This document shows positions 1 through 64,000 of a DNA stretch of 64,000 nt, piece after piece. The stretch comes from Candidatus Bartonella washoeensis Sb944nv (GTDB lineage: Bacteria; Pseudomonadota; Alphaproteobacteria; Rhizobiales; Rhizobiaceae). The stretch spans positions 70,186 to 134,185 of the forward strand of contig NZ_JH725022.1 in NCBI RefSeq assembly GCF_000278135.1, written 5' to 3'. Each line of letters opens with the position of its first letter. Position 1 is the first letter of the stretch. Position numbers and translations under genes: made by a program. The notes below the pieces were generated by a model. It ran no database searches, was not told the origin of the DNA, and was given only the letters and a program-made list of their open reading frames with translations.

Positions 1-464
1 GGAATATTGATGAGATCACGGACAAAAAAGACAGTTTCATAAAGACGTTGAAGCTCATCGAGATCAACCGTGTCGTTGACATGAATTGAAAGTGATTTGA
101 GGGAAGAATTTTTACGATAACGGTTGAACTGATAGCTTCCGAATGCCAACCCAAGATAGATATTAATTTCATGGGAGGCTGCTCCTTCTAAATGCCACTG
201 ACCAGCGGGGAGATTTTTAGCAAGAATCCCTGTAATAAAAGGCTCCTCACCATTGCCAAGTCCAAATAAAACTTTTTTTAAATGCCCTGTTTCATGAGGA
301 ACGAAGAGTATTTGTCCCGCTTTGCCAGTGAAGTCATTCACCTTTATCCATGCTCTTGTTGACGCATCAAGTGATAAATCCGCAAGATTTTTGGGGGTTA
401 CCAAGAAGACGGGACAACTATTATTGACACGTTTTGATGTAAAATGAATGGAATGTATATGCAT
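1..464 (-). CDS. Leucyl aminopeptidase family M17, N-terminal part (cut by window edge)
   Basis: My own minus-strand translation from an ATG at 462-464 gives an open frame of 154 codons running off the left edge. The N-terminus reads MHIHSIHFTSKRVNNS. The last visible residues, LYETVFFVRDLINIP, match the linker just before the catalytic domain of M17 aminopeptidases (consensus close to ARDLINTPAN). Only the N-terminal regulatory or hexamerisation domain is present, so the two-metal active site cannot be seen. M17 enzymes are cytosolic hexamers that remove N-terminal residues from peptides. The gene starts 13 bp after the stop of the pantothenate kinase gene, so the two are probably cotranscribed. 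Family call is good; the exact subfamily (pepA or pepB type) is not decided. Confidence 0.75.
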   Translation of the reverse strand, partial: MHIHSIHFTSKRVNNSCPVFLVTPKNLADLSLDASTRAWIKVNDFTGKAGQILFVPHETGHLKKVLFGLGNGEEPFITGILAKNLPAGQWHLEGAASHEINIYLGLAFGSYQFNRYRKNSSLKSLSIHVNDTVDLDELQRLYETVFFVRDLINI

Positions 465-477
465 ATTTAAAGAATCC

Positions 478-1476
478 TTATAGTCGTCGCAGTGCGACAT
501 ATTCAACCAAGTGTTTTTTTCCTTTGCGTAGAATGAGATTAGATCGTGGTCGTGTTGGCAATATATTTTCTTGTAAATTTTTCAAATTAATCGTTTGCCA
601 AATATTTTCAGCGATTTTTAAAGCTTCTTCTTCACTCAACAATGCATAACGGTGAAAATAGGATTCAGGATTTTTAAAAGCTGTTTTGCGTAAACGTTTA
701 AAACGTTCTAAGTACCAGCAGCGTATCACTTCTGTTTCAGCATCTACATAGATTGAAAAATCAAAAAAGTCTGAAACGAATGGAATGATTTTCCCGTCCG
801 TAGGAAGATCACTGACCTGTAGCACATTAATTCCTTCAATAATTAAGATATCGGGACGGTCAATGGTAATTGTCTGATCTTCCAGAACATCATAAGTCAT
901 ATGAGAATAAAGCGGAGCCCTGACATTACCAACACCGGCTTTTATAGCAGAAAGGAAGTTCAGCAATTTTTTGATATCATAGGAGTCAGGAAATCCTTTA
1001 CGATTCATACGATTTTTTTGCTGTAAGACAGCGTTAGGATAAAGAAAACCATCGGTTGTAATGAGATCAACTTTAAAACTAGATGTCCAACGCTTCAAAA
1101 GTTCTTGAAGAATACGAGCAGTTGTGGATTTTCCTACAGCAACAGAGCCAGCAATTCCAATGATAAAGGGAGTTTTGGGAGTTTCTTTTGGATGTAAAAA
1201 TTGCTGACGTTTTTGAAAGAGTTCCTGTACTGCTTCAACATGGCATGATAACAGACGCGACAAAGAAAGATAAATGCGCTGCACTTCTTTAAGATCAATC
1301 GGATCACCAATTGAACGTAAACGCTTGATTTCATCAAAGGTCAAAGTGAGGGGTGTATCTGCACGAAATTGAGACCATTCCTGTGCAGTAAAGATACTAT
1401 AGGGTGAATGCAGATCAGAAATGGGCTTGACCAGTTTATCTTCTTGCTCAATTTGTGATAAAATCATATCAGTCAT
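478..1476 (-). CDS. coaA: Pantothenate kinase, type I
   Basis: Phosphorylates pantothenate with ATP, the first and usually controlling step of coenzyme A synthesis in the cytosol. The 332-residue protein has the usual length for prokaryotic type I enzymes. A Walker A loop ([12 protein letters not shown], residues about 107-118) is followed by the family signatures TTDGFLYPN and KGFPDSYD and by the IIEGINVLQ strand. The ATG start is at 1474-1476. About 120 bp without a gene separates it from ansA upstream, and the partial aminopeptidase follows within 13 bp. Nothing unusual is seen in the frame. Confidence 0.95.
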
Positions 1477-1598
1477 TTGTATTGGTCGAAGTTTGTTTTA
1501 CAGCAGCAATGATGAGGGACAAAAAAGCAGCTTTTTTTGTATTTAAACGAATTTTATTTTGCATGTTCTCGCCTTTTGAGATAGGAGATAATTTTTAG

Positions 1599-2588
1599 TT
1601 AACTTATAGTCCAATCATTCCATTGTGCATTGATTTGTGCCAATGAGTGTCCTTGTGCTAAAAAAGCCCATAAAAGTAGACGTGCTTTTACTGCTGATAA
1701 ATAACCAGACATAAGAGCACCGGACGTGATCATATCGGTTTCTGAACCTTTATAACCATAAGTTATACGGCTTGTTGGTCCATTACAACAACGGCTAGCA
1801 ATAATGATTGGCATTTTTGGTGCATATTGTCGCACAATGTCAGCTGCTTGAAAACTACAGTGTCCTGAACCGAAACCAGCGATGACAAGTCCAGCATAAT
1901 ACCCACTTTCAAGACAGAATTTCATTAACTGTGTATCAGAAGATAAAGAGGAATAGAGGAGAGCGACTTGGTGATCATCATTTTGGGGAAGATCAAACGT
2001 TGTTGGGAAGAAATTTCGATCATTGAAATAAATCAATTTTCCTTCCAAAATAGTTCCTAAAGTACCTGCTAAACCTGATTGGAATGTTTCAACTTTGACG
2101 GTATGACTTTTCTGAAGCCAATAAGGTGAATGAATTGTATCGTTGATTACAACGAGAACGCCTCTGTTTCGACTTTGTGGATCAGTAGCAACGCGGGTTG
2201 CTGCCAAAATATTAGCAGGTCCATCAGCACCTGCTTCACAGGGTATACGCATAGCACCAGTTACAATGAGGGGCTCAGCTCTCTTCCAGTAGAGGGAAAG
2301 AAAAAAAGCTGTTTCTTCCAGTGTATCAGTACCTTGAGTTAAAACAATACCTTCTGCGCCAGCTTTTATTTGTTGTGTTGCCCATTCTATTATTTCAAAA
2401 AGAATTTTGAAAGATAGAGATCCACTGGGTAATTGCGTTAATGTTTGCGCATGAATGTCAGCAACGTTATTTAAATCAGGAACACTTTTGATGAGTATAT
2501 CTGAAGTTAAAGTTGGTTGCATTTGGCCAAAACTGTCAGCAGCCATTGCAATCGTTCCGCCTAATGTTCCTATGGCTATTTTTTTCAT
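1599..2588 (-). CDS. ansA: L-asparaginase (type I/II family)
   Basis: Hydrolyses asparagine to aspartate and ammonia. The 329-residue frame has both catalytic threonine motifs: GTLGGTIAM near residue 8 and VLTQGTDTLEETAFFL in the first third. The C-terminal part ends in the small domain typical of bacterial asparaginases. I see no clear signal peptide, since the N-terminus MKKIAIGTLGGTIAM goes straight into the first motif, so a cytosolic location is likely. It is divergent from hslV; the 220-bp gap between them must hold both promoters. Confidence 0.9.
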   Translation of the reverse strand: MKKIAIGTLGGTIAMAADSFGQMQPTLTSDILIKSVPDLNNVADIHAQTLTQLPSGSLSFKILFEIIEWATQQIKAGAEGIVLTQGTDTLEETAFFLSLYWKRAEPLIVTGAMRIPCEAGADGPANILAATRVATDPQSRNRGVLVVINDTIHSPYWLQKSHTVKVETFQSGLAGTLGTILEGKLIYFNDRNFFPTTFDLPQNDDHQVALLYSSLSSDTQLMKFCLESGYYAGLVIAGFGSGHCSFQAADIVRQYAPKMPIIIASRCCNGPTSRITYGYKGSETDMITSGALMSGYLSAVKARLLLWAFLAQGHSLAQINAQWNDWTIS

Positions 2589-2809
2589 AACTTTTCCTCT
2601 ACAAGGCGCAAACTGTTTACATAAAGTTATTTAGCAACAATTTGCATTGACAACAATGGTATCATTTTTTTTATTGCAACGAATTGAGTTGTGCTAAATC
2701 ATTGTGTTTTGCTGTATATGTTCTTAAATAAAGAAAATAGTGATTGAATTTTACATTTGATGCAAAGAAATCAATATTAACGAGAAGTTCAATATTAAGG
2801 AGTTTCTTT

Positions 2810-3391
2810 ATGGCAGAACATAAGCCAGACATAATGTATGGTACAACTATTATTACTGTACGAAAAGGTGGTAAAGTAGTAATGGCCGGTGATGGTCAGG
2901 TTTCACTTGGGCAGACGATTATGAAAGGCAATGCACGTAAAGTGCGTCGTCTTGGGAAGAGCGGAGTGGTTATCGCTGGTTTTGCAGGTGCTACAGCAGA
3001 TGCTTTCACATTGCTGGAAAGATTAGAAACTAAGCTTGAGCAATATCCTGATCAGTTGATGCGTGCATGTGTAGAACTTGCAAAAGACTGGCGAACAGAC
3101 CGCTATTTGCGTCGTCTTGAAGCAATGATGCTTGTGGCTGATAAGAAAATAACTTTAGCTTTAACAGGGCTTGGTGATGTTTTAGAACCAGAAGACGGAA
3201 TCATGGCAATTGGTTCTGGAGGCAATTTTGCTCTTTCTGCTGCGCGGGCACTCATGGATATGGATTTAGATGCAGAAACCATTGCCCGTAAAGCTATGGA
3301 TATTGCCGCTAAAATTTGTGTTTACACCAATGATCATTTCACAATAGAAACATTGGATGCAGAATTATCTTCTTTAGAGAAAGCTATTTGA
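2810..3391 (+). CDS. hslV: ATP-dependent protease subunit HslV
   Basis: Proteolytic chamber of the HslVU (ClpQY) protease, which degrades misfolded and some regulatory proteins. I place the start at the ATG at 2810, not at an upstream in-frame codon at 2744, because an AAGGAG Shine-Dalgarno lies just before it and [11 protein letters not shown] is the usual alphaproteobacterial leader. This gives 193 residues. HslV is an N-terminal nucleophile hydrolase: the leader is expected to be removed before Thr12 in [13 protein letters not shown], leaving the catalytic threonine. The stop codon directly abuts the hslU ATG, so the two subunits are made from one message at matched levels. Confidence 0.95.
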
Positions 3392-4702
3392 ATGTGTGTT
3401 GTATTTTCCCCTCGTGAGACTGTTTCTGAACTTGATCGTTTTATTATTGGCCAAAATGATGCCAAACGTTCTGTGGCTATTGCGCTGCGCAATCGGTGGC
3501 GTCGGCAACAGCTTGATGGCCCGATGCGTGAAGAGGTTATGCCTAAAAATATTTTGATGATAGGACCAACAGGTGTTGGGAAAACAGGTATAGCGCGTCG
3601 ATTAGCAAAACTTGCTGGAGCACCTTTCGTTAAGGTAGAAGCCACTAAATTTACTGAAGTTGGTTATGTGGGGCGTGATGTTGAGCAAATTATTCGTGAT
3701 CTTGTTGAGATTGCGATTTCTCTTGTGCGTGAAAAAAAACGTGATGAAGTAAAAGTAAAAGCGCATATTAATGCCGAAGAACGCGTTTTAGATGCTCTTG
3801 TTGGTAAAACAGCAAGCCCCGCTACCCGTGATAGCTTTCGTAAAAAGTTGCGTGAAGGTGAATTGGATGATAAAGAAATTGAAATTGAAGTAGCTGATAA
3901 TAACAGCAACAGTGCTTCAACTTTTGATATTCCTGGTATGCCTGGCGCGCAAATGGGAATAATGAATTTGTCAGATATTTTTGGCAAAATGGGGAGTCGT
4001 ACGAAAATCCGCAAAACAACAATAAAGGATGCTTTTAAGCCGCTCATTGAGGATGAATCTGAGAAACTCCTTGATCAGGATCAAATTATTCAAGAAGCGC
4101 TCCGTGTTGCTGAAAATGATGGAATTGTTTTTATCGATGAGATTGATAAAATTGCAACTCGAGATGGTGGAGCAGGTGCTGCCGTTTCGCGTGAAGGCGT
4201 TCAACGCGATCTTTTGCCTCTGGTTGAAGGAACAACGATTAGTACAAAATATGGGCAAATTAAAACGGATCATATCCTTTTTATTGCTTCAGGCGCGTTT
4301 CATGTTTCCAAGCCTTCTGATTTATTGCCAGAACTGCAAGGTCGTTTGCCTATTCGTGTCGAGCTAAATGCTTTAACAAGGGAAGATTTACGACGTATTT
4401 TGACTGAACCTGAAGCTAGTCTGATTAAACAATATATTGCTTTAATGGCAACGGAAGAGGTTCACTTAGAAATTACCGATGATGCAATTGATGCTTTAGC
4501 AGATATTGCCGTAGATTTAAATGCAAGAATTGAAAATATAGGAGCACGTCGTTTGCAAACGGTGATGGAGCGCGTTTTGGATGAAATTTCTTTTACTGCA
4601 CCCGATAAAGCTGGAACATCGTTTAAAATAGATGCTGCTTATGTCAGACAATCTATAGGTGATCTTGCTGCTGATGTCGATCTTTCACGTTTCATTCTTT
4701 AG
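3392..4702 (+). CDS. hslU: ATP-dependent protease ATPase subunit HslU
   Basis: AAA+ unfoldase that feeds substrates into HslV. The 436-residue protein shows Walker A GPTGVGKT (residues about 58-65), the pore loop GYVGRD (about 89-94), an inserted I-domain in the middle, Walker B in [11 protein letters not shown], and the C-terminal tail ending LSRFIL that docks into HslV. The ATG follows the hslV stop without a gap and has no separate strong ribosome site, which suggests translational coupling. It converges with the RsmC-like gene on the other strand, leaving only 19 bp between the stops. Confidence 0.96.
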
Positions 4703-4721
4703 AGTGATCGCTTGTTTTTGT

Positions 4722-5753
4722 TTAACGGCGTGCTTCGATAATTTTGAAGCCATGAGCTTTTTCATGTATCAATACTGTGCGAAAGAGATTTTTTAATAAT
4801 GCTTCGTAAGGTAGGTGGCGGTTGGCAACAAGAAGCAGATTGCCACCCGGTTTTAGGTATTTTGCAGCATTTATAATGAAATGCTGTCCCAATGAAACAT
4901 CTGTAGTTTGTTGTGTGTGAAACGGTGGGTTTGAAATAATTGTATCATACAAATCTGTGATTGGTTCATGCACAAGATCATACCAATAAAAATGAATCGG
5001 AAGAGAGGTTTTCATGTGTTTGAGATGTTGTTTGGCTGCTCTCAAAGCGTTGTAGTCGGCTTCATAAAGGTCGAGAGCGGTTAGTTTTTTACTTCTTTCA
5101 AGTGCAGTGTAAGAAAGGAAGCCCCAGCCAGCACCAAAATCGGCAGTCTTCCCTGAAATAATTTGCGGCATATGCAGAGCGAGTGCAGCAGAGCCTAGAT
5201 CAATACGACCGTGCGAGAACATACCAGAAGTGGTTTGAAATTTATTTTCAAAAGTGAGGGGTGGTGAGCGCAAATGTGTAATATTCTGTCTATCTATCTG
5301 TTCTGGAACTTGAAGCCAGAATACTAATCCATGATTTTTGGATAATTTATCAGTAATGGGGACAATTGTCTTGACCCATTTCATCATTGATGCAGCACCG
5401 GTAGTTTTATTTCCACCGATAACAATCCATCCGCCAAGTTTCACACGTTCTAATAAATCAAGAAAACAATTTTGGTTGAAACCACGATATTTGCTTAAAT
5501 ACAAAAGTGCGCCATCATAGGTGAAAGTTTGATCTATTTGGGGAGAACAGCGAAATTGGGCATTGGTAAATTTTAAAAAGTCTGGTCGCCAAGGCGTTAT
5601 AACTTGTAAATTTTGTCTCCATTGTAGAGAGGGGAGTTCAGTTAAACCAACACCTAGCCAAGTTTGGCTTGAATCAGGATAGGGGAGTGTATAATTTTCA
5701 AAAGGTAAAAATAACAACACATGTGGTTCTTTCAAAGAAAAATGCCATTCCAA
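4722..5753 (-). CDS. Class I SAM-dependent methyltransferase, RsmC/RsmD-like (probable 16S rRNA guanine N2)
   Basis: The 343-residue length matches RsmC, which methylates G1207 of 16S rRNA and has a degenerate N-terminal and an active C-terminal methyltransferase domain. In the C-terminal half I see the SAM-binding strand DFGAGWGFLSYTAL and the catalytic motif ISNPPFH (NPP at about 275-277) typical of base N-methyltransferases. The start is uncertain. The frame is open back to the in-frame TAA of pnp and has no ATG; a TTG at 5751-5753 is the best visible start, without a good Shine-Dalgarno. It sits 39 bp downstream of pnp and is probably expressed with it. Substrate is inferred from family only. 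Confidence 0.75.
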   Translation of the reverse strand: MEWHFSLKEPHVLLFLPFENYTLPYPDSSQTWLGVGLTELPSLQWRQNLQVITPWRPDFLKFTNAQFRCSPQIDQTFTYDGALLYLSKYRGFNQNCFLDLLERVKLGGWIVIGGNKTTGAASMMKWVKTIVPITDKLSKNHGLVFWLQVPEQIDRQNITHLRSPPLTFENKFQTTSGMFSHGRIDLGSAALALHMPQIISGKTADFGAGWGFLSYTALERSKKLTALDLYEADYNALRAAKQHLKHMKTSLPIHFYWYDLVHEPITDLYDTIISNPPFHTQQTTDVSLGQHFIINAAKYLKPGGNLLLVANRHLPYEALLKNLFRTVLIHEKAHGFKIIEARR

Positions 5754-5792
5754 TTTTGGGATGGCATTTAATTTTATGGTAAGAGGAGAGGA

Positions 5793-7994
5793 TTACTCTT
5801 CTTTTTTCTTACGACGGCGCTTGTTTTCAGATTTATTTTTTTCATCCAAGCAATTTTCTTTTTCTGTTTTTATCGAATCATCACCAGTAATTTCTTTTCC
5901 AGTCTGTTGATCGACAATTTTCATCGATAACCGAACTTTACCACGCTCATCAAAGCCCATTAATTTAACCCAGACTTTATCACCTTCTTTAACAACATCT
6001 GTTGTTTTTGTAACGCGTTCTGATGTAAGTTGAGAGATATGAACGAGGCCATCCCGTGAGCCAAAAAAGTTTACAAATGCTCCAAATTCTGCAGTTTTTA
6101 CGACTGTTCCTTGATAGATAACACCAACTTCAGGCTCATCAACAATCGAATGAATCCAGCGCTTGGCTGCTTCGATGGTTTTAGCATCGGTAGAAGCGAT
6201 TTTAATTGTTCCATTATCTTCAATATTAATTTTAGCTCCAGTTTGTTCGACAATTTCTCGGATTACTTTGCCACCAGAACCGATAACATCGCGGATTTTA
6301 TCAACAGAAATGTTCATAACTTCGATGCGTGGAGAAAATTCGCTAAGTTCATCACGTGCACTGGTTAAAGCTTTGGCCATTTCGTTAAGGATATGGATTC
6401 GGCCGCCTTTGGCTTGCTCAAGTGCGATTTTCATAATTTCTTCTGTAATACCATCAATTTTTATATCCATTTGCAAAGCAGTAATACCATTTTCTGTTCC
6501 TGCTACTTTAAAATCCATGTCTCCGAGGTGATCTTCATCCCCTAAAATATCAGACAAAATAGCAAAGCGTTCACCTTCTTTAATCAAGCCCATGGCAATC
6601 CCTGCAACCGGGCGTGCCAGAGGAACGCCGGCATCCATGAGAGCAAGAGAGGTTCCGCAAACTGTTGCCATTGAAGAGGATCCATTGGATTCTGTAATTT
6701 CTGAGACAGCACGAATGGTATAAGGAAAAGATTCCTTATTCGGCAACATAGGATGAATAGCACGCCATGCCAGTTTACCATGGCCGATCTCGCGACGGCC
6801 AGGAGAGCCAAGGCGTCCTGTTTCACCTACTGAAAATGGCGGGAAATTGTAATGGAGGAGGAATGTTTCTTTATACATACCCGTTAAGGAGTCCACATAT
6901 TGTTCATCTTCTCCAGTTCCTAGTGTTGCAACGACAATTGCTTGTGTTTCTCCACGGGTAAAGAGTGCTGATCCATGTGTTCGAGGCAAAATACCAACTT
7001 CTGATTGGATGGGACGTACTGTTGAAAGGTCACGGCCATCAATACGCTTTTTTGTATCAAGAATATTCCAGCGAACAATTTTTGCTTGCAACTGTTTGAA
7101 AACGGTTGCAATTTGATCTGCACTGAATTTACAGTCTTCTTCCATTTCGGGCATAAATTTATTGATGACTTCTGTTTTAAGTGCATCAATCGCGGCATAA
7201 CGTTCTTGTTTATCAGTAATTTGGTAAGCTTTTCTTATATCCTCTTCGGCCATTTTCAGCATAGCTTCTTCGAGATCAGAGAGATCTTCGGGAATGAAAT
7301 CGCGCGGATCTTTTGCAGCAACTTCGGCAAGTTTGATAATGGCATCAAGAACGGGTTGAAAACCTTTGTGCCCAAACATAACTGCACCTAACATGATGTC
7401 TTCAGGCAATTCTTGTGCTTCTGATTCAACCATCAATACAGCACTTTCTGTTCCGGCAACAACAAGATCAAGTTTTGATTCAGGCATTTCATCGATATGG
7501 GGATTGAGAACGTATTGTCCATTACAGTAACCAACGCGCGCACCAGCAATGGGGCCCATAAAAGGAACACCTGACAGGGTTAATGCGGCAGAAGATGCAA
7601 TCATCGCAAGGATATCGGGATTATTTTCAAGGTCATGCTGTATCACGGAAACAATGACTTGCGTATCATTTTTATAACCGTTAGCGAAGAGGGGACGAAT
7701 GGGACGATCGATTAAACGTGAAATCAATGTTTCACTTTCACTTGGCCTGCTTTCACGTTTTAAATAACCACCAGGTATTCTACCAACAGCATAGGATTTT
7801 TCTTGATAATTCACGGTAAGTGGAAAAAAATCTTGATCTGGTTTTGGGCTTTTTGCTGACACCACGGTAGCTAAAACAATGGTTTCACCATAGGTGGCAA
7901 TTACTGCACCATCAGCTTGACGGGCTATTTTCCCTGTTTCGAGGGTGAGTGGCCGACCGGCCCATTCAATTTCTATTTTATGCGTTTTGAACAT
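5793..7994 (-). CDS. pnp: Polyribonucleotide nucleotidyltransferase (PNPase)
   Basis: Phosphorolytic 3'-to-5' exoribonuclease of the RNA degradosome. The 733 residues hold two RNase PH domains (the first starts at once with [21 protein letters not shown]), an all-alpha linker, then a KH domain ([15 protein letters not shown]) and an S1 domain ([19 protein letters not shown]). The tail is short, acidic and then very basic ([10 protein letters not shown]). It lies downstream of rpsO, the classic rpsO-pnp order; a 263-bp gap and a terminator-like hairpin lie between them. Confidence 0.97.
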
Positions 7995-8210
7995 TTTTTA
8001 TCCTTAACGACCAGTGTTGACATCTTTAAGTGCTCACATTCTGGTTTTGCGTAGCATATTTTAAAGCTATGGGCAGGACAACAAGAGACTTCTGTCTTTT
8101 TGCGACAAAATGAAGAATAAATCGCAATTCAAACGCAAAGCAACTAGCAATCCTGCCCCATGATGGTTACTTATCAGTTTTTAAAGTTCTTATACTAAAG
8201 CGGCAAATTG

Positions 8211-8255
8211 AAAAAATGGGTGGATTTGTTTAGAAATATTCTCCACCCATTTTTC
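8211..8255 (-). terminator. Rho-independent terminator after rpsO
   Basis: Inverted repeat with arms AAATGGGTGGA and TCCACCCATTT around a 17-base loop, flanked by A and T runs on both sides. Read on the minus strand it begins 3 bases after the rpsO stop and ends in a T run. It probably ends or attenuates the rpsO transcript before pnp. Confidence 0.75.
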
Positions 8256-8257
8256 TT

Positions 8258-8527
8258 TTAGCGACGCAAACCTAACCTCCTGATAAGTGTCTGGTAACGA
8301 TCTTGGTCAATTCCTTTAAGGTAATCAAGCAGGCGTCGGCGCTGAGACACCATCTTCAAAAGACCACGACGAGAATGATTATCCTTTTTGTGAGATTTGA
8401 AATGGTTAGTCAAATTAGAAATACGCTCAGAAAGTACAGCGATCTGCACTTCTGGAGATCCCGTATCACCAATTTTATTTGCGTATTCCGCGACAAGAGC
8501 TTGTTTACGTTCAGCTGTAATCGACAT
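8258..8527 (-). CDS. rpsO: 30S ribosomal protein S15
   Basis: Primary 16S rRNA-binding protein of the small subunit platform. The 89-residue length is standard. Conserved elements include [33 protein letters not shown] and the C-terminal [12 protein letters not shown]. The ATG at 8525-8527 follows an AAGGATAA ribosome site. It is divergent from the MFS gene, with 318 bp between the two starts; that gap should contain both promoters, but I see no gene in it. Confidence 0.97.
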
Positions 8528-8845
8528 CGTATTATCCTTTCAAAAAACGAAGAAACAAAAGCCACCCACAGCCGAGATGTCGTTCAGCAAGGGTCTGTTA
8601 TAGAACAAGAAGAGTCAGAGACTCTTACTTACTCTGGCACTTATATAGGAAAGAAGGTTAAAATACTAGCCCTTGAAAACATCTTGAAGAGCTTCTTCAA
8701 TAAAGGGTTGGATTTTGAAAGATTGATTTTATGGATCTTTTATGGAAAATTTTTAAAGAATTATGCATCCTTTTGATACAAAAATTGCTTTTTTACAGAG
8801 TGTGTGTGGAATAAAAGCGATAGAATACCGATTTGGAGGCAAAAG

Positions 8846-10474
8846 ATGCAGAGTATTTCAATATTAGAGCTTTTTCGTAATTCGGTATTTCGAAATTTAT
8901 GGACATCTACTCTCGTTTCTAATTTAGGCGGGCTCATACAGGCTGTAGGGGCAGGTTGGTTAATGGCGTTGATTAGTTCCTCGCATTCCATGGTTGGGCT
9001 TGTTCAAAGTGCTACAACATTACCACTTGTTATCTTTTCTCTGATGGCAGGGGCATTAGCTGATAATTTTAATCGGCGTCAAATTATGTTGTGTGCGCAG
9101 ATTATGATGATGGTTATATCAATGAGCTTGGCTGTTTTAGCTTATGTGGGGGGGCTAACACCTTGGATTTTGTTATGCTTTACGTTTTTGATTGGGTGTG
9201 GAACTGCATTTTATAATCCTTCTTGGCAAGCAACGATAGGAGACATTGTGAGCAGGGACAATATTCCTGCGGCCGTTAGTCTGAACAGTGTTGGTTTTAA
9301 TTTGATGCGGAGTGTAGGTCCTGCTATTGGTGGTGCTGTCATTGCTAGTTTGGGTGCAGCCGCAGCTTTTTTGTTTAATGCAATAAGTTATATTCCTTTA
9401 ATTAGTGCTTTGTTTTTATGGAAACAGAGCCGTGAAAATAATACATTGCCACGGGAGAGACTTTTAGGAGCTGTTGCAGATGGTTTGCGTTATGTTGCGA
9501 TGTCGCCTAATCTTCTTAATATTATGGTGAGAGCGTTCCTTTTTGGTATTGGGGCGATTTCGATTTTGGCACTCTTACCAATTGTTGTACATAAAGTTCT
9601 AGAAGGAAGTGCACTTCTTTATGGTACATTGCTCGGTTGTTTTGGTTTGGGAGCAATGACAGCTGGTATTATTAATTCATCTGTACGGCATTATTTTCGT
9701 TTAGAGACGATTATTGCAAGTGCATTTATTGGTTTTGCCTTTTCCTGCTTTTTTTTAGCAATCAGCCGTTCACTGATTGTAAGTCATCTTGCCTTATTTC
9801 CTGCAGGTTTATGTTGGGTTTTGGCGTTGTCGTTGTTTAATACATCTGTACAACTTTCTACACCGCGCTGGGTTGTTGCACGTGCTTTAGCCCTTTATCA
9901 AACGGCATCTTATGGAGGAATGGCTATAGGAAGTGCAATTTGGGGAGGGCTGGCTGATGGTTATTCTCCAACAATTGCTTTGAGTATTTGTTCTCTATTT
10001 CTAATTTTGGGAGCCTTTGCGGGGATAAAATTTAGAATTCAAGAAATTCCCCAGATAGATCTCGATCCTCTTGATCATTTCAGAGAACCAGAGCTTTTGC
10101 TAGATTTAAAAGCGCAAAGTGGTCCGATCATGATTATGATCGATTATCAAATTCATGAAAATGATCTCGAAGAGTTTCTCAAAGTGATGACACGTCGTCG
10201 CCATATTCGTTTGCGTGATGGTGCTCGCCAATGGGTTCTCTTACGCGATCTTGAAAGGCCTGAATATTGGACAGAAGCTTATCATATGCCAACATGGGTA
10301 GATTATTTACGTCATAATCACCGCCGCATAAAAGCAGATGCAGAGGTGAATCAGCTTCTGCGTCACTTAAATCGTGCACCTAACGGTATAAGAGTACATC
10401 GTATGATTGAACGGCAGACGATACCGCACGCTAGTGAGATGCATCTAAAGCCTTCTGCTGACCAGTTACCTTGA
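8846..10474 (+). CDS. MFS transporter of the MFS_3 (EntS-like) type with C-terminal soluble domain
   Basis: Likely drug or siderophore-type exporter in the inner membrane. The ATG at 8846 follows a GGAGG box at the right distance; the longer frame from a GTG at 8804 lacks one. The 542-residue protein has about 12 hydrophobic segments over the first 400 residues, a motif A-like ADNFNRRQIM loop, and a soluble C-terminal extension of about 130 residues (from MIMIDYQIHENDL) rich in Arg, His and Trp. That extension is characteristic of MFS_3 proteins. Substrate cannot be told from sequence. It converges with truB. Confidence 0.8.
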   Translation: MQSISILELFRNSVFRNLWTSTLVSNLGGLIQAVGAGWLMALISSSHSMVGLVQSATTLPLVIFSLMAGALADNFNRRQIMLCAQIMMMVISMSLAVLAYVGGLTPWILLCFTFLIGCGTAFYNPSWQATIGDIVSRDNIPAAVSLNSVGFNLMRSVGPAIGGAVIASLGAAAAFLFNAISYIPLISALFLWKQSRENNTLPRERLLGAVADGLRYVAMSPNLLNIMVRAFLFGIGAISILALLPIVVHKVLEGSALLYGTLLGCFGLGAMTAGIINSSVRHYFRLETIIASAFIGFAFSCFFLAISRSLIVSHLALFPAGLCWVLALSLFNTSVQLSTPRWVVARALALYQTASYGGMAIGSAIWGGLADGYSPTIALSICSLFLILGAFAGIKFRIQEIPQIDLDPLDHFREPELLLDLKAQSGPIMIMIDYQIHENDLEEFLKVMTRRRHIRLRDGARQWVLLRDLERPEYWTEAYHMPTWVDYLRHNHRRIKADAEVNQLLRHLNRAPNGIRVHRMIERQTIPHASEMHLKPSADQLP

Positions 10475-10576
10475 TGTCAAGAGTGCAAATATAGAGAAAT
10501 CAGGATAGTTTCGTTTTCTTTATCGATATAGGAAAATATTTTTCCACAAGAAGCTTTCGTGAGAAAAATATATTAA

Positions 10577-11536
10577 TTAAATTGTGAAAATCCGCTTTGG
10601 CTTGAATTGGTTTTTATCAAGAATACCTATAGCAAGAAGTTGACTTTTGTAGGTTACACAAACTTCATCTTCATCAATGAGTGCATTGTGATTACGGAGG
10701 AATACTGAATTTCCCCTCATGACCTGCTGTGCTTGGATTTCACTAAGGGGATAATGAGAGAGACAATCCAGAGCAGCAACTGTTTCAATTAAGAGTTCAT
10801 CAAGCATTGTGAATTTTTTTTGCGAAAGAGCGCTATTTTCATTTATTGTACTTTTATCTAATATCATTGCTTTTAGCTCATCCCATGTAACGAGATCATC
10901 TTCACAAAAAGGCGCTACTGCGATACGCCTTAAGTCACCAATATACCCATAACAGCCGAGATCACGACCCATATCACGTGCTAAGGAGCGCACATAGGTT
11001 CCTTTTCCGCAGGTTATTTCAAAGATAGAATGCTCTTTGGTGGTGCTTTCGATCAATTTGAAAGTTTCTATTTCCACTTGGCGTGCCGGAATGTCAATAA
11101 ATTTACCTTCACGCGCTAGATCGTAGGCGCGGTTACCAGCAATTTTGATTGCCGAAAATTGCGGGGGTGTTTGCAAAATAACACCCGTATATTTAGGGAG
11201 GAGGGCAAGTATCTCTTGTTGAGTTGGACGTTTGAGAGATGTCTTTGTTATTTCACCTTCTAGATCATCTGTGGAGCGCTCTTCTCCCCAAACAACGTTA
11301 AAACGATAGGTTTTTTTACCTTTCATGACATAGGGAACAGTTTTGGTTGCTTCGCCTAATGCAATTGGCAGGATACCAGAGGCAAGTGGATCAAGCGTAC
11401 CTGCATGTCCTGCTTTTTGTGCATGAAAAAGCCATTTGATTTGTGAGACAGCTTCTGTTGATCCCATTCCTTTTGGTTTATCAAATATGACCCAGCCAGA
11501 AACAGAACGGCCTCTTTTTTTGCGTTGCCGTGTCAT
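10577..11536 (-). CDS. truB: tRNA pseudouridine-55 synthase TruB
   Basis: Makes pseudouridine 55 in the T-loop of tRNAs. The 319 residues include the catalytic-aspartate motif [12 protein letters not shown] (Asp about residue 49), the N-terminal [11 protein letters not shown] strand, and the RSLARDMG motif further on, followed by a C-terminal PUA-like region. It is the last gene of the rimP-nusA-ylxR-infB-rbfA-truB string, starting 5 bp after the rbfA stop. Confidence 0.95.
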
Positions 11537-11541
11537 GTTTT

Positions 11542-11949
11542 TTAATCCTCATGTTTATCAGTACGGCTGAGATCGCGTGCTACTTCAGGAGAGCGGAGTA
11601 GGGCATCAATTTTTGAAAAATTATCAAAACTGCTATCAAGACGAAAACGCAGTTCAGGCATATATTTTATTTGTCGCAACGAATGACTTATTTCTCCACG
11701 GATAAAGCGGCTATATTTATTAAGGACATTAACAACATCATCATGAGAAGCGTTATTAAGAATGGTGAGAGGAGAAACAAAACAGGTGGCAATTTTCAAA
11801 TCTGGTGACATGCGTACTTCAGAGACAGAAATCATAATATTCTTCAGAACATCGTCAATTAAAATATCTCGCTGCAATATATGGGCTACCGCGTGGCGCA
11901 CTTGCTCTCCGACTCTTAATTGTCGTTGTGATGGATTTGCATTTTTCAT
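11542..11949 (-). CDS. rbfA: Ribosome-binding factor A
   Basis: KH-like cold-shock protein needed for late 30S maturation and 16S 5'-end processing. At 135 residues it has the typical length. Visible family features are [17 protein letters not shown] at the N-terminus, the [17 protein letters not shown] strand, and [25 protein letters not shown]. It lies between infB and truB in the conserved order; 123 bp without a gene separates it from infB. Confidence 0.95.
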
Positions 11950-12072
11950 GAAAGCTTTAACCTTTTTCCAATTCCTCTTTCCTTTACCACTTTAAGGGAT
12001 AAGAAAGAATAACTGCCTATAAATCCTACTAACTTTTCTCATTTTACGAAAGAGTAAAGGCATTGGAGTATT

Positions 12073-14598
12073 TTATAATGTGCGATTAATATGTTCCACT
12101 CGGAAAATTTCAATAATATCTCCTGCACGCATATCTTCATAGTTTTCGAATGCTATTCCACATTCTTGACCACTTTGCACTTCATTGACTTCATCCTTGA
12201 AGCGCTTGAGTGTTTTAAGTTTTCCTTCATGAATGACAATATTATCACGGATAAGGCGGACACCTGCTCCTCTTTCTATTTTACCTTCTGTAACACGGCA
12301 TCCAGCAACTTTCCCAATTTTTGTAATGTTAAAGACTTCCAAGATTTCGGCGTTACCAAGGAAAGTTTCACGCTGCTCTGGTGAGAGCAATCCTGACATA
12401 GCAGCTTTTATATCATCAACGAGATCATAAATGATGTTATAATAGCGAATTTCAATTCCTTGTATTTTAGCACAATCACGTGCTTGTTTGTTGGCTCTAA
12501 CATTAAAGCCAATTACAGCAGAGTTGGAAGCTTCAGCAAGAGAAATATCACTTTCAGTAATACCTCCAGCACCAGAATGCACAATGCGTGCACGTACCTC
12601 TTCATTTCCTAGTTTTTCTAATGCTGAGGCGATTGCTTCAATAGATCCTTGAACATCTCCTTTAATAATAAGGGGAAACTCTTTCACACCTGTAGTTTGT
12701 AATTTTGTCATCATCTGTTCAAGAGAACCGCGAGAACTAGTTTGGCGAGCTACAGCTTTATCACGTGCTAATCGTTGACGATATTCAGAAATTTCTCGTG
12801 CCTTTGCTTCATGCGTGACAACAGCAAAACGGTCACCAGCTTGTGGTGTTCCTTGCATGCCCAAAATTTCGATGGGTGTAGAGGGGAGTGCTTCTTTAAT
12901 ATGACGTCCATGGTCATCAATCAAAGCGCGTACGCGGCCCCATTCATTGCCGGCAACAATAATATCAGAAGGATGCAATGTGCCTTTTTGCACAAGAACA
13001 GTTGCAACAGATCCACGACCTCGATCTAGTTTTGCTTCAATAACAACACCTTCTGCAGTTCGTTTGGGATCTGCTTTTAGATCAAGAATTTCAGCTTGAA
13101 GGAGAATAGCTTCGAGAAGTTTATCAAGATTTTGTCCGGTTTTAGCAGAAACTTCGACTTCCAAAGTTTCTCCACCCATAGTTTCAACAAAAACTTCGTG
13201 TTGCAAAAGTTCCGTGCGTACTTTTTGGGGATCAGCAGCTGGTTTATCAATTTTATTGATCGCGACAATAATGGGTACACCAGCAGCTTTAGCATGATTA
13301 ATTGATTCAATTGTTTGCGGCATAACACTATCATCAGCGGCTACAACTAGAATGGCAATATCCGTAACACGGGCTCCACGAGCACGCATAGCTGTGAAGG
13401 CGGCGTGTCCAGGTGTATCAATAAAGGTAATTTTTTGACTGTTGTGTTCTACTTGATAAGCACCAATATGCTGTGTAATACCCCCCGCTTCACTAGAAAC
13501 AACATTCGCTTTTCGAATAGCATCGAGAAGAGAAGTTTTTCCATGGTCAACATGGCCCATAATTGTTACAACTGGTGGACGTTGCTGCATTTTTTCAGGA
13601 TTATCAATTATATTAAAGATGCCTTCTTCCACATCAGATTCCAAAACACGTTTAACAGTATGGCCGAATTCAACAGCGATAAGCTCAGCAACATCTGCGT
13701 CAATAACGTCTCCGGGTTTCATCATTTGTCCCTGTTTCATCAGAAATTTAATCACATCAACGGAACGTTCAGTCATGCGCTGTGCGAGTTCTTGAATGGT
13801 GATGGTTTCAGGAAGAATAACCTCACGAGAAATTTTTTCTTTTGGTTCTTGGTTTTGTGCACGTTTAAATTTTTCCTGCCTGCGGCGCATTGCAGCCATT
13901 GAACGCCCACGTGCGCTTCCTTCTTCGTCCAATGCACTATTGAGAGTTAGCTTTCCACGACGTCGTTCATCGGCACCTTTTACAACTTTTGGTGCACGCA
14001 CTTCTGATTTAGCAGGGGTAGCGCGTCGGTTATGCCGATCATCATCTTTATCATCTGTTTTGCGTTTTTCATTTACAGTTATATTTTTAGGCGTGATAGG
14101 AATATCTATCATTTCTATCTGGGAGTGAACAGGGGGAAGAGGTGGAGTTTGTACCGTAAGATTTTGGTTTTTTTCTTCTTGATGTGTTTCAGTTTCTTGA
14201 ATTGTCTGCCGCAAGCTTTCTTCAAGCTCTTTAGCGCGTTTTGCTTGTTCTTCGGCTTGTTTACGCGCTATTCTTTCTTGGATATGAGCTTCTTCTAACG
14301 CACGAAGTCTAGCTTCCATTTCAGCTGATGAAAGATTGCTTTTAGCCACAGGTTCACTTGGCTTAGTTTCTTCGAAGCGTGGTTTAGAGCGTTGAGGAGC
14401 CACATGTGGTTTAGTAATTGGCTGTGATATTTCAACTTTTTCATCAGGCCGCGTAATTTTGCGCCGCTTGGTTTCGACGACGACAGCCTTTGTACGGCCA
14501 TGGCTAAAATTTTGCTTGACCGTGCTAGTTTCTAGGGCTGACCGTTTTAAAGTCAGTGTCCTCTTGACTGTTATTTTGTCGTTATTATTCTCACTCAT
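12073..14598 (-). CDS. infB: Translation initiation factor IF-2
   Basis: GTPase that brings initiator tRNA to the 30S subunit. The 841-residue protein starts with a long charged, coiled-coil N-terminal region (about 340 residues rich in Arg, Glu and Gln). Next come the G-domain motifs [27 protein letters not shown] and AINKIDKP, then the domains ending in the initiator-tRNA binding part. The ATG overlaps the ylxR stop by 4 bp, so translation is probably coupled. Confidence 0.97.
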
Positions 14599-15230
14599 TG
14601 TATTTCCTTCACGGCTTGTGCCGTCATCTCACCAGGCTTACTGTACTTATCATCACGGTAGGTGATCAGCTTATGTAATGTTTTGAGAAATGCTTCTGCA
14701 GCCTTCGTATTTAATAAACCAGCATGCATCACAAGATTAGCTCCAAAAGCTACACTCATTTCATCACTTGTAAATAAAGATGTAATTTTTATGTTCTGAT
14801 TTGTTTTTTTCTGTATTGTATGAATAGCTTGTGAAATTTTTTGTTTCCCATTTTTTGTAGCTTCTTTGGCATGCAGCACCAGGACGACTTGACCAGAGCG
14901 TATAGCAGCATCAACTTTGGTTGCTCCCATGACAACGGCGCCTGCTTTTCGCGCCATGGAAAGACTTCCAAGAGCAGATTTTAGCAAAAGTGTATCCACA
15001 ATATGCGCAAGATTTGATGCAACCTCAACATCTGTTTTAAAACTTTTGTTAAAAGCTTTCTGTCTGATCGCTTCCTCAATAGCAGAGCGGCGGGAAGAGA
15101 CCCAGACGCCACGCCCAGGCAGATTGGATTTAAGGTCAGGGACAATTTGATTATTGGGACCAATAACAAAACGGATCAGCGTTTTTGCTGAAGCATTTTT
15201 TCTTGTCACAATGCAGGTCCGTTCATTCAT
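14595..15230 (-). CDS. YlxR-family RNA-binding protein with L7Ae-like C-terminal domain
   Basis: The N-terminal 80 residues match the YlxR (DUF448) fold: [10 protein letters not shown] near the start and [12 protein letters not shown]. The following part, [17 protein letters not shown], is typical of the L7Ae/L30e-like domain seen in the longer alphaproteobacterial form. At 211 residues it is the fused form. It lies between nusA and infB, with its ATG directly after the nusA stop and its own stop overlapping infB by 4 bp. The molecular role is not settled; an RNA-binding role in transcription or ribosome assembly is inferred from fold and context. Confidence 0.85.
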
Positions 15231-16886
15231 TTAAAGTGTATCCACATTCAAATTATCTATTTTTTCATTTTCTGCAAAATTTTCACTTTTTGCAGGATTT
15301 TCTGTAATAAGATCAGCCTTGTCTATCCAACCTGCTCGCACGCGTGCAGCTAAAACCATAGCTTCTGCATCAGCTCGTGTAATATCAAACGAGGTTAGAA
15401 TACCAGAAAAACTCTGTGTTTGACCTTCTTTACGCTCTCTCCAGCCAACCAAATCGTCGACTGCATAGCCTGCAAAATCCTCTATTGTTTTTACACCATC
15501 TTCGCCAATAGCTACCAACATAGCATTTGTCATTCCAGGAAGTATTCGCAATTCATCAGAAACACCGAGTTTTTTACGTTTTTCATCAAGTTCTTTCTCT
15601 TTTTGTTCTAGATATTCACGCGCACGGTTTTGGATTTCAGCAGCAGTTTCATGATCAAAACCATCAATGGAAGCGATTTCTTCAAGATTAATATAGGCAA
15701 TTTCCTCGATGGAGGAAAAGCCCTCTGATGCCATAACCTGCCCGATCATTTCGTCAACATCTAAAGATTCCATAAACAGCTTGCTGCGTTCAGTAAATTC
15801 TTTTTGACGGTTTTCAGATTCTTCCTTTTCCGTTAAGATATCAATATTCCATCCTGTTAGTTGTGAAGCTAAGCGAACATTTTGCCCACGTCGACCAATA
15901 GCGAGACTGAGCTGGTCATCAGGTACAACGACTTCGATACGTTCTGCATCTTCATCGAGGACTACTTTAGAAACTTCAGCAGGTTGGAGTGCATTGACAA
16001 TAAATGTCGCAGCATCAGGTGACCAAGGAATAATATCAATTTTTTCGCCTTGTAATTCTGCAACAACGGCTTGAACACGACTTCCTCTCATCCCAACACA
16101 GGCTCCAACGGGATCAATTGAACCATCGCGTGAGACAACAGCAATTTTAGCACGTGAACCTGGATCGCGGGCAACAGACTTAATTTCTATAATACCATCA
16201 TAGATTTCTGGCACTTCCATGGTAAAAAGCTTTACCATAAATTGAGGATGCGTGCGTGAAAGGAAAATTTGCGGACCTCTTGGTTCGCGGTGCACATCAT
16301 TAACAAACGCACGAATACGATCTCCATAGCGGAAGGATTCACGTGGAATTAATTCATCACGTCGTACAATAGCTTCACCACGTCCTAGATCGACAATAAC
16401 ATTGCCATATTCCACACGTTTTACCGTACCGGAAATAATTTCACCAATTTTATTTTTGAATTCTTCGTATTGTTGATCACGTTCTGCATCGCGTACTTTT
16501 TGTACAATAACCTGTTTAGCAGATTGCGCTGCGATGCGTCCAAAATCCATAGGAGGCAAAAGGTCGGAAAAAAAATCACCAATTTTGGCGTCCGCTTGAC
16601 GTTTGAGTGCATCAGATAAAGTAATTTCAGATGTATAATCTTCAACGACATCAACAATTTTAAGCAGACGTTGTAATTTAATTTCACCTGTTTTTGAATT
16701 GATCTCAGCACGGATATTGGTTTCTTGACCATAACGAGAACGCGCCGCTTTCTGAATAGCATCGGCCATTGCAGAAATGACAATTTCACGGTCAATCGAC
16801 TTTTCACGTGCAACAGCATCTGCAATTTGCAGTATTTCAAGCCTGTTAGCGCTTGTAGCCATCGATTTTCTCCTTCTTTGTGCCAC
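15231..16886 (-). CDS. nusA: Transcription termination/antitermination protein NusA
   Basis: RNA polymerase-associated factor for pausing, termination and rRNA antitermination. The 551 residues show the N-terminal polymerase-binding domain, an S1 domain ([20 protein letters not shown]), two KH domains ([15 protein letters not shown] and [16 protein letters not shown]), then C-terminal acidic repeats with helix-hairpin-helix character. It lies 24 bp after rimP and directly before ylxR, in the conserved order. Confidence 0.96.
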
Positions 16887-16910
16887 ACGATGGGCATTAT
16901 CCCAGTGATA

Positions 16911-17537
16911 TTAATTCTTGTAATTTCGCGCCTTTTTTGAGACGTTAAGATTATCTTCTGGAATGAATTGTTGACTTAAATCTTTATTTTTCTTCAACGC
17001 ATCGCGAATAAGTTCATCAGTAAGCACCAAATGCGCATCGATGATGTCATTAAAAGGAATAGGAACATACAGGGCTTCTCCATAGGCCGCTTTATCGGTG
17101 TTTAAGGTAAAGCCATCTTGCGTAATATTTGCGAGTGTTCCACGAAATTTTCGGCGTCCATCAATTGTTATTTTAGTTTCAATTTTTGCAATATGCCCTT
17201 GCCAATGAAAAAAATCAGATTTTCTTACCAATGGACGATCAATTCCAGGAGATGAAATTTCTAAATGATATTTGCGTTCAATAACATTTTGTACATCAAG
17301 AAGGGGAGAAACAGTTCGACTAACAGTTTCACAATCTTCTATTGTCATAGAGCCATCAACGCGTTCGGCCATAATCTGAAGCGTTAAACCATTTAAGCCA
17401 AGGAGTTTTACGCGAACCAAACGAAAACCTAAAGGTTTAAGCAATGGCGTAACAAGAGCAGCAACATGTGCTTCGATGCCGTTCTCTTCAAATAGACGCG
17501 GTTCATCAATATCACTCATTCTTTCAGTTTCGCTCAT
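16911..17537 (-). CDS. rimP: Ribosome maturation factor RimP
   Basis: Needed for 30S subunit maturation. The frame is open from 17612, but I choose the ATG at 17535-17537 (MSETERMSDIDEP). The upstream part runs through a terminator hairpin and does not resemble the family, whereas GGATAAAG stands before this ATG. The result is 208 residues. Conserved parts are LGFRLVRVKLLG, the VSPLLDVQNVI region and LEISSPGIDRPL. A second ATG six codons on is also possible. It opens the rimP-nusA-infB operon, so a promoter should lie just upstream. Confidence 0.92.
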   Translation of the reverse strand: MSETERMSDIDEPRLFEENGIEAHVAALVTPLLKPLGFRLVRVKLLGLNGLTLQIMAERVDGSMTIEDCETVSRTVSPLLDVQNVIERKYHLEISSPGIDRPLVRKSDFFHWQGHIAKIETKITIDGRRKFRGTLANITQDGFTLNTDKAAYGEALYVPIPFNDIIDAHLVLTDELIRDALKKNKDLSQQFIPEDNLNVSKKARNYKN

Positions 17538-17574
17538 ACACTTTATCCAAGTTAGCTTCATCAATTTTATGACA

Positions 17575-17604
17575 TAAAAAAGAGCGGGTCCAGATGGCCC
17601 ACTC
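17575..17604 (-). terminator. Rho-independent terminator after trmB
   Basis: On the minus strand GAGTGGGCC, a four-base loop, then GGACCCGCTC (one bulged A and one G-T pair) is followed directly by a run of six T. It separates trmB from rimP and argues that rimP has its own promoter. Confidence 0.8.
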
Positions 17605-17687
17605 CTCATCATAAGATCAAGAATTTACCCATTGATACTCTTAAATTCAAAGTTTTTCAAGTTGTTTATATAAAAGCGTTTTATCAT

Positions 17688-18389
17688 TTATTTTTTAATA
17701 AAAGTAAGATAGGCAGGTATTCGCCCTTCGCGGAGAGCTTTTGCTTCATAGCGGGTGCTTAGCCATAGCGGATAAGGTGTTTTCCAATCCTTAGGATTTT
17801 CTGCTTCCCACTCAAAGCTGTGATGGTGTGTACAATGATATAGGGTCCAATTTACATAACTCTCTATATCGCTAGCAAAGCGAAATTTTTTGCCTGTTTT
17901 AAGAACGCGAGCGAAACGGTTAAGATTTTTTATGTTGATGAAGCGCCGTTTCCAATGCTTTTTTTTAGGCCATGGATCAGGATAGAAGAGGTCTATTCCA
18001 TCAAGTGATGCATTTGGGAGCCAATCAAGGAGGTGTGTAGCATCATCATCGTAGAGGCGAAGATGATTGTGATGCTGTTGATGTTGTTCAAGAGACATTA
18101 ACATTTTTGCCATGCCATTAATGAAGGGTTCTACACCGATAAAACCGGTTTGTGGAAAATGTTTCATTGCATGGAGCAAGTGTTCACCTCCGCCAAAGCC
18201 AATTTCAAGTCGCACTTCTCTTACTTTCCTAGAAAATAAGGACTTTAGGTCTAAAGGTGCAGAATTATTTAAATCAATGTTAAGAGTTGGGAGAAGTATT
18301 TTTATACGCGTAAGCTGACTATTGCGTAACCGTTTTCCATACCGGCGACCAAAAAAGGCTTCACATGTACGCGCGTTTTTTACAATCAT
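17688..18389 (-). CDS. trmB: tRNA (guanine-46-N7)-methyltransferase
   Basis: Makes m7G46 in the tRNA variable loop. The 233 residues show the SAM-binding motif [27 protein letters not shown], and the TrmB signature [18 protein letters not shown], followed by the C-terminal [11 protein letters not shown] region. The ATG overlaps the metK stop by 4 bp, so it is probably translationally coupled to the SAM synthetase gene that supplies its methyl donor. Confidence 0.95.
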
Positions 18390-19654
18390 GGTATTTTAAT
18401 CACTGTTTGAAGTGTTTTAATGAGGTCGGTTTTTTCCCATGAAAACGAACCATCATGCTTTGGTTCACGTCCAAAATGACCATAAGCGGCTGTTTTTGCA
18501 TAAATCGGTTTGTTGAGGTTAAGATGTTTTCGGATGCCTGTCGGTGAAAGGTCCATTATTTTGCGGATTGCTGCTTCAATAATACTTTCATCCACTTTCC
18601 CCGTTCCATGCAGATTAAGATAAATAGATAAGGGTTGTGCAACGCCAATTGCATAGGAGAGTTGAATGGTGCATCGTTCTGCTAAATCAGCTGCAACAAT
18701 ATTCTTAGCCAGATAGCGTGCAGCATAAGCTGCAGAACGATCAACTTTTGTTGTATCTTTGCCTGAAAAAGCTCCTCCCCCATGGGGTGCTGCGCCTCCA
18801 TAAGTATCAACAATAATTTTGCGCCCCGTTAGTCCTGCATCGCTTTGAGGTCCACCAATAACGAATTTTCCTGTTGGATTAATGTACCAACTACATTGAT
18901 CCGAAATAGGAATATCATGCAAAGCTTGACGAATATAAGGCTCAACCACTGAACGGACTTTATTGGAATCCCAACTCTCATCTAAATGCTGTGTTGAAAG
19001 AACAATGGATGTTACTTCTATAGGTTTTCCGTTTTTATATCGTATTGTTATTTGGCTTTTAGCATCTGGTCCTAATTTCCCGGTTTCTCCCTCTTTTTTA
19101 TGGCGGGCTTTGGCAAGAAGTTTTAGAATTTTATGTGCATAATAAATTGGCGCGGGCATGAGATCTGGTGTTTCACGGCAAGCATATCCAAACATAATAC
19201 CCTGATCGCCTGCACCTTCTTCACCATGTCGATCCGCAGCGTTGTCAACTCCTCGTGCAATATCAGCTGATTGGGGGCGCAAAAGAACATCAATTTTAAC
19301 GGTTTTCCAATGGAAGCCCACTTGTTCATAACCAATTGCACGAATAGCACGGCGCGCTGCTGTACGAAAACGGGTAGGATTAATGCATGGGAAACCAGCG
19401 TCATCATAGATAAATTGCTTATTTTTATCTTTTTTTAAGAGAGTATCAGGAACACGTACCTCACCGGCAATAACAACACGATTTACACTTACTAAAGTTT
19501 CGCAAGCGATTCGTACTAACCATGGATCAGTACCAGTTTTCTGAGCTTCTTTATAGATCATATCAACGATTTCATCGGAAATACGATCGCAAATTTTGTC
19601 AGGGTGTCCTTCCGATACTGATTCACTCGTAAAAAGATAATCTTGATGCGGCAT
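18386..19654 (-). CDS. metK: S-adenosylmethionine synthetase
   Basis: Makes SAM from methionine and ATP. The start is the ATG at 19652-19654 ([20 protein letters not shown]), which has a strong AAGGAG five bases upstream; the longer frame to 19717 has no such support. The 422 residues contain the P-loop-like [31 protein letters not shown] and the N-terminal GHPDKICD. I looked for a SAM-binding riboswitch in the 119 bp between the HTH gene and metK and did not recognise one. Confidence 0.96.
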
Positions 19655-19773
19655 AGGAACTCCTTCAAAAAAGAAAACCAACACTCTATTAAAGTCGCCT
19701 TTATTTGCCAATCCCATGACAAATCGTCAATGCTGATTTATGAGATGAGTGAGAGAAAGAATATATTTTTAAT

Positions 19774-20187
19774 TTATAGCTTGTTTTTCAGATCTTCTTC
19801 AGAAAGTGCTTTTGCTAAATCAATGATTTTTCGACGCACTCTAGCATCAGATATATTAGTGAAAGCGCGCATAAGTTGGATTCCCTCACTGCTAGAGCAA
19901 AAGTCCATAAAATTGTTATCGCTTTCAGCAAAGCCTTCCACATGTTCGGTATTAAGACCTTTATCAAAAAAATAAGAAACAGGTACATCCATAATTTCTG
20001 CAATAGCTTGAAGACGACTTGCACCAATACGGTTTGTACCTTTTTCATATTTCTGAATTTGTTGGAAAGTGATGCCTAGTTTTTCTCCCAATTTTTCTTG
20101 GGTGAGTCCTAAAATATTACGACGTAGACGAATACGGGTTCCGACATAGATATCTATGGGATCGGGTTTTTTTCTAGTTTCGGTCAT
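19774..20187 (-). CDS. XRE-family helix-turn-helix transcriptional regulator
   Basis: The start is set at the ATG at 20185-20187 (MTETRKKPDPIDIYVG), which has AAAGAG upstream, giving 137 residues. Residues about 16-70 form a Cro/C1-type HTH (RIRLRRNILGLTQEKLGEKL, then QKYEKGTNRIGASRLQAIA). The rest is a short acidic and hydrophobic tail. The same small regulator sits between lnt and metK in other Rhizobiales as I recall, so it may control SAM or cell-cycle genes, but no target can be read from the sequence. Confidence 0.85.
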   Translation of the reverse strand: MTETRKKPDPIDIYVGTRIRLRRNILGLTQEKLGEKLGITFQQIQKYEKGTNRIGASRLQAIAEIMDVPVSYFFDKGLNTEHVEGFAESDNNFMDFCSSSEGIQLMRAFTNISDARVRRKIIDLAKALSEEDLKNKL

Positions 20188-20334
20188 AATGCAACTCTTT
20201 AAATTTTCAACAATTCGCTTCCAAATCAACATCAGATTTATGTGATGTTGATTTATTATACAATAAAATAATATTTAACACTTTTTCCCAACGCTAGTGG
20301 TATATATAACATGATACCATAAATGGGCGTTCGA

Positions 20335-21969
20335 TCATTTAAGCTGTTTTGTAGAACCAAAACAAACGCGGCACAGTAGCATAAGAATAAATAAGATGAA
20401 AGTAGAGAATATTCTGTATTCATTGCTTCCTATAGGGGAAATAGATGATGGGATCGGTGAATCAATAATGCCAACAGCATCTTGCTGGAGAGCTACAATG
20501 ATTCGTCCATAAGAATCAATGACAGTGGATATCCCATTATTAGCTGCTCGTATGAGGGGAATTCCCAATTCAACTGCACGAAGCTGTGCTTGTTGAAGAT
20601 GTTGGTATGGTCCGGGTGTTACGCCAAACCATGCATCATTTGTAACATTAATGATTGCTTGAGGAGAGGCGCCTTTAAAAGTCATTTCATTGGGAAATAT
20701 TACTTCATAGCAAATCAGCGGAAGATAAGAAAAACCGTTTGGCATCATGACAGTTTTGCGCACACTTGCAGCACTATATCCTCCAATATTATCAGCAAGG
20801 ATATGCAGTCCAATTTTTTTCAATAGATTCTGATAGGGAAGATATTCACCAAAGGGAACTAGGTGAAGTTTATCAGAAGTGTTTAAAATATCACCCTTAG
20901 CGTTAATGACTGCAATTGTGTTAAAATAGTGGGTTTGTGCATTGGCAGGATCATTACTAGCACGTATAGCGCCAATAATAGCCCATTGTTTGGGCTTAAG
21001 AAGAGATGCAATGCGCATTGTGATATCAGAGTTATCATCGAGAAGGTAAGGAATGGATGCTTCGGGCCATATGATAAAGTCGGGTTCTGGATTCTGATCC
21101 GCTGTGGATGTCGCAGTTAGTTCCGTATGAGCTGTAAATATAGCTTCTCGTGTAGTATTACTCAATTTTATGTTTTGTTGGATAGAAGGTTGAATAATGC
21201 GCACCCAATAACTATTTTTTTTGTAATCAGCTATGTTAGGCGCGCTATTAAGACGATAAAACCCAAAACCACTGTGAAGTAATATAAGTGCTAAGCAAAG
21301 AAAAAGTGCGGATTTCTTTTTTTCATCGGTTAATAAAACAGCTGGTAAACTGTAGGCTAAGACGGTAAGAATATTCATTCCGTAAAGTCCTACGAGTGCA
21401 TCAGATTGCATGAGCATAGGGGTTGGCATAGCTGTATAGCCAAGAGCATTCCACGGAAAGCCTGTGAACAAAATTGCGCGCAACAATTCTGCTAATCCCA
21501 GCGCAAAAGCTAGAACAAAAAAGCGTGCTATTCCCTTTGTCCATAACATACCGCCAATAAACCCAGCAAAAAACCAGTAAAGAGAAAGGTAGATGGGAGG
21601 GCCCAAAATAGCAAATGGCACTGCCCAACCAAAAGCAGCTGGATCTGTCAACAAAGCATTGCACAGCCACCAAAGGCCGCAAATAAAATAACCGAAGCCA
21701 AAGGCTCCATAGCTTAAAGCATAGGTCAGAAGGCGTTTTTTATTGTTTTGGATGGTATTTATTGTATCAAGTAAAACAATAAAGATGGGAAAGGTTAAAA
21801 AACAGAGAGGTGTTAAATAAAAGGGTGGAAGCGCAAAAGATGTAAACGCACCACACACAAATAGCACTGCTTGCCGTTGCCAACCAGTAGTGGAAAGCAA
21901 GAAAAGTATGAAACTGTTTAAAAACACTCGGCTATTCTTTGGAGATGACATTTTATTTAAAATTTTCAT
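20335..21969 (-). CDS. lnt: Apolipoprotein N-acyltransferase
   Basis: Adds the third acyl chain to lipoproteins at the inner membrane. About seven N-terminal hydrophobic segments are followed by a nitrilase-type domain. The expected Glu-Lys-Cys triad is visible in IIWPEASIPYL, DKLHLVPFGEYLP and LICYEVIFPNE. The length is 544 residues from the ATG at 21969, which overlaps the corC end by 17 bp; a second in-frame ATG at 21951 (MSSPKNSR) is equally plausible. It belongs to the ybeZ-ybeY-corC-lnt group. Confidence 0.93.
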   Translation of the reverse strand: MKILNKMSSPKNSRVFLNSFILFLLSTTGWQRQAVLFVCGAFTSFALPPFYLTPLCFLTFPIFIVLLDTINTIQNNKKRLLTYALSYGAFGFGYFICGLWWLCNALLTDPAAFGWAVPFAILGPPIYLSLYWFFAGFIGGMLWTKGIARFFVLAFALGLAELLRAILFTGFPWNALGYTAMPTPMLMQSDALVGLYGMNILTVLAYSLPAVLLTDEKKKSALFLCLALILLHSGFGFYRLNSAPNIADYKKNSYWVRIIQPSIQQNIKLSNTTREAIFTAHTELTATSTADQNPEPDFIIWPEASIPYLLDDNSDITMRIASLLKPKQWAIIGAIRASNDPANAQTHYFNTIAVINAKGDILNTSDKLHLVPFGEYLPYQNLLKKIGLHILADNIGGYSAASVRKTVMMPNGFSYLPLICYEVIFPNEMTFKGASPQAIINVTNDAWFGVTPGPYQHLQQAQLRAVELGIPLIRAANNGISTVIDSYGRIIVALQQDAVGIIDSPIPSSISPIGSNEYRIFSTFILFILMLLCRVCFGSTKQLK

Positions 21970-22951
21970 TCTCCGAGATACGAAAAATGCGTAATCGCTT
22001 AATCCGACGTTTATCAGCTTCTAAAATACGGAATCGATAGCCTGGTACCGCTTCAACGATTTCACCTTTTGCAGGAATGCGATCAAGAATGGAGACAATC
22101 AAACCACCAATAGTATCGACTTCATCCCCATATTCTCCTACGATAAAATCTGGACCAAGAGCTTTTTCCACATCTTCTAGTTCGGTTCTTGCATCAACGA
22201 GCCATTTATTATTGGGTTCACGTACGATAGCATTGTTGACATTATCATGTTCATCTTCGATATCACCAACAACTAATTCGACAATGTCTTCCATAGAAAC
22301 TAAACCATCTGTTCCACCATGTTCATCAATGACTAAAGCCATTTGTGTACGTGTGGCTTGCATTCGTGTCAGTAATTTTCTTGCAAGCATGGAGCTAGGA
22401 ACGAAGAGAACTGTTCGAATCAGGTCCAACTCACCGATTGGAGTATGTAAATCTGCATGGTTTAACTGCAGTGCATTCGATGTTTGCTCTGTCTGGACTG
22501 ATTGTATAATAAAGCGCGTTATATAATTAAGGATATCGCGGATATGGATCATTCCCCTCGGATCATCTAAGGTTTCAGCATAAACGGGGATGCGAGAATG
22601 ACCAATTTTTGCAAAACATTGAAGAGCTTCTCCAAGAGGGGTATTTATTTCTAATGCCTGGATTTCAGAACGTGGAATCATGACATCATCAACGCGTGCT
22701 TCACGCAAGCGTAAGATGTTATTGAGCATAGTACGTTCTTCAGGTGAGAAGAGGGCAGTGTCCTTTTCATTGTCAGCAGTGAGAGCAACGGTAAGATCAT
22801 CGCGCAGTGAGGTATAATTACGGCCACGTAAGAACGAAAATAAATGATTTATCAGAGAATTTTTTTCCGTGTGATTTGTTCTTTGAGAGGGATGTTCTTC
22901 AATATTAGAAGATGTTTGACTGTTATTTTGTGCATTTACTTTGTTTGCCAT
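21953..22951 (-). CDS. CorC/HlyC-family CBS-domain protein
   Basis: The 332 residues contain a pair of CBS domains (DVMIPRSEIQALE in the first, then LLTRMQATRTQMALVIDEHGGTDGLVSMEDIVEL) and a C-terminal CorC_HlyC transporter-associated domain (TIGGLIVSILDRIPAKGEIVE). No membrane part is present, so this is the short, soluble CorC-like form, often annotated as hemolysin or TlyC; a Mg/Co efflux accessory role is proposed for the family. It lies between ybeY and lnt in the usual order. Confidence 0.88.
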   Translation of the reverse strand: MANKVNAQNNSQTSSNIEEHPSQRTNHTEKNSLINHLFSFLRGRNYTSLRDDLTVALTADNEKDTALFSPEERTMLNNILRLREARVDDVMIPRSEIQALEINTPLGEALQCFAKIGHSRIPVYAETLDDPRGMIHIRDILNYITRFIIQSVQTEQTSNALQLNHADLHTPIGELDLIRTVLFVPSSMLARKLLTRMQATRTQMALVIDEHGGTDGLVSMEDIVELVVGDIEDEHDNVNNAIVREPNNKWLVDARTELEDVEKALGPDFIVGEYGDEVDTIGGLIVSILDRIPAKGEIVEAVPGYRFRILEADKRRIKRLRIFRISENENFK

Positions 22952-23027
22952 GGTTTTGAGATTTTCTAGACTTTTTTTATTATAATAGAGGCATAAGGTG
23001 CTTTAAATTATATGATTGTGATATTTG

Positions 23028-23504
23028 TTAAGATAATTCAGCATAGGGATCCTTTATAGAAAGCTTTTGAAGAATTTCTCTTTCAAGCTTTTCCATGTGG
23101 TGCGCTTCATCATCTGTTTCATGATTATAGCCAAGAAGATGGAGGACACCATGGACGATCATATGCGTTAAGTGGTCCTGAAATGATTTTCCTTCTTTCT
23201 CTGCTTCAAGAACAACGGTTTCTCGTGCAATAATGATGTCACCAAGCATCGGCCCAGGACGATCTCCAGCTTTAAGAGGCAAAGCAGGAAAAGATAATAC
23301 ATTTGTGGGTTTATTTTTATTGCGCCATAGCGCATTGATCTTTGCCATATGTTTGTCATCCGTAAAAAGCAAACTAATTTCGCTTATAACATTTTCTAAT
23401 GAAACATGATGCATTGTTGTTTTTAATGCTTTTTCAGTGATATTATAAAGCATTTTTTCATCATTCCACCCCGTGCTCTCAACAGTTATATCAATAGTAA
23501 TCAT
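23028..23504 (-). CDS. ybeY: Endoribonuclease / rRNA maturation factor YbeY
   Basis: Metal-dependent RNase for 16S rRNA 3'-end maturation and 70S quality control. The 158 residues end with the zinc motif [21 protein letters not shown], the family HGxLHLxGYDH pattern with Asn in place of Asp, all three His kept. It starts 6 bp after the ybeZ stop. Confidence 0.95.
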
Positions 23505-23510
23505 GACAAA

Positions 23511-24626
23511 TCAAATTCGCTTTTGGGGTGCACCATATGAAGGTGGTATTTCCTTATTTTGTGCCCCAGAATCACGATCATAAGCACGCACAATAGCGGT
23601 AACAAGAGGATGGCGCACAACATCTTTTTCATTAAAACGAATAATTGCAATATTTTCTACATTGGAAAGAATGCGTATTGCTTCGATTAAACCTGATTTT
23701 TGTCCCGCAGGCAAATCAATTTGGCTTACATCACCGGTAACAATCATGCGTGCTCCTTCTCCAAGACGTGTGAGGAACATTTTCATTTGCATGGGTGTAG
23801 TATTTTGTGCTTCATCAAGAATAATAGCTGCATGAGTAAGTGTTCGTCCGCGCATGAAAGCAAGAGGAGCAATTTCGATGACACCAGAGGCTAAAATGCG
23901 TTCTACTTTTTCGACGGGCATCATATCATAGAGAGCATCATAAAGTGGACGTAAATATGGGTCGACTTTTTCTTTGAGGTCACCGGGAAGAAAACCAAGA
24001 TGTTCGCCAGCTTCAACAGCCGGACGTGAGAGGATAATTCGTTCAATGATACCACGTTCTAAAAGCATTGCAGCATGAGCAACAGCAAGATATGTTTTGC
24101 CTGTTCCTGCTGGTCCTATACCAAAAACAAGTTCAGTGCGTTCCATTGCGTGTATGTAAGCAGCTTGTGTCGGTGTCCGTGCATGGATTGTTTTTTTATG
24201 GGTACTCAACCGTGCTGGTATATATTTTGTTGCAGGTTGGTTTGCGGTTAACAATTCTTGCTGTTTATGTGGCAAATTTGCCATGGCAATCGCTCCTTCT
24301 ATATCCGATAAAGTGAGCTCTTGGTGTGTTTTAACACGTTCATAAAGCTGCTGTAACACATATTGCGCGTGCTTTGTGGCAGTAGTTTTGCCATGGATTA
24401 AAACTTCATTGCCGCGTGGATGGATACTAAGTCCAAGCTTTTCTTCGATATAAGCAAGATTTTCGTCGAATTTACCAAATACTGCTTTCGCATATCTATT
24501 ATTTTCAAAAATTAAAACAATGTGATTAACATCGGATGCATTTTCTTTTTCTGAGATAATATTATTCTCAGGGAAAATACTTATTTCCTCTTTAACGCGC
24601 TTTATTTTTTCGGTTGAATCTTTCAA
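23511..24626 (-). CDS. ybeZ: PhoH-like ATPase YbeZ
   Basis: PhoH-family ATPase thought to work with YbeY in rRNA processing. The 371 residues have a KH-like N-terminal region and a PhoH domain with Walker A FGIGPAGTGKTYLAVAHA, Walker B AAIILDEAQNTTPMQMKMFLTR and GDVSQIDLPAGQKSGL. It precedes ybeY, corC and lnt. About 160 AT-rich bases without a gene separate it from miaB upstream. Confidence 0.93.
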   Translation of the reverse strand: MKDSTEKIKRVKEEISIFPENNIISEKENASDVNHIVLIFENNRYAKAVFGKFDENLAYIEEKLGLSIHPRGNEVLIHGKTTATKHAQYVLQQLYERVKTHQELTLSDIEGAIAMANLPHKQQELLTANQPATKYIPARLSTHKKTIHARTPTQAAYIHAMERTELVFGIGPAGTGKTYLAVAHAAMLLERGIIERIILSRPAVEAGEHLGFLPGDLKEKVDPYLRPLYDALYDMMPVEKVERILASGVIEIAPLAFMRGRTLTHAAIILDEAQNTTPMQMKMFLTRLGEGARMIVTGDVSQIDLPAGQKSGLIEAIRILSNVENIAIIRFNEKDVVRHPLVTAIVRAYDRDSGAQNKEIPPSYGAPQKRI

Positions 24627-24787
24627 CCTATTCTCCCATATCTACAAAGTTTTGCAAACTTTTCTGAGTAAATTTTATAAAAAACAACCATTCTTTGTAT
24701 AGAGTGTAAATTTGAAGTGTGATCATTTTTTTCAAAAATAAAAAAATTTTCTAAAATTTATTTTTTGAACAAGATTTCAGAAATATA

Positions 24788-26161
24788 TTATACATTTGTT
24801 GTTTCGCCGACAAAACTGTTTGAGCTCGCATTTTTTATATGAATTGGTATTACGGTTCCTGTACAAGCCTCTGTATCCACTACAACAGGCAAAAGCCAAG
24901 GTGAACGACCTACCATTTGCCCAGAATGACGTCCAGCTTTTTCAATGAGAACATCGGTTGTTTGACCAATTTTGGAGCGCAAAAATGCATTTTGCTGTTC
25001 AAGGAGAAGGATTTGTAAATGTTGAAGCCGAGCATCTTTCACAGCTTCATCAACATGATTTTTCATTGTTGCACCAATTGTTCCAGGCCGAGGAGAATAC
25101 TTGAAAGAATAGGCTGAGCTGTATTGCACTTGCTTAATAAGTTTAATAGTCTCTTCAAAATCTTCATCTGTTTCTCCTGGAAATCCTACAATAAAATCGC
25201 CTGAAAAAGCAATATCGGGTCGTGCGGTACGAATTTTTTCGATAAGATGAAGATAATGAACGCTTTTATGTTGACGGTTCATTGCTTTTAAGATGCGATC
25301 CGAACCTGATTGGACAGGGAGATGCAGATAAGGCATTAATATGTCAAGATCTCGGTGTGCAGCAATAAGGCTGTCATCCATATCACGTGGGTGGCTAGTT
25401 GTGTAACGGAGACGCTTTAAACCATCCAGTTTAGCGAGATGATAGAGAAGATCACCAAGACGCCAAGTTTTACCGTTAGCACTTTGCCCGTGCCAACCGT
25501 TGACATTTTGTCCAAGGAGGGTAATCTCTTTGACACCAGCTTCAATGAGTTGGCGGGCTTCTTCGGTAATTTGCTCGACAGATCGCGATATTTCACTACC
25601 CCGTGTGTAGGGAACAACACAAAAAGTGCAAAATTTATCACAGCCTTCCTGTACTGTTAAAAACGCGCTAACGCCTCGTTTTCTTACGGCACGTTTATTA
25701 TGAGGTGGCAAATGCGCAAATTTATCCTCAACAGCATAATCTGTTGCGACAATTTTTTTCCCCTGTTTGGTTTGTTCTAACAAGTCTGGCAAGCGGTGAT
25801 ACATCTGTGGTCCAATGACAAGATCCACTGTTGGTGCACGACGCAAAATTTCACGTCCTTCCGCTTGTGCAACACAACCTGTTACGGCAATCATCAAGGG
25901 ATTATCAGCTGTACGTTCTTGACGCATTATGCGCAAGCGACCAAGATCAGAATAGAGTTTTTCTGCTGCTTTTTCACGGATGTGACAGGTATTGACAAGA
26001 ATAAGATCGGCATCATTTGGTGTTTGTGTAGCGACATAACCTTGTGAACTGAGACTATCAGTCATTCGTTGGCTGTCATAAACATTCATTTGACACCCAT
26101 AGGTTTTGATAAAAACCTTTTTAGGAGCAACAGGGGGCGTATTTTTAGGATTTTTATTCAT
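24788..26161 (-). CDS. miaB: tRNA-2-methylthio-N6-dimethylallyladenosine synthase MiaB
   Basis: Radical-SAM methylthiotransferase for A37 of tRNAs reading UNN codons. The 457 residues show the N-terminal cluster cysteines ([33 protein letters not shown]), the radical-SAM CxxxCxxC motif in [16 protein letters not shown], and a C-terminal TRAM domain. The length is normal for the family. It follows rimI after 31 bp. Confidence 0.96.
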
Positions 26162-26192
26162 AGCGCATATCTAAATGTTTTTGACGCAAATC

Positions 26193-26684
26193 TCAATCTG
26201 TTTGCTTAAAAGTTTTTTGCATGATGATTGCATCTATGCGGCTGTTTTTTGATTGATAGTAGGCGGGGCGTTTAGAAATTTTTTGAAATTCGAAACATTG
26301 GTAAAGGTTTAAAGCAGAAAGATTAGTTTCTTCTACTTCTAGGAAGAGTTTTATAGCGTGTTTGTGCTGAAGATAGCGAAGTGTACTATCGATAAGCAGA
26401 TGGCCAATTCCTTGTCGACGACAATGAGGTTGGACAGCAATTGTGATGATTTCTGCTTCATCAAGAATAAGACGGCATAGACAAAAGCCTAAGATTTGAT
26501 CAGGTTGCCCAATAAGAGAGGCTTTGTATCCGAAGATAGAGTGATCTTGTAAGAAATGATCAAATGTTTGTTTTTTCCAAGAAGGGATAAAACAATGCTG
26601 ATGAATTTGAGAAAGGGAAGCACTGTCATTTGCTTGTAGTGGAGCAATCCAAAAACGCTTTTTTGTTAATGAAAATTTGGACAT
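26193..26684 (-). CDS. rimI: Ribosomal-protein-alanine N-acetyltransferase RimI-like (GNAT)
   Basis: The 163-residue GNAT protein has the acetyl-CoA loop VQPHCRRQGIGHLLIDS and the downstream LFLEVEETNLSALNLYQCFEF strand-helix typical of RimI, which acetylates the S18 N-terminus. Its ATG shares one base with the tsaB stop (TAATG), so the two are tightly coupled, as in many bacteria. The GNAT part of MccE, which detoxifies processed microcin C in E. coli, belongs to the same fold, but nothing here points to that role. Confidence 0.88.
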   Translation of the reverse strand: MSKFSLTKKRFWIAPLQANDSASLSQIHQHCFIPSWKKQTFDHFLQDHSIFGYKASLIGQPDQILGFCLCRLILDEAEIITIAVQPHCRRQGIGHLLIDSTLRYLQHKHAIKLFLEVEETNLSALNLYQCFEFQKISKRPAYYQSKNSRIDAIIMQKTFKQTD

Positions 26685-27367
26685 TATTTTTTTCTTGGTA
26701 AAGCAAAACCGGTTTGTTGTTTAACATCAGCATTACGTAAATAGAGCGGAGAGGGGCGTTCTTGTGGTTGTTTGCTTGCAGCAAGGTGAGCATAACTTAC
26801 AATATCAGCCGCTTCGCATAAGATTTGATCTAGTACAGCTTTTTTGTTGATCTGATTGTTTTTAATATACAGTGCAACGATATTAGCTGCTGGACCGGTT
26901 AGTCTTGTTTGTTGTGGTAAATCTTCAATGATATTTTCAATTGTTTTTAAGCCAGGTGCTCCTAAAGGGGTGAGATCTTGGTTAAAATTCTGATGGTAGA
27001 ACATATCTCTACCGGCTTCAATGACAACAGTGATTGCTAACGTAGTATTTTTATCTGCCGCCTGTACTGCCAATGCTTCAAGTGCGCTTATGCCAACAGC
27101 TGGTATTTCCAGCGCTAGCGCTAAAGCTCTTGCTGTTGAAACGCCTACACGCACACCGGTGAATGATCCAGGTCCAATATTGACAGCAATACGATCAACT
27201 TGATCAAGAGTAATATTGGCTTGGTCGATTACTTGTGCAATATGTCCAATAAGTTTTTCTGCGTGCCCTTTGTTCATGCGTTCGCTGATGCGTGCAATGA
27301 TGGATTTATGACGAATGAGCGCAACAGCGCAATAGATTGAAGCGGTGTCTATGGCAAGGATAAGCAT
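26684..27367 (-). CDS. tsaB: tRNA threonylcarbamoyladenosine biosynthesis protein TsaB
   Basis: Partner of TsaD in making t6A37 in tRNA. I place the start at the ATG at 27365-27367 (MLILAIDTASIYCAVAL); the frame is open further up only to a TTG and the upstream residues are not family-like. The result is 227 residues. The ASKHA fold motifs IDTASIYCAVA and VNIGPGSFTGVRVG are clear. No good Shine-Dalgarno is visible. Confidence 0.92.
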   Translation of the reverse strand: MLILAIDTASIYCAVALIRHKSIIARISERMNKGHAEKLIGHIAQVIDQANITLDQVDRIAVNIGPGSFTGVRVGVSTARALALALEIPAVGISALEALAVQAADKNTTLAITVVIEAGRDMFYHQNFNQDLTPLGAPGLKTIENIIEDLPQQTRLTGPAANIVALYIKNNQINKKAVLDQILCEAADIVSYAHLAASKQPQERPSPLYLRNADVKQQTGFALPRKK

Positions 27368-27400
27368 AAGAATATTGTAGTTGAATAATATGATAAACAA

Positions 27401-27880
27401 AAGGCCTGCTGTATTTTTTACTGTTTTTTATTTTGTTAATGCATTTTGCAATAATTTAAGAAAGTTATAAAACTTATAAAACACGCTGTTTTTTGAATTA
27501 TTTTTTATGTGCAACCAATATTCAATATGTTTTTGCGCGGTATCTTTTTCGTTTACACGAAAAAGATACCTCCAGTGAGATAGAGTTTTTTTGCAAAAAT
27601 GTAATATCTTTTTCTTATTAAATGCGGAAGCATTTATTTACCTTTCATTATGTTTTGTTGAAAGAAAAAAGTAAGCAACAACCATTTGAAGGGAAGAAAT
27701 CATGAGATCACATGTCTTTTTTCCAATAAGAGTTTATTCCATGAACTCTTTGTAAAAACTTCCTTTTGATGAGAACAGAGTTTTTTTTTGATGCACTAAG
27801 CATTTTAATACTACGCTGCTCAGTTACAAGCAACTGTGTATTAAAAAAGTAATTGAAAAACCAATTTGAGAGCATATTTT
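27401..27880. other. Gene-poor AT-rich stretch between tsaB and the YeiH-like gene
   Basis: About 480 bp with no convincing gene. It holds a perfect 14-bp inverted repeat (listed separately). It also holds an 18-codon plus-strand reading frame at 27702-27755 (MRSHVFFPIRVYSMNSL) preceded by a good GAAGGGAAG ribosome site; this may be the remains of a decayed gene. I see no RNA gene. Confidence 0.4.
27539..27570. repeat. Perfect 14-bp inverted repeat (hairpin)
   Basis: GGTATCTTTTTCGT, a four-base loop TTAC, then ACGAAAAAGATACC. The arms match at every position. No T run follows on either strand, so it is not a standard terminator; it could be a protein-binding palindrome or an RNA hairpin. Confidence 0.6.
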
Positions 27881-28771
27881 TCAAAATGTTATATGGTTCA
27901 GATCAATCAATTTTATCATGATAAGGCTGCAAGCACTGAGAAAGAGGATGGAGGAAGTTGCAGCTAAAATAACGCGCCTTCCTGCTTTTTTAAATGAGCG
28001 GATGTCAACACCTAATCCTAAAGCTGCCATTGAAATAACTGTAAACAATTGAGCAATAAATTTGATCGGGTTTATAGCCGTTTCAGGAATAAGCTCGCTT
28101 GAACGAATAAGCATCATGATAATGAAACCTATGATAAACCATGGGACGAGGGTGTGTAAACGAAAATGTGTGTGTGCCGTTTGGCGATAGATGATTGACA
28201 GGCTAAAAATAACAGGACCTAACATTAAAACCCGCACCAATTTGACAATTGTTGCAATTTGAACACTCACAAAAGAAACAGATGCTGTTGCTACTAAAAC
28301 CTGTGGTACAGCATAAACAACCATGCCTGCAAGCACACCGTATTGGCTAAATGACAAATTCAAAAGCGGATGTAAAAAAGGGAGAAGTAAAATAATTAGA
28401 ACTCCTAAAAGGGCAGTAAAGGCAATTGATGCTGCTACATCTTCATGCTTTGCATGGATAACAGGAGCAGTTGCAACAATAGCTGAATTGCCACAAATGG
28501 CATTCCCACAAGCGACCAGCATTGCTAAATTTGCAGAAAGTCCAAAAAGTCTGCCTAGAACGAAACTGATGAGGATAGTTATAAATATAACGAATACAAT
28601 GCTAGCAAGCAAATTCCAACCGGCTGAAAGAACTGTATGGATGCTAATGCTTGCTCCTAGAAGAACAATAGCAATTTCAAGAAGTGTCTTTGCACAAAAG
28701 GTTATACCTTCTTGAAAATATTTCGGCAGATTAAAACAGCTACGGATAATAGATCCTAAGAGGATTGCCAA
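27881..28771 (-). CDS. YeiH/UPF0324-family membrane protein, 5' end apparently damaged
   Basis: About ten hydrophobic segments, with the family motifs AKTLLEIAIVLLGASIS, GNAICGNSAIVATAPVI and the C-terminal ALGLGVDIRSFKKAG. UPF0324 proteins are putative anion (sulfate or sulfonate) exporters; function is not firm. The listed start is a TTG at 28769-28771, which would lack the first segment (296 residues). The same frame stays open to 28909 and encodes a fitting N-terminus (FEQFWTGYLVCLLISGLAYG), for 342 codons, the normal family length. The only ATG there, at 28906-28908 after a GGGGGA ribosome site, is out of frame and stops after 16 codons. Loss of one G at the second codon would explain this. 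Possibly a recent pseudogene. Confidence 0.7.
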   Translation of the reverse strand: MAILLGSIIRSCFNLPKYFQEGITFCAKTLLEIAIVLLGASISIHTVLSAGWNLLASIVFVIFITILISFVLGRLFGLSANLAMLVACGNAICGNSAIVATAPVIHAKHEDVAASIAFTALLGVLIILLLPFLHPLLNLSFSQYGVLAGMVVYAVPQVLVATASVSFVSVQIATIVKLVRVLMLGPVIFSLSIIYRQTAHTHFRLHTLVPWFIIGFIIMMLIRSSELIPETAINPIKFIAQLFTVISMAALGLGVDIRSFKKAGRRVILAATSSILFLSACSLIMIKLIDLNHITF

Positions 28772-28977
28772 AACAAGGCTTTCGAACCACGGCTCTGAAA
28801 AAAGTTGTTTTTCTAGAACTTCTAAACCATAAGCTAAGCCGGATATGAGCAGACATACTAGGTACCCGGTCCAAAATTGTTCAAAAGTGAAAGCTTTTTC
28901 TTTAGCATTTTAATATTCCCCCATAAATAAAGCAGCAATAGCAGATAGGAAGTGATAACAGGCATTAGAAGCGAGTT

Positions 28978-29583
28978 TTAAAGATTAGTCCTTGCTTGTA
29001 AGGCTGCAGCCAAGGTTCCATCATCAAGATAATCGAGTTCACCCCCCACGGGCACTCCATGGGCAAGCCGAGTAATTTTAACTGAACAATTAGTGAGTTG
29101 ATCAGTGATGTAGTGAGCTGTTGTTTGTCCTTCAACTGTAGCATTCACGGCTAAGATAATCTCTGTAATTTGATTTTGTAAAACGCGCTGTATTAAGGAG
29201 GTGATGTTGAGTTCATCAGGTCCTATCCCATCTAATGGGGAGAGTCTTCCGCCTAATACATGATAACGTGCAGCTAAAGTTCTGGCACGTTCAAGAGCCC
29301 AAAGATCAGCAATATCTTCAACAACAATAATTGTTGTATCATCGCGGCGAGGATCTGTACAAATTGAACAAGGATTCGTTGTATCTACATTTCCACAAAT
29401 AGAACAAATGCAGACTTTTTCTACAGCTGCTTGTATTGCTGCTCCTAAAGGTTCAAGCAATGTTTCCTTTTTTTTGATGAGGTGAAGTGCAGCACGGCGT
29501 GCCGAACGTGGCCCAAGACCTGGTATCCGCGCTAAAAGCTGAATGAGACGCTCAATCTCAGGTCCTGCGATGTGTTTAGACAT
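28978..29583 (-). CDS. recR: Recombination protein RecR
   Basis: Works with RecF and RecO in loading RecA at gaps. The 201 residues show the N-terminal helix-hairpin-helix ([19 protein letters not shown]), a four-cysteine zinc motif ([16 protein letters not shown]) and the Toprim domain beginning [15 protein letters not shown]. It is the third gene of the conserved dnaX-ybaB-recR group. Confidence 0.96.
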
Positions 29584-29619
29584 ACTCTTGTTCCAAGGGA
29601 TTAAATAAAATCCAGTTCG

Positions 29620-29943
29620 TTAGAACGGAAGTTTGAAACCTGATGGGAGTGGCAGCCCTGCTGTCATGCTTTTGGTTTTTTCTTCCATAGCCATTTGAAT
29701 TTTTGTTTTGGCTTCATTATAGGCTGCCATAATGAGATCTTCAAGAATTTCAGTTTCCTCAGGTTTGAGGAGTGAAGGATCAATTTTGATTGCGGTTATG
29801 GTATTCTTACCGTTTAAGGTGACGCTGACAAGTCCACCGCCGGCAATGCCAGTCACTTGCAAATTCGCTATTTCTTCTTGAATTTGCTGCATTTTTTCTT
29901 GCACTTCTTTGGCTTTTTTCATCATACTCATCATATCACGCAT
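29620..29943 (-). CDS. Nucleoid-associated protein, YbaB/EbfC family
   Basis: Small DNA-binding dimer of 107 residues. It has an N-terminal amphipathic helix ([22 protein letters not shown]) and the strand segment [15 protein letters not shown] typical of the family. It lies 14 bp after dnaX and before recR. Confidence 0.93.
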
Positions 29944-29957
29944 AGGAATAGGTATCC

Positions 29958-31898
29958 TTATTCATCATTGATATCACTTTCATTTTTAAAGGTATCAGCA
30001 TTTTTAAAGGTATTGGGGAGTAAATCAAGATCGTTTTCTTGTTTATTCAGGCGAATATCGACAATTTTTGCTTCTGGGAAATAGTTGAGAATTTTCGCGA
30101 TATCCGGATCTGCTTCTGCATTAGAGAAAAGTTTTTTTTGGATAGCAACACTTTCTTCCTGTAGGGTTGGTCCTCCTCCTTCATTGACAAAGGTTATAGT
30201 CCAACGTTTTCCAGTCCATTGAGATAGCGTTTTTTTGATATCACTGGCAAGTGAACGTGGAGCATCTTTAGCAAGCCTTAAAGTAATATGTCCTGGTTCA
30301 AAAGAAACAGGATGAACAAATTCTTTAACAAGGAGTTTAAAAGAGATTTCATTATACTGTTCAGCTAATTTAATAATATCGTGTAGGGAATCAATAACTA
30401 TAGTTTTGGGTTCAATAATTTCCTTTGTTGTTTGCGTAGAAGGAAGCGGTAAATTTACAATATTTTCAGAACGTGCAACAGACGGGGACATTTCAAGAAC
30501 GTCTTTTATTTCAGGTAATTGAGTGCTTTTGGTAGTTTGAACCTTCAATGAATCTTCTGATTGTAAGGAGTGGTTTAATTGGTTTTTCGAGGGTGTTTTT
30601 AAATCTGCTTGGTTTGTTGGTGTGTTTGAAACGCATAGAAAAGGATGGGCATCTACAACTGCTATTTTTGTTGTATTATTTGCATTTGTGGATTTTTGAT
30701 GAGAAGAATTTTCGACAATTGTGAGAGATGTTTTTTCTTGCTCAAGCTTTTTTAAAGCTTCATCAAGGGTTGGCAGATCAGCAGTATGAGCCAGACGAAT
30801 AAGTAACATTTCAGCAGCTTGAAGTGGACGCGTGGTTTGACTAACTTCTTGTAAGCCTTTGAGTAACATTTGCCAGTTTCTGGACAAAACAGGAACAGAA
30901 AGTTTTTGCGAAAAATCTAAGCTTCTCAAACGCTCATTCTCAGTAAGCGAGAGATCTTCGACTTTTTCTGGTGTAAAACGTAAACGTGTGACGAGATGAT
31001 TGAAATCAGCCAATTCTGTCAATATAGTGAGAGGATCAGCACCTGCATCATATTGGCTGCGCAATTCATGCAATGCATTTACAACGTTGCCCTTCATGAT
31101 GAATTCAAACAGATCAATAATACGTGCTTGATCAGCTAATCCTAGCATTGTGCGTACTGCAACAGCGCTAACATTGCAATTGCTATGAGCAATTGCTTGA
31201 TCAAAAATGGACAGTGCGTCACGTGCAGAACCTTCTGCAGCACGTGCGATCATGAAGAGCGCTTGATCTTCTACTTCCACATTTTCATATTTAGCAATTT
31301 GGCGCAAATGAGCGACCAAAGCTGTTGATTCAATACGCCGTAAGTCAAAACGCTGGCAACGAGAAAGGATTGTAATCGGAACTTTGCGAATTTCTGTCGT
31401 TGCAAAAATAAATTTTACATGTGGCGGTGGTTCTTCAAGTGTTTTCAATAAACCATTAAATGCCTGTGTTGAGAGCATGTGCACTTCATCAATAATATAA
31501 ACCTTATAGCGTGCAGAAATAGGACGATAACGTATTTGTTCGATAATTTCACGAATATCATCAATACCCGTATGTGAAGCTGCATCCATTTCTATAACAT
31601 CGATATGGCGTCCTTCGATGATTTGTGTGCAATGTTCACCAAGTGTATTCAATACAGTCGTTGGTTGGTCAATATCTTTTGTTTTGTAGTTGAGCGCACG
31701 TGCTAAAATACGCGCTGTTGTTGTTTTCCCCACTCCGCGAATTCCTGTTAGCATCCAAGCTTGTGCAATGCGTCCTGTTTCAAAGGCGTTAGTGAGGGTG
31801 CGCACCATTGCTTCTTGACCAATGAGGTCGGAAAAATTTTGAGGTCGATATTTGCGAGCAAGAACGCGATAGGTTGTTTCTACCGACATATTTTTCAT
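29958..31898 (-). CDS. dnaX: DNA polymerase III subunit tau (dnaX), with candidate frameshift-made gamma
   Basis: Clamp-loader ATPase of the replisome. I choose the ATG at 31896-31898 ([19 protein letters not shown]) because a GGA box lies seven bases upstream; the frame is open to 31952. The 646 residues hold Walker [19 protein letters not shown], Walker [11 protein letters not shown], the sensor region [10 protein letters not shown], domain III, and a long C-terminal tau region. The zinc-finger cysteines of typical DnaX are replaced: [21 protein letters not shown] keeps only one Cys. At 30753-30747 the codons TTA AAA AAG form an A-AAA-AAG slippery heptamer right after domain III; see the separate entry. 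ybaB and recR follow; the SRP RNA gene lies upstream. Confidence 0.95.
30742..30753 (-). promoter_or_regulatory. Candidate programmed -1 ribosomal frameshift site in dnaX
   Basis: On the coding (minus) strand the reading is GCT TTA AAA AAG CTT GAG, so the heptamer A-AAA-AAG (30753-30747) is in the frame required for tandem slippage. After a -1 slip the next codons are GCT (Ala) and TGA (stop), giving a product of 385 residues that ends just after the ATPase and oligomerisation domains. E. coli dnaX uses the same heptamer with a stop one codon later to make gamma. I do not see a convincing Shine-Dalgarno-like stimulator upstream or a strong stem-loop downstream. Confidence 0.6.
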
Positions 31899-32055
31899 CA
31901 ATAATTCCAACTTTGAAGCTCTTTTTAGTACATTTCGATAACACGCAGGCACGAGCTAATACTGCAATCTAATATAAAAGGATTTTTTCTCAATCAATTT
32001 ATTTTTTTAAGAAACAGGATTATTTGCCTAAAAACAACAAAGAACCCTTTACTTG

Positions 32056-32101
32056 CTGTATACACATGGTGCTATGAACTGTATATACATGGTGCTATGA
32101 A
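32056..32101. repeat. Two-copy 23-bp tandem repeat
   Basis: Units at 32056-32078 and 32079-32101 differ at one base (C or T). Each contains the core ACATGGTGCTATGAA. The pair lies between dnaX and ffs, about 55 bp past the 3' end of the SRP RNA. Confidence 0.7.
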
Positions 32102-32154
32102 GATTGAAGATCATATACTGAAAAACGACAAAAGTATGATTTATCCAGCAAAAT

Positions 32155-32251
32155 AGGAGGCTGGTACGATGACCCGTACCAGAACTCGTTGGGGCTGCTT
32201 CTTTCCAGACCTGACCCAGTTGGCGAGCGGCTCGTCCATCACCAACCTCCC
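32155..32251 (-). ncRNA. ffs: Signal recognition particle RNA (4.5S-type)
   Basis: On the minus strand the conserved apical loop reads GGTCAGGTCTGGAAAGAAGC, close to the bacterial SRP consensus (GGTCAGGTCCGGAAGGAAGC). The RNA ends pair well: GGAGGTTGG at the 5' end with CCAGCCTCC at the 3' end, giving about 97 nt, the size of a small 4.5S RNA. It guides Ffh and FtsY in cotranslational membrane targeting. Its position upstream of dnaX is common in Rhizobiales. Two reading frames that cross this locus are not genes. Confidence 0.92.
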
Positions 32252-32980
32252 GGTTACATATTGTCGATTTAAAATAAAAAATCAAGCTAAGAAACGAAAA
32301 ATATGGACAGAACAACCGAAAATTTTTCCTTTGGACTTAATTCTCATATTATGAATTACAAATATGGGGTATCAATTTCCCTTGGAAGAGCGCTCCACAT
32401 TTATCTGGTATGAACAAGGTATTTACTTTGTTAACATAACGATTAGCTGTAAGAAGATGCTCGTTGGTTAGGAAATAGTGGCAGAGGGGCTTAATTTGTT
32501 AAATCTGCTCACAGAATTATAGCTAGTTTGCAGTAATTAAAGAAAGGGGAAGTATAAGAGGTCGTTCAATAAGCTGAAGTTAGAAAATCGAAGGAAAAGA
32601 TTGTTGCTGAATTGGCGTGTGTGTTTCACATTTTTTCTGTATTTGACAAAGTATAGAATACATTTACAGAGCATAAAAGTGCAAGTTTTATGATTTAGTT
32701 GTTTTTTTGCTATAATATGGTTTATAGGCGATGTGGTTTGTAGCTAGTTTATAAATTGATTAACAGCTTACAGAAATTACAGAACAATTCCATCTGCTTT
32801 AAAATTGTAAAATTTTTACAATAGCCAACTTTGTTAAGAAATTTGACTTTGTTGAAGATCTATTGAAATTCAAATTCATGACAAAGTGAGCTTTGAGAAT
32901 TCATTAAGCCTGCTTAAAAAAAAGATTTGCTTAAATAATTAAGCAACCTCCTTCAAAATTAGGTACTATAGAAAATATTA
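32252..32980. other. Long AT-rich gap after ffs, no gene recognised
   Basis: About 730 bp between the SRP RNA 5' end and the small secreted-protein gene. The promoter of ffs must be close to 32260-32300 on the minus strand. I see no tRNA, no repeat family and no reading frame with family-like content. Confidence 0.4.
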
Positions 32981-33385
32981 TTAAAAATCCCCTGCATCAC
33001 ACTCTATGCCAATAACATCTGTGTTAGTAATGTTTTTAAAAATATAGCTCCCCGACCCAGGAAAGCCTAAAACGAGAGACTTTACATCTTTAAGGATAAA
33101 TATTTTATTTTCTTTATCATGCGTTATTTTATTTTCATCGTCAGCAACAATTTTTAATTTTTCTAAATCAGAAGAAGCTGTGTACGATAAAGTAAACGAT
33201 ACTGTCTCGGGGTTAAATTTCTCACAACCGCACTCGAAGCCTTGTTGTATTGTACTAGGCATACCAATTGTAACACTTTCGTTCGGCGCAAAATTCCATT
33301 TGTTTTCACCAAATCCAGCAAATGCAACAGTGGAGAAAACCAGCATATTTACAGCTAATAATCCTTGAGTGAAAATTCTTTTCAT
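32981..33385 (-). CDS. Small secreted or periplasmic protein, unknown function
   Basis: I do not recognise this 134-residue protein. It has a clear Sec signal peptide (MKRIFTQGLLAVNMLVFSTVAFA, cleavage after AFA about residue 23). The mature part of about 110 residues is mainly beta-type and polar, with a CGC pair near residue 54 and one Cys near the C-terminus (GIECDAGDF), so one or two disulfides are possible. The ATG at 33383-33385 lacks a strong ribosome site. It is isolated in a 1.9-kb gene-poor region, which suggests an accessory, possibly host-interaction, gene. A lineage-specific origin is inference only. Confidence 0.6.
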   Translation of the reverse strand: MKRIFTQGLLAVNMLVFSTVAFAGFGENKWNFAPNESVTIGMPSTIQQGFECGCEKFNPETVSFTLSYTASSDLEKLKIVADDENKITHDKENKIFILKDVKSLVLGFPGSGSYIFKNITNTDVIGIECDAGDF

Positions 33386-34205
33386 CGCGTTTTCCCTTGT
33401 TATCCCACAAATCGATTAATTTGTATCGGTTTTGATGAATATACGAAGGTTGAATTTAACTGGGAAATGCAGAGCTAAACTACATTTTTTAGCTTTATAA
33501 AAACGGCCTTGAAAAATGCTTAAACCGCAGTGTTTAAAAGCACTTTTACTTGATGTTATCATGTAGTAATTTAATTGTCTTTGACCTCATTTTCAAGCTT
33601 TATATTTATTGCTTCAGGATAAATCACTGTGAAAGATCGCTTGTATTCTCAATGCACTCCTTACTATTATATAAGGGGCATGATGGCTAAAGCAAACTTT
33701 CATTCCCAATATTTGTATTTATGGCATGTTTTTGTGTTGGTTGAACTTGGATTCATTATTATATAAATTCGAGAAGGGATGCTATCTAGATGATTAAATT
33801 ATTCTGTAAGTAGATGCTGCCGCGCATTTTCTTCTTCAGTATTTTAAAGAGATACCTCTCTTTATTCTTAAGCTCATTTTATGGCGCAACTCGTGAAGAA
33901 CATAACGCAAAATCCATTGTTCAGCAACATCTTTACGCTTATAAAGGTAGAAGCCAGTACTACATACTCTTTTCCACCTCCTAATGTTGCGACACCTCTT
34001 GTATTGAGGTGGCTCATAAGAAGTATTTTCACTTCTTTCTAAAACGTTTTTTGTTCAAACCCAGTCCCTCTTGTGATGTGAAAGCGGATGATTTTGATTG
34101 ATTCAACATAAACAGGGATTTGAAATGAGAGAATCTTATTATATCCGAAGTTCTAACTTAAGACGCAAAACAATAAATTATTTTTATAAATCCATTTTTT
34201 GTCTA
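33386..34205. other. Gene-poor decayed region with a possible gene relic
   Basis: About 820 bp without an intact gene. On the minus strand 33836-34054 is open for about 72 codons without an ATG near its 5' end. It encodes a basic, coherent-looking stretch (LYKRKDVAEQWILRYVLHEL) that may be the remnant of a larger gene; I cannot name the family. The rest shows nothing I can support. Confidence 0.3.
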
Positions 34206-35096
34206 TTATAAAGAGAAGTTATCTAATTGTCTTTCACTATGTGGCGTGCGATCATTTTTAGATGGATAAATACCTATAATGCGAAATTCAGCAGAAAAGA
34301 AAGCGAGTTCTTCCAAAGCGAGTTGCATCATGGGATCTTCAGGGTGTCCTTCAATGTCAACAAAAAATTGTGTTGCATTGAAGTTTCCACCAATTTGGTA
34401 ACTTTCTAATTTTGTCATATTAATACCGTTTGTAGCAAATCCTCCCATAGCTTTATAAAGGGCAGCTGGGACATTGCGGACTCGAAAAAGAATGCTAGTA
34501 ATGATTTTTTCGCCGTTTTGCGGTTTTGGTACATGTTTTTGAGAACGTGAAAGGATAACAAAACGGGTAATATTATGAGGACTATCTTCAACATTTTTTT
34601 CAAGAATATCAAGTCCATAAAGTTCTGCTGCGATCAGAGGAGCTAAGGCTGCTTGTGAACGCTTTCCATTTTTTTTAATAAATTTTGCAGCTCCAGCTGT
34701 ATCAGCAGAAGTGACAGGTTTCCAGCCATTTTTACGTATGATTTTACGGCATTGTGCAAGAGCATGTGTATGGCTGTGAATGGTTTTAATTTCTTCATGT
34801 GTAACACCGGGTAAAACCATGAGCTGAAAATGGATAGGTAAAAAGTATTCACCAATAATATAGAGGGATGATTGCGGTAACAGGTGATGAATATCCGCAA
34901 CGCGGCCAGCAAGAGTATTTTCAATAGGAATCATGGCAAGATCGGCTTGTTCGTTTTCCACTAAGTTAAGTGCGTCTTCAAACGTAGCAGAGGGTATAGC
35001 ATCCATATTGGGAAACATATTAGAACAAGCAATATGGGAATTGGCGCCGTATTCTCCTTGGAAGGAAATTTTATTGGTTTTGTTACGTATTTTCAT
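34206..35096 (-). CDS. pheA: Prephenate dehydratase
   Basis: Converts prephenate to phenylpyruvate in phenylalanine synthesis. The 296 residues comprise the catalytic domain ([49 protein letters not shown]) and a C-terminal ACT domain ([27 protein letters not shown]) that normally gives feedback inhibition by phenylalanine. There is no chorismate mutase domain. It overlaps kdsB by 4 bp. Confidence 0.95.
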
Positions 35097-35824
35097 GCTA
35101 AAATCTTGCGTACTCTCTCAAGATCCCTTTGCGTATCAACTCCTAAGGGAATTGTATCCACTATTTCTACATCAATACGCATATTATGCTCTAGTGCACG
35201 TAATTGTTCAAGTTTTTCACGTTGCTCAAGCGGTGAGGGTTTGAGTGCTATAAATTGCTCAAGTGCTTTGCGGCGGTAGGCATAGATTCCAATATGGTGG
35301 TAAAGAGGACCATCTCCATAAGGCGCTGTTGCTCGGGTAAAATAAAGAGCACGAAGGCGATTTTGGGAAAGCGGTGTACCAATAATTTTGACAACATTCG
35401 GATCTATTTTTTCATCTCCTTCAATGATTTTAGCACCCAAGGTTGCAATGTCAGTTAAGCTATTTTCTAAAGGGCGTAAAGCACTGATGATTTCACGAGG
35501 CGTTATCGTTGGTAGGTCACCTTGTAGATTCAAAATAGTATTGTAACGTTGTTCAGGATCAATATGGGTTAAAGCTTCATAAATGCGATCTGATCCAGAT
35601 TTATGATCGCGAGATGTCATGATACATTCATGTCCATAAGCTGTAACGGTTTTGGCAATATCTTTATGATCTGTTGCAACGATAGTACGTCCTAATGCGG
35701 CTTTTTTCGCTCGTTCAGCAACATGAACAATCATCGGTTTTCCAGAGATTTCAGCGAGAGCTTTTTGAGGTAGACGGGTTGAGCCTATACGGGCAGGAAT
35801 CAAAATAATCGGTTCAAGTGTCAT
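35093..35824 (-). CDS. kdsB: 3-deoxy-manno-octulosonate cytidylyltransferase (CMP-Kdo synthetase)
   Basis: Activates Kdo with CTP for lipopolysaccharide inner core synthesis. The 243 residues begin with the nucleotidyltransferase loop [18 protein letters not shown], followed by [12 protein letters not shown], the LQGDLPTI motif and the C-terminal [12 protein letters not shown]. It overlaps pheA by 4 bp and is divergent from the cytochrome gene. Confidence 0.96.
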
Positions 35825-35928
35825 TACAAAATTCCAAATGCCGTGTGTTGCTGTGTTTATAAGTTGTGTATTATATTGAAAAAGCTTAAAATAAAAGCGG
35901 TAGTGAAAATATAAATGTTTGAATTTTT

Positions 35929-36516
35929 ATGAATCGTTCGACAATAACCTCTTTTGGTTGCGCTTGTCTTTTTGTGTTGCTTATTGTGGTGGGAATTTCC
36001 ACACTCAGCGATATGCTCTACGATAATTCTGCATCGGTTCAACCTTCTCATACAGTTACAGAAAATAATGTGCTTAAGAAAAAACAACAGGCATCTTCTC
36101 CTTCTTTGTCATTGAGTGATCGTCTTCAACAGGGGAAGCTTGAAAATGGACGTAAAGTTTTTCGCCAATGCGCCATATGCCATACTTCTGGACGTGATAG
36201 TTCCAATCGTGTTGGTCCAACCCTTTGGGAGATCGTTAACCGTCCTTTGGCCGCTGCACCAGGCTTTGCTTATTCACGGACGTTGCGTACCAACTCTGAT
36301 CAGAAATGGGACTTTGTGACTTTAGATCGTTATTTGCATTCGCCGCGTGAAACGTTTCCAGGAACAATAATGTCTTTTCGTGGGATCAAAAATGACCAAG
36401 ATCGTGCCGATCTTTTACTTTATTTACGTAGTTTATCTGATCATCCTGTTCCTTTGCCAATGGATAATAAAGAAGGCAAATCATCTCAGAATAAAGATGA
36501 AATATTCCAAAAGTAA
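35929..36516 (+). CDS. cycM: Membrane-anchored class I cytochrome c
   Basis: The 195-residue protein has an uncleaved N-terminal anchor (residues about 8-30) and a periplasmic cytochrome c domain. One heme site CAICH lies at residues 81-85, and the likely axial methionine is in GTIMSFRGI. This layout matches CycM/c552-type cytochromes that carry electrons to the aa3 oxidase in rhizobia. The region between the anchor and the heme domain is a Ser/Gln-rich linker. It is divergent from kdsB-pheA, as in related genomes from memory. The symbol is by analogy. Confidence 0.85.
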   Translation: MNRSTITSFGCACLFVLLIVVGISTLSDMLYDNSASVQPSHTVTENNVLKKKQQASSPSLSLSDRLQQGKLENGRKVFRQCAICHTSGRDSSNRVGPTLWEIVNRPLAAAPGFAYSRTLRTNSDQKWDFVTLDRYLHSPRETFPGTIMSFRGIKNDQDRADLLLYLRSLSDHPVPLPMDNKEGKSSQNKDEIFQK

Positions 36517-37362
36517 ATCACTTTAGAAAGAGATGTGGTTGTTTTTTAGATCTTTATTTTTGATTTTAATGTGTTTTTTAATCCACGCATCAATCTACTT
36601 TTTGTTGCCCAATTGATCCACTATGTAACATAAAAATATGCAGGTATTTATACTTACCTCGTTGGTTTATCGTTGGTAGATGGTAGTTTTTTTATTATGA
36701 AGAACATTCAATTAAAATTTTGAGATTCATGCAGTTAATTATGCTCAGAAAAGCAACTTAATTTTCTCAAAACGCATTATTTTATCAGAAGATTTTCATT
36801 TTCAAGAATAAAAATAGATTACCCAAAATTTATCTGGTAAAGAAGTGGGGAATGCGTTAAATTCGGTAGCCACTTAAAAATTGTGCATTGGTGAAAAAAG
36901 TTTCAGCTCCATTCTTTCTCTCTAATTTTGGGAGTGAAACACAATATGCCTGTGATTGATTGAATCAAAATAATCCAATCGAAGTTGGGAAATAAAAGCA
37001 TCAAACAAAATTCCATTGAGAGTTTCGCTTGAAAATAAAATTGCTCTCATCTCTATCAAAGAAGGTGAATAAATACTGTTGAATATGTCATTTGAATTTT
37101 GTTGAAGTTAGCTAACTAACTAAGTGCCATAGAAAATAAAGCCCAACAAGCACAAGCTTCCCTGATCTTTCCGAAGGCAAAAGAGAGTCTTACTATGCAT
37201 TGGGGTATTTTCTGTTTTCTAAGGAGTTCTATCCATATTTTGTAAAGATGCGCACTTTATGCCATATAGTGTATTGACAATAATTATGTTTTGATAAAGA
37301 TTCGCTTCTGTCACATGAGTGATGCATAATAAAAACATATAAGTATAAAGGGGGGGGATGTC
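36517..37362. other. Long AT-rich gap upstream of the microcin cluster
   Basis: About 850 bp with no recognisable gene. It should contain the promoter for mccA near its right end: a TTGACA hexamer lies at 37274-37279 and a CATAAT hexamer at 37325-37330. They are too far apart to pair with each other, so the real promoter elements are uncertain. Confidence 0.35.
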
Positions 37363-37386
37363 ATGGATCATATCGGTTTTAATTGA
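37363..37386 (+). CDS. mccA: Microcin C-like precursor heptapeptide MDHIGFN
   Basis: Seven codons (ATG GAT CAT ATC GGT TTT AAT) and a TGA stop. The E. coli MccA is also a heptapeptide, MRTGNAN, and its terminal Asn is the residue converted by MccB to an aspartyl phosphoramidate linked to AMP. The frame here has the same length and the same terminal Asn. It sits upstream of an MccB homologue and has a very strong ribosome site (AA plus eight G, 37348-37357) five bases before the ATG. An overlapping frame from the ATG at 37358 would give an 11-mer ending in Lys and fits less well. The peptide is expected to keep its N-formyl-Met and to be exported by MccC. Assignment rests on context and on the Asn end, not on sequence similarity. 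Confidence 0.8.
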   Translation: MDHIGFN

Positions 37387-37397
37387 TAAGTAGAGTT

Positions 37398-37436
37398 CTT
37401 TTCCCTGGAATGACTTTTCAGGGAAAAGTTTATTAT
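37398..37436 (+). terminator. Hairpin between mccA and mccB (attenuator-like)
   Basis: Perfect 10-bp arms CTTTTCCCTG (37398-37407) and CAGGGAAAAG (37419-37428) around an 11-base loop, followed by TTTATTAT. E. coli mccA is also followed by a hairpin that ends most transcripts, making much more mccA than mccB message. This one probably does the same. Confidence 0.7.
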
Positions 37437-37457
37437 AATGAATAAGTGGGGGGAGCA

Positions 37458-38522
37458 ATGGAACAGCAATATATTTTGGGAAAATATACCCGCGTTCTTG
37501 TCCGTAAAGACGATGCAATTTTCGGTGCTGGTTCAAAGCAGTTTGTTATTAACAAGAAAAAAGACTGGGAAAATTTTGTACTTCTCGCCGCACAATGGAT
37601 TGAGAAAAAGACGGTGGAAGAAGCTTATACTGCGCTATCATCCATCATGTTAAGAGAAGACTTTAACCACGCATTTGACTTTCTTTTTTCTAACCATTTC
37701 CTTGTTTTAGCGGAGACATCGGACAATATCTTCAATCATCGGTATTCCAGAAATCATCTCCATTATCAAAGTTACGGTATGGATCCAGAGTCTGTTCAAC
37801 GTACCCTTTCACACAAAGTGGTGGTTATTTTAGGATGTGGCGGAATCGGTAATCATGTATCAGCGATACTTGCATCTTCTGGTGTGGGAAAATTAATTCT
37901 TGTCGATAATGATGTGATCGAGATAACCAACCTTACCAGACAAATTCTTTTTACTGAACAAGATGTTGGACTTCCTAAGACAACCGTTCTTCGACGTGAG
38001 CTGACACGAAGAAACAATCAAAGTGAGGTTAGTGAATTACAAATGTCAATCACGACGAAAGAAGATATCAACAAATTGCCCAGAGCCGATTTGTGGATCA
38101 TTTCTGCTGATGAACCTGACCATCTGGTACCATGGATAAATCAATGGTGTGTAAAAAATCAACAAGCTTATATAAATTCCGGTTATGTCAATGACATTGC
38201 TATATTGGGACCTTTTTACATACCTGAAAAAACAGGTTGCTATGCATGCAGCTCATCCATAGGAAATCTCCCCGAAAAAAGCGATGGTTTAATCTATGAG
38301 GCTTGCGCTTCTATTAATAATAATTTTAAAGTTGCAACATTTCCTCCTGTGAATGCTCTTTCAGCTGCCATGTGTGCTAACGATGCTCTTAAATTTTTGG
38401 GTGGTTATGGTGATCTCCTTTCCACGGATCGCCGTGTGGGGATATGGAGTAGCAAACTTTTCACAGAAGAGCGTTCCTTAAAAAAGAACCCTCACTGCAA
38501 AGTTTGTGGAACAAAACAATGA
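37458..38522 (+). CDS. mccB: MccB-type peptide-adenylating enzyme (E1/ThiF fold)
   Basis: Expected to use two ATP to convert the terminal Asn of MccA to a succinimide and then to the peptidyl-AMP phosphoramidate. The ATG at 37458 follows GGGGGGAG; a GTG at 37446 is possible but less likely. The 354 residues show an N-terminal peptide-clamp domain starting YILGKYTRV, the block RYSRNHLHYQSYG (about 96-107) nearly identical to what I recall of E. coli MccB, the ATP loop VVILGCGGIGNH (122-133), LVDNDVIEITNLTRQ, ISADEPDH, and zinc cysteines 261, 264, 347 and 350. The whole length matches MccB (350 residues) rather than MoeB or ThiF (about 250). It overlaps the next gene by ATGA. Confidence 0.93.
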   Translation: MEQQYILGKYTRVLVRKDDAIFGAGSKQFVINKKKDWENFVLLAAQWIEKKTVEEAYTALSSIMLREDFNHAFDFLFSNHFLVLAETSDNIFNHRYSRNHLHYQSYGMDPESVQRTLSHKVVVILGCGGIGNHVSAILASSGVGKLILVDNDVIEITNLTRQILFTEQDVGLPKTTVLRRELTRRNNQSEVSELQMSITTKEDINKLPRADLWIISADEPDHLVPWINQWCVKNQQAYINSGYVNDIAILGPFYIPEKTGCYACSSSIGNLPEKSDGLIYEACASINNNFKVATFPPVNALSAAMCANDALKFLGGYGDLLSTDRRVGIWSSKLFTEERSLKKNPHCKVCGTKQ

Positions 38523-39754
38523 ACAGACCTCAAACGCTTGCTGTAACCCATGGATCTTACCATGCGATACGAATGCTAATCGGTGTTTATCACGCTATTT
38601 TTCTAATATCTATGGGGGTTACCCTTTCTCAATTGGCTTTGCTGCAAGTCGTCTTTTCGATAACCGTTTTGCTTCTTGATTTTCCGTGTGCTGTTTTCGC
38701 TGACAGGTATCGACGTAAATACTCAGTCACAGCTGGAGTTTTTATGACGGCAGTGTTTTATCTTCTCTGTCTTCAAGCCCCCAATATGATAATGCTTATC
38801 GTTGCACAAATTTTCTATGCAGCGGGGATTTGCTTCATTGCCAGTGCCATTGACGGATGGATTTACCATTCTCTAGGCAACAGACAAGACCGCTTTTCGC
38901 ATTATGCGCATCTTTCTCACCGAATAAACTCTTTTGGTAGCATTATCAGTGGTGTCCTAGGAATTGCAACGATCTATTATTCTGGGCAATATTTCATGGG
39001 ATATCTTATCTCAAGTCTGATGATGGGAATAATTTTCTTTATATTTCTTATTGTTCCTGAAGAAAAAATATCTGTGGGTGAAGGAACAAAAACAAAGACG
39101 ATCTTGCAAAATGCTAAGGAAACGCTCTGGATATTTCAAAACACCGTGGGAGGAACATGGTTTATTTTGCTGATGTGCCTGTTCAGCGCTGGCATCCAGG
39201 TTATTTATCATTTCTGGCAGCCTATAATACTCTCAGGTGGGAAAATTGACCACCTCAAAAGCTCGCAGATGCTGGTCCTCATGTGCTGTCATATCGGAGC
39301 CTTCTCAGCGCAATATTTTTCCAATTCACTGATGTCGAAATATCACGTATTTGATAAAAAATATAAGAACTCTATAAAGTATTTTTCATTCTTCTCTGCC
39401 CTTATGTGTATGGCTCTTTATTTTTTCGTTCAGAGTAGTCAAATTGCTGCGTCAGTTATCGCATTTTCGTTAATTCATGGATTTATTTGCACTGTACCGA
39501 TAGGAGCAAAGAGCTTGTTTTTTTCAGAGCTTAACCAAAAACAATCCCAACATATTTCTGGCATTGTCGGGGCGGCATCTTTTAGCGGAAGAATATTTTC
39601 AATAGCGGTATTAAGCGCCATCTCTTTTCTTCCTGCAAAAATTTCACCATCTTATTACCTTGTACTACCGACTTTGACTTTTTTCATGTGTGGTTTAGTC
39701 ACCATCAAGTGGATGGCGCTCTTTGGTAAATCTATTTTGAAAAAAACTATATGA
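38519..39754 (+). CDS. mccC: MccC-type major facilitator exporter
   Basis: Predicted inner-membrane exporter for the peptidyl-nucleotide, which also gives partial self-protection. The ATG at 38519 overlaps the mccB stop (ATGA), so the two are coupled; an upstream TTG frame is ignored. The 411 residues form about 12 hydrophobic segments, with the MFS motif A loop FADRYRRKYSV after segment 2. The length is close to E. coli MccC (about 400). There is no clear terminator after it. Without mccB next to it this would be only a generic MFS protein; the role comes from context. Confidence 0.85.
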   Translation: MNRPQTLAVTHGSYHAIRMLIGVYHAIFLISMGVTLSQLALLQVVFSITVLLLDFPCAVFADRYRRKYSVTAGVFMTAVFYLLCLQAPNMIMLIVAQIFYAAGICFIASAIDGWIYHSLGNRQDRFSHYAHLSHRINSFGSIISGVLGIATIYYSGQYFMGYLISSLMMGIIFFIFLIVPEEKISVGEGTKTKTILQNAKETLWIFQNTVGGTWFILLMCLFSAGIQVIYHFWQPIILSGGKIDHLKSSQMLVLMCCHIGAFSAQYFSNSLMSKYHVFDKKYKNSIKYFSFFSALMCMALYFFVQSSQIAASVIAFSLIHGFICTVPIGAKSLFFSELNQKQSQHISGIVGAASFSGRIFSIAVLSAISFLPAKISPSYYLVLPTLTFFMCGLVTIKWMALFGKSILKKTI

Positions 39755-39904
39755 AAATACGGTTTAAAAAGTAATTGTTTCTGAAATTTTATAGATCAGA
39801 AAAATGATTAGGATGTGTTTTACTCATGAAGCATGACAATCTGCTGCAAGAAGTTTTTCTATGTAGCAAATGACTGAATGAAGCGCACGGAAGTCACACA
39901 GAAT

Positions 39905-40446
39905 TCTTTACTGCTGAATCTGGTTTATTTCACCGAACACAGTTTTTGAGATTTCTTTGAAAAACTGCAACTTTGCTTTTATTCAAGAGTGTAGAGAAAA
40001 GAACTTTCTCAGAAGTTGTGAGAATATTGAAAAAGAGGAGATTATTAATATATTGAAGCTTTGCATGAGAGGTGATGGTTCCTTTTCCCCGTTTAACTAC
40101 ATGAGTTTTCTCGTGAACAGAGACAGCGGATTGCTCTCTCACGCGCAATCATTATCAAACCACGTTTTATTATGCTTGATGAAACAAATATCTTCTCTTG
40201 ATATAAATGTGCAGGTGCAGAGCATTGCTCTTTTACTTCCTCTACAGCAAAGATATCATTTGGGCTCTCTGTTTTTATCAGTCATGATTTGAAGATCGTT
40301 AAAGTACTGAAACCTGGAGTGATTATTAAGCACAGTAAAGAGATGGTTGACGATGATTCTGCTGATTATATTTTTTTCGTTCCAAAAGTTTTTATACGCA
40401 GACTTTAATGGCTGCTGTATTTGCATTGGGATCTGGCCGCTTATAG
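39905..40446 (+). pseudogene. Relic of a YejF/oligopeptide-type ABC transporter ATPase (3' half)
   Basis: Pieces of one ATPase are found in order but in three frames. AESGLFHRTQFLRF lies near 39915. HEFSREQRQRIALSRA (from 40100) is the ABC signature region, with the usual SGGQ changed to SREQ. RFIMLDE is Walker B. SLDINVQVQSIALLL lies in a second frame, FISHDLKIVKVL back in the first, and YTQTLMAAVFALGS (40393 onward) in a third. At least three frameshifts and internal stops make it non-functional. The Walker A part is missing. YejF is the ATPase of YejABEF, the microcin C importer of E. coli; GsiA or DppF-type origin cannot be excluded. The tail overlaps the convergent moeB-like gene. Confidence 0.75.
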
Positions 40447-41180
40447 GCGATTACACGAAATTGTGCTGATAATCCATTGTAGAGGAGAATTTTTCCCACT
40501 AAGGGTTCACCAATATTTGTGATAAGTTTAATTGCTTCCATTGCTTGTAGTGTTCCAATAACCCCGGGTAAAGCACCTATGATTCCGGTTTCAGCACATG
40601 TCGGAATAGTACCGGGAGCTGGTGGATTGGGGAATAAATCGCGGTAGTGAGGATTATTGTCTTTATAAGGCATGAGCACTGTTAGTGAGCCGTTGAAACG
40701 TTCTACAGCACCGCTTATTAAGGGTTTTGCGCATTGGGCAGCGTGATCAGCAAGCAGGTAGCGCGTGGCAAAATTATCACTACCGTCAACAATGATGTCG
40801 TAGGCATTTAACAATTTATCCACATTACTTTTATCCAGTCTTAGATTGTGTTTTTCAACTGTAATATGGGGATTAATTTCTTTTAAAGTGGCTTTGGCAC
40901 TCTCAGTTTTTTTTTGGTTAATCGTGTTTGTTTTGTGAATCACTTGACGTTGTAAATTGGAAAGCGAAACGATGTCGTCATCAACAATTCCAAGGGTTCC
41001 AATGCCTGCTGCAGCCAAATAAGTTAGAACAGGAGCACCAAGACCACCGGCACCAATGACAAGGACACGTGCAAGTTTGAGCTTTTGTTGTCCCGCTCCA
41101 CCAATTTCAGGCAAAAGGATGTGGCGTGCATAGCGTTCAATTTCTTGGTTGCTTAATTTTATATCATCTTCTTGTATCAT
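40392..41180 (-). CDS. MoeB/ThiF-family adenylyltransferase
   Basis: E1-like enzyme that adenylates the C-terminus of a sulfur-carrier protein (MoaD or ThiS). The 262 residues contain RYARHILLPEIGGAGQQKL, the ATP loop VLVIGAGGLGAPVL, DDDIVSLSNLQRQV, DGSDNFATRYL and PTCAETGIIGALPGVIGTLQAMEAIK. The usual C-terminal zinc CxxC pair is absent: the protein ends RPDPNANTAAIKVCV, and the paired Cys before LFPNPP is Asp. This 3' end lies on the opposite strand of the decayed ABC ATPase tail. Whether it serves thiamine or molybdopterin is not decided. Confidence 0.85.
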   Translation of the reverse strand: MIQEDDIKLSNQEIERYARHILLPEIGGAGQQKLKLARVLVIGAGGLGAPVLTYLAAAGIGTLGIVDDDIVSLSNLQRQVIHKTNTINQKKTESAKATLKEINPHITVEKHNLRLDKSNVDKLLNAYDIIVDGSDNFATRYLLADHAAQCAKPLISGAVERFNGSLTVLMPYKDNNPHYRDLFPNPPAPGTIPTCAETGIIGALPGVIGTLQAMEAIKLITNIGEPLVGKILLYNGLSAQFRVIAYKRPDPNANTAAIKVCV

Positions 41181-41266
41181 AGGCTTTCTCTTGTCATAGT
41201 TCTTTTATTGTTTACTAAATTTATGGCGTATAGACCAAGCTCTGTCAGTCATAGGAGGTTTTATTT

Positions 41267-42253
41267 ATGAAAATTGCCATTCAAATGGATCATATTTCAA
41301 CGCTTCGGATTCAAGGAGATACAACATTCGCGCTCGCATTAGCAGCACAAGAACGTGGACACTCACTTTTTCATTATACACCAGATTGCTTGTCGATGCG
41401 CGATGGTTGTGTGATTACACGATTAGAGCCGTTGATTGTACGCGATGAAGAGGGGCATCATTATCAATTAGGAGAGTCTGTACGCACAGAATTAATAAAT
41501 ATGGATGTGGTTCTTTTACGCCAAGATCCACCATTTGATCTTAATTATATCACCACAACGCATTTGTTAGAACGCATTCATCCTAAGACATTGGTTGTGA
41601 ATGATCCAGCATGGGTGCGCAATAGCCCAGAAAAAATTTTTGTTACTGAATTTTCTGATTTGATGCCAGAAACATTAATTACAAAAGATATTGCAGAAAT
41701 AACTGATTTTAGAGCTAAGTTTGGCGACATCATTATTAAACCACTCTATGGAAATGGGGGCACAGATGTTTTTCATTTAAAACAGGATGATCGCAATTTA
41801 CCATCACTCTTAGAAATGTTTGCAAAAAGTTATCGCGAACCTTTTATTGTACAGCGTTATTTGGATGCAGTGCGAAAAGGGGACAAGCGGATTATTTTGC
41901 TTGATGGTACACCTGTTGGAGCAATTAATCGCGTTCCAGTAGAAATGGATGTGCGCTCTAATATGCATGTTGGAGGGCAGGCGGAAAATGTTGATTTAAC
42001 AGAACGTGATCATGAAATTTGTAACCGTCTTGCTCCAGCTTTGCGTGAACGTGGTCTTCTTCTTGTAGGGATCGATATTATTGGAGATTATATAACAGAA
42101 ATCAATGTGACATCTCCTACGGGTATTCGTGAAATTAAACGCTTTGGTGGTGCAGATGTTGCTCATCTTTTCTGGGATGTTGTTGAGTTTAAACGTTCAA
42201 ATGAAATTTGTTTGAACCGAAAACCAAATATGATTTTGTCAGAAAAATTATAA
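41267..42253 (+). CDS. gshB: Glutathione synthetase
   Basis: ATP-grasp ligase joining glycine to gamma-glutamylcysteine. The 328 residues start with [23 protein letters not shown] and contain [12 protein letters not shown], the ATP-grasp strand [16 protein letters not shown], and [15 protein letters not shown] near the end. The ATG follows AGGAGG at the right spacing. It is divergent from the MoeB-like gene, with 86 bp between the starts. Confidence 0.96.
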
Positions 42254-42355
42254 ATGTCGCTTTTTATATTTGTCATACTGCAAATGTGAATTAAAATCCT
42301 TATTATCGTATGATAGAAACAAGAGATCTTGGTTGATATTTTAGGGAGTGTATGA

Positions 42356-43402
42356 ATGAGCAGATTGTTATCAGTTGGAGTGGGACTGGTTTTCGCGGTT
42401 TTGTTGTCAGTGAATATTGGCAATGCACGTGATCAAATTCAGATTACTGGTTCATCTACCGTTTTACCTTATCAAAAAATCGTTGCTGAGATATTTGGGG
42501 AAATGTACCCTAATTTTAAGGTTCCTGTTATTGAATCGGGTGGCTCAGGTGCTGGTATTAAAGAGTTTTGCCGTGGCATTGGGGAGAGTGCTGTTGATAT
42601 CGTTAATGCTTCTCGGGCAATGAAGCCTAGTGAATTACAGTCTTGTTTTGATGCTGGTGTCAAAGATGTGGAGGAAATACGCATCGGGTATGATGGCATT
42701 GTTTTTGCAACCAATATAAATGGTCCTGATTGGAAATTGCAGCCAGTGGATGTTTATAGAGCACTCGCTGCGCAGGTTGTTGTGGATGGAAAATTGCAGC
42801 CAAATAAAGTTTTGAAATGGAATGCAGTCAATAGCACTCTTCCTGACTGGACGATAGCAGCTTATATTCCTGGAGAAAAACATGGAACGCGTGAAGTTTT
42901 TGAAGAAAAATTGCTAGCTGTGGGCTGTGAAGCCAGTGGAGCATTTGATGCGATGAAATCTATGGGGATGGATGATAAGGCAATTCATGCTGCCTGTGTT
43001 GCTGTGCGTAAAGATGGAAAAGCCATTGATATTGATGGTGATTATTCTGAAACATTTGCTCGTCTGATTTCTAATAAAACAGGAGTTGGTGTTTTTGGTT
43101 TGTCTTTTTATGAAAATAATGCTGATAGGCTAAAGGTTGCAAATATTAATGGTTTTGCACCAAACGTTGAAACAATTTCTCGTGGTGAATACCCCATTTC
43201 TCGTCCACTTTTCTTTTATGTTAAGAAAGCGCATTTAGATATCATTCCAGGTTTGCGGGAATATGTTGAATTTTTTCTTTCTGATCAAATGATTGGTCCA
43301 GGTAGCCCATTGGCTGAATATGGTTTGGTTATTGCTTCTGAAGAGGAGAGGCAAGCGCAGCGCTCTGCATTTTCTGCTAGTAAAGTGATGATTTTGAAAT
43401 AA
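42356..43402 (+). CDS. pstS: Phosphate ABC transporter, periplasmic phosphate-binding protein
   Basis: First gene of the pst operon. The 348 residues begin with a Sec signal peptide (cleavage near GNA/RDQ, residue about 24). Then come the phosphate-binding loops QITGSSTVLPY and ESGGSGAGIKEFC. It has an AGGGAG ribosome site at 42343-42348. I searched the 100 bp upstream for a Pho box and found only one half-site-like TTGTCAT (42270-42276), so PhoB control is doubtful; phoB itself is decayed downstream. Confidence 0.95.
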   Translation: MSRLLSVGVGLVFAVLLSVNIGNARDQIQITGSSTVLPYQKIVAEIFGEMYPNFKVPVIESGGSGAGIKEFCRGIGESAVDIVNASRAMKPSELQSCFDAGVKDVEEIRIGYDGIVFATNINGPDWKLQPVDVYRALAAQVVVDGKLQPNKVLKWNAVNSTLPDWTIAAYIPGEKHGTREVFEEKLLAVGCEASGAFDAMKSMGMDDKAIHAACVAVRKDGKAIDIDGDYSETFARLISNKTGVGVFGLSFYENNADRLKVANINGFAPNVETISRGEYPISRPLFFYVKKAHLDIIPGLREYVEFFLSDQMIGPGSPLAEYGLVIASEEERQAQRSAFSASKVMILK

Positions 43403-43463
43403 TTTTCTAAATTTGCGATGTAAGAGTTTTGGCTGCTGTTTTTTGAAAAAATTGAAAGATAAT

Positions 43464-44924
43464 ATGCGCATTTCCTTCATTATTTTTCTACTGTTGATTC
43501 TTGGGTTTGTTGGCTTTTGTATTTCTTATCTACGGGCTCGCATTCTTGAATACGCACAATACAAGATGCATTCACGTACATATTATTATGGTTGGTGGAC
43601 ATTCTTGATAACTGTTATCCCAGCTCTTGTTTTTTTAATTATTTGGGATAGTGGGAGTGCAATTTATTTAGAGTATAGTGCCTCACGAGAGGTTGTGGCG
43701 TATAGTGCACGCCTGACAGAGGTTGTTAATCGTGATATTGTTTTAGGGACTATCCGCAGTTTGGTCAAAATTATTCACCACTTTGACGGGGACCTTGTTA
43801 CGGCTTCGTATGAAGAAGTGCGTGCACAATTATTGGCGAAGGGATTTGTTTTACCTCATGCAGCAACAGATGATGTGTTAAGGATAGTACAGTCATGGTT
43901 TTCTTCTTCTCAAAAGCTGCGGTTTATTGGTCATAGTTTATTTTTTATAATTGCGTTGTGTGGCTTTATCTTTGGTATTATGCAAGTTGCTCCGCGCCAG
44001 CGTGCGCGCAATAAAGTTGAATGTTTAATCGTTATTGGGTTGGTTTGCGCGTCTATAGTTGCGGTCTTGACAACAGCTGCTATTGCGCTTTCTCTGTTCT
44101 TTCAGACAATGAGTTTTTTTCAGTCTGTATCCTTTTCCAATTTCTTTTTGGGAACGGTTTGGGATCCGCGTTTTTCAGCGAGCGGTTCAGCTCATGAAGT
44201 GGGGCAATTTGGTCTCATACCACTCTTTGCTGGCACACTTTATATTGCGTTTGTGGCAATGCTTTTTGCTGTTCCTATTGGATTATTTTCTGCCATTTAT
44301 ATGGCTGAATATGCTTCTACGCGATTGCGGTCAATTGTAAAACCATTGTTAGAAGTGCTTGCTGGTATTCCAACCATTGTTTACGGTTTTTTTGCTTTGA
44401 AAGTTGTAGGACCATTTTTACAAGATCTCTCTATTTCTCTTTCTGGTGGTGTTGGTTTTATTATGGCCCAAAGTGTTTTGACGGCGGGATTTGTGATGGG
44501 AATTATGTTGATTCCTTTTGTTTCTTCCTTATCGGATGATGTTATCACAGCTGTTCCACGTTTTTTGCGTGAAGGATCTTATGGGCTAGGAGCAACGCAA
44601 TCTGAAACGATTAAAAAGGTCGTTATACCGGCAGCGCTTCCGGGAATTATGGGAGCAATTTTGTTGACGGCATCACGTGCAATTGGGGAGACAATGATTG
44701 TGGTTTTGGCCGCAGGTGTTGCAGCAAATTTGACACTTAATCCATTCGAAGCGATGACTACAATGACGGTTAAGATTGTTAATCAATTAACAGGTGATTT
44801 TGAGTTTAATTCTCCACAAACTCTTGTAGCTTTTGCTTTGGGAATGACGCTCTTTATTGTAACTCTTTTGATGAATATTCTTGCTCTTTACATTGTACGC
44901 AAATATCGGGAACAATATGAATGA
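43464..44924 (+). CDS. pstC: Phosphate ABC transporter permease PstC
   Basis: Inner-membrane permease. I start at the ATG at 43464 (MRISFIIFLLLILGF) with GAAAGAT upstream, giving 486 residues. This is the long alphaproteobacterial form, with an extra N-terminal pair of membrane segments and a periplasmic domain before the BPD_transp_1 domain. The permease-ATPase contact loop is in EGSYGLGATQSETIKKVVIPAALPGI. The stop overlaps the pstA start (ATGA). Confidence 0.94.
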   Translation: MRISFIIFLLLILGFVGFCISYLRARILEYAQYKMHSRTYYYGWWTFLITVIPALVFLIIWDSGSAIYLEYSASREVVAYSARLTEVVNRDIVLGTIRSLVKIIHHFDGDLVTASYEEVRAQLLAKGFVLPHAATDDVLRIVQSWFSSSQKLRFIGHSLFFIIALCGFIFGIMQVAPRQRARNKVECLIVIGLVCASIVAVLTTAAIALSLFFQTMSFFQSVSFSNFFLGTVWDPRFSASGSAHEVGQFGLIPLFAGTLYIAFVAMLFAVPIGLFSAIYMAEYASTRLRSIVKPLLEVLAGIPTIVYGFFALKVVGPFLQDLSISLSGGVGFIMAQSVLTAGFVMGIMLIPFVSSLSDDVITAVPRFLREGSYGLGATQSETIKKVVIPAALPGIMGAILLTASRAIGETMIVVLAAGVAANLTLNPFEAMTTMTVKIVNQLTGDFEFNSPQTLVAFALGMTLFIVTLLMNILALYIVRKYREQYE

Positions 44925-46213
44925 ATGAGGATTTTCTTTTGCATCGTCGCAATATCGGTCTCAAACGCCGATATTGGGCTGAGCGTCGCTTCCGTATGTA
45001 TGGTCTGATTGCTATTTTTATTGGTTTGTTTTTTCTATCTGCTCTTTTATGGTCTATCATTAGTCAAGGGTATACGGCTTTTTTTCAAAGTGAAATATCA
45101 TTATCAGTTTATTTAGATGAAAAGATAATCGATCCAAGTGGTCAACGTGAGACAAATCCACAGCTATTAGTAACTGCTAATTATCCGCTTCTTGTACGCA
45201 ATGCTTTAGCAAAAAAGCTTGATTTAGATCAAAATGATCGAGCATCATTGCGGGATGTTAACCGCATGTTTTCAAACAGTGTACGCATTCAACTCCGTGA
45301 AATGGTGACAAAGAATCCAAAGCTCATTGGAACAACGCAAAAAATCAAAGTTTTAGCGGCTGCAGACATTGATTCTGCCTATAAAGGACAGATTGATTTG
45401 CATGTAGCAGAGAAAAGACGCAAAGTTTCTAATCGCCAAGTAGAATGGATGAAACGTTTAGCTCAGGACGGTACACTTTATAAAACATTCAATTTTGGTT
45501 TTTTTACATTTGGTGCTTCAAGTCGCGCTGAGACTGCGGGATTAGGTGTTGCGATAATCGGCTCTTTTTACATGATAGCCATAGTTTTATTAGTTTCGCT
45601 CCCAATAGGAATAGCAACAGCTCTTTATCTTGAAGAATACGCACGCAAAAATAAATTTACAGATTTTATTGAGGTTAATATCAATAATCTTGCAGCTGTT
45701 CCTTCGATTGTTTTTGGTCTTTTAGGACTTGCTGTTTTTGTTAATTTTTTCGGGTTACCGCGTTCAGTACCTTTCGTTGGAGGGCTTGTTTTAGCTCTTA
45801 TGACGCTCCCAACGATCATTATCGCGACGCGTTCTGCTTTACGGGCTGTGCCTCTCTCTATTCGTGCGGCAGCTTTAGGGTTGGGAGCATCGAAAACACA
45901 AATGGTTTTTCATCATGTCGTTCCTTTGGCTGCCCCTGGTATTTTGACTGGTACGATTATTGGTGTCGCTCAGGCTCTGGGTGAAACGGCACCTTTGCTT
46001 TTGATTGGAATGGTTGCTTTTGTTGTAAATATTCCCACTACACCAATGGATCCGGCAACAGCTTTGCCTGTTCAAATTTTTATGTGGGCGGGTGAAGCAG
46101 AACGCGCTTTTGTCGAAAAAACTTCGGGTGCTATTATCGTATTAATGATTTTTCTCGCTTTCATGAATATTTCTGCTGTATTTTTACGTCGGCGATTTGA
46201 ACGGCGCCAGTAA
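44921..46213 (+). CDS. pstA: Phosphate ABC transporter permease PstA
   Basis: Second permease, 430 residues, again with a long N-terminal periplasmic insertion (about residues 50-165) before the core. The contact loop is RAAALGLGASKTQMVFHHVVPLAAPGIL. It overlaps pstC by 4 bp and is followed by pstB after 57 bp. Confidence 0.94.
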   Translation: MNEDFLLHRRNIGLKRRYWAERRFRMYGLIAIFIGLFFLSALLWSIISQGYTAFFQSEISLSVYLDEKIIDPSGQRETNPQLLVTANYPLLVRNALAKKLDLDQNDRASLRDVNRMFSNSVRIQLREMVTKNPKLIGTTQKIKVLAAADIDSAYKGQIDLHVAEKRRKVSNRQVEWMKRLAQDGTLYKTFNFGFFTFGASSRAETAGLGVAIIGSFYMIAIVLLVSLPIGIATALYLEEYARKNKFTDFIEVNINNLAAVPSIVFGLLGLAVFVNFFGLPRSVPFVGGLVLALMTLPTIIIATRSALRAVPLSIRAAALGLGASKTQMVFHHVVPLAAPGILTGTIIGVAQALGETAPLLLIGMVAFVVNIPTTPMDPATALPVQIFMWAGEAERAFVEKTSGAIIVLMIFLAFMNISAVFLRRRFERRQ

Positions 46214-46270
46214 CTTAGAAAAGTAATCATTTCGATACAGTTTGTGTTTTAAAGTAAGGTAAATTTTGTA

Positions 46271-47029
46271 ATGAAGGTTAAAATGCGTGGACAGGATGTG
46301 AAGGTTTTTTATGGAGACAAAGAAGCACTCCATGGTATTACTCTGGATATCCCCGAACAACAAGTTACGGCTTTAATTGGTCCTTCAGGGTGCGGAAAGT
46401 CGACCTTTTTGCGTTGTTTTAATCGTATGAATGATACAATTGAAGGCGCTAAAATAACCGGCCTCATTACCTTAGATGGGGAAAATATTTATGATTCGCG
46501 AATTGATGTTGTAGAATTGCGTGCGCGTGTTGGTATGGTTTTTCAAAAGCCTAGTCCTTTTCCAAAATCTATTTTTGAGAATGTTGCTTATGGCCCACGT
46601 ATTCACGGTTTAGTTAAATCGCGTGCCGAATTGCATGATGTGGTTGAAAAGAGTTTAAGGCAGGCGGGTTTATTTGAAGAAGTAAAAGATCGCCTTCATG
46701 AGGCAGCGACCAGTTTGTCAGGAGGGCAACAACAGCGTTTATGTATTGCACGTGCTATTGCCGTTAGTCCTGAAGTTATTTTGATGGATGAGCCCTGTTC
46801 AGCTCTTGATCCAATTGCAACGGCACGTATTGAAGAGCTTATTGATGCCTTACGAAAGGATTATACAATCGTCATTGTAACACATTCAATGCAGCAGGCA
46901 GCTCGTGTTTCTCAATATACAGCCATGTTTCATCTGGGGTATTTAGTAGAAGTTGGTGCAACTGAAATGATATTCACCTCACCGAAAGAGAAACGTACGC
47001 AAGATTATATTACGGGGCGTTTTGGATAG
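46271..47029 (+). CDS. pstB: Phosphate ABC transporter ATP-binding protein PstB
   Basis: 252 residues with Walker [24 protein letters not shown]-loop [17 protein letters not shown], signature [15 protein letters not shown], Walker [15 protein letters not shown] and H-loop [13 protein letters not shown]. The RCFNRMND stretch is typical of PstB. It energises phosphate uptake with PstC and PstA. Confidence 0.97.
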
Positions 47030-47050
47030 GTGAATTGAGGAGTATAGGGC

Positions 47051-47767
47051 ATGTCTATGAATCATACTGTCCGTTCTTACGATAGAGAACTAAACTATTT
47101 GGAAAAAAAAGTTATAGAAATGGGGTCTCATGCAGAACGAATGATTGAATGTTCTATAACATCGATTGTATGTGGTGATCTTCAGCTTGCTACTACAGTT
47201 ATTGCTGATGATTTATTTTTAGATAAAGCAGAACGCGACATCAATGAAAAAGCGATTACCATTATTTGTAAACGCCAACCGATGGCTGTTGATCTGCGTG
47301 AAATTGTTGGAGCTATCCGCATTTCTTCTGATCTTGAACGGATTGGAGATATGGCCAAAAACATTGCTAAGCGAACGGTTGCTATTGCAGAAACACGTCA
47401 ACCCAAAACTTTTTACTGTGGGCTTGAAACGATTACAGCTTTAGCACAAAATCAGTTAAAGGAGGTATTGGGTGCTTACACGAGTCGCTTATTGGATCGT
47501 GTTGATGCAGTACGTGAGCGAGATGGAAAAATTGATGCTCTGTATACCTCTCTTTTTCGTGAACTTTTAACTTATATGATGGAAGATATGCGCAATATTA
47601 CGGTTTGTACGCATTTACTTTTTTGTATAAAAAATATTGAACGAATTGGTGATCATGTCACCAATATTGCTGAAACACTGCACTATATTATAACTGGTTA
47701 CCATATGTCTTCTGATCGTCCTCGTGATGATCTTACATATAAAGTTGGAATAGATGAGAAAAAATAG
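47051..47767 (+). CDS. phoU: Phosphate transport system regulatory protein PhoU
   Basis: 238 residues forming two three-helix PhoU repeats, with the metal-binding signatures ERIGDMAKNIAKR and NIERIGDHVTNIAE. It restrains Pst uptake and PhoR signalling. It starts 21 bp after pstB. In relatives phoB follows; here only a phoB relic does. Confidence 0.95.
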   Translation: MSMNHTVRSYDRELNYLEKKVIEMGSHAERMIECSITSIVCGDLQLATTVIADDLFLDKAERDINEKAITIICKRQPMAVDLREIVGAIRISSDLERIGDMAKNIAKRTVAIAETRQPKTFYCGLETITALAQNQLKEVLGAYTSRLLDRVDAVRERDGKIDALYTSLFRELLTYMMEDMRNITVCTHLLFCIKNIERIGDHVTNIAETLHYIITGYHMSSDRPRDDLTYKVGIDEKK

Positions 47768-47804
47768 ATTAAAATTTTTTCTCAGATGCATAAAATGCTT
47801 TTGC

Positions 47805-48070
47805 GCTGGACAAAAGGAAGCATTGTGCATTTTATAAGCCGGAGAAGGATTTGATGTGCGCATGATGAGCGATGGAGAAAAAGCAAAGAGGTTTTTAAAA
47901 GCTGATATTGCGGATTTTTGTTAGGTAGTTTGGCATATTTTCATATCCGAGTGATGCCATCATTTACTTTTTAGTCGGAGGGAAAGCTTCTTTCTGATCA
48001 TTTTGTTAAAATTCATAGCAAAGGGGATAGTCGTGTTAGGAGTTTCAGTATAGAACGCAAACGGTTTTAA
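47805..48070 (+). pseudogene. Relic of a phoB response-regulator gene
   Basis: Directly downstream of phoU. One frame reads KEALCIL, a TAA, then AGEGFDVRMMSDGEKAKRFL (47838 on) and KADIADF. This fits the receiver N-terminus of PhoB (usual pattern VVEDEEAL...YNLEAEGFDV...GDEA). The phospho-acceptor region and most of the DNA-binding domain are gone. A short piece, RVRSFSIERKRF with a stop (near 48033-48070), resembles the PhoB C-terminus (VRSAGYSL...). Stops and deletions make it non-functional. The assignment is by order and partial motif match. Confidence 0.6.
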
Positions 48071-48363
48071 TCCCCAATCTTTTTTTTGTACAAATATTCA
48101 GATAGTTTTTTTGAGAAATTAGTATTTTGTTGCGAGTGAAGCGTGAGGGTTTATATTGTCTAGCTACATCTGATCATCAATAAGGGCAATATTGATTTAA
48201 TTTGTACAGTAGATTAAGAATTTTTTATTTTTATTTTGCATAAATGCCTTTTCATTACTTTTTGTATTAAAATTTTACTAAGTCGTAACAATTAGTCGTA
48301 TACTTTCTGTGAATATACATTTAAAACTTATTCAAATTTTGAATATTTCAAAGACATGGAAAT
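48071..48363. other. AT-rich gap upstream of the SleB-type gene
   Basis: About 290 bp with no gene seen. It probably contains the promoter of the SleB-type lipoprotein gene. Confidence 0.4.
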
Positions 48364-49227
48364 ATGTTGCATAAGATGAAAAAAAATCGTTGGACTTTTT
48401 TTGTTGCCTGTTGTGTAGCACCGTTGGTTATTGTCGGGTGTGCTTCAAATCATTTTGATGCTGGAAAAGTGAATGATAATAAGAAGACAGAAACAGTGAT
48501 GTATCCATTGACAGAGCGCCAGTGTCTCATGCGTGCAATGTATTTTGAGTCAAATCGCACAAGTCGTGAAGGAATGATTGCAGTTGGAACGGTTGTTATG
48601 AATCGTGTTAATTCAACTGCTTATCCAAAGACGATTTGTGGTGTAGTTGGTCAGTATAAGCAGTTCGCTCCCGGTGTTTTAACGCGTCCTATGACGGAAC
48701 CGGCATCTGTTGCTCGTGTTAAAGAGGCAGCTGATGCTGTTTTGCGTGGTGAACGGGATAAGAAAATTAAAAATGCCATGTTTTTTCATACTGCCGGTTT
48801 ATCTTTCCCTTATAAAAACATGCACTATGTTCGTGTTGCGGGAGGCAATGCCTTTTATGAAAAGCGTGCGCGTGATGGATCGCTTCAGGTTCCTGCTAAT
48901 AATCGCCCTTATGATGTTGCTTATGCTTTTGCCCAAGAACGTTCTGGCAATGTGCCGAATTTTATGGATGCAAGTTTAGAAAGTAAAGAAATAAAAGCAG
49001 AGGAAAGGCAAAATGTATCTCCTTCAATAGAGTTAGTGCAGGTGAAAAAAGCGCATACCGCACCTTTTATTATGGTACAGCTTGATAAAGTTCCTATTCC
49101 CGCATCTGCGCCTAATCGTACAGATAAGAAAGAGGAAAATAAATCGGTTGTGGCATATACTATGCCTTCCTCAGATCAGTTAAATGCAATTGTTGCAATG
49201 TTAGAAGAACGGTACAGAAGCCGGTAA
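48364..49227 (+). CDS. SleB-family cell wall hydrolase, lipoprotein
   Basis: The 287 residues start with a lipoprotein signal (FFVACCVAPLVIVGC, lipobox IVGC), so the protein is probably lipid-anchored. The Hydrolase_2 (SleB) domain follows: RQCLMRAMYFESNRTSREGMIAVGTVVMNRVNS, with the catalytic Glu expected in YFES, then VVGQYKQFAPG and AMFFHTAGLSFPY. The C-terminal third is variable. It presumably cuts peptidoglycan glycan strands in the envelope. The start could also be the ATG at 48376 (MKKNRW). Confidence 0.85.
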   Translation: MLHKMKKNRWTFFVACCVAPLVIVGCASNHFDAGKVNDNKKTETVMYPLTERQCLMRAMYFESNRTSREGMIAVGTVVMNRVNSTAYPKTICGVVGQYKQFAPGVLTRPMTEPASVARVKEAADAVLRGERDKKIKNAMFFHTAGLSFPYKNMHYVRVAGGNAFYEKRARDGSLQVPANNRPYDVAYAFAQERSGNVPNFMDASLESKEIKAEERQNVSPSIELVQVKKAHTAPFIMVQLDKVPIPASAPNRTDKKEENKSVVAYTMPSSDQLNAIVAMLEERYRSR

Positions 49228-49259
49228 TCTTATTCATAATCCAACGAAGGGTATTGGTG

Positions 49260-50507
49260 ATGTACTTTGATATTCATGAAACAATTTCACGTGAAGAGCT
49301 TAATCGTCTTGCAGAAATTACAGTAAAAGTTGGGCTGAATTTACAAGAGGGGCAGGATCTTGTTTTGACTGCTCCAGTTTCAGCATTACCTTTTGTTCGG
49401 CGTATTGCATATCATGCCTATAAGGTTGGTGCTGGTGTAATTACGCCACTTTTTAGTGATGATGTGTTATCGCTTACCCGTTTTGAAAATGCGCATATTT
49501 CTAGTTTTGATTGTGCTCCTTCTTGGCTTTATGAGGGAATGGCGAAGGCTTTTGGAAATGGGGCTGCGCGTTTAGCTGTTGTTGGTGATAATCCTTTTCT
49601 TCTTTCTAATCAAGACTCGAATAAGGTAGCGCGATTGAATAAGGCTACGTCAATGGCTTATCAGCCTGCTCTCAAAAAAATATCAAATTTTGTCATGAAC
49701 TGGTCGATTGTTTCTTATCCAACGGCGGGATGGGCTGAGGCGGTATTCCCTTCTTTGCCGCTTAATGAGGCGATTAAGAGGTTAGCTGATGCAATTTTTT
49801 CTGCTTCACGTGTTACAGAAGAGGATCCGGTGCATGCGTGGAGTATACATAATGCAACTTTGAAGCAACGGTCATCTTGGCTTAATGAACAACGTTTTTC
49901 TGCTCTGCATTTTATCGGACCAGGTACTGATTTAACAGTTGGTTTGGCAGATGATCATGAATGGCATGGTGGTGCATCGGCTGCTCAAAATGGGGTTGTC
50001 TGCAACCCTAATATTCCGACAGAGGAGGTATTCACTACTCCCCATGCTTATAAGGTTGAAGGTTTTGTTCGTGCGACGAAGCCACTTTCTTATCAAGGAG
50101 CATTGATTGATAATATTGAGATGCGTTTTGAAGCAGGGCGTATTATTGATGCCCGTGCTTCAATGGGGCAGGAAGTTTTGCAAAAGGTTTTGCAAAGTGA
50201 TGAGGGGGCGAGTCGATTAGGCGAAGTTGCTCTCGTTCCACATTCTTCACCGATTTCTAAGAGTGGACTCCTTTTTTATAATACATTATTTGACGAAAAC
50301 GCTGCATGTCATATTGCATTAGGGCAATGTTACTCCAAGTGCTTTTTGGATGGAGCATCATTGACAGCAGAAGAGATTGCAGCGCGTGGCGGTAATAAAA
50401 GTGTGATACATATTGACTGGATGATTGGATCAGGTGAAATTGACATAGATGGTATTACGCAAGATGGTGCAAAAGTTCCTGTTTTTCGTAAGGGAGAGTG
50501 GGCTTAA
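49260..50507 (+). CDS. Aminopeptidase, M29 family
   Basis: Cobalt- or zinc-dependent aminopeptidase of the AmpS/PepS type. The start is the ATG at 49260 (MYFDIHETISREELNRLAE), after GAAGGG; in-frame TTG and GTG codons just upstream are less likely. The 415 residues keep the metal-binding Glu and His positions in PTEEVFTTPHAYKVEG, LGEVALVP, CHIALGQCY and HIDWMIGSGEIDIDG. It starts 32 bp after the SleB-type gene. Confidence 0.92.
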   Translation: MYFDIHETISREELNRLAEITVKVGLNLQEGQDLVLTAPVSALPFVRRIAYHAYKVGAGVITPLFSDDVLSLTRFENAHISSFDCAPSWLYEGMAKAFGNGAARLAVVGDNPFLLSNQDSNKVARLNKATSMAYQPALKKISNFVMNWSIVSYPTAGWAEAVFPSLPLNEAIKRLADAIFSASRVTEEDPVHAWSIHNATLKQRSSWLNEQRFSALHFIGPGTDLTVGLADDHEWHGGASAAQNGVVCNPNIPTEEVFTTPHAYKVEGFVRATKPLSYQGALIDNIEMRFEAGRIIDARASMGQEVLQKVLQSDEGASRLGEVALVPHSSPISKSGLLFYNTLFDENAACHIALGQCYSKCFLDGASLTAEEIAARGGNKSVIHIDWMIGSGEIDIDGITQDGAKVPVFRKGEWA

Positions 50508-50565
50508 TATCATTGTATTATTCAATAACACTTTATTTTCCAATGTGTAATCATTAAGAAAATGA

Positions 50566-51441
50566 ATGCCTGAACTTCCTGAAGTAGAAACGGTTCGTCG
50601 TGGACTTGAGCCGGTTGTAACTGGTGCCAAGATACTATCTGTCACGCTTAATCGTAGAGATTTGCGTTTTCCTTTTCCAGAGGCGTTTTCTGAGCGACTT
50701 ATGGGCAGGACAATCATGGAACTTAATCGACGTGCAAAATATTTATTGTTTCATCTTTCACAGGATGAAACAATTTTAAGTCATTTAGGAATGTCAGGGT
50801 CGTGGCGCATAGAGGATAAGCTGTTAGGAAAACAATATTTTCCTATGGGCAAATTGGTTGCGCATGATCACCTTGTAATGAATATTCAAGCGACAAGCGG
50901 TAAAGTTTATCGTCTCACTTATAATGATTCTCGTCGTTTCGGGTTTATACTTTTAGCAGATACAGACAGGCTTTATGAGCATCCGCTTTTAAAGAAGTTA
51001 GGACTTGAGCCTATGAGTCATGCATTTTCTGGTCGTTATTTACAAAAGGCTTTTGTTAATAAGAAATCATCGCTTAAAGCAGCTTTGCTTGATCAGTCAA
51101 TTGTTGCGGGTCTTGGGAATATTTATGTTTGCGAAGCGCTTTGGCGTAGCCAACTGTCACCACAGCGTGGTGCATTTACATTGGCACTGAAAACTGTAAT
51201 TGCACGCGAATTTGCAGATTCCTTAGCATACAATATACGCAATGTGATTACTGAAGCGATTTCTTCTGGTGGGTCTTCTTTACGTGATTATATTCATACA
51301 GATGGCTCACTTGGTTATTTTCAACACGCTTTTTCAGTTTATGGACGAGAAGGCAAGGAATGTTTGCAATGTGGAATGCCTATTGTACGTATTGTGCAGT
51401 CTGGGCGTTCAAGCTTTTACTGCTTACAGTGTCAAAAATAA
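50566..51441 (+). CDS. mutM: Formamidopyrimidine-DNA glycosylase
   Basis: Removes 8-oxoguanine and formamidopyrimidines and nicks the strand. The 291 residues begin MPELPEVETVRRGLEP, with the N-terminal Pro nucleophile and Glu3. The H2TH region includes LDQSIVAGLGNIYVCEALW, and the protein ends in the four-cysteine zinc finger (CLQCGMP...FYCLQCQK). Confidence 0.97.
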   Translation: MPELPEVETVRRGLEPVVTGAKILSVTLNRRDLRFPFPEAFSERLMGRTIMELNRRAKYLLFHLSQDETILSHLGMSGSWRIEDKLLGKQYFPMGKLVAHDHLVMNIQATSGKVYRLTYNDSRRFGFILLADTDRLYEHPLLKKLGLEPMSHAFSGRYLQKAFVNKKSSLKAALLDQSIVAGLGNIYVCEALWRSQLSPQRGAFTLALKTVIAREFADSLAYNIRNVITEAISSGGSSLRDYIHTDGSLGYFQHAFSVYGREGKECLQCGMPIVRIVQSGRSSFYCLQCQK

Positions 51442-51516
51442 ATAAGATGTCTTGCAAAATCCTACAAGAGGCTTAAAGTCATTTATACAATTTTGTTAAA
51501 ACTGAAAGTTTTTTTT

Positions 51517-52911
51517 ATGCTTAATAAAGTACTAACCCATCTTGATCAGAATATAGAAAAGAGCCTTGAACGCCTTTTTTCTCTTTTACGTTTTCAATCA
51601 ATTTCTACAGACTCGGCTTATAAGGATGAGTGTCGTAAAGCAGCTGATTGGTTAGTAGAGGATTTAAGAAGCATTGGCTTTGAAGCTTCACGTTGTGATA
51701 CACCAGGGCATCCAATGGTTGTTGGGCATCATCCAGGACCTTCAGAGAATTGTCTGCATGTGTTGTTTTATGGACATTATGATGTTCAACCTGTTGATCC
51801 ACTGAGTTTATGGGAGGATGATCCATTTACACCTTCTTTAAAAGAAAGAAATGGAGAAAAAGTTATTTGTGCTCGTGGAGCTTCAGATGACAAAGGTCAG
51901 CTCATGACTTTTATTGAAGCATGTCGTGCATTTAAGCAAGAAACGGGGCAGCTTCCTGTCAAAGTTACTATTTTATGCGAAGGTGAAGAAGAGAGTGCTT
52001 CTCCTTCTCTTATACCTTTTTTAAAAGCAAATAGGGATGAATTGAAAGCTGATTGTGCATTGGTTTGCGATACAGGGATGTGGGATACAGATACACCAAC
52101 TGTTTCTGTTGCTCTTCGGGGGATTCTGGCAGAAGAGGTTACAATTACTGCTGCTAATCGTGATTTGCATTCGGGTGCTTTTGGAGGAGCAGCAGCCAAT
52201 CCCATTCGTATTTTAACTAAGATTCTAGCAGGACTTCATGACGAAAATAATAGGGTAACGCTTCCTGGCTTTTATGATGGAGTAGAAGAAACACCTCCAC
52301 ATATTTTGCAATCATGGAATGAGCTTAATTGCAATGCTGAAAATTTTCTTGGTCCTATTGGGCTTTCCATCCCTTCTGGTGAAAAAGGACGGAGCATTTT
52401 AGAGCTCATATGGACGCGGCCTACAGCAGAAATTAATGGTATTAGTGGTGGCTATGAAGGAGAAGGGGTAAAAACGGTTATTGCCTCTCAAGCGAGTGCA
52501 AAAGTATCTTTTCGTTTAGTACACAAGCAAGATCCAGAGAAAATACGTCAAGCTTTTCGTGATTATGTACGTAGTCTACTTCCTGCAGATTGTACAGTTG
52601 TATTTCAGAATCATGGTGCTTCTCGAGCAATTCAGCTTCCCTATAATTCTCCTTTTATCGAAGCAGCTAAGGATGCTTTATCACAAGAGTGGGGCAATCC
52701 GGCTTTATTAACGGGCATGGGTGGTTCAATTCCGATTGTTGGAGATTTTAAATCAATTCTTGGCATGGAAAGTGTTTTGGTTGGTTTTGCACTAAATGAT
52801 GACTGTATTCATTCACCTAATGAAAAATATAATCTAAAATCGTTTCATAAAGGGCAACGCTCTTGGGCGCGTATTCTTGTGGCTTTAGCAAATAGGAGGG
52901 TAAATGACTGA
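51517..52911 (+). CDS. M20-family dipeptidase/metallopeptidase
   Basis: Cytosolic zinc peptidase. The ATG at 51517 (MLNKVLTHLDQNIEKSLERL) is preferred to a TTG at 51493. The 464 residues show the metal sites LFYGHYDVQPVDP, ARGASDDKGQLMTFIEA, CEGEEESASPSL and LVCDTGMWD, and an inserted dimerisation domain (ANRDLHSGAFGGAAANPI). It overlaps rnd by 8 bp. Substrate is unknown; such proteins are often annotated dipeptidase or hydrolase of the ArgE/DapE group. Confidence 0.9.
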   Translation: MLNKVLTHLDQNIEKSLERLFSLLRFQSISTDSAYKDECRKAADWLVEDLRSIGFEASRCDTPGHPMVVGHHPGPSENCLHVLFYGHYDVQPVDPLSLWEDDPFTPSLKERNGEKVICARGASDDKGQLMTFIEACRAFKQETGQLPVKVTILCEGEEESASPSLIPFLKANRDELKADCALVCDTGMWDTDTPTVSVALRGILAEEVTITAANRDLHSGAFGGAAANPIRILTKILAGLHDENNRVTLPGFYDGVEETPPHILQSWNELNCNAENFLGPIGLSIPSGEKGRSILELIWTRPTAEINGISGGYEGEGVKTVIASQASAKVSFRLVHKQDPEKIRQAFRDYVRSLLPADCTVVFQNHGASRAIQLPYNSPFIEAAKDALSQEWGNPALLTGMGGSIPIVGDFKSILGMESVLVGFALNDDCIHSPNEKYNLKSFHKGQRSWARILVALANRRVND

Positions 52912-53524
52912 GATCCGCGTTCATCAAGGTGATTTACCAAACTTAGATAATTATCAAATTGATGCTGTTGCGATTGATACTGAAACTTTAGGATTACAAC
53001 CGTGCCGTGATCGTTTATGTGTTGTTCAGCTCTCTTCTGGAGATGGTACTGCTGACGTTATACAGATTGCCAAAGGACAAAAAAGTGCTCCCAATTTGGT
53101 TAAATTGCTTGAAGATAAGACAATTACCAAAATATTTCATTTTGGGCGTTTTGATCTTGCTATTTTAGCGCATACATTTGGTGTTATGCCAGATGCCGTT
53201 TTTTGTACAAAGATTGCGTCAAAACTCACGCGTACCTATACTGATCGCCATGGATTAAAAGAAATTTGTAGTGAACTGCTAAATGTTAATATTTCTAAGC
53301 AGCAACAGTCTTCAGATTGGGCAGCAGAAGTTTTATCGCGTGCGCAAATTGAATATGCTGCGTCAGATGTTTTATATTTGCACCGTTTAAAAGATGTGTT
53401 TGAAGAGCGTTTAAAGCGTGAAGAACGGGAAAATGTTGCAAAGGCATGTTTTGAATTTTTGCCGATGAGAGCAAAACTTGATCTTTTAGGTTGGTCTGAG
53501 ATTGATATTTTCGCGCATAGCTGA
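52904..53524 (+). CDS. rnd: Ribonuclease D-like 3'-5' exonuclease, short form
   Basis: 206 residues containing only the DEDD exonuclease domain: Exo I AIDTETLGLQP, Exo II FHFGRFDLAIL, and Exo III EYAASDVLYLHRL with Tyr (DEDDy). The HRDC domains of full-length RNase D (about 375 residues) are absent; short forms are common in alphaproteobacteria. Function in tRNA 3'-end processing is inferred. Confidence 0.9.
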   Translation: MTEIRVHQGDLPNLDNYQIDAVAIDTETLGLQPCRDRLCVVQLSSGDGTADVIQIAKGQKSAPNLVKLLEDKTITKIFHFGRFDLAILAHTFGVMPDAVFCTKIASKLTRTYTDRHGLKEICSELLNVNISKQQQSSDWAAEVLSRAQIEYAASDVLYLHRLKDVFEERLKREERENVAKACFEFLPMRAKLDLLGWSEIDIFAHS

Positions 53525-53550
53525 GATTAACAACAAGTTTTTAATCTCAG
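53521..53550 (+). repeat. Perfect 10-bp inverted repeat over the rnd stop codon
   Basis: CTGAGATTAA and TTAATCTCAG around a 10-base loop, starting in the TGA stop region of rnd. It may form a 3' stabilising hairpin ahead of the terminator that follows. Confidence 0.6.
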
Positions 53551-53578
53551 AGTGTGGAGATATTGATACCACAGAATA

Positions 53579-53613
53579 AAATGCCCATAGTTCATGGGCA
53601 TTTACATTTTTTC
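53579..53613 (+). terminator. Rho-independent terminator after rnd
   Basis: ATGCCCAT, five-base loop, ATGGGCAT, then TTTACATTTTTT. It ends the mutM-M20-rnd transcript. Confidence 0.85.
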
Positions 53614-54136
53614 TTTCACCTATTTTGATTGCTACATTTTATGACAAAATCCTTATGGAGATAGGGTGAGAACTCTTTAATTTGAGGAATGCACAATAAC
53701 AAAGTACATTTACGCAGATGTGCTTTTTGATGTTTATAACTGTCTTTGTTTTCTAATATTAGACAAGAAAAGAGACAGGCAATTGTATCGGCGATGGTAG
53801 CAGAAAATACGAATAAGAGTATACTTTCTATGAATGCTGTCGAGATTGTATTAGGTATACGAAGTGGAATGTTCTTGCTAGAGAGTATTTTGGTAAACAT
53901 CGGTTTAGTTTGTTTTATATGTGATGGTGCATTGTTTTCTTTATAAGATACAAAACGGATGTTTTTCGTGTTGATATAGCTTAAATTTTCTATCTATTTA
54001 AAAATTAAAGTGCTAAAAACCTTTGTTTTTGGGGGATTTTCCCCCTTTTCTATTTTAAGCGTATCATTTTTTATGGAAGTTTGAACAGAGCGCACTATGT
54101 AAAATCCATTATGGATATTTATATGGAGATAGATCT
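53614..54136. other. Gap between rnd and the small basic secreted protein gene
   Basis: About 520 bp. Reading frames on both strands here (53616-53900 minus, 53746-53946 plus) have no usable ribosome site and no family I know. A second terminator-like hairpin (GGGGGA, TTT, TCCCCC, then TTTT; 54031-54049) follows, then a degenerate copy of the hbp upstream box (GTATCATTTTT at 54061). Confidence 0.4.
54031..54049 (+). terminator. Terminator-like hairpin upstream of the small basic secreted protein gene
   Basis: GGGGGA and TCCCCC arms with a TTT loop, followed by TTTT. It insulates the next gene from upstream transcription; no intact upstream gene in this gap needs it. Confidence 0.6.
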
Positions 54137-54457
54137 ATGAAAATGATGTATTTGATTACAGCTTATGCTACTTTTGCTTCAATCTCTGTAGCACAGGCAG
54201 CGAGTTTTATGGTTACTCAAAAGTTTGTAGAGGGAGTTTCTTCTTCTAAAAGTTTTTTTGCTGATGCACAGATTAACAATCCTTTATGTGAAGCTTTACG
54301 AGAGAAATTTTCTTCTCTTGGTAATAATCAAAAGGAACCAGCTGTTCAGTTGGTACCTGTAGCGTCTTCGTCTCAAAAAAGAAGAGGATCTGGTCAAGGA
54401 AGAGGAAGAGGAAAAGGACGACCAAGCCTATTTATGCGCAGTCCGATGAGTTTTTAG
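54137..54457 (+). CDS. Small basic secreted protein with an Hbp-like signal peptide
   Basis: The 106-residue protein has a signal peptide (MKMMYLITAYATFASISVAQA, cleavage after AQA) very like those of the three Hbp proteins downstream (e.g. LITASAFAFVSASVAQA). Its promoter region also carries the start of the hbp box at the same distance (about 76 bp) from the ATG. The mature part is unrelated to the Omp25 barrel: about 85 residues ending in a Gly/Arg/Lys-rich tract (KRRGSGQGRGRGKGR). I infer an hbp 5' end that was duplicated and joined to, or drifted into, a new coding part. Function unknown; the basic tail could bind nucleic acid or polyanions. Confidence 0.6.
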   Translation: MKMMYLITAYATFASISVAQAASFMVTQKFVEGVSSSKSFFADAQINNPLCEALREKFSSLGNNQKEPAVQLVPVASSSQKRRGSGQGRGRGKGRPSLFMRSPMSF

Positions 54458-55525
54458 TAAGCTAAAGAAGCCAATATTAAGGTCTTGTATTTACTCTCGG
54501 TCATGAGTGAAATGAGGAGAATATGAGTGTTTGCTAACTTAAAAGTGGGGTGTTGGCAGTGTTTATTTGCGCTTTAGTTGTGAGGGTGCTTTTGTTGTGA
54601 CTGAGGGTATCATTCATGTAAGATACAGATACTCCGATTGCGATCAAATGATGCGTGAGGGTGATGGCAAAGCAGAGTACAGAATCTCTTCATTTGTATG
54701 TGGCAATCAGGAGATTTTAGTTTATTAGTGATTTAACACATTGCTTTGTATGTGGTGATAAGTTTTTTATTTTTTGTATCAGGGTGTGTTATTTTTACTA
54801 AAAATTTTAAAGCTGACTTCTGTTTTTTCGGAGAGAATGGGGGGTAATCAGCATTGCACTTGAAGATTTCGGCAAGAGCTTCTCATTTAGTAGGAGTTTA
54901 TACTTCAGTTTTCTGGCGTGAGAGGCAGTTTTATGCAAGTTTCAACGTTTATCTGGGAGAGTTGACGAGGTTTTGCTAGGGTTTATCCAATAAGAGTCGA
55001 CAAAAGAGATGGCAAACCATTATGCAAGACTGTGCAGACGTTCTAAAAAAGATTTTCTAGAACGTTAGCAAAAGCAGAAAATAAAAGAGGTACGACTATA
55101 TTTCAAAAAAAATAAATGCGTAAAAAGTCCCATTGTTTAAAAAATTGTTTAAAAAATCGATTGGGAAGAAGACCAGTTTTTATGACGTTTTGTGTTGTTC
55201 ATAATGGAGTTTATACATGGATACGTTTTTTTCATTTGTGAGATAACAATCGAAGAGGCCACATTAATTGCATAAGGTAATGCCGTGGTTAAAGCTAAAG
55301 CCGTTGCTTGTGTACATGTGGTGTGCTTTGCATTTTGCAATGATTGACAGTGTTATTATACACGCAGAGGGGTTTTGTTTAGACTTTTTGAGAAAATTCA
55401 TAAAGAACAGCATTGAATTTGATGAGATTATAATCTGCAACAGCATAATTTACAAATTCTCATTGTATGGCAAATCAAATGACTAAGAGGGGAATGATTT
55501 GGTAGATTTCTTGTTTTTTTTATGG
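54458..55525. other. Gene-poor stretch with an orphan hbp-type upstream box
   Basis: About 1.07 kb without an intact gene. At 54784-54808 lies GTGTGTTATTTTTACTA, matching the boxes upstream of hbpC and hbpA, followed at 54837 by an ATG after GGAGAGA that stops after eight codons. This looks like the remains of another hbp copy. A 63-codon minus-strand frame (55149-55340, TALALTTALPYAINVASSIV) may be a fragment of a membrane protein gene; I cannot name it. Confidence 0.4.
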
Positions 55526-55550
55526 GTGTATCATTTTTACTACAGATATC
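55526..55550 (+). promoter_or_regulatory. Conserved hbp upstream box (H-box-like), copy 1
   Basis: GTATCATTTTTACTACAGAT, 84 bp before the hbpC ATG. The same element stands before hbpA and hbpB. In B. quintana a conserved H-box upstream of hbp genes is reported to be the site for the iron-responsive regulator Irr; identity with it is my inference. Confidence 0.65.
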
Positions 55551-55609
55551 TATAGTTGTAGCTCTATATGAGATCGTGTGTTCAAATATTCAGCTATGGA
55601 GAGAAAATT

Positions 55610-56443
55610 ATGAATATAAAATGGTTAATAACGGCTTCTGCTTTCGCTTTTGTTTCAGCTTCAGTAGCGCAGGCAGCGGATGTTATTATTTCCCCTCAGC
55701 CTACACCAGTTACTCCAGTTATTATTCCTTCCACTTTTTCTTGGACAGGTTTTTATCTTGGTGGCCAGATTGGGAGTTTTTCCAGTAAAACGAAAATGGA
55801 TATTCTTAGTAATGGAAAAACTATTCCAGTGGATGATGATTTTTTACCTAAACTGTCAGGTTTTATGGGTGGTCTTTATGCTGGTTCCAATGTTGATCTT
55901 GGCAATGGTCTTATTCTGGGTATTGATACAGATATCATTTGGACCGATAAAAATGATACGAAGACGGGGAAAGTATATAGTATTGAGCAACAGCACATAC
56001 CATATATTAAAAAGATGCTGGACGAAGCTGGGATTAAGATTGGTGAAAAAATACTCCAAGCTGGTAATAAACGCGTAAGCAGTTTCACTTTTAAAGAAAA
56101 GTGGGCTGGTGCTACGCGGGTACGTATCGGTTTTGCTGCTGAGCGCATTATGCCTTATGTTGCTGGTGGTATTGCTTATACACAGCTTCAAGATATCGCA
56201 TCAGTATCCATAACAGACAAGAATACAGGTAAAGTAATTGCTTCTGGTAATTTGTCTGATGAAACAAAAACATTTGTTGGCTACACTCTTGGTGCGGGTG
56301 TTGATTTAGCAATGACCAATAATGTTATTATACGGGCGGAATATCGTTACTCGGATTTTGGTAAAAAGAAATACTCAAACGATAAATATGAAACTTCTCA
56401 TAAAACCAATGATTTCCGTGTTGGTGTGGCTTACAAATTTTAA
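55610..56443 (+). CDS. hbpC: Omp25/31-family heme-binding outer membrane protein (HbpC position)
   Basis: Small outer-membrane beta-barrel of the Bartonella Hbp/Pap31 family, which binds heme at the surface. The ATG at 55610 follows GGAGAG; the longer frame from 55568 is not needed. The 277 residues have a signal peptide (cleavage after AQA, about residue 22). Next is the family start FSWTGFYLGGQIG, alternating strands through GFMGGLYAGSNVDLGNGLILGIDTDI, and the conserved C-terminal barrel end AEYRYSDFGKKKY...FRVGVAYKF ending in Phe. The middle loop is variable. The symbol follows the hbpC-hbpA-hbpB order known from B. quintana. Confidence 0.8.
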   Translation: MNIKWLITASAFAFVSASVAQAADVIISPQPTPVTPVIIPSTFSWTGFYLGGQIGSFSSKTKMDILSNGKTIPVDDDFLPKLSGFMGGLYAGSNVDLGNGLILGIDTDIIWTDKNDTKTGKVYSIEQQHIPYIKKMLDEAGIKIGEKILQAGNKRVSSFTFKEKWAGATRVRIGFAAERIMPYVAGGIAYTQLQDIASVSITDKNTGKVIASGNLSDETKTFVGYTLGAGVDLAMTNNVIIRAEYRYSDFGKKKYSNDKYETSHKTNDFRVGVAYKF

Positions 56444-56467
56444 CTTATTATAAGCTTAAATTAAGAA

Positions 56468-56500
56468 GAGGCTGCGTCTTTGGCGAAGCCTCATTTGTTT
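56468..56500 (+). terminator. Terminator after hbpC
   Basis: GAGGCT and AGCCTC arms around a 13-base loop, followed by CATTTGTTTTT. Confidence 0.75.
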
Positions 56501-56706
56501 TTATGTTGCTATATTATCACATACTTCATAATTATTATACATGCCGAATGTTTTTATTCGTCGATTTTGATAAAAGGAAACTCGCAAATAAAAAGCATGA
56601 ACTTAATTGTAAATTCAATGATTTCAGTAAGATAACTTATAATCTCTAGTGCAAAACTCAATTATTAAAAGGCTTTGTTTTTGAACGGAGTTTCTATTTT
56701 GTATAA

Positions 56707-56731
56707 CTGTGTTATTTTTACTACAGATTTT
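56707..56731 (+). promoter_or_regulatory. Conserved hbp upstream box, copy 2
   Basis: GTTATTTTTACTACAGAT, about 74 bp before the hbpA ATG. Confidence 0.65.
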
Positions 56732-56781
56732 TTTCGTCAAGGTGTATAGCATTGTGTCATAAAATATAAGGAGCAAAATTT

Positions 56782-57618
56782 ATGAATATAAAATCTTTAA
56801 TGACGACCTCTGTTATCGCTTTGATTTCAGCTTCTGCAGCACAGGCTGCTGATGTTATCGTTCCACATGAAGTAGCGCCAGTTATTACTGCCCCTACTTT
56901 TTCTTGGACAGGTTTCTATATTGGTGGTCAAGTTGGGAACTTTTCGAGTAAGGTTGAGATAACTGATCCAGCTACAAAAAATAAACTTCTCACTAAAGAT
57001 GAAACACCTCAGCCTTCAGGTTTCATGGGTGGTATTTATGCGGGTTCTAATGTGGATCTTGGAAATGGTCTCATTCTAGGTGTTGAAACCGATGCAGTTT
57101 GGGCTGACAGAGGAGAAACAAAAACGATCTCTGTTTTTAGCGGTAATAGCTCTGAGACCTCTAACGCAGGTGCTAGTCAGACTCCTAACGCAGGTGCTGA
57201 AGAGAAGAAGTCTATCAGCCTTAAGACAACAGCTTTAGTGGATGCTAAGATTAAGAACAATTTTACTTTTAAAGAAAAATGGTCTGGTGCTACGCGGGTA
57301 CGTGTTGGTTTTGCTGCTGCTGATCGCATTCTGCCTTATGTTGCTGGTGGTATTGCTTATGCACAGATGCAAGGTATTGCTACAGTTTCAGGAAAAGATG
57401 CATCCGGTAAAACCGTTTCTACTAAAGAATCTGATAAAACCATGACAATGGTTGGTTTCACCATTGGTGGTGGTGTTGATTTCGCTATGACTGATAATGT
57501 TCTGTTGCGTGCGGAATACCGTTACTCAGATTTTGGTAAAAAGAAATTTGAAAAAGATGATGCTGAATTCCACTACAAGACCAATGATTTTCGTGTTGGC
57601 GTAGCTTACAAATTCTAA
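56782..57618 (+). CDS. hbpA: Omp25/31-family heme-binding outer membrane protein (HbpA/Pap31 position)
   Basis: 278 residues with signal peptide (cleavage after AQA), FSWTGFYIGGQVG, GFMGGIYAGSNVDLGNGLILGVETD and the barrel end EYRYSDFGKKKF...FRVGVAYKF. An extracellular loop carries a short near-repeat (SNAGASQTPNAGAEEKK region, residues about 128-145). An AAGGAG ribosome site lies before the ATG. Each hbp gene here has its own upstream box and terminator, so they are separate transcription units. Heme binding is family knowledge. Confidence 0.82.
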   Translation: MNIKSLMTTSVIALISASAAQAADVIVPHEVAPVITAPTFSWTGFYIGGQVGNFSSKVEITDPATKNKLLTKDETPQPSGFMGGIYAGSNVDLGNGLILGVETDAVWADRGETKTISVFSGNSSETSNAGASQTPNAGAEEKKSISLKTTALVDAKIKNNFTFKEKWSGATRVRVGFAAADRILPYVAGGIAYAQMQGIATVSGKDASGKTVSTKESDKTMTMVGFTIGGGVDFAMTDNVLLRAEYRYSDFGKKKFEKDDAEFHYKTNDFRVGVAYKF

Positions 57619-57660
57619 TTGAGCACAAAGCTAACTGATTAGTATAAAATTAGATTACTA

Positions 57661-57693
57661 AGAGGCCCTGTCTTTGACAGGGCCTCTATTTTT
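57661..57693 (+). terminator. Terminator after hbpA
   Basis: Perfect 12-bp arms AGAGGCCCTGTC and GACAGGGCCTCT with a TTT loop, then ATTTTTTG. Confidence 0.9.
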
Positions 57694-57708
57694 TGTGAAT
57701 TTTTATAA

Positions 57709-57735
57709 ATGTGCTATTTTTGCTACAGATATTTT
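57709..57735 (+). promoter_or_regulatory. Conserved hbp upstream box, copy 3
   Basis: GCTATTTTTGCTACAGATAT, about 75 bp before the hbpB ATG, with one A-to-G change in the core compared with the other copies. Confidence 0.65.
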
Positions 57736-57784
57736 AAAATAGATGTCCTATATATAATCCGTTTTGTATATTTGGAGATAACTT

Positions 57785-59251
57785 ATGAACACGAAACGTT
57801 TAATATCAGCTTCTATTTTTGCTTTAATATCAGCTTCTGCTGCACAGGCAGCTGATGTGATGGTTCCTCATCAGCCAGCACGAACTATTCAGTCAGCTGT
57901 TGTAGTTCCTAATTTCACATGGACAGGTTTTTATTTTGGTGGCCAGGCTGGTGGTTTTTCGAGTAAAACTGATATGGGTTTTGTTGGTAAGGACAAAACT
58001 ATTCCACTAAGTAAAGATTGGTCCCCTAAACTTTCAGGTTTTCAAGGGGGTCTTTACACAGGTGCTAATATTGATCTTGGCGATAATTTCATTTTTAGTA
58101 TCGATACGGATTTAAGTTGGGCTGGACAAAAACACACAAAAACGATCACTTTAAGCGGGGCTGATAATGCTTCAGTAGACAATGTGGTAACAAGATCTCG
58201 TAGATCAGCACGGTCACTATCAGGACAGTCAGCAAGAACCACTACAGCAGGAACCACTACAGCAGGAACCACTACAGCAGGAACCACTACAGCAGGATCT
58301 TCCTCAGCAGCAACTGCTCCAGCAGCAACTGCTCCAGCAGCAACTGCTCCAGCAGCAACTGCTCCAGTAGCAACTCCCTCAGCAGCAACTCCCTCAGCAG
58401 CAACTCCCTCAGCAGGAAATACTCCAGCACCAAAAAAGCCAGCAGAAGCGAAGCCAGCAGCAACTAAGCCAGTAGCGGTCAAATCGGAAGCAGTAACGAA
58501 ATCGGAAGCGGGAAGGAGCTTAGCAAGTAGCCGGATATTATTAGCACCAGCACCAGCACCAGCAGCAGCACCGGCAGCATCCGGGGTACCATCTTCTGGT
58601 TCAGCGGCGGGTAGTGCAGATGGGGCAAGAGTAGTTGCTCATGGTCATAATGGTGCATCTAATGGCGGTGGACATGGTGCTCATCCACATGGTATGTCTC
58701 ATGGAGCTGGACATGGTGGGGCGACTAATCCACATGCTTCTAATTCCCATGCTGCACATAATGTGGCTGGACGCAGTGCGCAAGGTACACAAGCTAAAGA
58801 TGAGAACGGTACGAGTGTCTATGGTATAGAGCAAGTGAAGAATGAGATCGCTGGTCTGGGTTTGAATCAAGATGGCAACGTTGAAACTGTAAGCCATACT
58901 TTAAAACAAAATTGGGCTGGTGCTACACGGGTGCGGATAGGTTTTGCTGCTGATCGCATTATGCCTTATATTGCTGGTGGTATTGCTTATACACAGCTTC
59001 AGGATACAGTATCGATATCGTTTAAGAAACAGAGTGAAGAAACAATTTCTTCTAAGGACTTAATCGATGAAAAAAAGACAATGATTGGTTATACTATTGG
59101 TGGTGGTGTTGATTTTGCAATGACCGACAATGTTTTGTTGCGTGCGGAATACCGTTACTCAGACTTTGGTAAAAAGAAATTTGCAAAGGAAAAACTTGAA
59201 ATTAGCTACAAGACCAATGATTTCCGTGTTGGTGTAGCTTACAAATTCTGA
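57785..59251 (+). CDS. hbpB: Omp25/31-family heme-binding outer membrane protein with large repeat insertion (HbpB position)
   Basis: Same signal peptide and barrel as its neighbours (FTWTGFYFGGQAG at the start, ADRIMPYIAGGIAYTQLQD, and the end EYRYSDFGKKKF...FRVGVAYKF), but 488 residues instead of about 278. Residues about 135-345 are an insertion in the loop that is variable in HbpC and HbpA. It begins with Thr/Ala/Gly and Ala/Pro pentapeptide repeats (TTTAG, ATAPA, ATPSA) and a Lys/Pro/Ala segment. It then turns His/Gly-rich (HGAHPHGMSHGAGHGG; about a dozen His in 45 residues). Exposed His could bind heme or metals. Repeat number may vary among strains without loss of frame. Confidence 0.82.
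   Translation: MNTKRLISASIFALISASAAQAADVMVPHQPARTIQSAVVVPNFTWTGFYFGGQAGGFSSKTDMGFVGKDKTIPLSKDWSPKLSGFQGGLYTGANIDLGDNFIFSIDTDLSWAGQKHTKTITLSGADNASVDNVVTRSRRSARSLSGQSARTTTAGTTTAGTTTAGTTTAGSSSAATAPAATAPAATAPAATAPVATPSAATPSAATPSAGNTPAPKKPAEAKPAATKPVAVKSEAVTKSEAGRSLASSRILLAPAPAPAAAPAASGVPSSGSAAGSADGARVVAHGHNGASNGGGHGAHPHGMSHGAGHGGATNPHASNSHAAHNVAGRSAQGTQAKDENGTSVYGIEQVKNEIAGLGLNQDGNVETVSHTLKQNWAGATRVRIGFAADRIMPYIAGGIAYTQLQDTVSISFKKQSEETISSKDLIDEKKTMIGYTIGGGVDFAMTDNVLLRAEYRYSDFGKKKFAKEKLEISYKTNDFRVGVAYKF
58238..58414 (+). repeat. Three adjoining blocks of 15-bp coding tandem repeats in hbpB
   Basis: Four units of ACCACTACAGCAGGA (58238-58297), a 12-bp spacer, four units of GCAACTGCTCCAGCA (58310-58369) and three units of GCAACTCCCTCAGCA (58370-58414), with single changes in the last units of the blocks. 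Unit length keeps the frame. Confidence 0.95.
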
Positions 59252-59273
59252 TTTTTTTGTAAGAGACTTTTTA

Positions 59274-59309
59274 AGAGGCTCCGCCAATGGTGGGGCCTTT
59301 ATTTTTTTA
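59274..59309 (+). terminator. Terminator after hbpB
   Basis: AGGCTCCGCC, AAT loop, GGTGGGGCCT (two G-T pairs), then TTATTTTTTT. Confidence 0.85.
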
Positions 59310-59502
59310 AGAGAATCATTTTTAGGTTTCCTTTCTTGATAGTTTCATGATAAAGCCCATGAAATATAATGATATATTTTCTTGATCGCTGCTAATACGA
59401 ATGATTGGCTTGGCTTTTCCCATAGATCAAAAAACCAGAGTTGCAGGGTTCAGGGAAGTTATGCGAGAATGAAATCGTAAAAGTGGACAGGAATATTTCA
59501 CA

Positions 59503-62418
59503 ATGACTGTGAAAAATGAAACAATAGATTATTCAAAAACTCTTTATCTACCACAAACTAATTTTCCTATGCGTGCGGGCCTGCCACAAAAAGAGCTTGA
59601 ACTGATGGCACGATGGGAAGATATGGGGCTTTATGCTCTATTGCGCCAGCAAGCAAAAGATCGTCCACTTTACATTCTTCATGATGGTCCCCCTTATGCA
59701 AATGGCCATATTCATGTCGGCCATGCTTTGAACAAAGTTTTAAAAGATGTAATTGTCCGTTCATTCCAAATGCGTGGTTTTAACGCAAATTACGTCCCTG
59801 GTTGGGATTGTCATGGTCTTCCGATTGAATGGAAAATTGAAGAAAAATATCGTGCACAAGGAAAAAATAAGGATGATGTACCCCTTAACGAATTTCGTCA
59901 AGAATGTCGAGAGTTCGCTCAATATTGGATAACTGTTCAAAGTGAAGAATTTAAACGTCTTGGTGTTGTCGGAGATTTTAACACTCCCTACACCACAATG
60001 GCTTTTCATGCAGAAGCACGCATCGCTAGTGAATTGATGAAATTCGCTATGTCAGACCAGATTTATCGTGGTTCAAAGCCTGTAATGTGGTCTGTAGTTG
60101 AGCGCACGGCTTTGGCTGAGGCAGAAATTGAATATCATGATCATGAATCAGAGGTTATTTGGGTTAAATTTCCTGTTATTGAAGTCGATTCTAGTGACTT
60201 ATATGGTGCTTATGTCGTAATTTGGACCACGACTCCATGGACAATTCCTGGTAATCGTGCGGTGAGCTATTCTTCGCAAATTTCTTACAGTGTTTACGAG
60301 GTTGAAAGTGCGGAAAATGATTTTGGTCCTCAAGCTGGGGAAAAGCTTCTTTTTGCTGATGCGTTGGCGATGAGTTGTGCAGAAAAAGCAAAACTTGTTT
60401 TGAAACATTTGCGTGTTGTTTCTGCTGATGAGCTTAAAACGCTCTTTCTTTCTCATCCATTAAAAGGCTTAGCTGGAGGTTATAATTATAAGATTGCGAT
60501 GCTTGATGGTTCGCATGTAACAGAAAGTGCTGGTACAGGTTTTGTTCATACAGCGCCCAGCCATGGGCGTGAGGATTTTGAAATTTGGAATGCCTATAAA
60601 CCTCTATTAGAGCAGGCGGGTATTGATTCATCTATACCCTTTCCTGTTGATGATGCTGGTTTTTATACGAAGGATGCTCCTGGTTTTGGTCCAGATCGTA
60701 AAGAGGGCGCTGTGCGCGTTATTGATGATAATGGAAAAATGGGTGACGCTAATAAAGAGGTTATTAATGCTTTAATTAAAGCGAATCGATTGTTTGCACG
60801 CGGTCGCTTAAAACATTCTTATCCTCATAGTTGGCGTTCGAAAAAGCCTGTTATTTTTCGTAATACACCGCAATGGTTTATTTCAATGGATAAAGATCTT
60901 GGCGATGGTTCAACCCTACGCAGTCGCGCGTTGGAGGCTGTTTCGATGACGCGTTTTGTGCCCTCTTCTGGTCAAAATCGTTTGGCTTCTATGATAGCAG
61001 ATCGCCCCGATTGGGTCCTTTCTCGTCAGCGTGCTTGGGGCGTTCCGATTTGTATTTTTGCGAATGAGGATGGTGTTGTTCTTAAAGATGAGCGAGTGAA
61101 TGAGCGTATTTTGCAGGCTTTTGAAGCAGAAGGGGCAGATGCATGGTTTGCGGAAGGAGCGCGCGAACGTTTTTTAGGTGAACGCGCGCATGAGTCTTGG
61201 ATTCAGGTTCGTGATATTCTTGATGTTTGGTTTGATTCTGGAGCGAGCCATAGCTTTGTATTAGAAGATCGGGATGATTTGAAATGGCCTGCTGATATTT
61301 ATTTTGAAGGATCTGATCAGCATCGCGGGTGGTTCCAGTCTTCTCTTTTAGAAAGCTGTGGGACGCGTGCTTCTTCACCTTATAAGGCGGTGATTACACA
61401 CGGTTTTACTTTGGATGAAAATGGCAAGAAAATGTCTAAATCTTTGGGGAATACAGTTGTTCCGCAAGAGATCATTAAAACTTCTGGTGCTGATATTTTT
61501 CGTCTTTGGGTGATGACAACTGATTATTGGGAAGATCAGCGTTTAGGCAAAAAAATCCTTCAGACGAATGTGGATTCGTATCGTAAATTACGCAATGCAA
61601 TTCGTTGGATGCTTGGAACTCTAGCACATGATGAAGGAGAAAAAATATCTTATTGTGCACTGCCAGATCTTGAAAAATTGATATTACATCGTCTTTTTGA
61701 ACTCGATCAGTTGATTAATCGAGCCTATGACGAATTTGATTTTAAGAAGATTATGCGTGCATTGTTGGATTTTTCGATCACGGAGTTATCAGCATTTTAT
61801 TTTGATATTCGCAAAGACTCTCTTTATTGTGATGCACCTTCATCAAAAAAACGTAAAGCTTCTTTGCAAGTTGTTCGTGAGATTTTTGAGCGAATGGTAA
61901 CATGGCTTGCTCCAATGTTGCCTTTTACCATGGAAGAAGCATGGCTGGAACGTTATCCAGAAAGTCAATCGGTGCATTTAGAGCAATTCCGCCCTGTACC
62001 AGGGGAATGGAAAAATGAATCTTTAGCTGAGCGTTGGAAAAAAGTTCGGCAGGTTCGTAAAGTTGTGACGGGTGCTTTAGAGCTAGAACGTGCTGACAAA
62101 CGTATTGGATCATCTTTAGAAGCGGCACCTATTGTTTTTATTTCTAATCCGGTTTTGCTGGAGGCTTTAGAAAATTTGGATATGGCAGAAATTTGTATTA
62201 CCAGTGCTCTAACAATTACTGAGGATGTACCGCCTGCGGATGCTTTTATTCTAAGCGATGTTGAAGGCGTTGGTGTATATCCAGGTAAGGCTTTGGGGAC
62301 AAAATGTGCTCGATCATGGCGTTATACACAAGATGTTGGAAGCGATCCCGCTTATCCTGATGTATCTGCTCGCGATGCGGCTACTTTGCGGGAGTTACAC
62401 ATGCTTGGCAAAATTTAA
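59503..62418 (+). CDS. ileS: Isoleucyl-tRNA synthetase
   Basis: Charges tRNA-Ile. The 971 residues contain the class I signatures [16 protein letters not shown] (HIGH) and [10 protein letters not shown] (KMSKS), the editing domain with [12 protein letters not shown], and the [14 protein letters not shown] block. The C-terminal zinc finger is degenerate: [13 protein letters not shown] keeps one cysteine of the first pair and lacks the second pair. No T-box or other leader structure is visible in the 190 bp upstream. Confidence 0.97.
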
Positions 62419-62619
62419 AAGTTTTGCATCAGGGAGGAAAAATCCAAGATTGTAAACAGCGTTTTAGCGTTCAGATTCTGTCATTGATGCGTAAGGTCTT
62501 TTATGGTAGGGGTAGGCTCCGTTGTTTTATCTTTGGGGGGTAATTTTCTATGTGGGGATTGATCTCCAGTAAATTGCGGGAATATCTATCAGCCAGATAC
62601 TTAGAAAAATGGATAAGCA

Positions 62620-63201
62620 GTGAAAAAACGTGAAGTAAAAATATTTTCAACAAGCATTTTGGGCGTGTGCCTTATCTTAACGGGATGCGGTTTATCTGCT
62701 CCTACCTATGGTACAGGTAAGCCGGCTTCCTTGCAATTTTTTGAAGATGTCGCTAACATTACTTCGTTAACGCCGACAAACAACACTAGCCAGCTTGTTA
62801 TGAAATCTCGTCCAAAACTTGTAATGCCAAGCCCTGGTTCACGGGTAATTTTACCACTACCTCAACAAGATGTAACACAGGCTGGATCTTTTGGTGGAAC
62901 AGCAACACTAAAGCAACATCCTGACAGAGGCAGCGTTTCTGTTTTCCCCCAAAAAGTATCATCTATTGATGGTTCAGAAAATGTTTCACGGTTGAATGCG
63001 GAGCAACGGCAAGAATATTTACGTCGTCAGAGAGCACACGTTGGAAGCCCAGAGTATCGTCGGTATCTTACTGAACCTCCTTTAAGTTATCGTCAGCCGG
63101 CAAGGACTGCGCCTGTTGGCCAACAAGGTAAAGACGAAGCATTGAAAGAGCGGGAGAGAAAAAGCACTTCGAAAAGGGGCTCTGGCAAAAAGAGCTGGTA
63201 G
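62620..63201 (+). CDS. Lipoprotein of unknown function
   Basis: The 193-residue frame starts with GTG at 62620. The signal peptide (IFSTSILGVCLILTGC, lipobox LTGC) marks it as a lipoprotein. The mature part is low in predicted order, rich in Pro, Ser, Arg and Gln, with a strongly charged C-terminus (KERERKSTSKRGSGKK). I recall lipoproteins of this type next to ileS in other Rhizobiales but know no function. It converges with tadA, leaving 5 bp between the stops. Confidence 0.75.
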   Translation: MKKREVKIFSTSILGVCLILTGCGLSAPTYGTGKPASLQFFEDVANITSLTPTNNTSQLVMKSRPKLVMPSPGSRVILPLPQQDVTQAGSFGGTATLKQHPDRGSVSVFPQKVSSIDGSENVSRLNAEQRQEYLRRQRAHVGSPEYRRYLTEPPLSYRQPARTAPVGQQGKDEALKERERKSTSKRGSGKKSW

Positions 63202-63206
63202 CCTTT

Positions 63207-63653
63207 TTAACGCCGCTTTTGTGCAAAAAAGTTTTTAAGCAGTTGAGCAGCTTCTTTTTCCTTGAAGCCAGAATAGACTTCAGGTTTGTGATGACAAGTT
63301 GGCTGTTGATATAGGCGTGGACCATGTTCGATAGCACCACCTTTGGGATCACTCGTTGCGTAATAGAGGCGTCGTATCCGTGCAAATGAAATAGCTGCTG
63401 CACACATAGCACAAGGTTCAAGCGTTACATAAAGGTCGCAATCAGGAAGCCTTTCACTTTGGAGTGCTTCACAGGCTATACGGATAACCCGCATTTCTGC
63501 GTGTCCCGTAGGATCATGTGGGGTTTTTGTATAATTACCAGCGCGTGCAATGATTATTGTTCCACGTGTTATGACTGCTCCGACAGGGACTTCCTCTTTT
63601 TTTTCTGCTAATTGTGCTTCTAAAAGAGCTATTTCCATAGGAGTTAAAGTCAT
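63207..63653 (-). CDS. tadA: tRNA-specific adenosine deaminase TadA
   Basis: Deaminates A34 of tRNA-Arg(ACG) to inosine. The 148 residues carry the zinc motifs GHAEMRVI (His, catalytic Glu) and TLEPCAMCAAAI (two Cys), plus the C-terminal region HKPEVYSGFKEKEAAQLLKNFF. Length and motifs are typical. It is divergent from the rluB-type gene. Confidence 0.95.
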   Translation of the reverse strand: MTLTPMEIALLEAQLAEKKEEVPVGAVITRGTIIIARAGNYTKTPHDPTGHAEMRVIRIACEALQSERLPDCDLYVTLEPCAMCAAAISFARIRRLYYATSDPKGGAIEHGPRLYQQPTCHHKPEVYSGFKEKEAAQLLKNFFAQKRR

Positions 63654-63693
63654 CGTGTTTTTTCTACTTGAAATGTAGTGCCCAAAGGCTCTT

Positions 63694-63725
63694 TTTTATA
63701 GTGAGATACTTTTATAGTGAGATAC
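63694..63725. repeat. Two-copy 16-bp perfect tandem repeat
   Basis: TTTTATAGTGAGATAC twice in direct succession, in the promoter gap between tadA and the rluB-type gene. Confidence 0.85.
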
Positions 63726-63833
63726 TGTAAAGTAAGTAAGCTATTACCATGTCAGAAGGTACCATAGCTTTTTTAAAGTGTTTAAAACTGACTTGCAAGT
63801 AATAGGTATATTATTGCTGTCAAAGGATAGAAA

Positions 63834-64000
63834 ATGATCAATGATTGTGCTACTCCCCCTTACAAGGTAAGCAATATAGTGCGTGTAAAAAGTTTGCTGA
63901 ATGTACTGGAAAAAAATGGTGTGAAAAGCAAATGAATGACAAAAATGAGAGTGAGCGGATTGCTAAAAGATTAGCGCGTGCTGGTGTTGCGTCACGGCGT
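63834..64000 (+). CDS. rluB: Pseudouridine synthase RluB-type, N-terminal part (cut by window edge)
   Basis: The visible end, ESERIAKRLARAGVASRR, is the start of the S4 domain of large-subunit rRNA pseudouridine synthases (RluB/RsuA group). The ATG at 63834 has a strong AAAGGATAG ribosome site and is in frame; a second ATG at 63933 (MNDKNESERIAK) would drop a 33-residue basic leader. Rhizobial RluB proteins often carry a long basic leader, so I favour the first. The catalytic domain is outside the window. Confidence 0.7.

Follow-up and report, generated by a model that had tools for sequence, protein, structure and literature searches.

The closest described relatives of the locus reported here are microcin C (mcc) clusters. 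In Escherichia coli, a terminator lies between mccA and mccB, and ribosome binding to mccA is reported to induce termination (PMC6495379). Microcin C operons have also been identified in Bartonella, and production is described as inactivated in two species, B. quintana and B. henselae (PMC10949449); since mcc in this genus is already published, the cluster is not new in itself, and the preliminary description of this DNA correctly placed a Bartonella species among the carriers. For minimal three-gene mcc operons, immunity genes located elsewhere have been suggested as possible, a point that the source states it did not explicitly check (PMC9239234). In Agrobacterium, YejBEF-YepA is reported to be a muropeptide importer, and the binding protein of B. 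henselae has been assigned to YepA, not YejA (PMC9790009). The family is known in the genus, and what is added here is the replacement of an importer operon by the cluster, an unlinked MccE and a set of orphan exporters. A B. washoensis cluster was reportedly tested in the 2014 mBio study of Bantysh.

The window analyzed is a 64,000-nucleotide stretch of Candidatus Bartonella washoeensis Sb944nv (contig NZ_JH725022.1, positions 70,186 to 134,185, forward strand). A minimal microcin C cluster composed of mccA, a terminator-like hairpin, mccB and mccC, all on the + strand, was identified in it, and each part claimed in the preliminary description was found at its coordinates. The mccA gene (37363..37386; ATG GAT CAT ATC GGT TTT AAT TGA) encodes the precursor MDHIGFN and is preceded by a G-rich ribosome-binding stretch (37350..37357). 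It is indeed the seven-codon gene ending in Asn that had been described, and is the single seven-codon ATG...Asn-stop frame (1 found) on both strands of the whole window, counting ATG starts only. A precursor gene that ends in an Asn codon behind a strong Shine-Dalgarno sequence is characteristic of the microcin C family, as is a dedicated MccC-type MFS exporter, recognized here by similarity. The mccB gene (37458..38522) is predicted from profile and structure-sequence matches to encode a 354-aa peptide nucleotidyltransferase. The mccC gene (38519..39754) is predicted to encode a 411-aa MFS exporter that shares 45% amino acid identity with E. coli MccC, and it is coupled to mccB by the ATGA overlap noted earlier. 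Upstream of mccA, a TTGACA-like motif (37274..37279, + strand; consensus match only) and a palindrome-like sequence, TCACATGAGTGA (37311..37322, + strand), were found; the latter is a possible operator and is a perfect palindrome in genome G036. TTGACA or TTTACA occurs 78-90 bases before mccA in 11 of 16 mccA loci, in a comparison where the rows of G031 and G040 carry a two-base offset (G031 likewise in the spacer comparison below), which alters no count by more than that shift. The promoter scan did not list the motif at 37274..37279 and returned 14 promoter-like sites versus 13.2 in shuffles. The base composition of the cluster is identical to that of the window (0.391 each), so the cluster bears no sign of recent transfer.

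The solved structure most closely related to the window MccB is E. coli MccB (E = 1.7e-106, residues 3-353, 360 bits), and the scores against ThiF and MoeB structures are 73 and 63 bits, respectively. The two MccB proteins share 46% amino acid identity and align in their N-terminal part as well as at GCGGIGNH, at NLTRQ and at both CxxC pairs, motifs that include the ATP loop and the zinc cysteines of this family. Pfam recognizes the ThiF domain only. The protein stays under the family cut-offs of TIGR02356 ThiF (100.5 versus 275 bits) and of three MoeB models (72-88 versus 266-449), and passes the cut-off of none of the 20 families matched; the window moeB, used as a ThiF-fold control, passes one MoeB model (349.7 versus a cut-off of 266). 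A MoeB/ThiF identity of the 37458-38522 protein is therefore rejected. The enzyme groups with MccB, and the match reported in the preliminary description was borne out on the sequence side. Intact Bartonella MccB proteins share 80-92% identity with the window MccB. Purifying selection acts on mccB, the median dN/dS being 0.112 across the 15 pairs formed by 6 intact genes.

Other Bartonella mccA genes share the MDH start and the C-terminal Asn (MDHRGFN, MDHIFCN, MDHMGCN, MDHLECN, MDHSECN and MDHTECN), with one deviation at MDH (MDRIGFN). MccA of Pantoea brenneri, MDHSMNN, has MDH and the terminal Asn in common with Bartonella, and positions 4-6 are variable across both. Some of the compared mccA genes adjoin a broken mccB (G040, G026 and G022). 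MDHIGFN had no match in the literature searched. The hairpin between mccA and mccB, present as previously described, occupies 37398..37428 on the + strand and consists of 13 pairs followed by a T-rich tail; it is terminator-like, as is its counterpart in E. coli mcc. It is among 4 terminator-like sites in 3.9 kb (shuffle mean 2.3). The 56-base segment around it has a fold more stable than 200/200 shuffles (z -4.30), and the fold of a 98-base segment including mccA is unexceptional (z -1.55, 16/200 shuffles equally good). Among the 16 loci compared, several of them broken, some of the stem pairs are altered on both sides, one pair being C-G, T-G, A-T or T-A, and some rows contain mispairs. The hairpin alone forms the lowest-energy fold of the mccA-mccB spacer in six of these loci (G000, G021, G022, G032, G033 and G065), and the G-rich mccB ribosome site joins that fold in most others. 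Sequence and fold thus indicate a putative E. coli-type terminator in the window, with mixed results in relatives.

A search of 71 Bartonella genomes, designated here by G numbers with G000 for this genome, retrieved MccB matches in 31 and MccC matches in 39 (E<=1e-20). The MccC match in G054 is a distant MFS only, leaving 38 genomes with an mcc trace. Intact mccB is present in 7 genomes and intact mccC in 21, and five producer genomes have intact mccA, mccB and mccC (G000, G001, G032, G051 and G065). G026, with a frameshift near the mccC start, was left out of the intact mccC set; the broken mccB class includes G036, where a stop at codon 3 is the only fault seen; G009 has an intact mccB and a stop in mccC. 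Most Bartonella mcc loci are broken or reduced to mccC, and they occupy two chromosomal sites. The closest relative found outside Bartonella is the mccABCDE operon of Pantoea brenneri (69% identity in MccB, 63% in MccC), which contains an open mccD (59% identity to E. coli MccD) and mccE. Among 397 sampled genomes of the host's order, MccB was detected at E<=1e-40 in one, the host genome itself, so transfer of mcc between the distant groups of Bartonella and Pantoea is likely, in one direction or the other. Phage and plasmid origins were rejected: the 20 phage records contain no close MccB (all <60% identity), and the 476 plasmid records that match MccB likewise stay <60%, with E. coli highest at 46%.

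The surroundings of the cluster were compared across the 71 genomes, a comparison proposed in the preliminary description, and this revealed that mcc stands in the place of yejBEF. Genomes that keep yejBEF have the order kdsB-cycM-yejB-yejE-yejF-moeB-gshB, and the Bartonella yejBEF products share 51-57% identity with the E. coli microcin C importer (YejF, 54%). In the window, the order is cycM-mccABC-yejF stump-moeB, and yejB and yejE are gone. The left flank is the cytochrome c gene called cycM (35929..36516, + strand), which adjoins yejB in yejBEF-keeping genomes; the right flank is moeB (40392..41180, - strand), which directly follows yejF in many other Bartonella. A 3'-end remnant of the importer ATPase gene yejF remains at 40052..40390 (+ strand), with about 20% of YejF matched and a longest frame of 39 aa; an ORF at the stump (39957-40292) was rejected as a gene. 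The names cycM and kdsB are ours; the cytochrome c, CTP-transferase and glutathione synthetase families were checked, as were moeB and the yej genes. In 13 genomes the cluster or its remains occupy the yejBEF place; none of these has yejB or yejE, and the surviving part of yejF amounts to 4-41%. A second site, with mcc or its remains in 27 genomes, adjoins a porin gene (27/27) on the side of a gpmA-like gene, the porin flank alone lying in the compared stretch for five of the 27 loci. Both sites are used in G018 and G051, which are counted in both groups. YejF is kept in 5 of the 27 second-site genomes, yej pseudogenes remain in 1 (G033), and yejBEF is lost in 21. The yej-site copies do not form one clade in the mccC tree (2 site changes by parsimony; 36/40 copies, with G005, G011, G016 and G033 dropped for low coverage); a single origin of these copies is rejected and no single insertion event is claimed. 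No report of mcc in place of yejBEF appeared in the literature search, a weak sign of novelty because subscription papers lie mostly outside its reach.

Judged by score and length, 32 of the 71 genomes encode a full-length YejF. The Bartonella protein owes its name to synteny and to its 54% identity with E. coli YejF; none of the 71 reaches the NCBI curated YejF cut-off of 834 bits, the highest score being 783. A full-length Yej-type substrate-binding protein is encoded in 33 genomes, the 32 with YejF and G058, and in some of them, including G023 and G024, its gene is well separated from yejBEF. YejF is kept in 5 of 38 genomes with an mcc trace versus 27 of 33 without (Fisher p 4e-9, kinship ignored). 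The mcc-bearing genomes are one clade with a weak basal node (support 55), so this association does not represent 38 independent observations. YejF and its binding protein are absent in 5/5 producers. The five YejF keepers with an mcc trace (G011, G016, G023, G024 and G039) all have a dead mcc: the genes are broken in four of them, and G023 has intact mccB and mccC, but its mccA encodes MDYRNYNA, which does not end in Asn, and is preceded by a seemingly weak ribosome-binding site. With the cluster sitting at the importer site, this pattern suggests that producers protect themselves through loss of the importer, YejBEF being, by analogy with E. coli, the putative uptake route for the compound; the muropeptide-importing role of YejBEF-YepA in Agrobacterium counts against this assignment.

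Loss of yejBEF could instead be unrelated reductive evolution in bacteria that do make the antibiotic, peptidoglycan recycling being dispensable and the site a neutral landing place. Erosion of the operon is seen apart from mcc: yejBEF is decaying in G007, a genome without mccABC, the yejB frame is truncated in G038 outside the mcc clade (as it is in G011), and four genomes of the clade without an mcc trace (G019, G030, G035 and G054) also have no YejF. The losses are nevertheless concentrated. Outside the mcc-bearing clade YejF is kept in 27 of 29 genomes, 10 of which are not on the tree and were counted as outside, and one exception, G058, is an incomplete genome (86% complete). On a tree of nine proteins and 61 genomes, counting yej losses as irreversible places 9 of them within the mcc clade (42 genomes) and 1 in the remainder, at nearly equal branch length (2.71 versus 2.86), a count that is soft because the clade node has a support of 55, and this weak node speaks for unrelated loss. 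The gap lengths at the deleted yej site differ between groups, and the importer-keepers with a dead mcc also sit poorly with a neutral landing place. We regard unrelated loss as rather unlikely, and importer loss as self-protection is retained as the preferred reading.

The preliminary description held that mccD and mccE are lacking. Both are absent from the window, but an mccE homologue is present on another contig of the genome. It encodes an MccE of nearly full length (542 aa) with 48-50% identity to Pantoea MccE and lies beside an mccC-like gene remnant; the first ~45 residues are in another frame. The acetyltransferase (GNAT) domain is conserved, and its closest relative in PDB is the MccE acetyltransferase (E 7e-46). 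In the decarboxylase domain, Q occupies the aligned position taken, by analogy with the decarboxylase family, to be that of the PLP lysine, and the EPGR and GSGFP motifs are altered; G016, G022 and G027 share this Q. Across five pairs of four genes, dN of the decarboxylase half is 2.9 to 3.9x that of the acetyltransferase half, and dN/dS is 0.28-0.40 versus 0.10-0.16. The activity of the decarboxylase domain is probably lost. Its dN/dS values indicate that this half is relaxed and not neutral, and it may keep some role, given the below-neutral ratio and a frame open in four species. The acetyltransferase domain alone remains in G047. MccE homologues occur in 15/71 genomes, among them the producers G000 and G051; the producers G001, G032 and G065 have none. 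No mccD was detected in the window, the mccE locus or 6 kb beside it, and the combination of intact mccD and mccE decarboxylase, typical of the aminopropylated E. coli microcin C, was not found in the stretches tested. Because the decarboxylase signature residues are lost and these stretches contain no mccD, a product without the aminopropyl group is expected. The earlier claim of such a product stands, but its reason was wrong, since mccE is present with altered decarboxylase residues. Immunity would be expected through the unlinked MccE acetyltransferase. Standalone immunity by MccF (S66) or MccG (S51) was rejected, each family being found in 0/71 genomes by searches positive in 6 and 10 of 14 named control genomes, respectively. 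One HIT protein is encoded in the genome.

Intact mccC accompanies a broken or missing mccB in 15 genomes, and the reverse occurs in 1 (binomial p = 0.0005, kinship ignored). These orphan mccC genes are under purifying selection in the 14 tested of the 15 (G036 left out). The dN/dS of mccC is 0.090 among 11 second-site orphans (median of 55 pairs, range 0.035-0.208), 0.150 in the yej-site trio and 0.125 in producers; for G017 versus G025, both without an mccB trace at the locus, it is 0.096 at dS 0.33. Such selection suggests that mccC is useful without mccB, either for immunity to neighbours' microcin or in another export role. YejF is absent in 15/15 orphan-mccC genomes, so a simple immunity role is disfavoured unless there is another uptake route. 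Orphan exporters in Yej-less genomes are unexplained by importer-loss immunity alone. MccC might, then, act chiefly as a general efflux pump for a substrate of its own, with mccAB as a dispensable passenger, which would explain the orphans: the 15-to-1 imbalance and the low dN/dS agree with this, and imported microcin should pose no problem to genomes without YejF. However, given another uptake route the orphans may still serve immunity, and 4/15 of their genomes have an MccE homologue (G022, G027, G028 and G050). We consider a general pump unlikely. The preliminary description had noticed neither the yejBEF replacement nor the immunity gene nor the orphan exporters.

The best reading, which we hold to be probable, is a predicted producer of a peptide-AMP compound, with an immunity that would rest on importer loss and export together with an unlinked acetyltransferase. 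The mccA minigene would direct synthesis of fMDHIGFN, with most transcripts ending at the hairpin. MccB would link the terminal Asn of MccA through an N-P bond to a nucleotide, AMP being the most likely one, and MccC would export the modified peptide. Sensitive neighbours would import the product through YejBEF-type peptide transporters and trim it to a non-hydrolysable aspartyl-adenylate analogue, with loss of aspartyl-tRNA synthetase activity. The producer would be protected by the loss of the Yej importer, whose operon has been physically replaced by the cluster, by export of the product, and by the unlinked MccE with its conserved acetyltransferase domain and probably inactive decarboxylase. 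A fuller version, to which we give an even chance, is that mcc displaced its own uptake operon in one event, was subsequently reinforced by an acetyltransferase with a decayed biosynthetic half, and left the exporter as an orphan immunity gene where the weapon was lost. Alternatively, the cluster might be silent in this species or a relic that merely happens to be intact before it decays, as it has done in most relatives that carry it; the scarcity of intact mccB (7 of 71 genomes, against matches in 31) would allow this. Yet mccA, the hairpin, mccB and mccC are all intact and in register, and intact mccB has a dN/dS of ~0.11, which makes a relic quite improbable. Least likely of all is that the nucleotide is CMP, since, although some MccB enzymes are reported to cytidylate (PMC12250964), MccA has seven residues, MccB aligns over its entire length with E. 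coli MccB, an adenylating enzyme, and has the ThiF domain only (Pfam), and most seven-residue precursors are reported to go with one major MccB clade (PMC6495379).

Collectively, this genome offers a proposed concrete answer to how minimal mcc operons provide immunity, namely export and loss of the importer, with an unlinked and partly decayed MccE in addition. If importer replacement is true, gaining the weapon and losing the door were one event. Producers, exporter-only genomes and importer-keepers form a natural series in one genus and hint at peptide-antibiotic competition among vector-borne bacteria. The plasmid-borne E. coli microcin C cluster (mccABCDE-F) shares with the window cluster MccB (46%), MccC (45%) and the B-C order, together with a seven-residue precursor ending in Asn and a terminator hairpin (PMC6495379). 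Unlike the E. coli cluster, which includes mccD, mccE and mccF, the window cluster has none of these, lies on a chromosomal contig in the place of the importer operon, and is accompanied by an MccE that is encoded on another contig and lacks the expected PLP lysine. The Pantoea brenneri operon is closer (MccB 69%, MccC 63%, MDH...N in common) but differs in its open mccD and mccE. Other Bartonella mcc loci have the same genes, and most of them, unlike the window cluster, are broken or contain mccC only. Standalone immunity enzymes of the MccE2/MccG/MccH/MccF type (PMC9239234, PMC7157772) resemble the MccE of this genome, a putative immunity protein likewise encoded outside a minimal mcc operon; here, in contrast, that function would fall to a nearly full-length MccE with a probably inactive decarboxylase, combined with importer loss.

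A palindrome-like element, TCACATGAGTGA, lies upstream of mccA (37311-37322) and has a similar form in several species; it is a possible operator. In the spacers between mccA and mccB of most relatives, the 5' side of the terminator-like hairpin pairs with the G-rich mccB ribosome site in the lowest-energy fold. This alternative pairing may act as a switch between termination and mccB translation. On its minus strand, the window also encodes the small SRP RNA of bacterial type (32153-32250).

Variants of mccB and mccA were identified in other Bartonella. Codon 3 of mccB is TAG, with the rest of the gene open, in genome G036 (locus L088) and in Bartonella sp. DB5-6 (locus L004), and both genes were likely inactivated recently. 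The mccA genes of G021 (L093) and G031 (L101) have one additional codon beyond Asn, reading MDHTECNE, or MDHTGCNE as read by eye, and mccB is broken in both genomes.

Genome G001 contains a divergent gene pair (L265, 8384-10719) encoding a ThiF-family protein of 371 aa, which matches MccB at 28%, and an adjoining MFS protein of 386 aa. An MccE remnant comprising only the acetyltransferase was found in G047 (L263, 9697-10188); this genome shows no trace of mcc, and its yejB, yejE, and yejF are all open.

A second mcc-like cluster is present in G026, G051, G018, G056, G050, and G020 (loci L256 to L261, respectively). A mccD-like gene occurs in all of these loci except that of G018, and is fragmented in all but G020. 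The mccD and mccE portion is also found in G053 and G028. Across the six loci, the MFS protein, partial in some, is 25-32% similar to MccC, and the mccE gene close to it encodes a protein 62-65% similar to Pantoea MccE.
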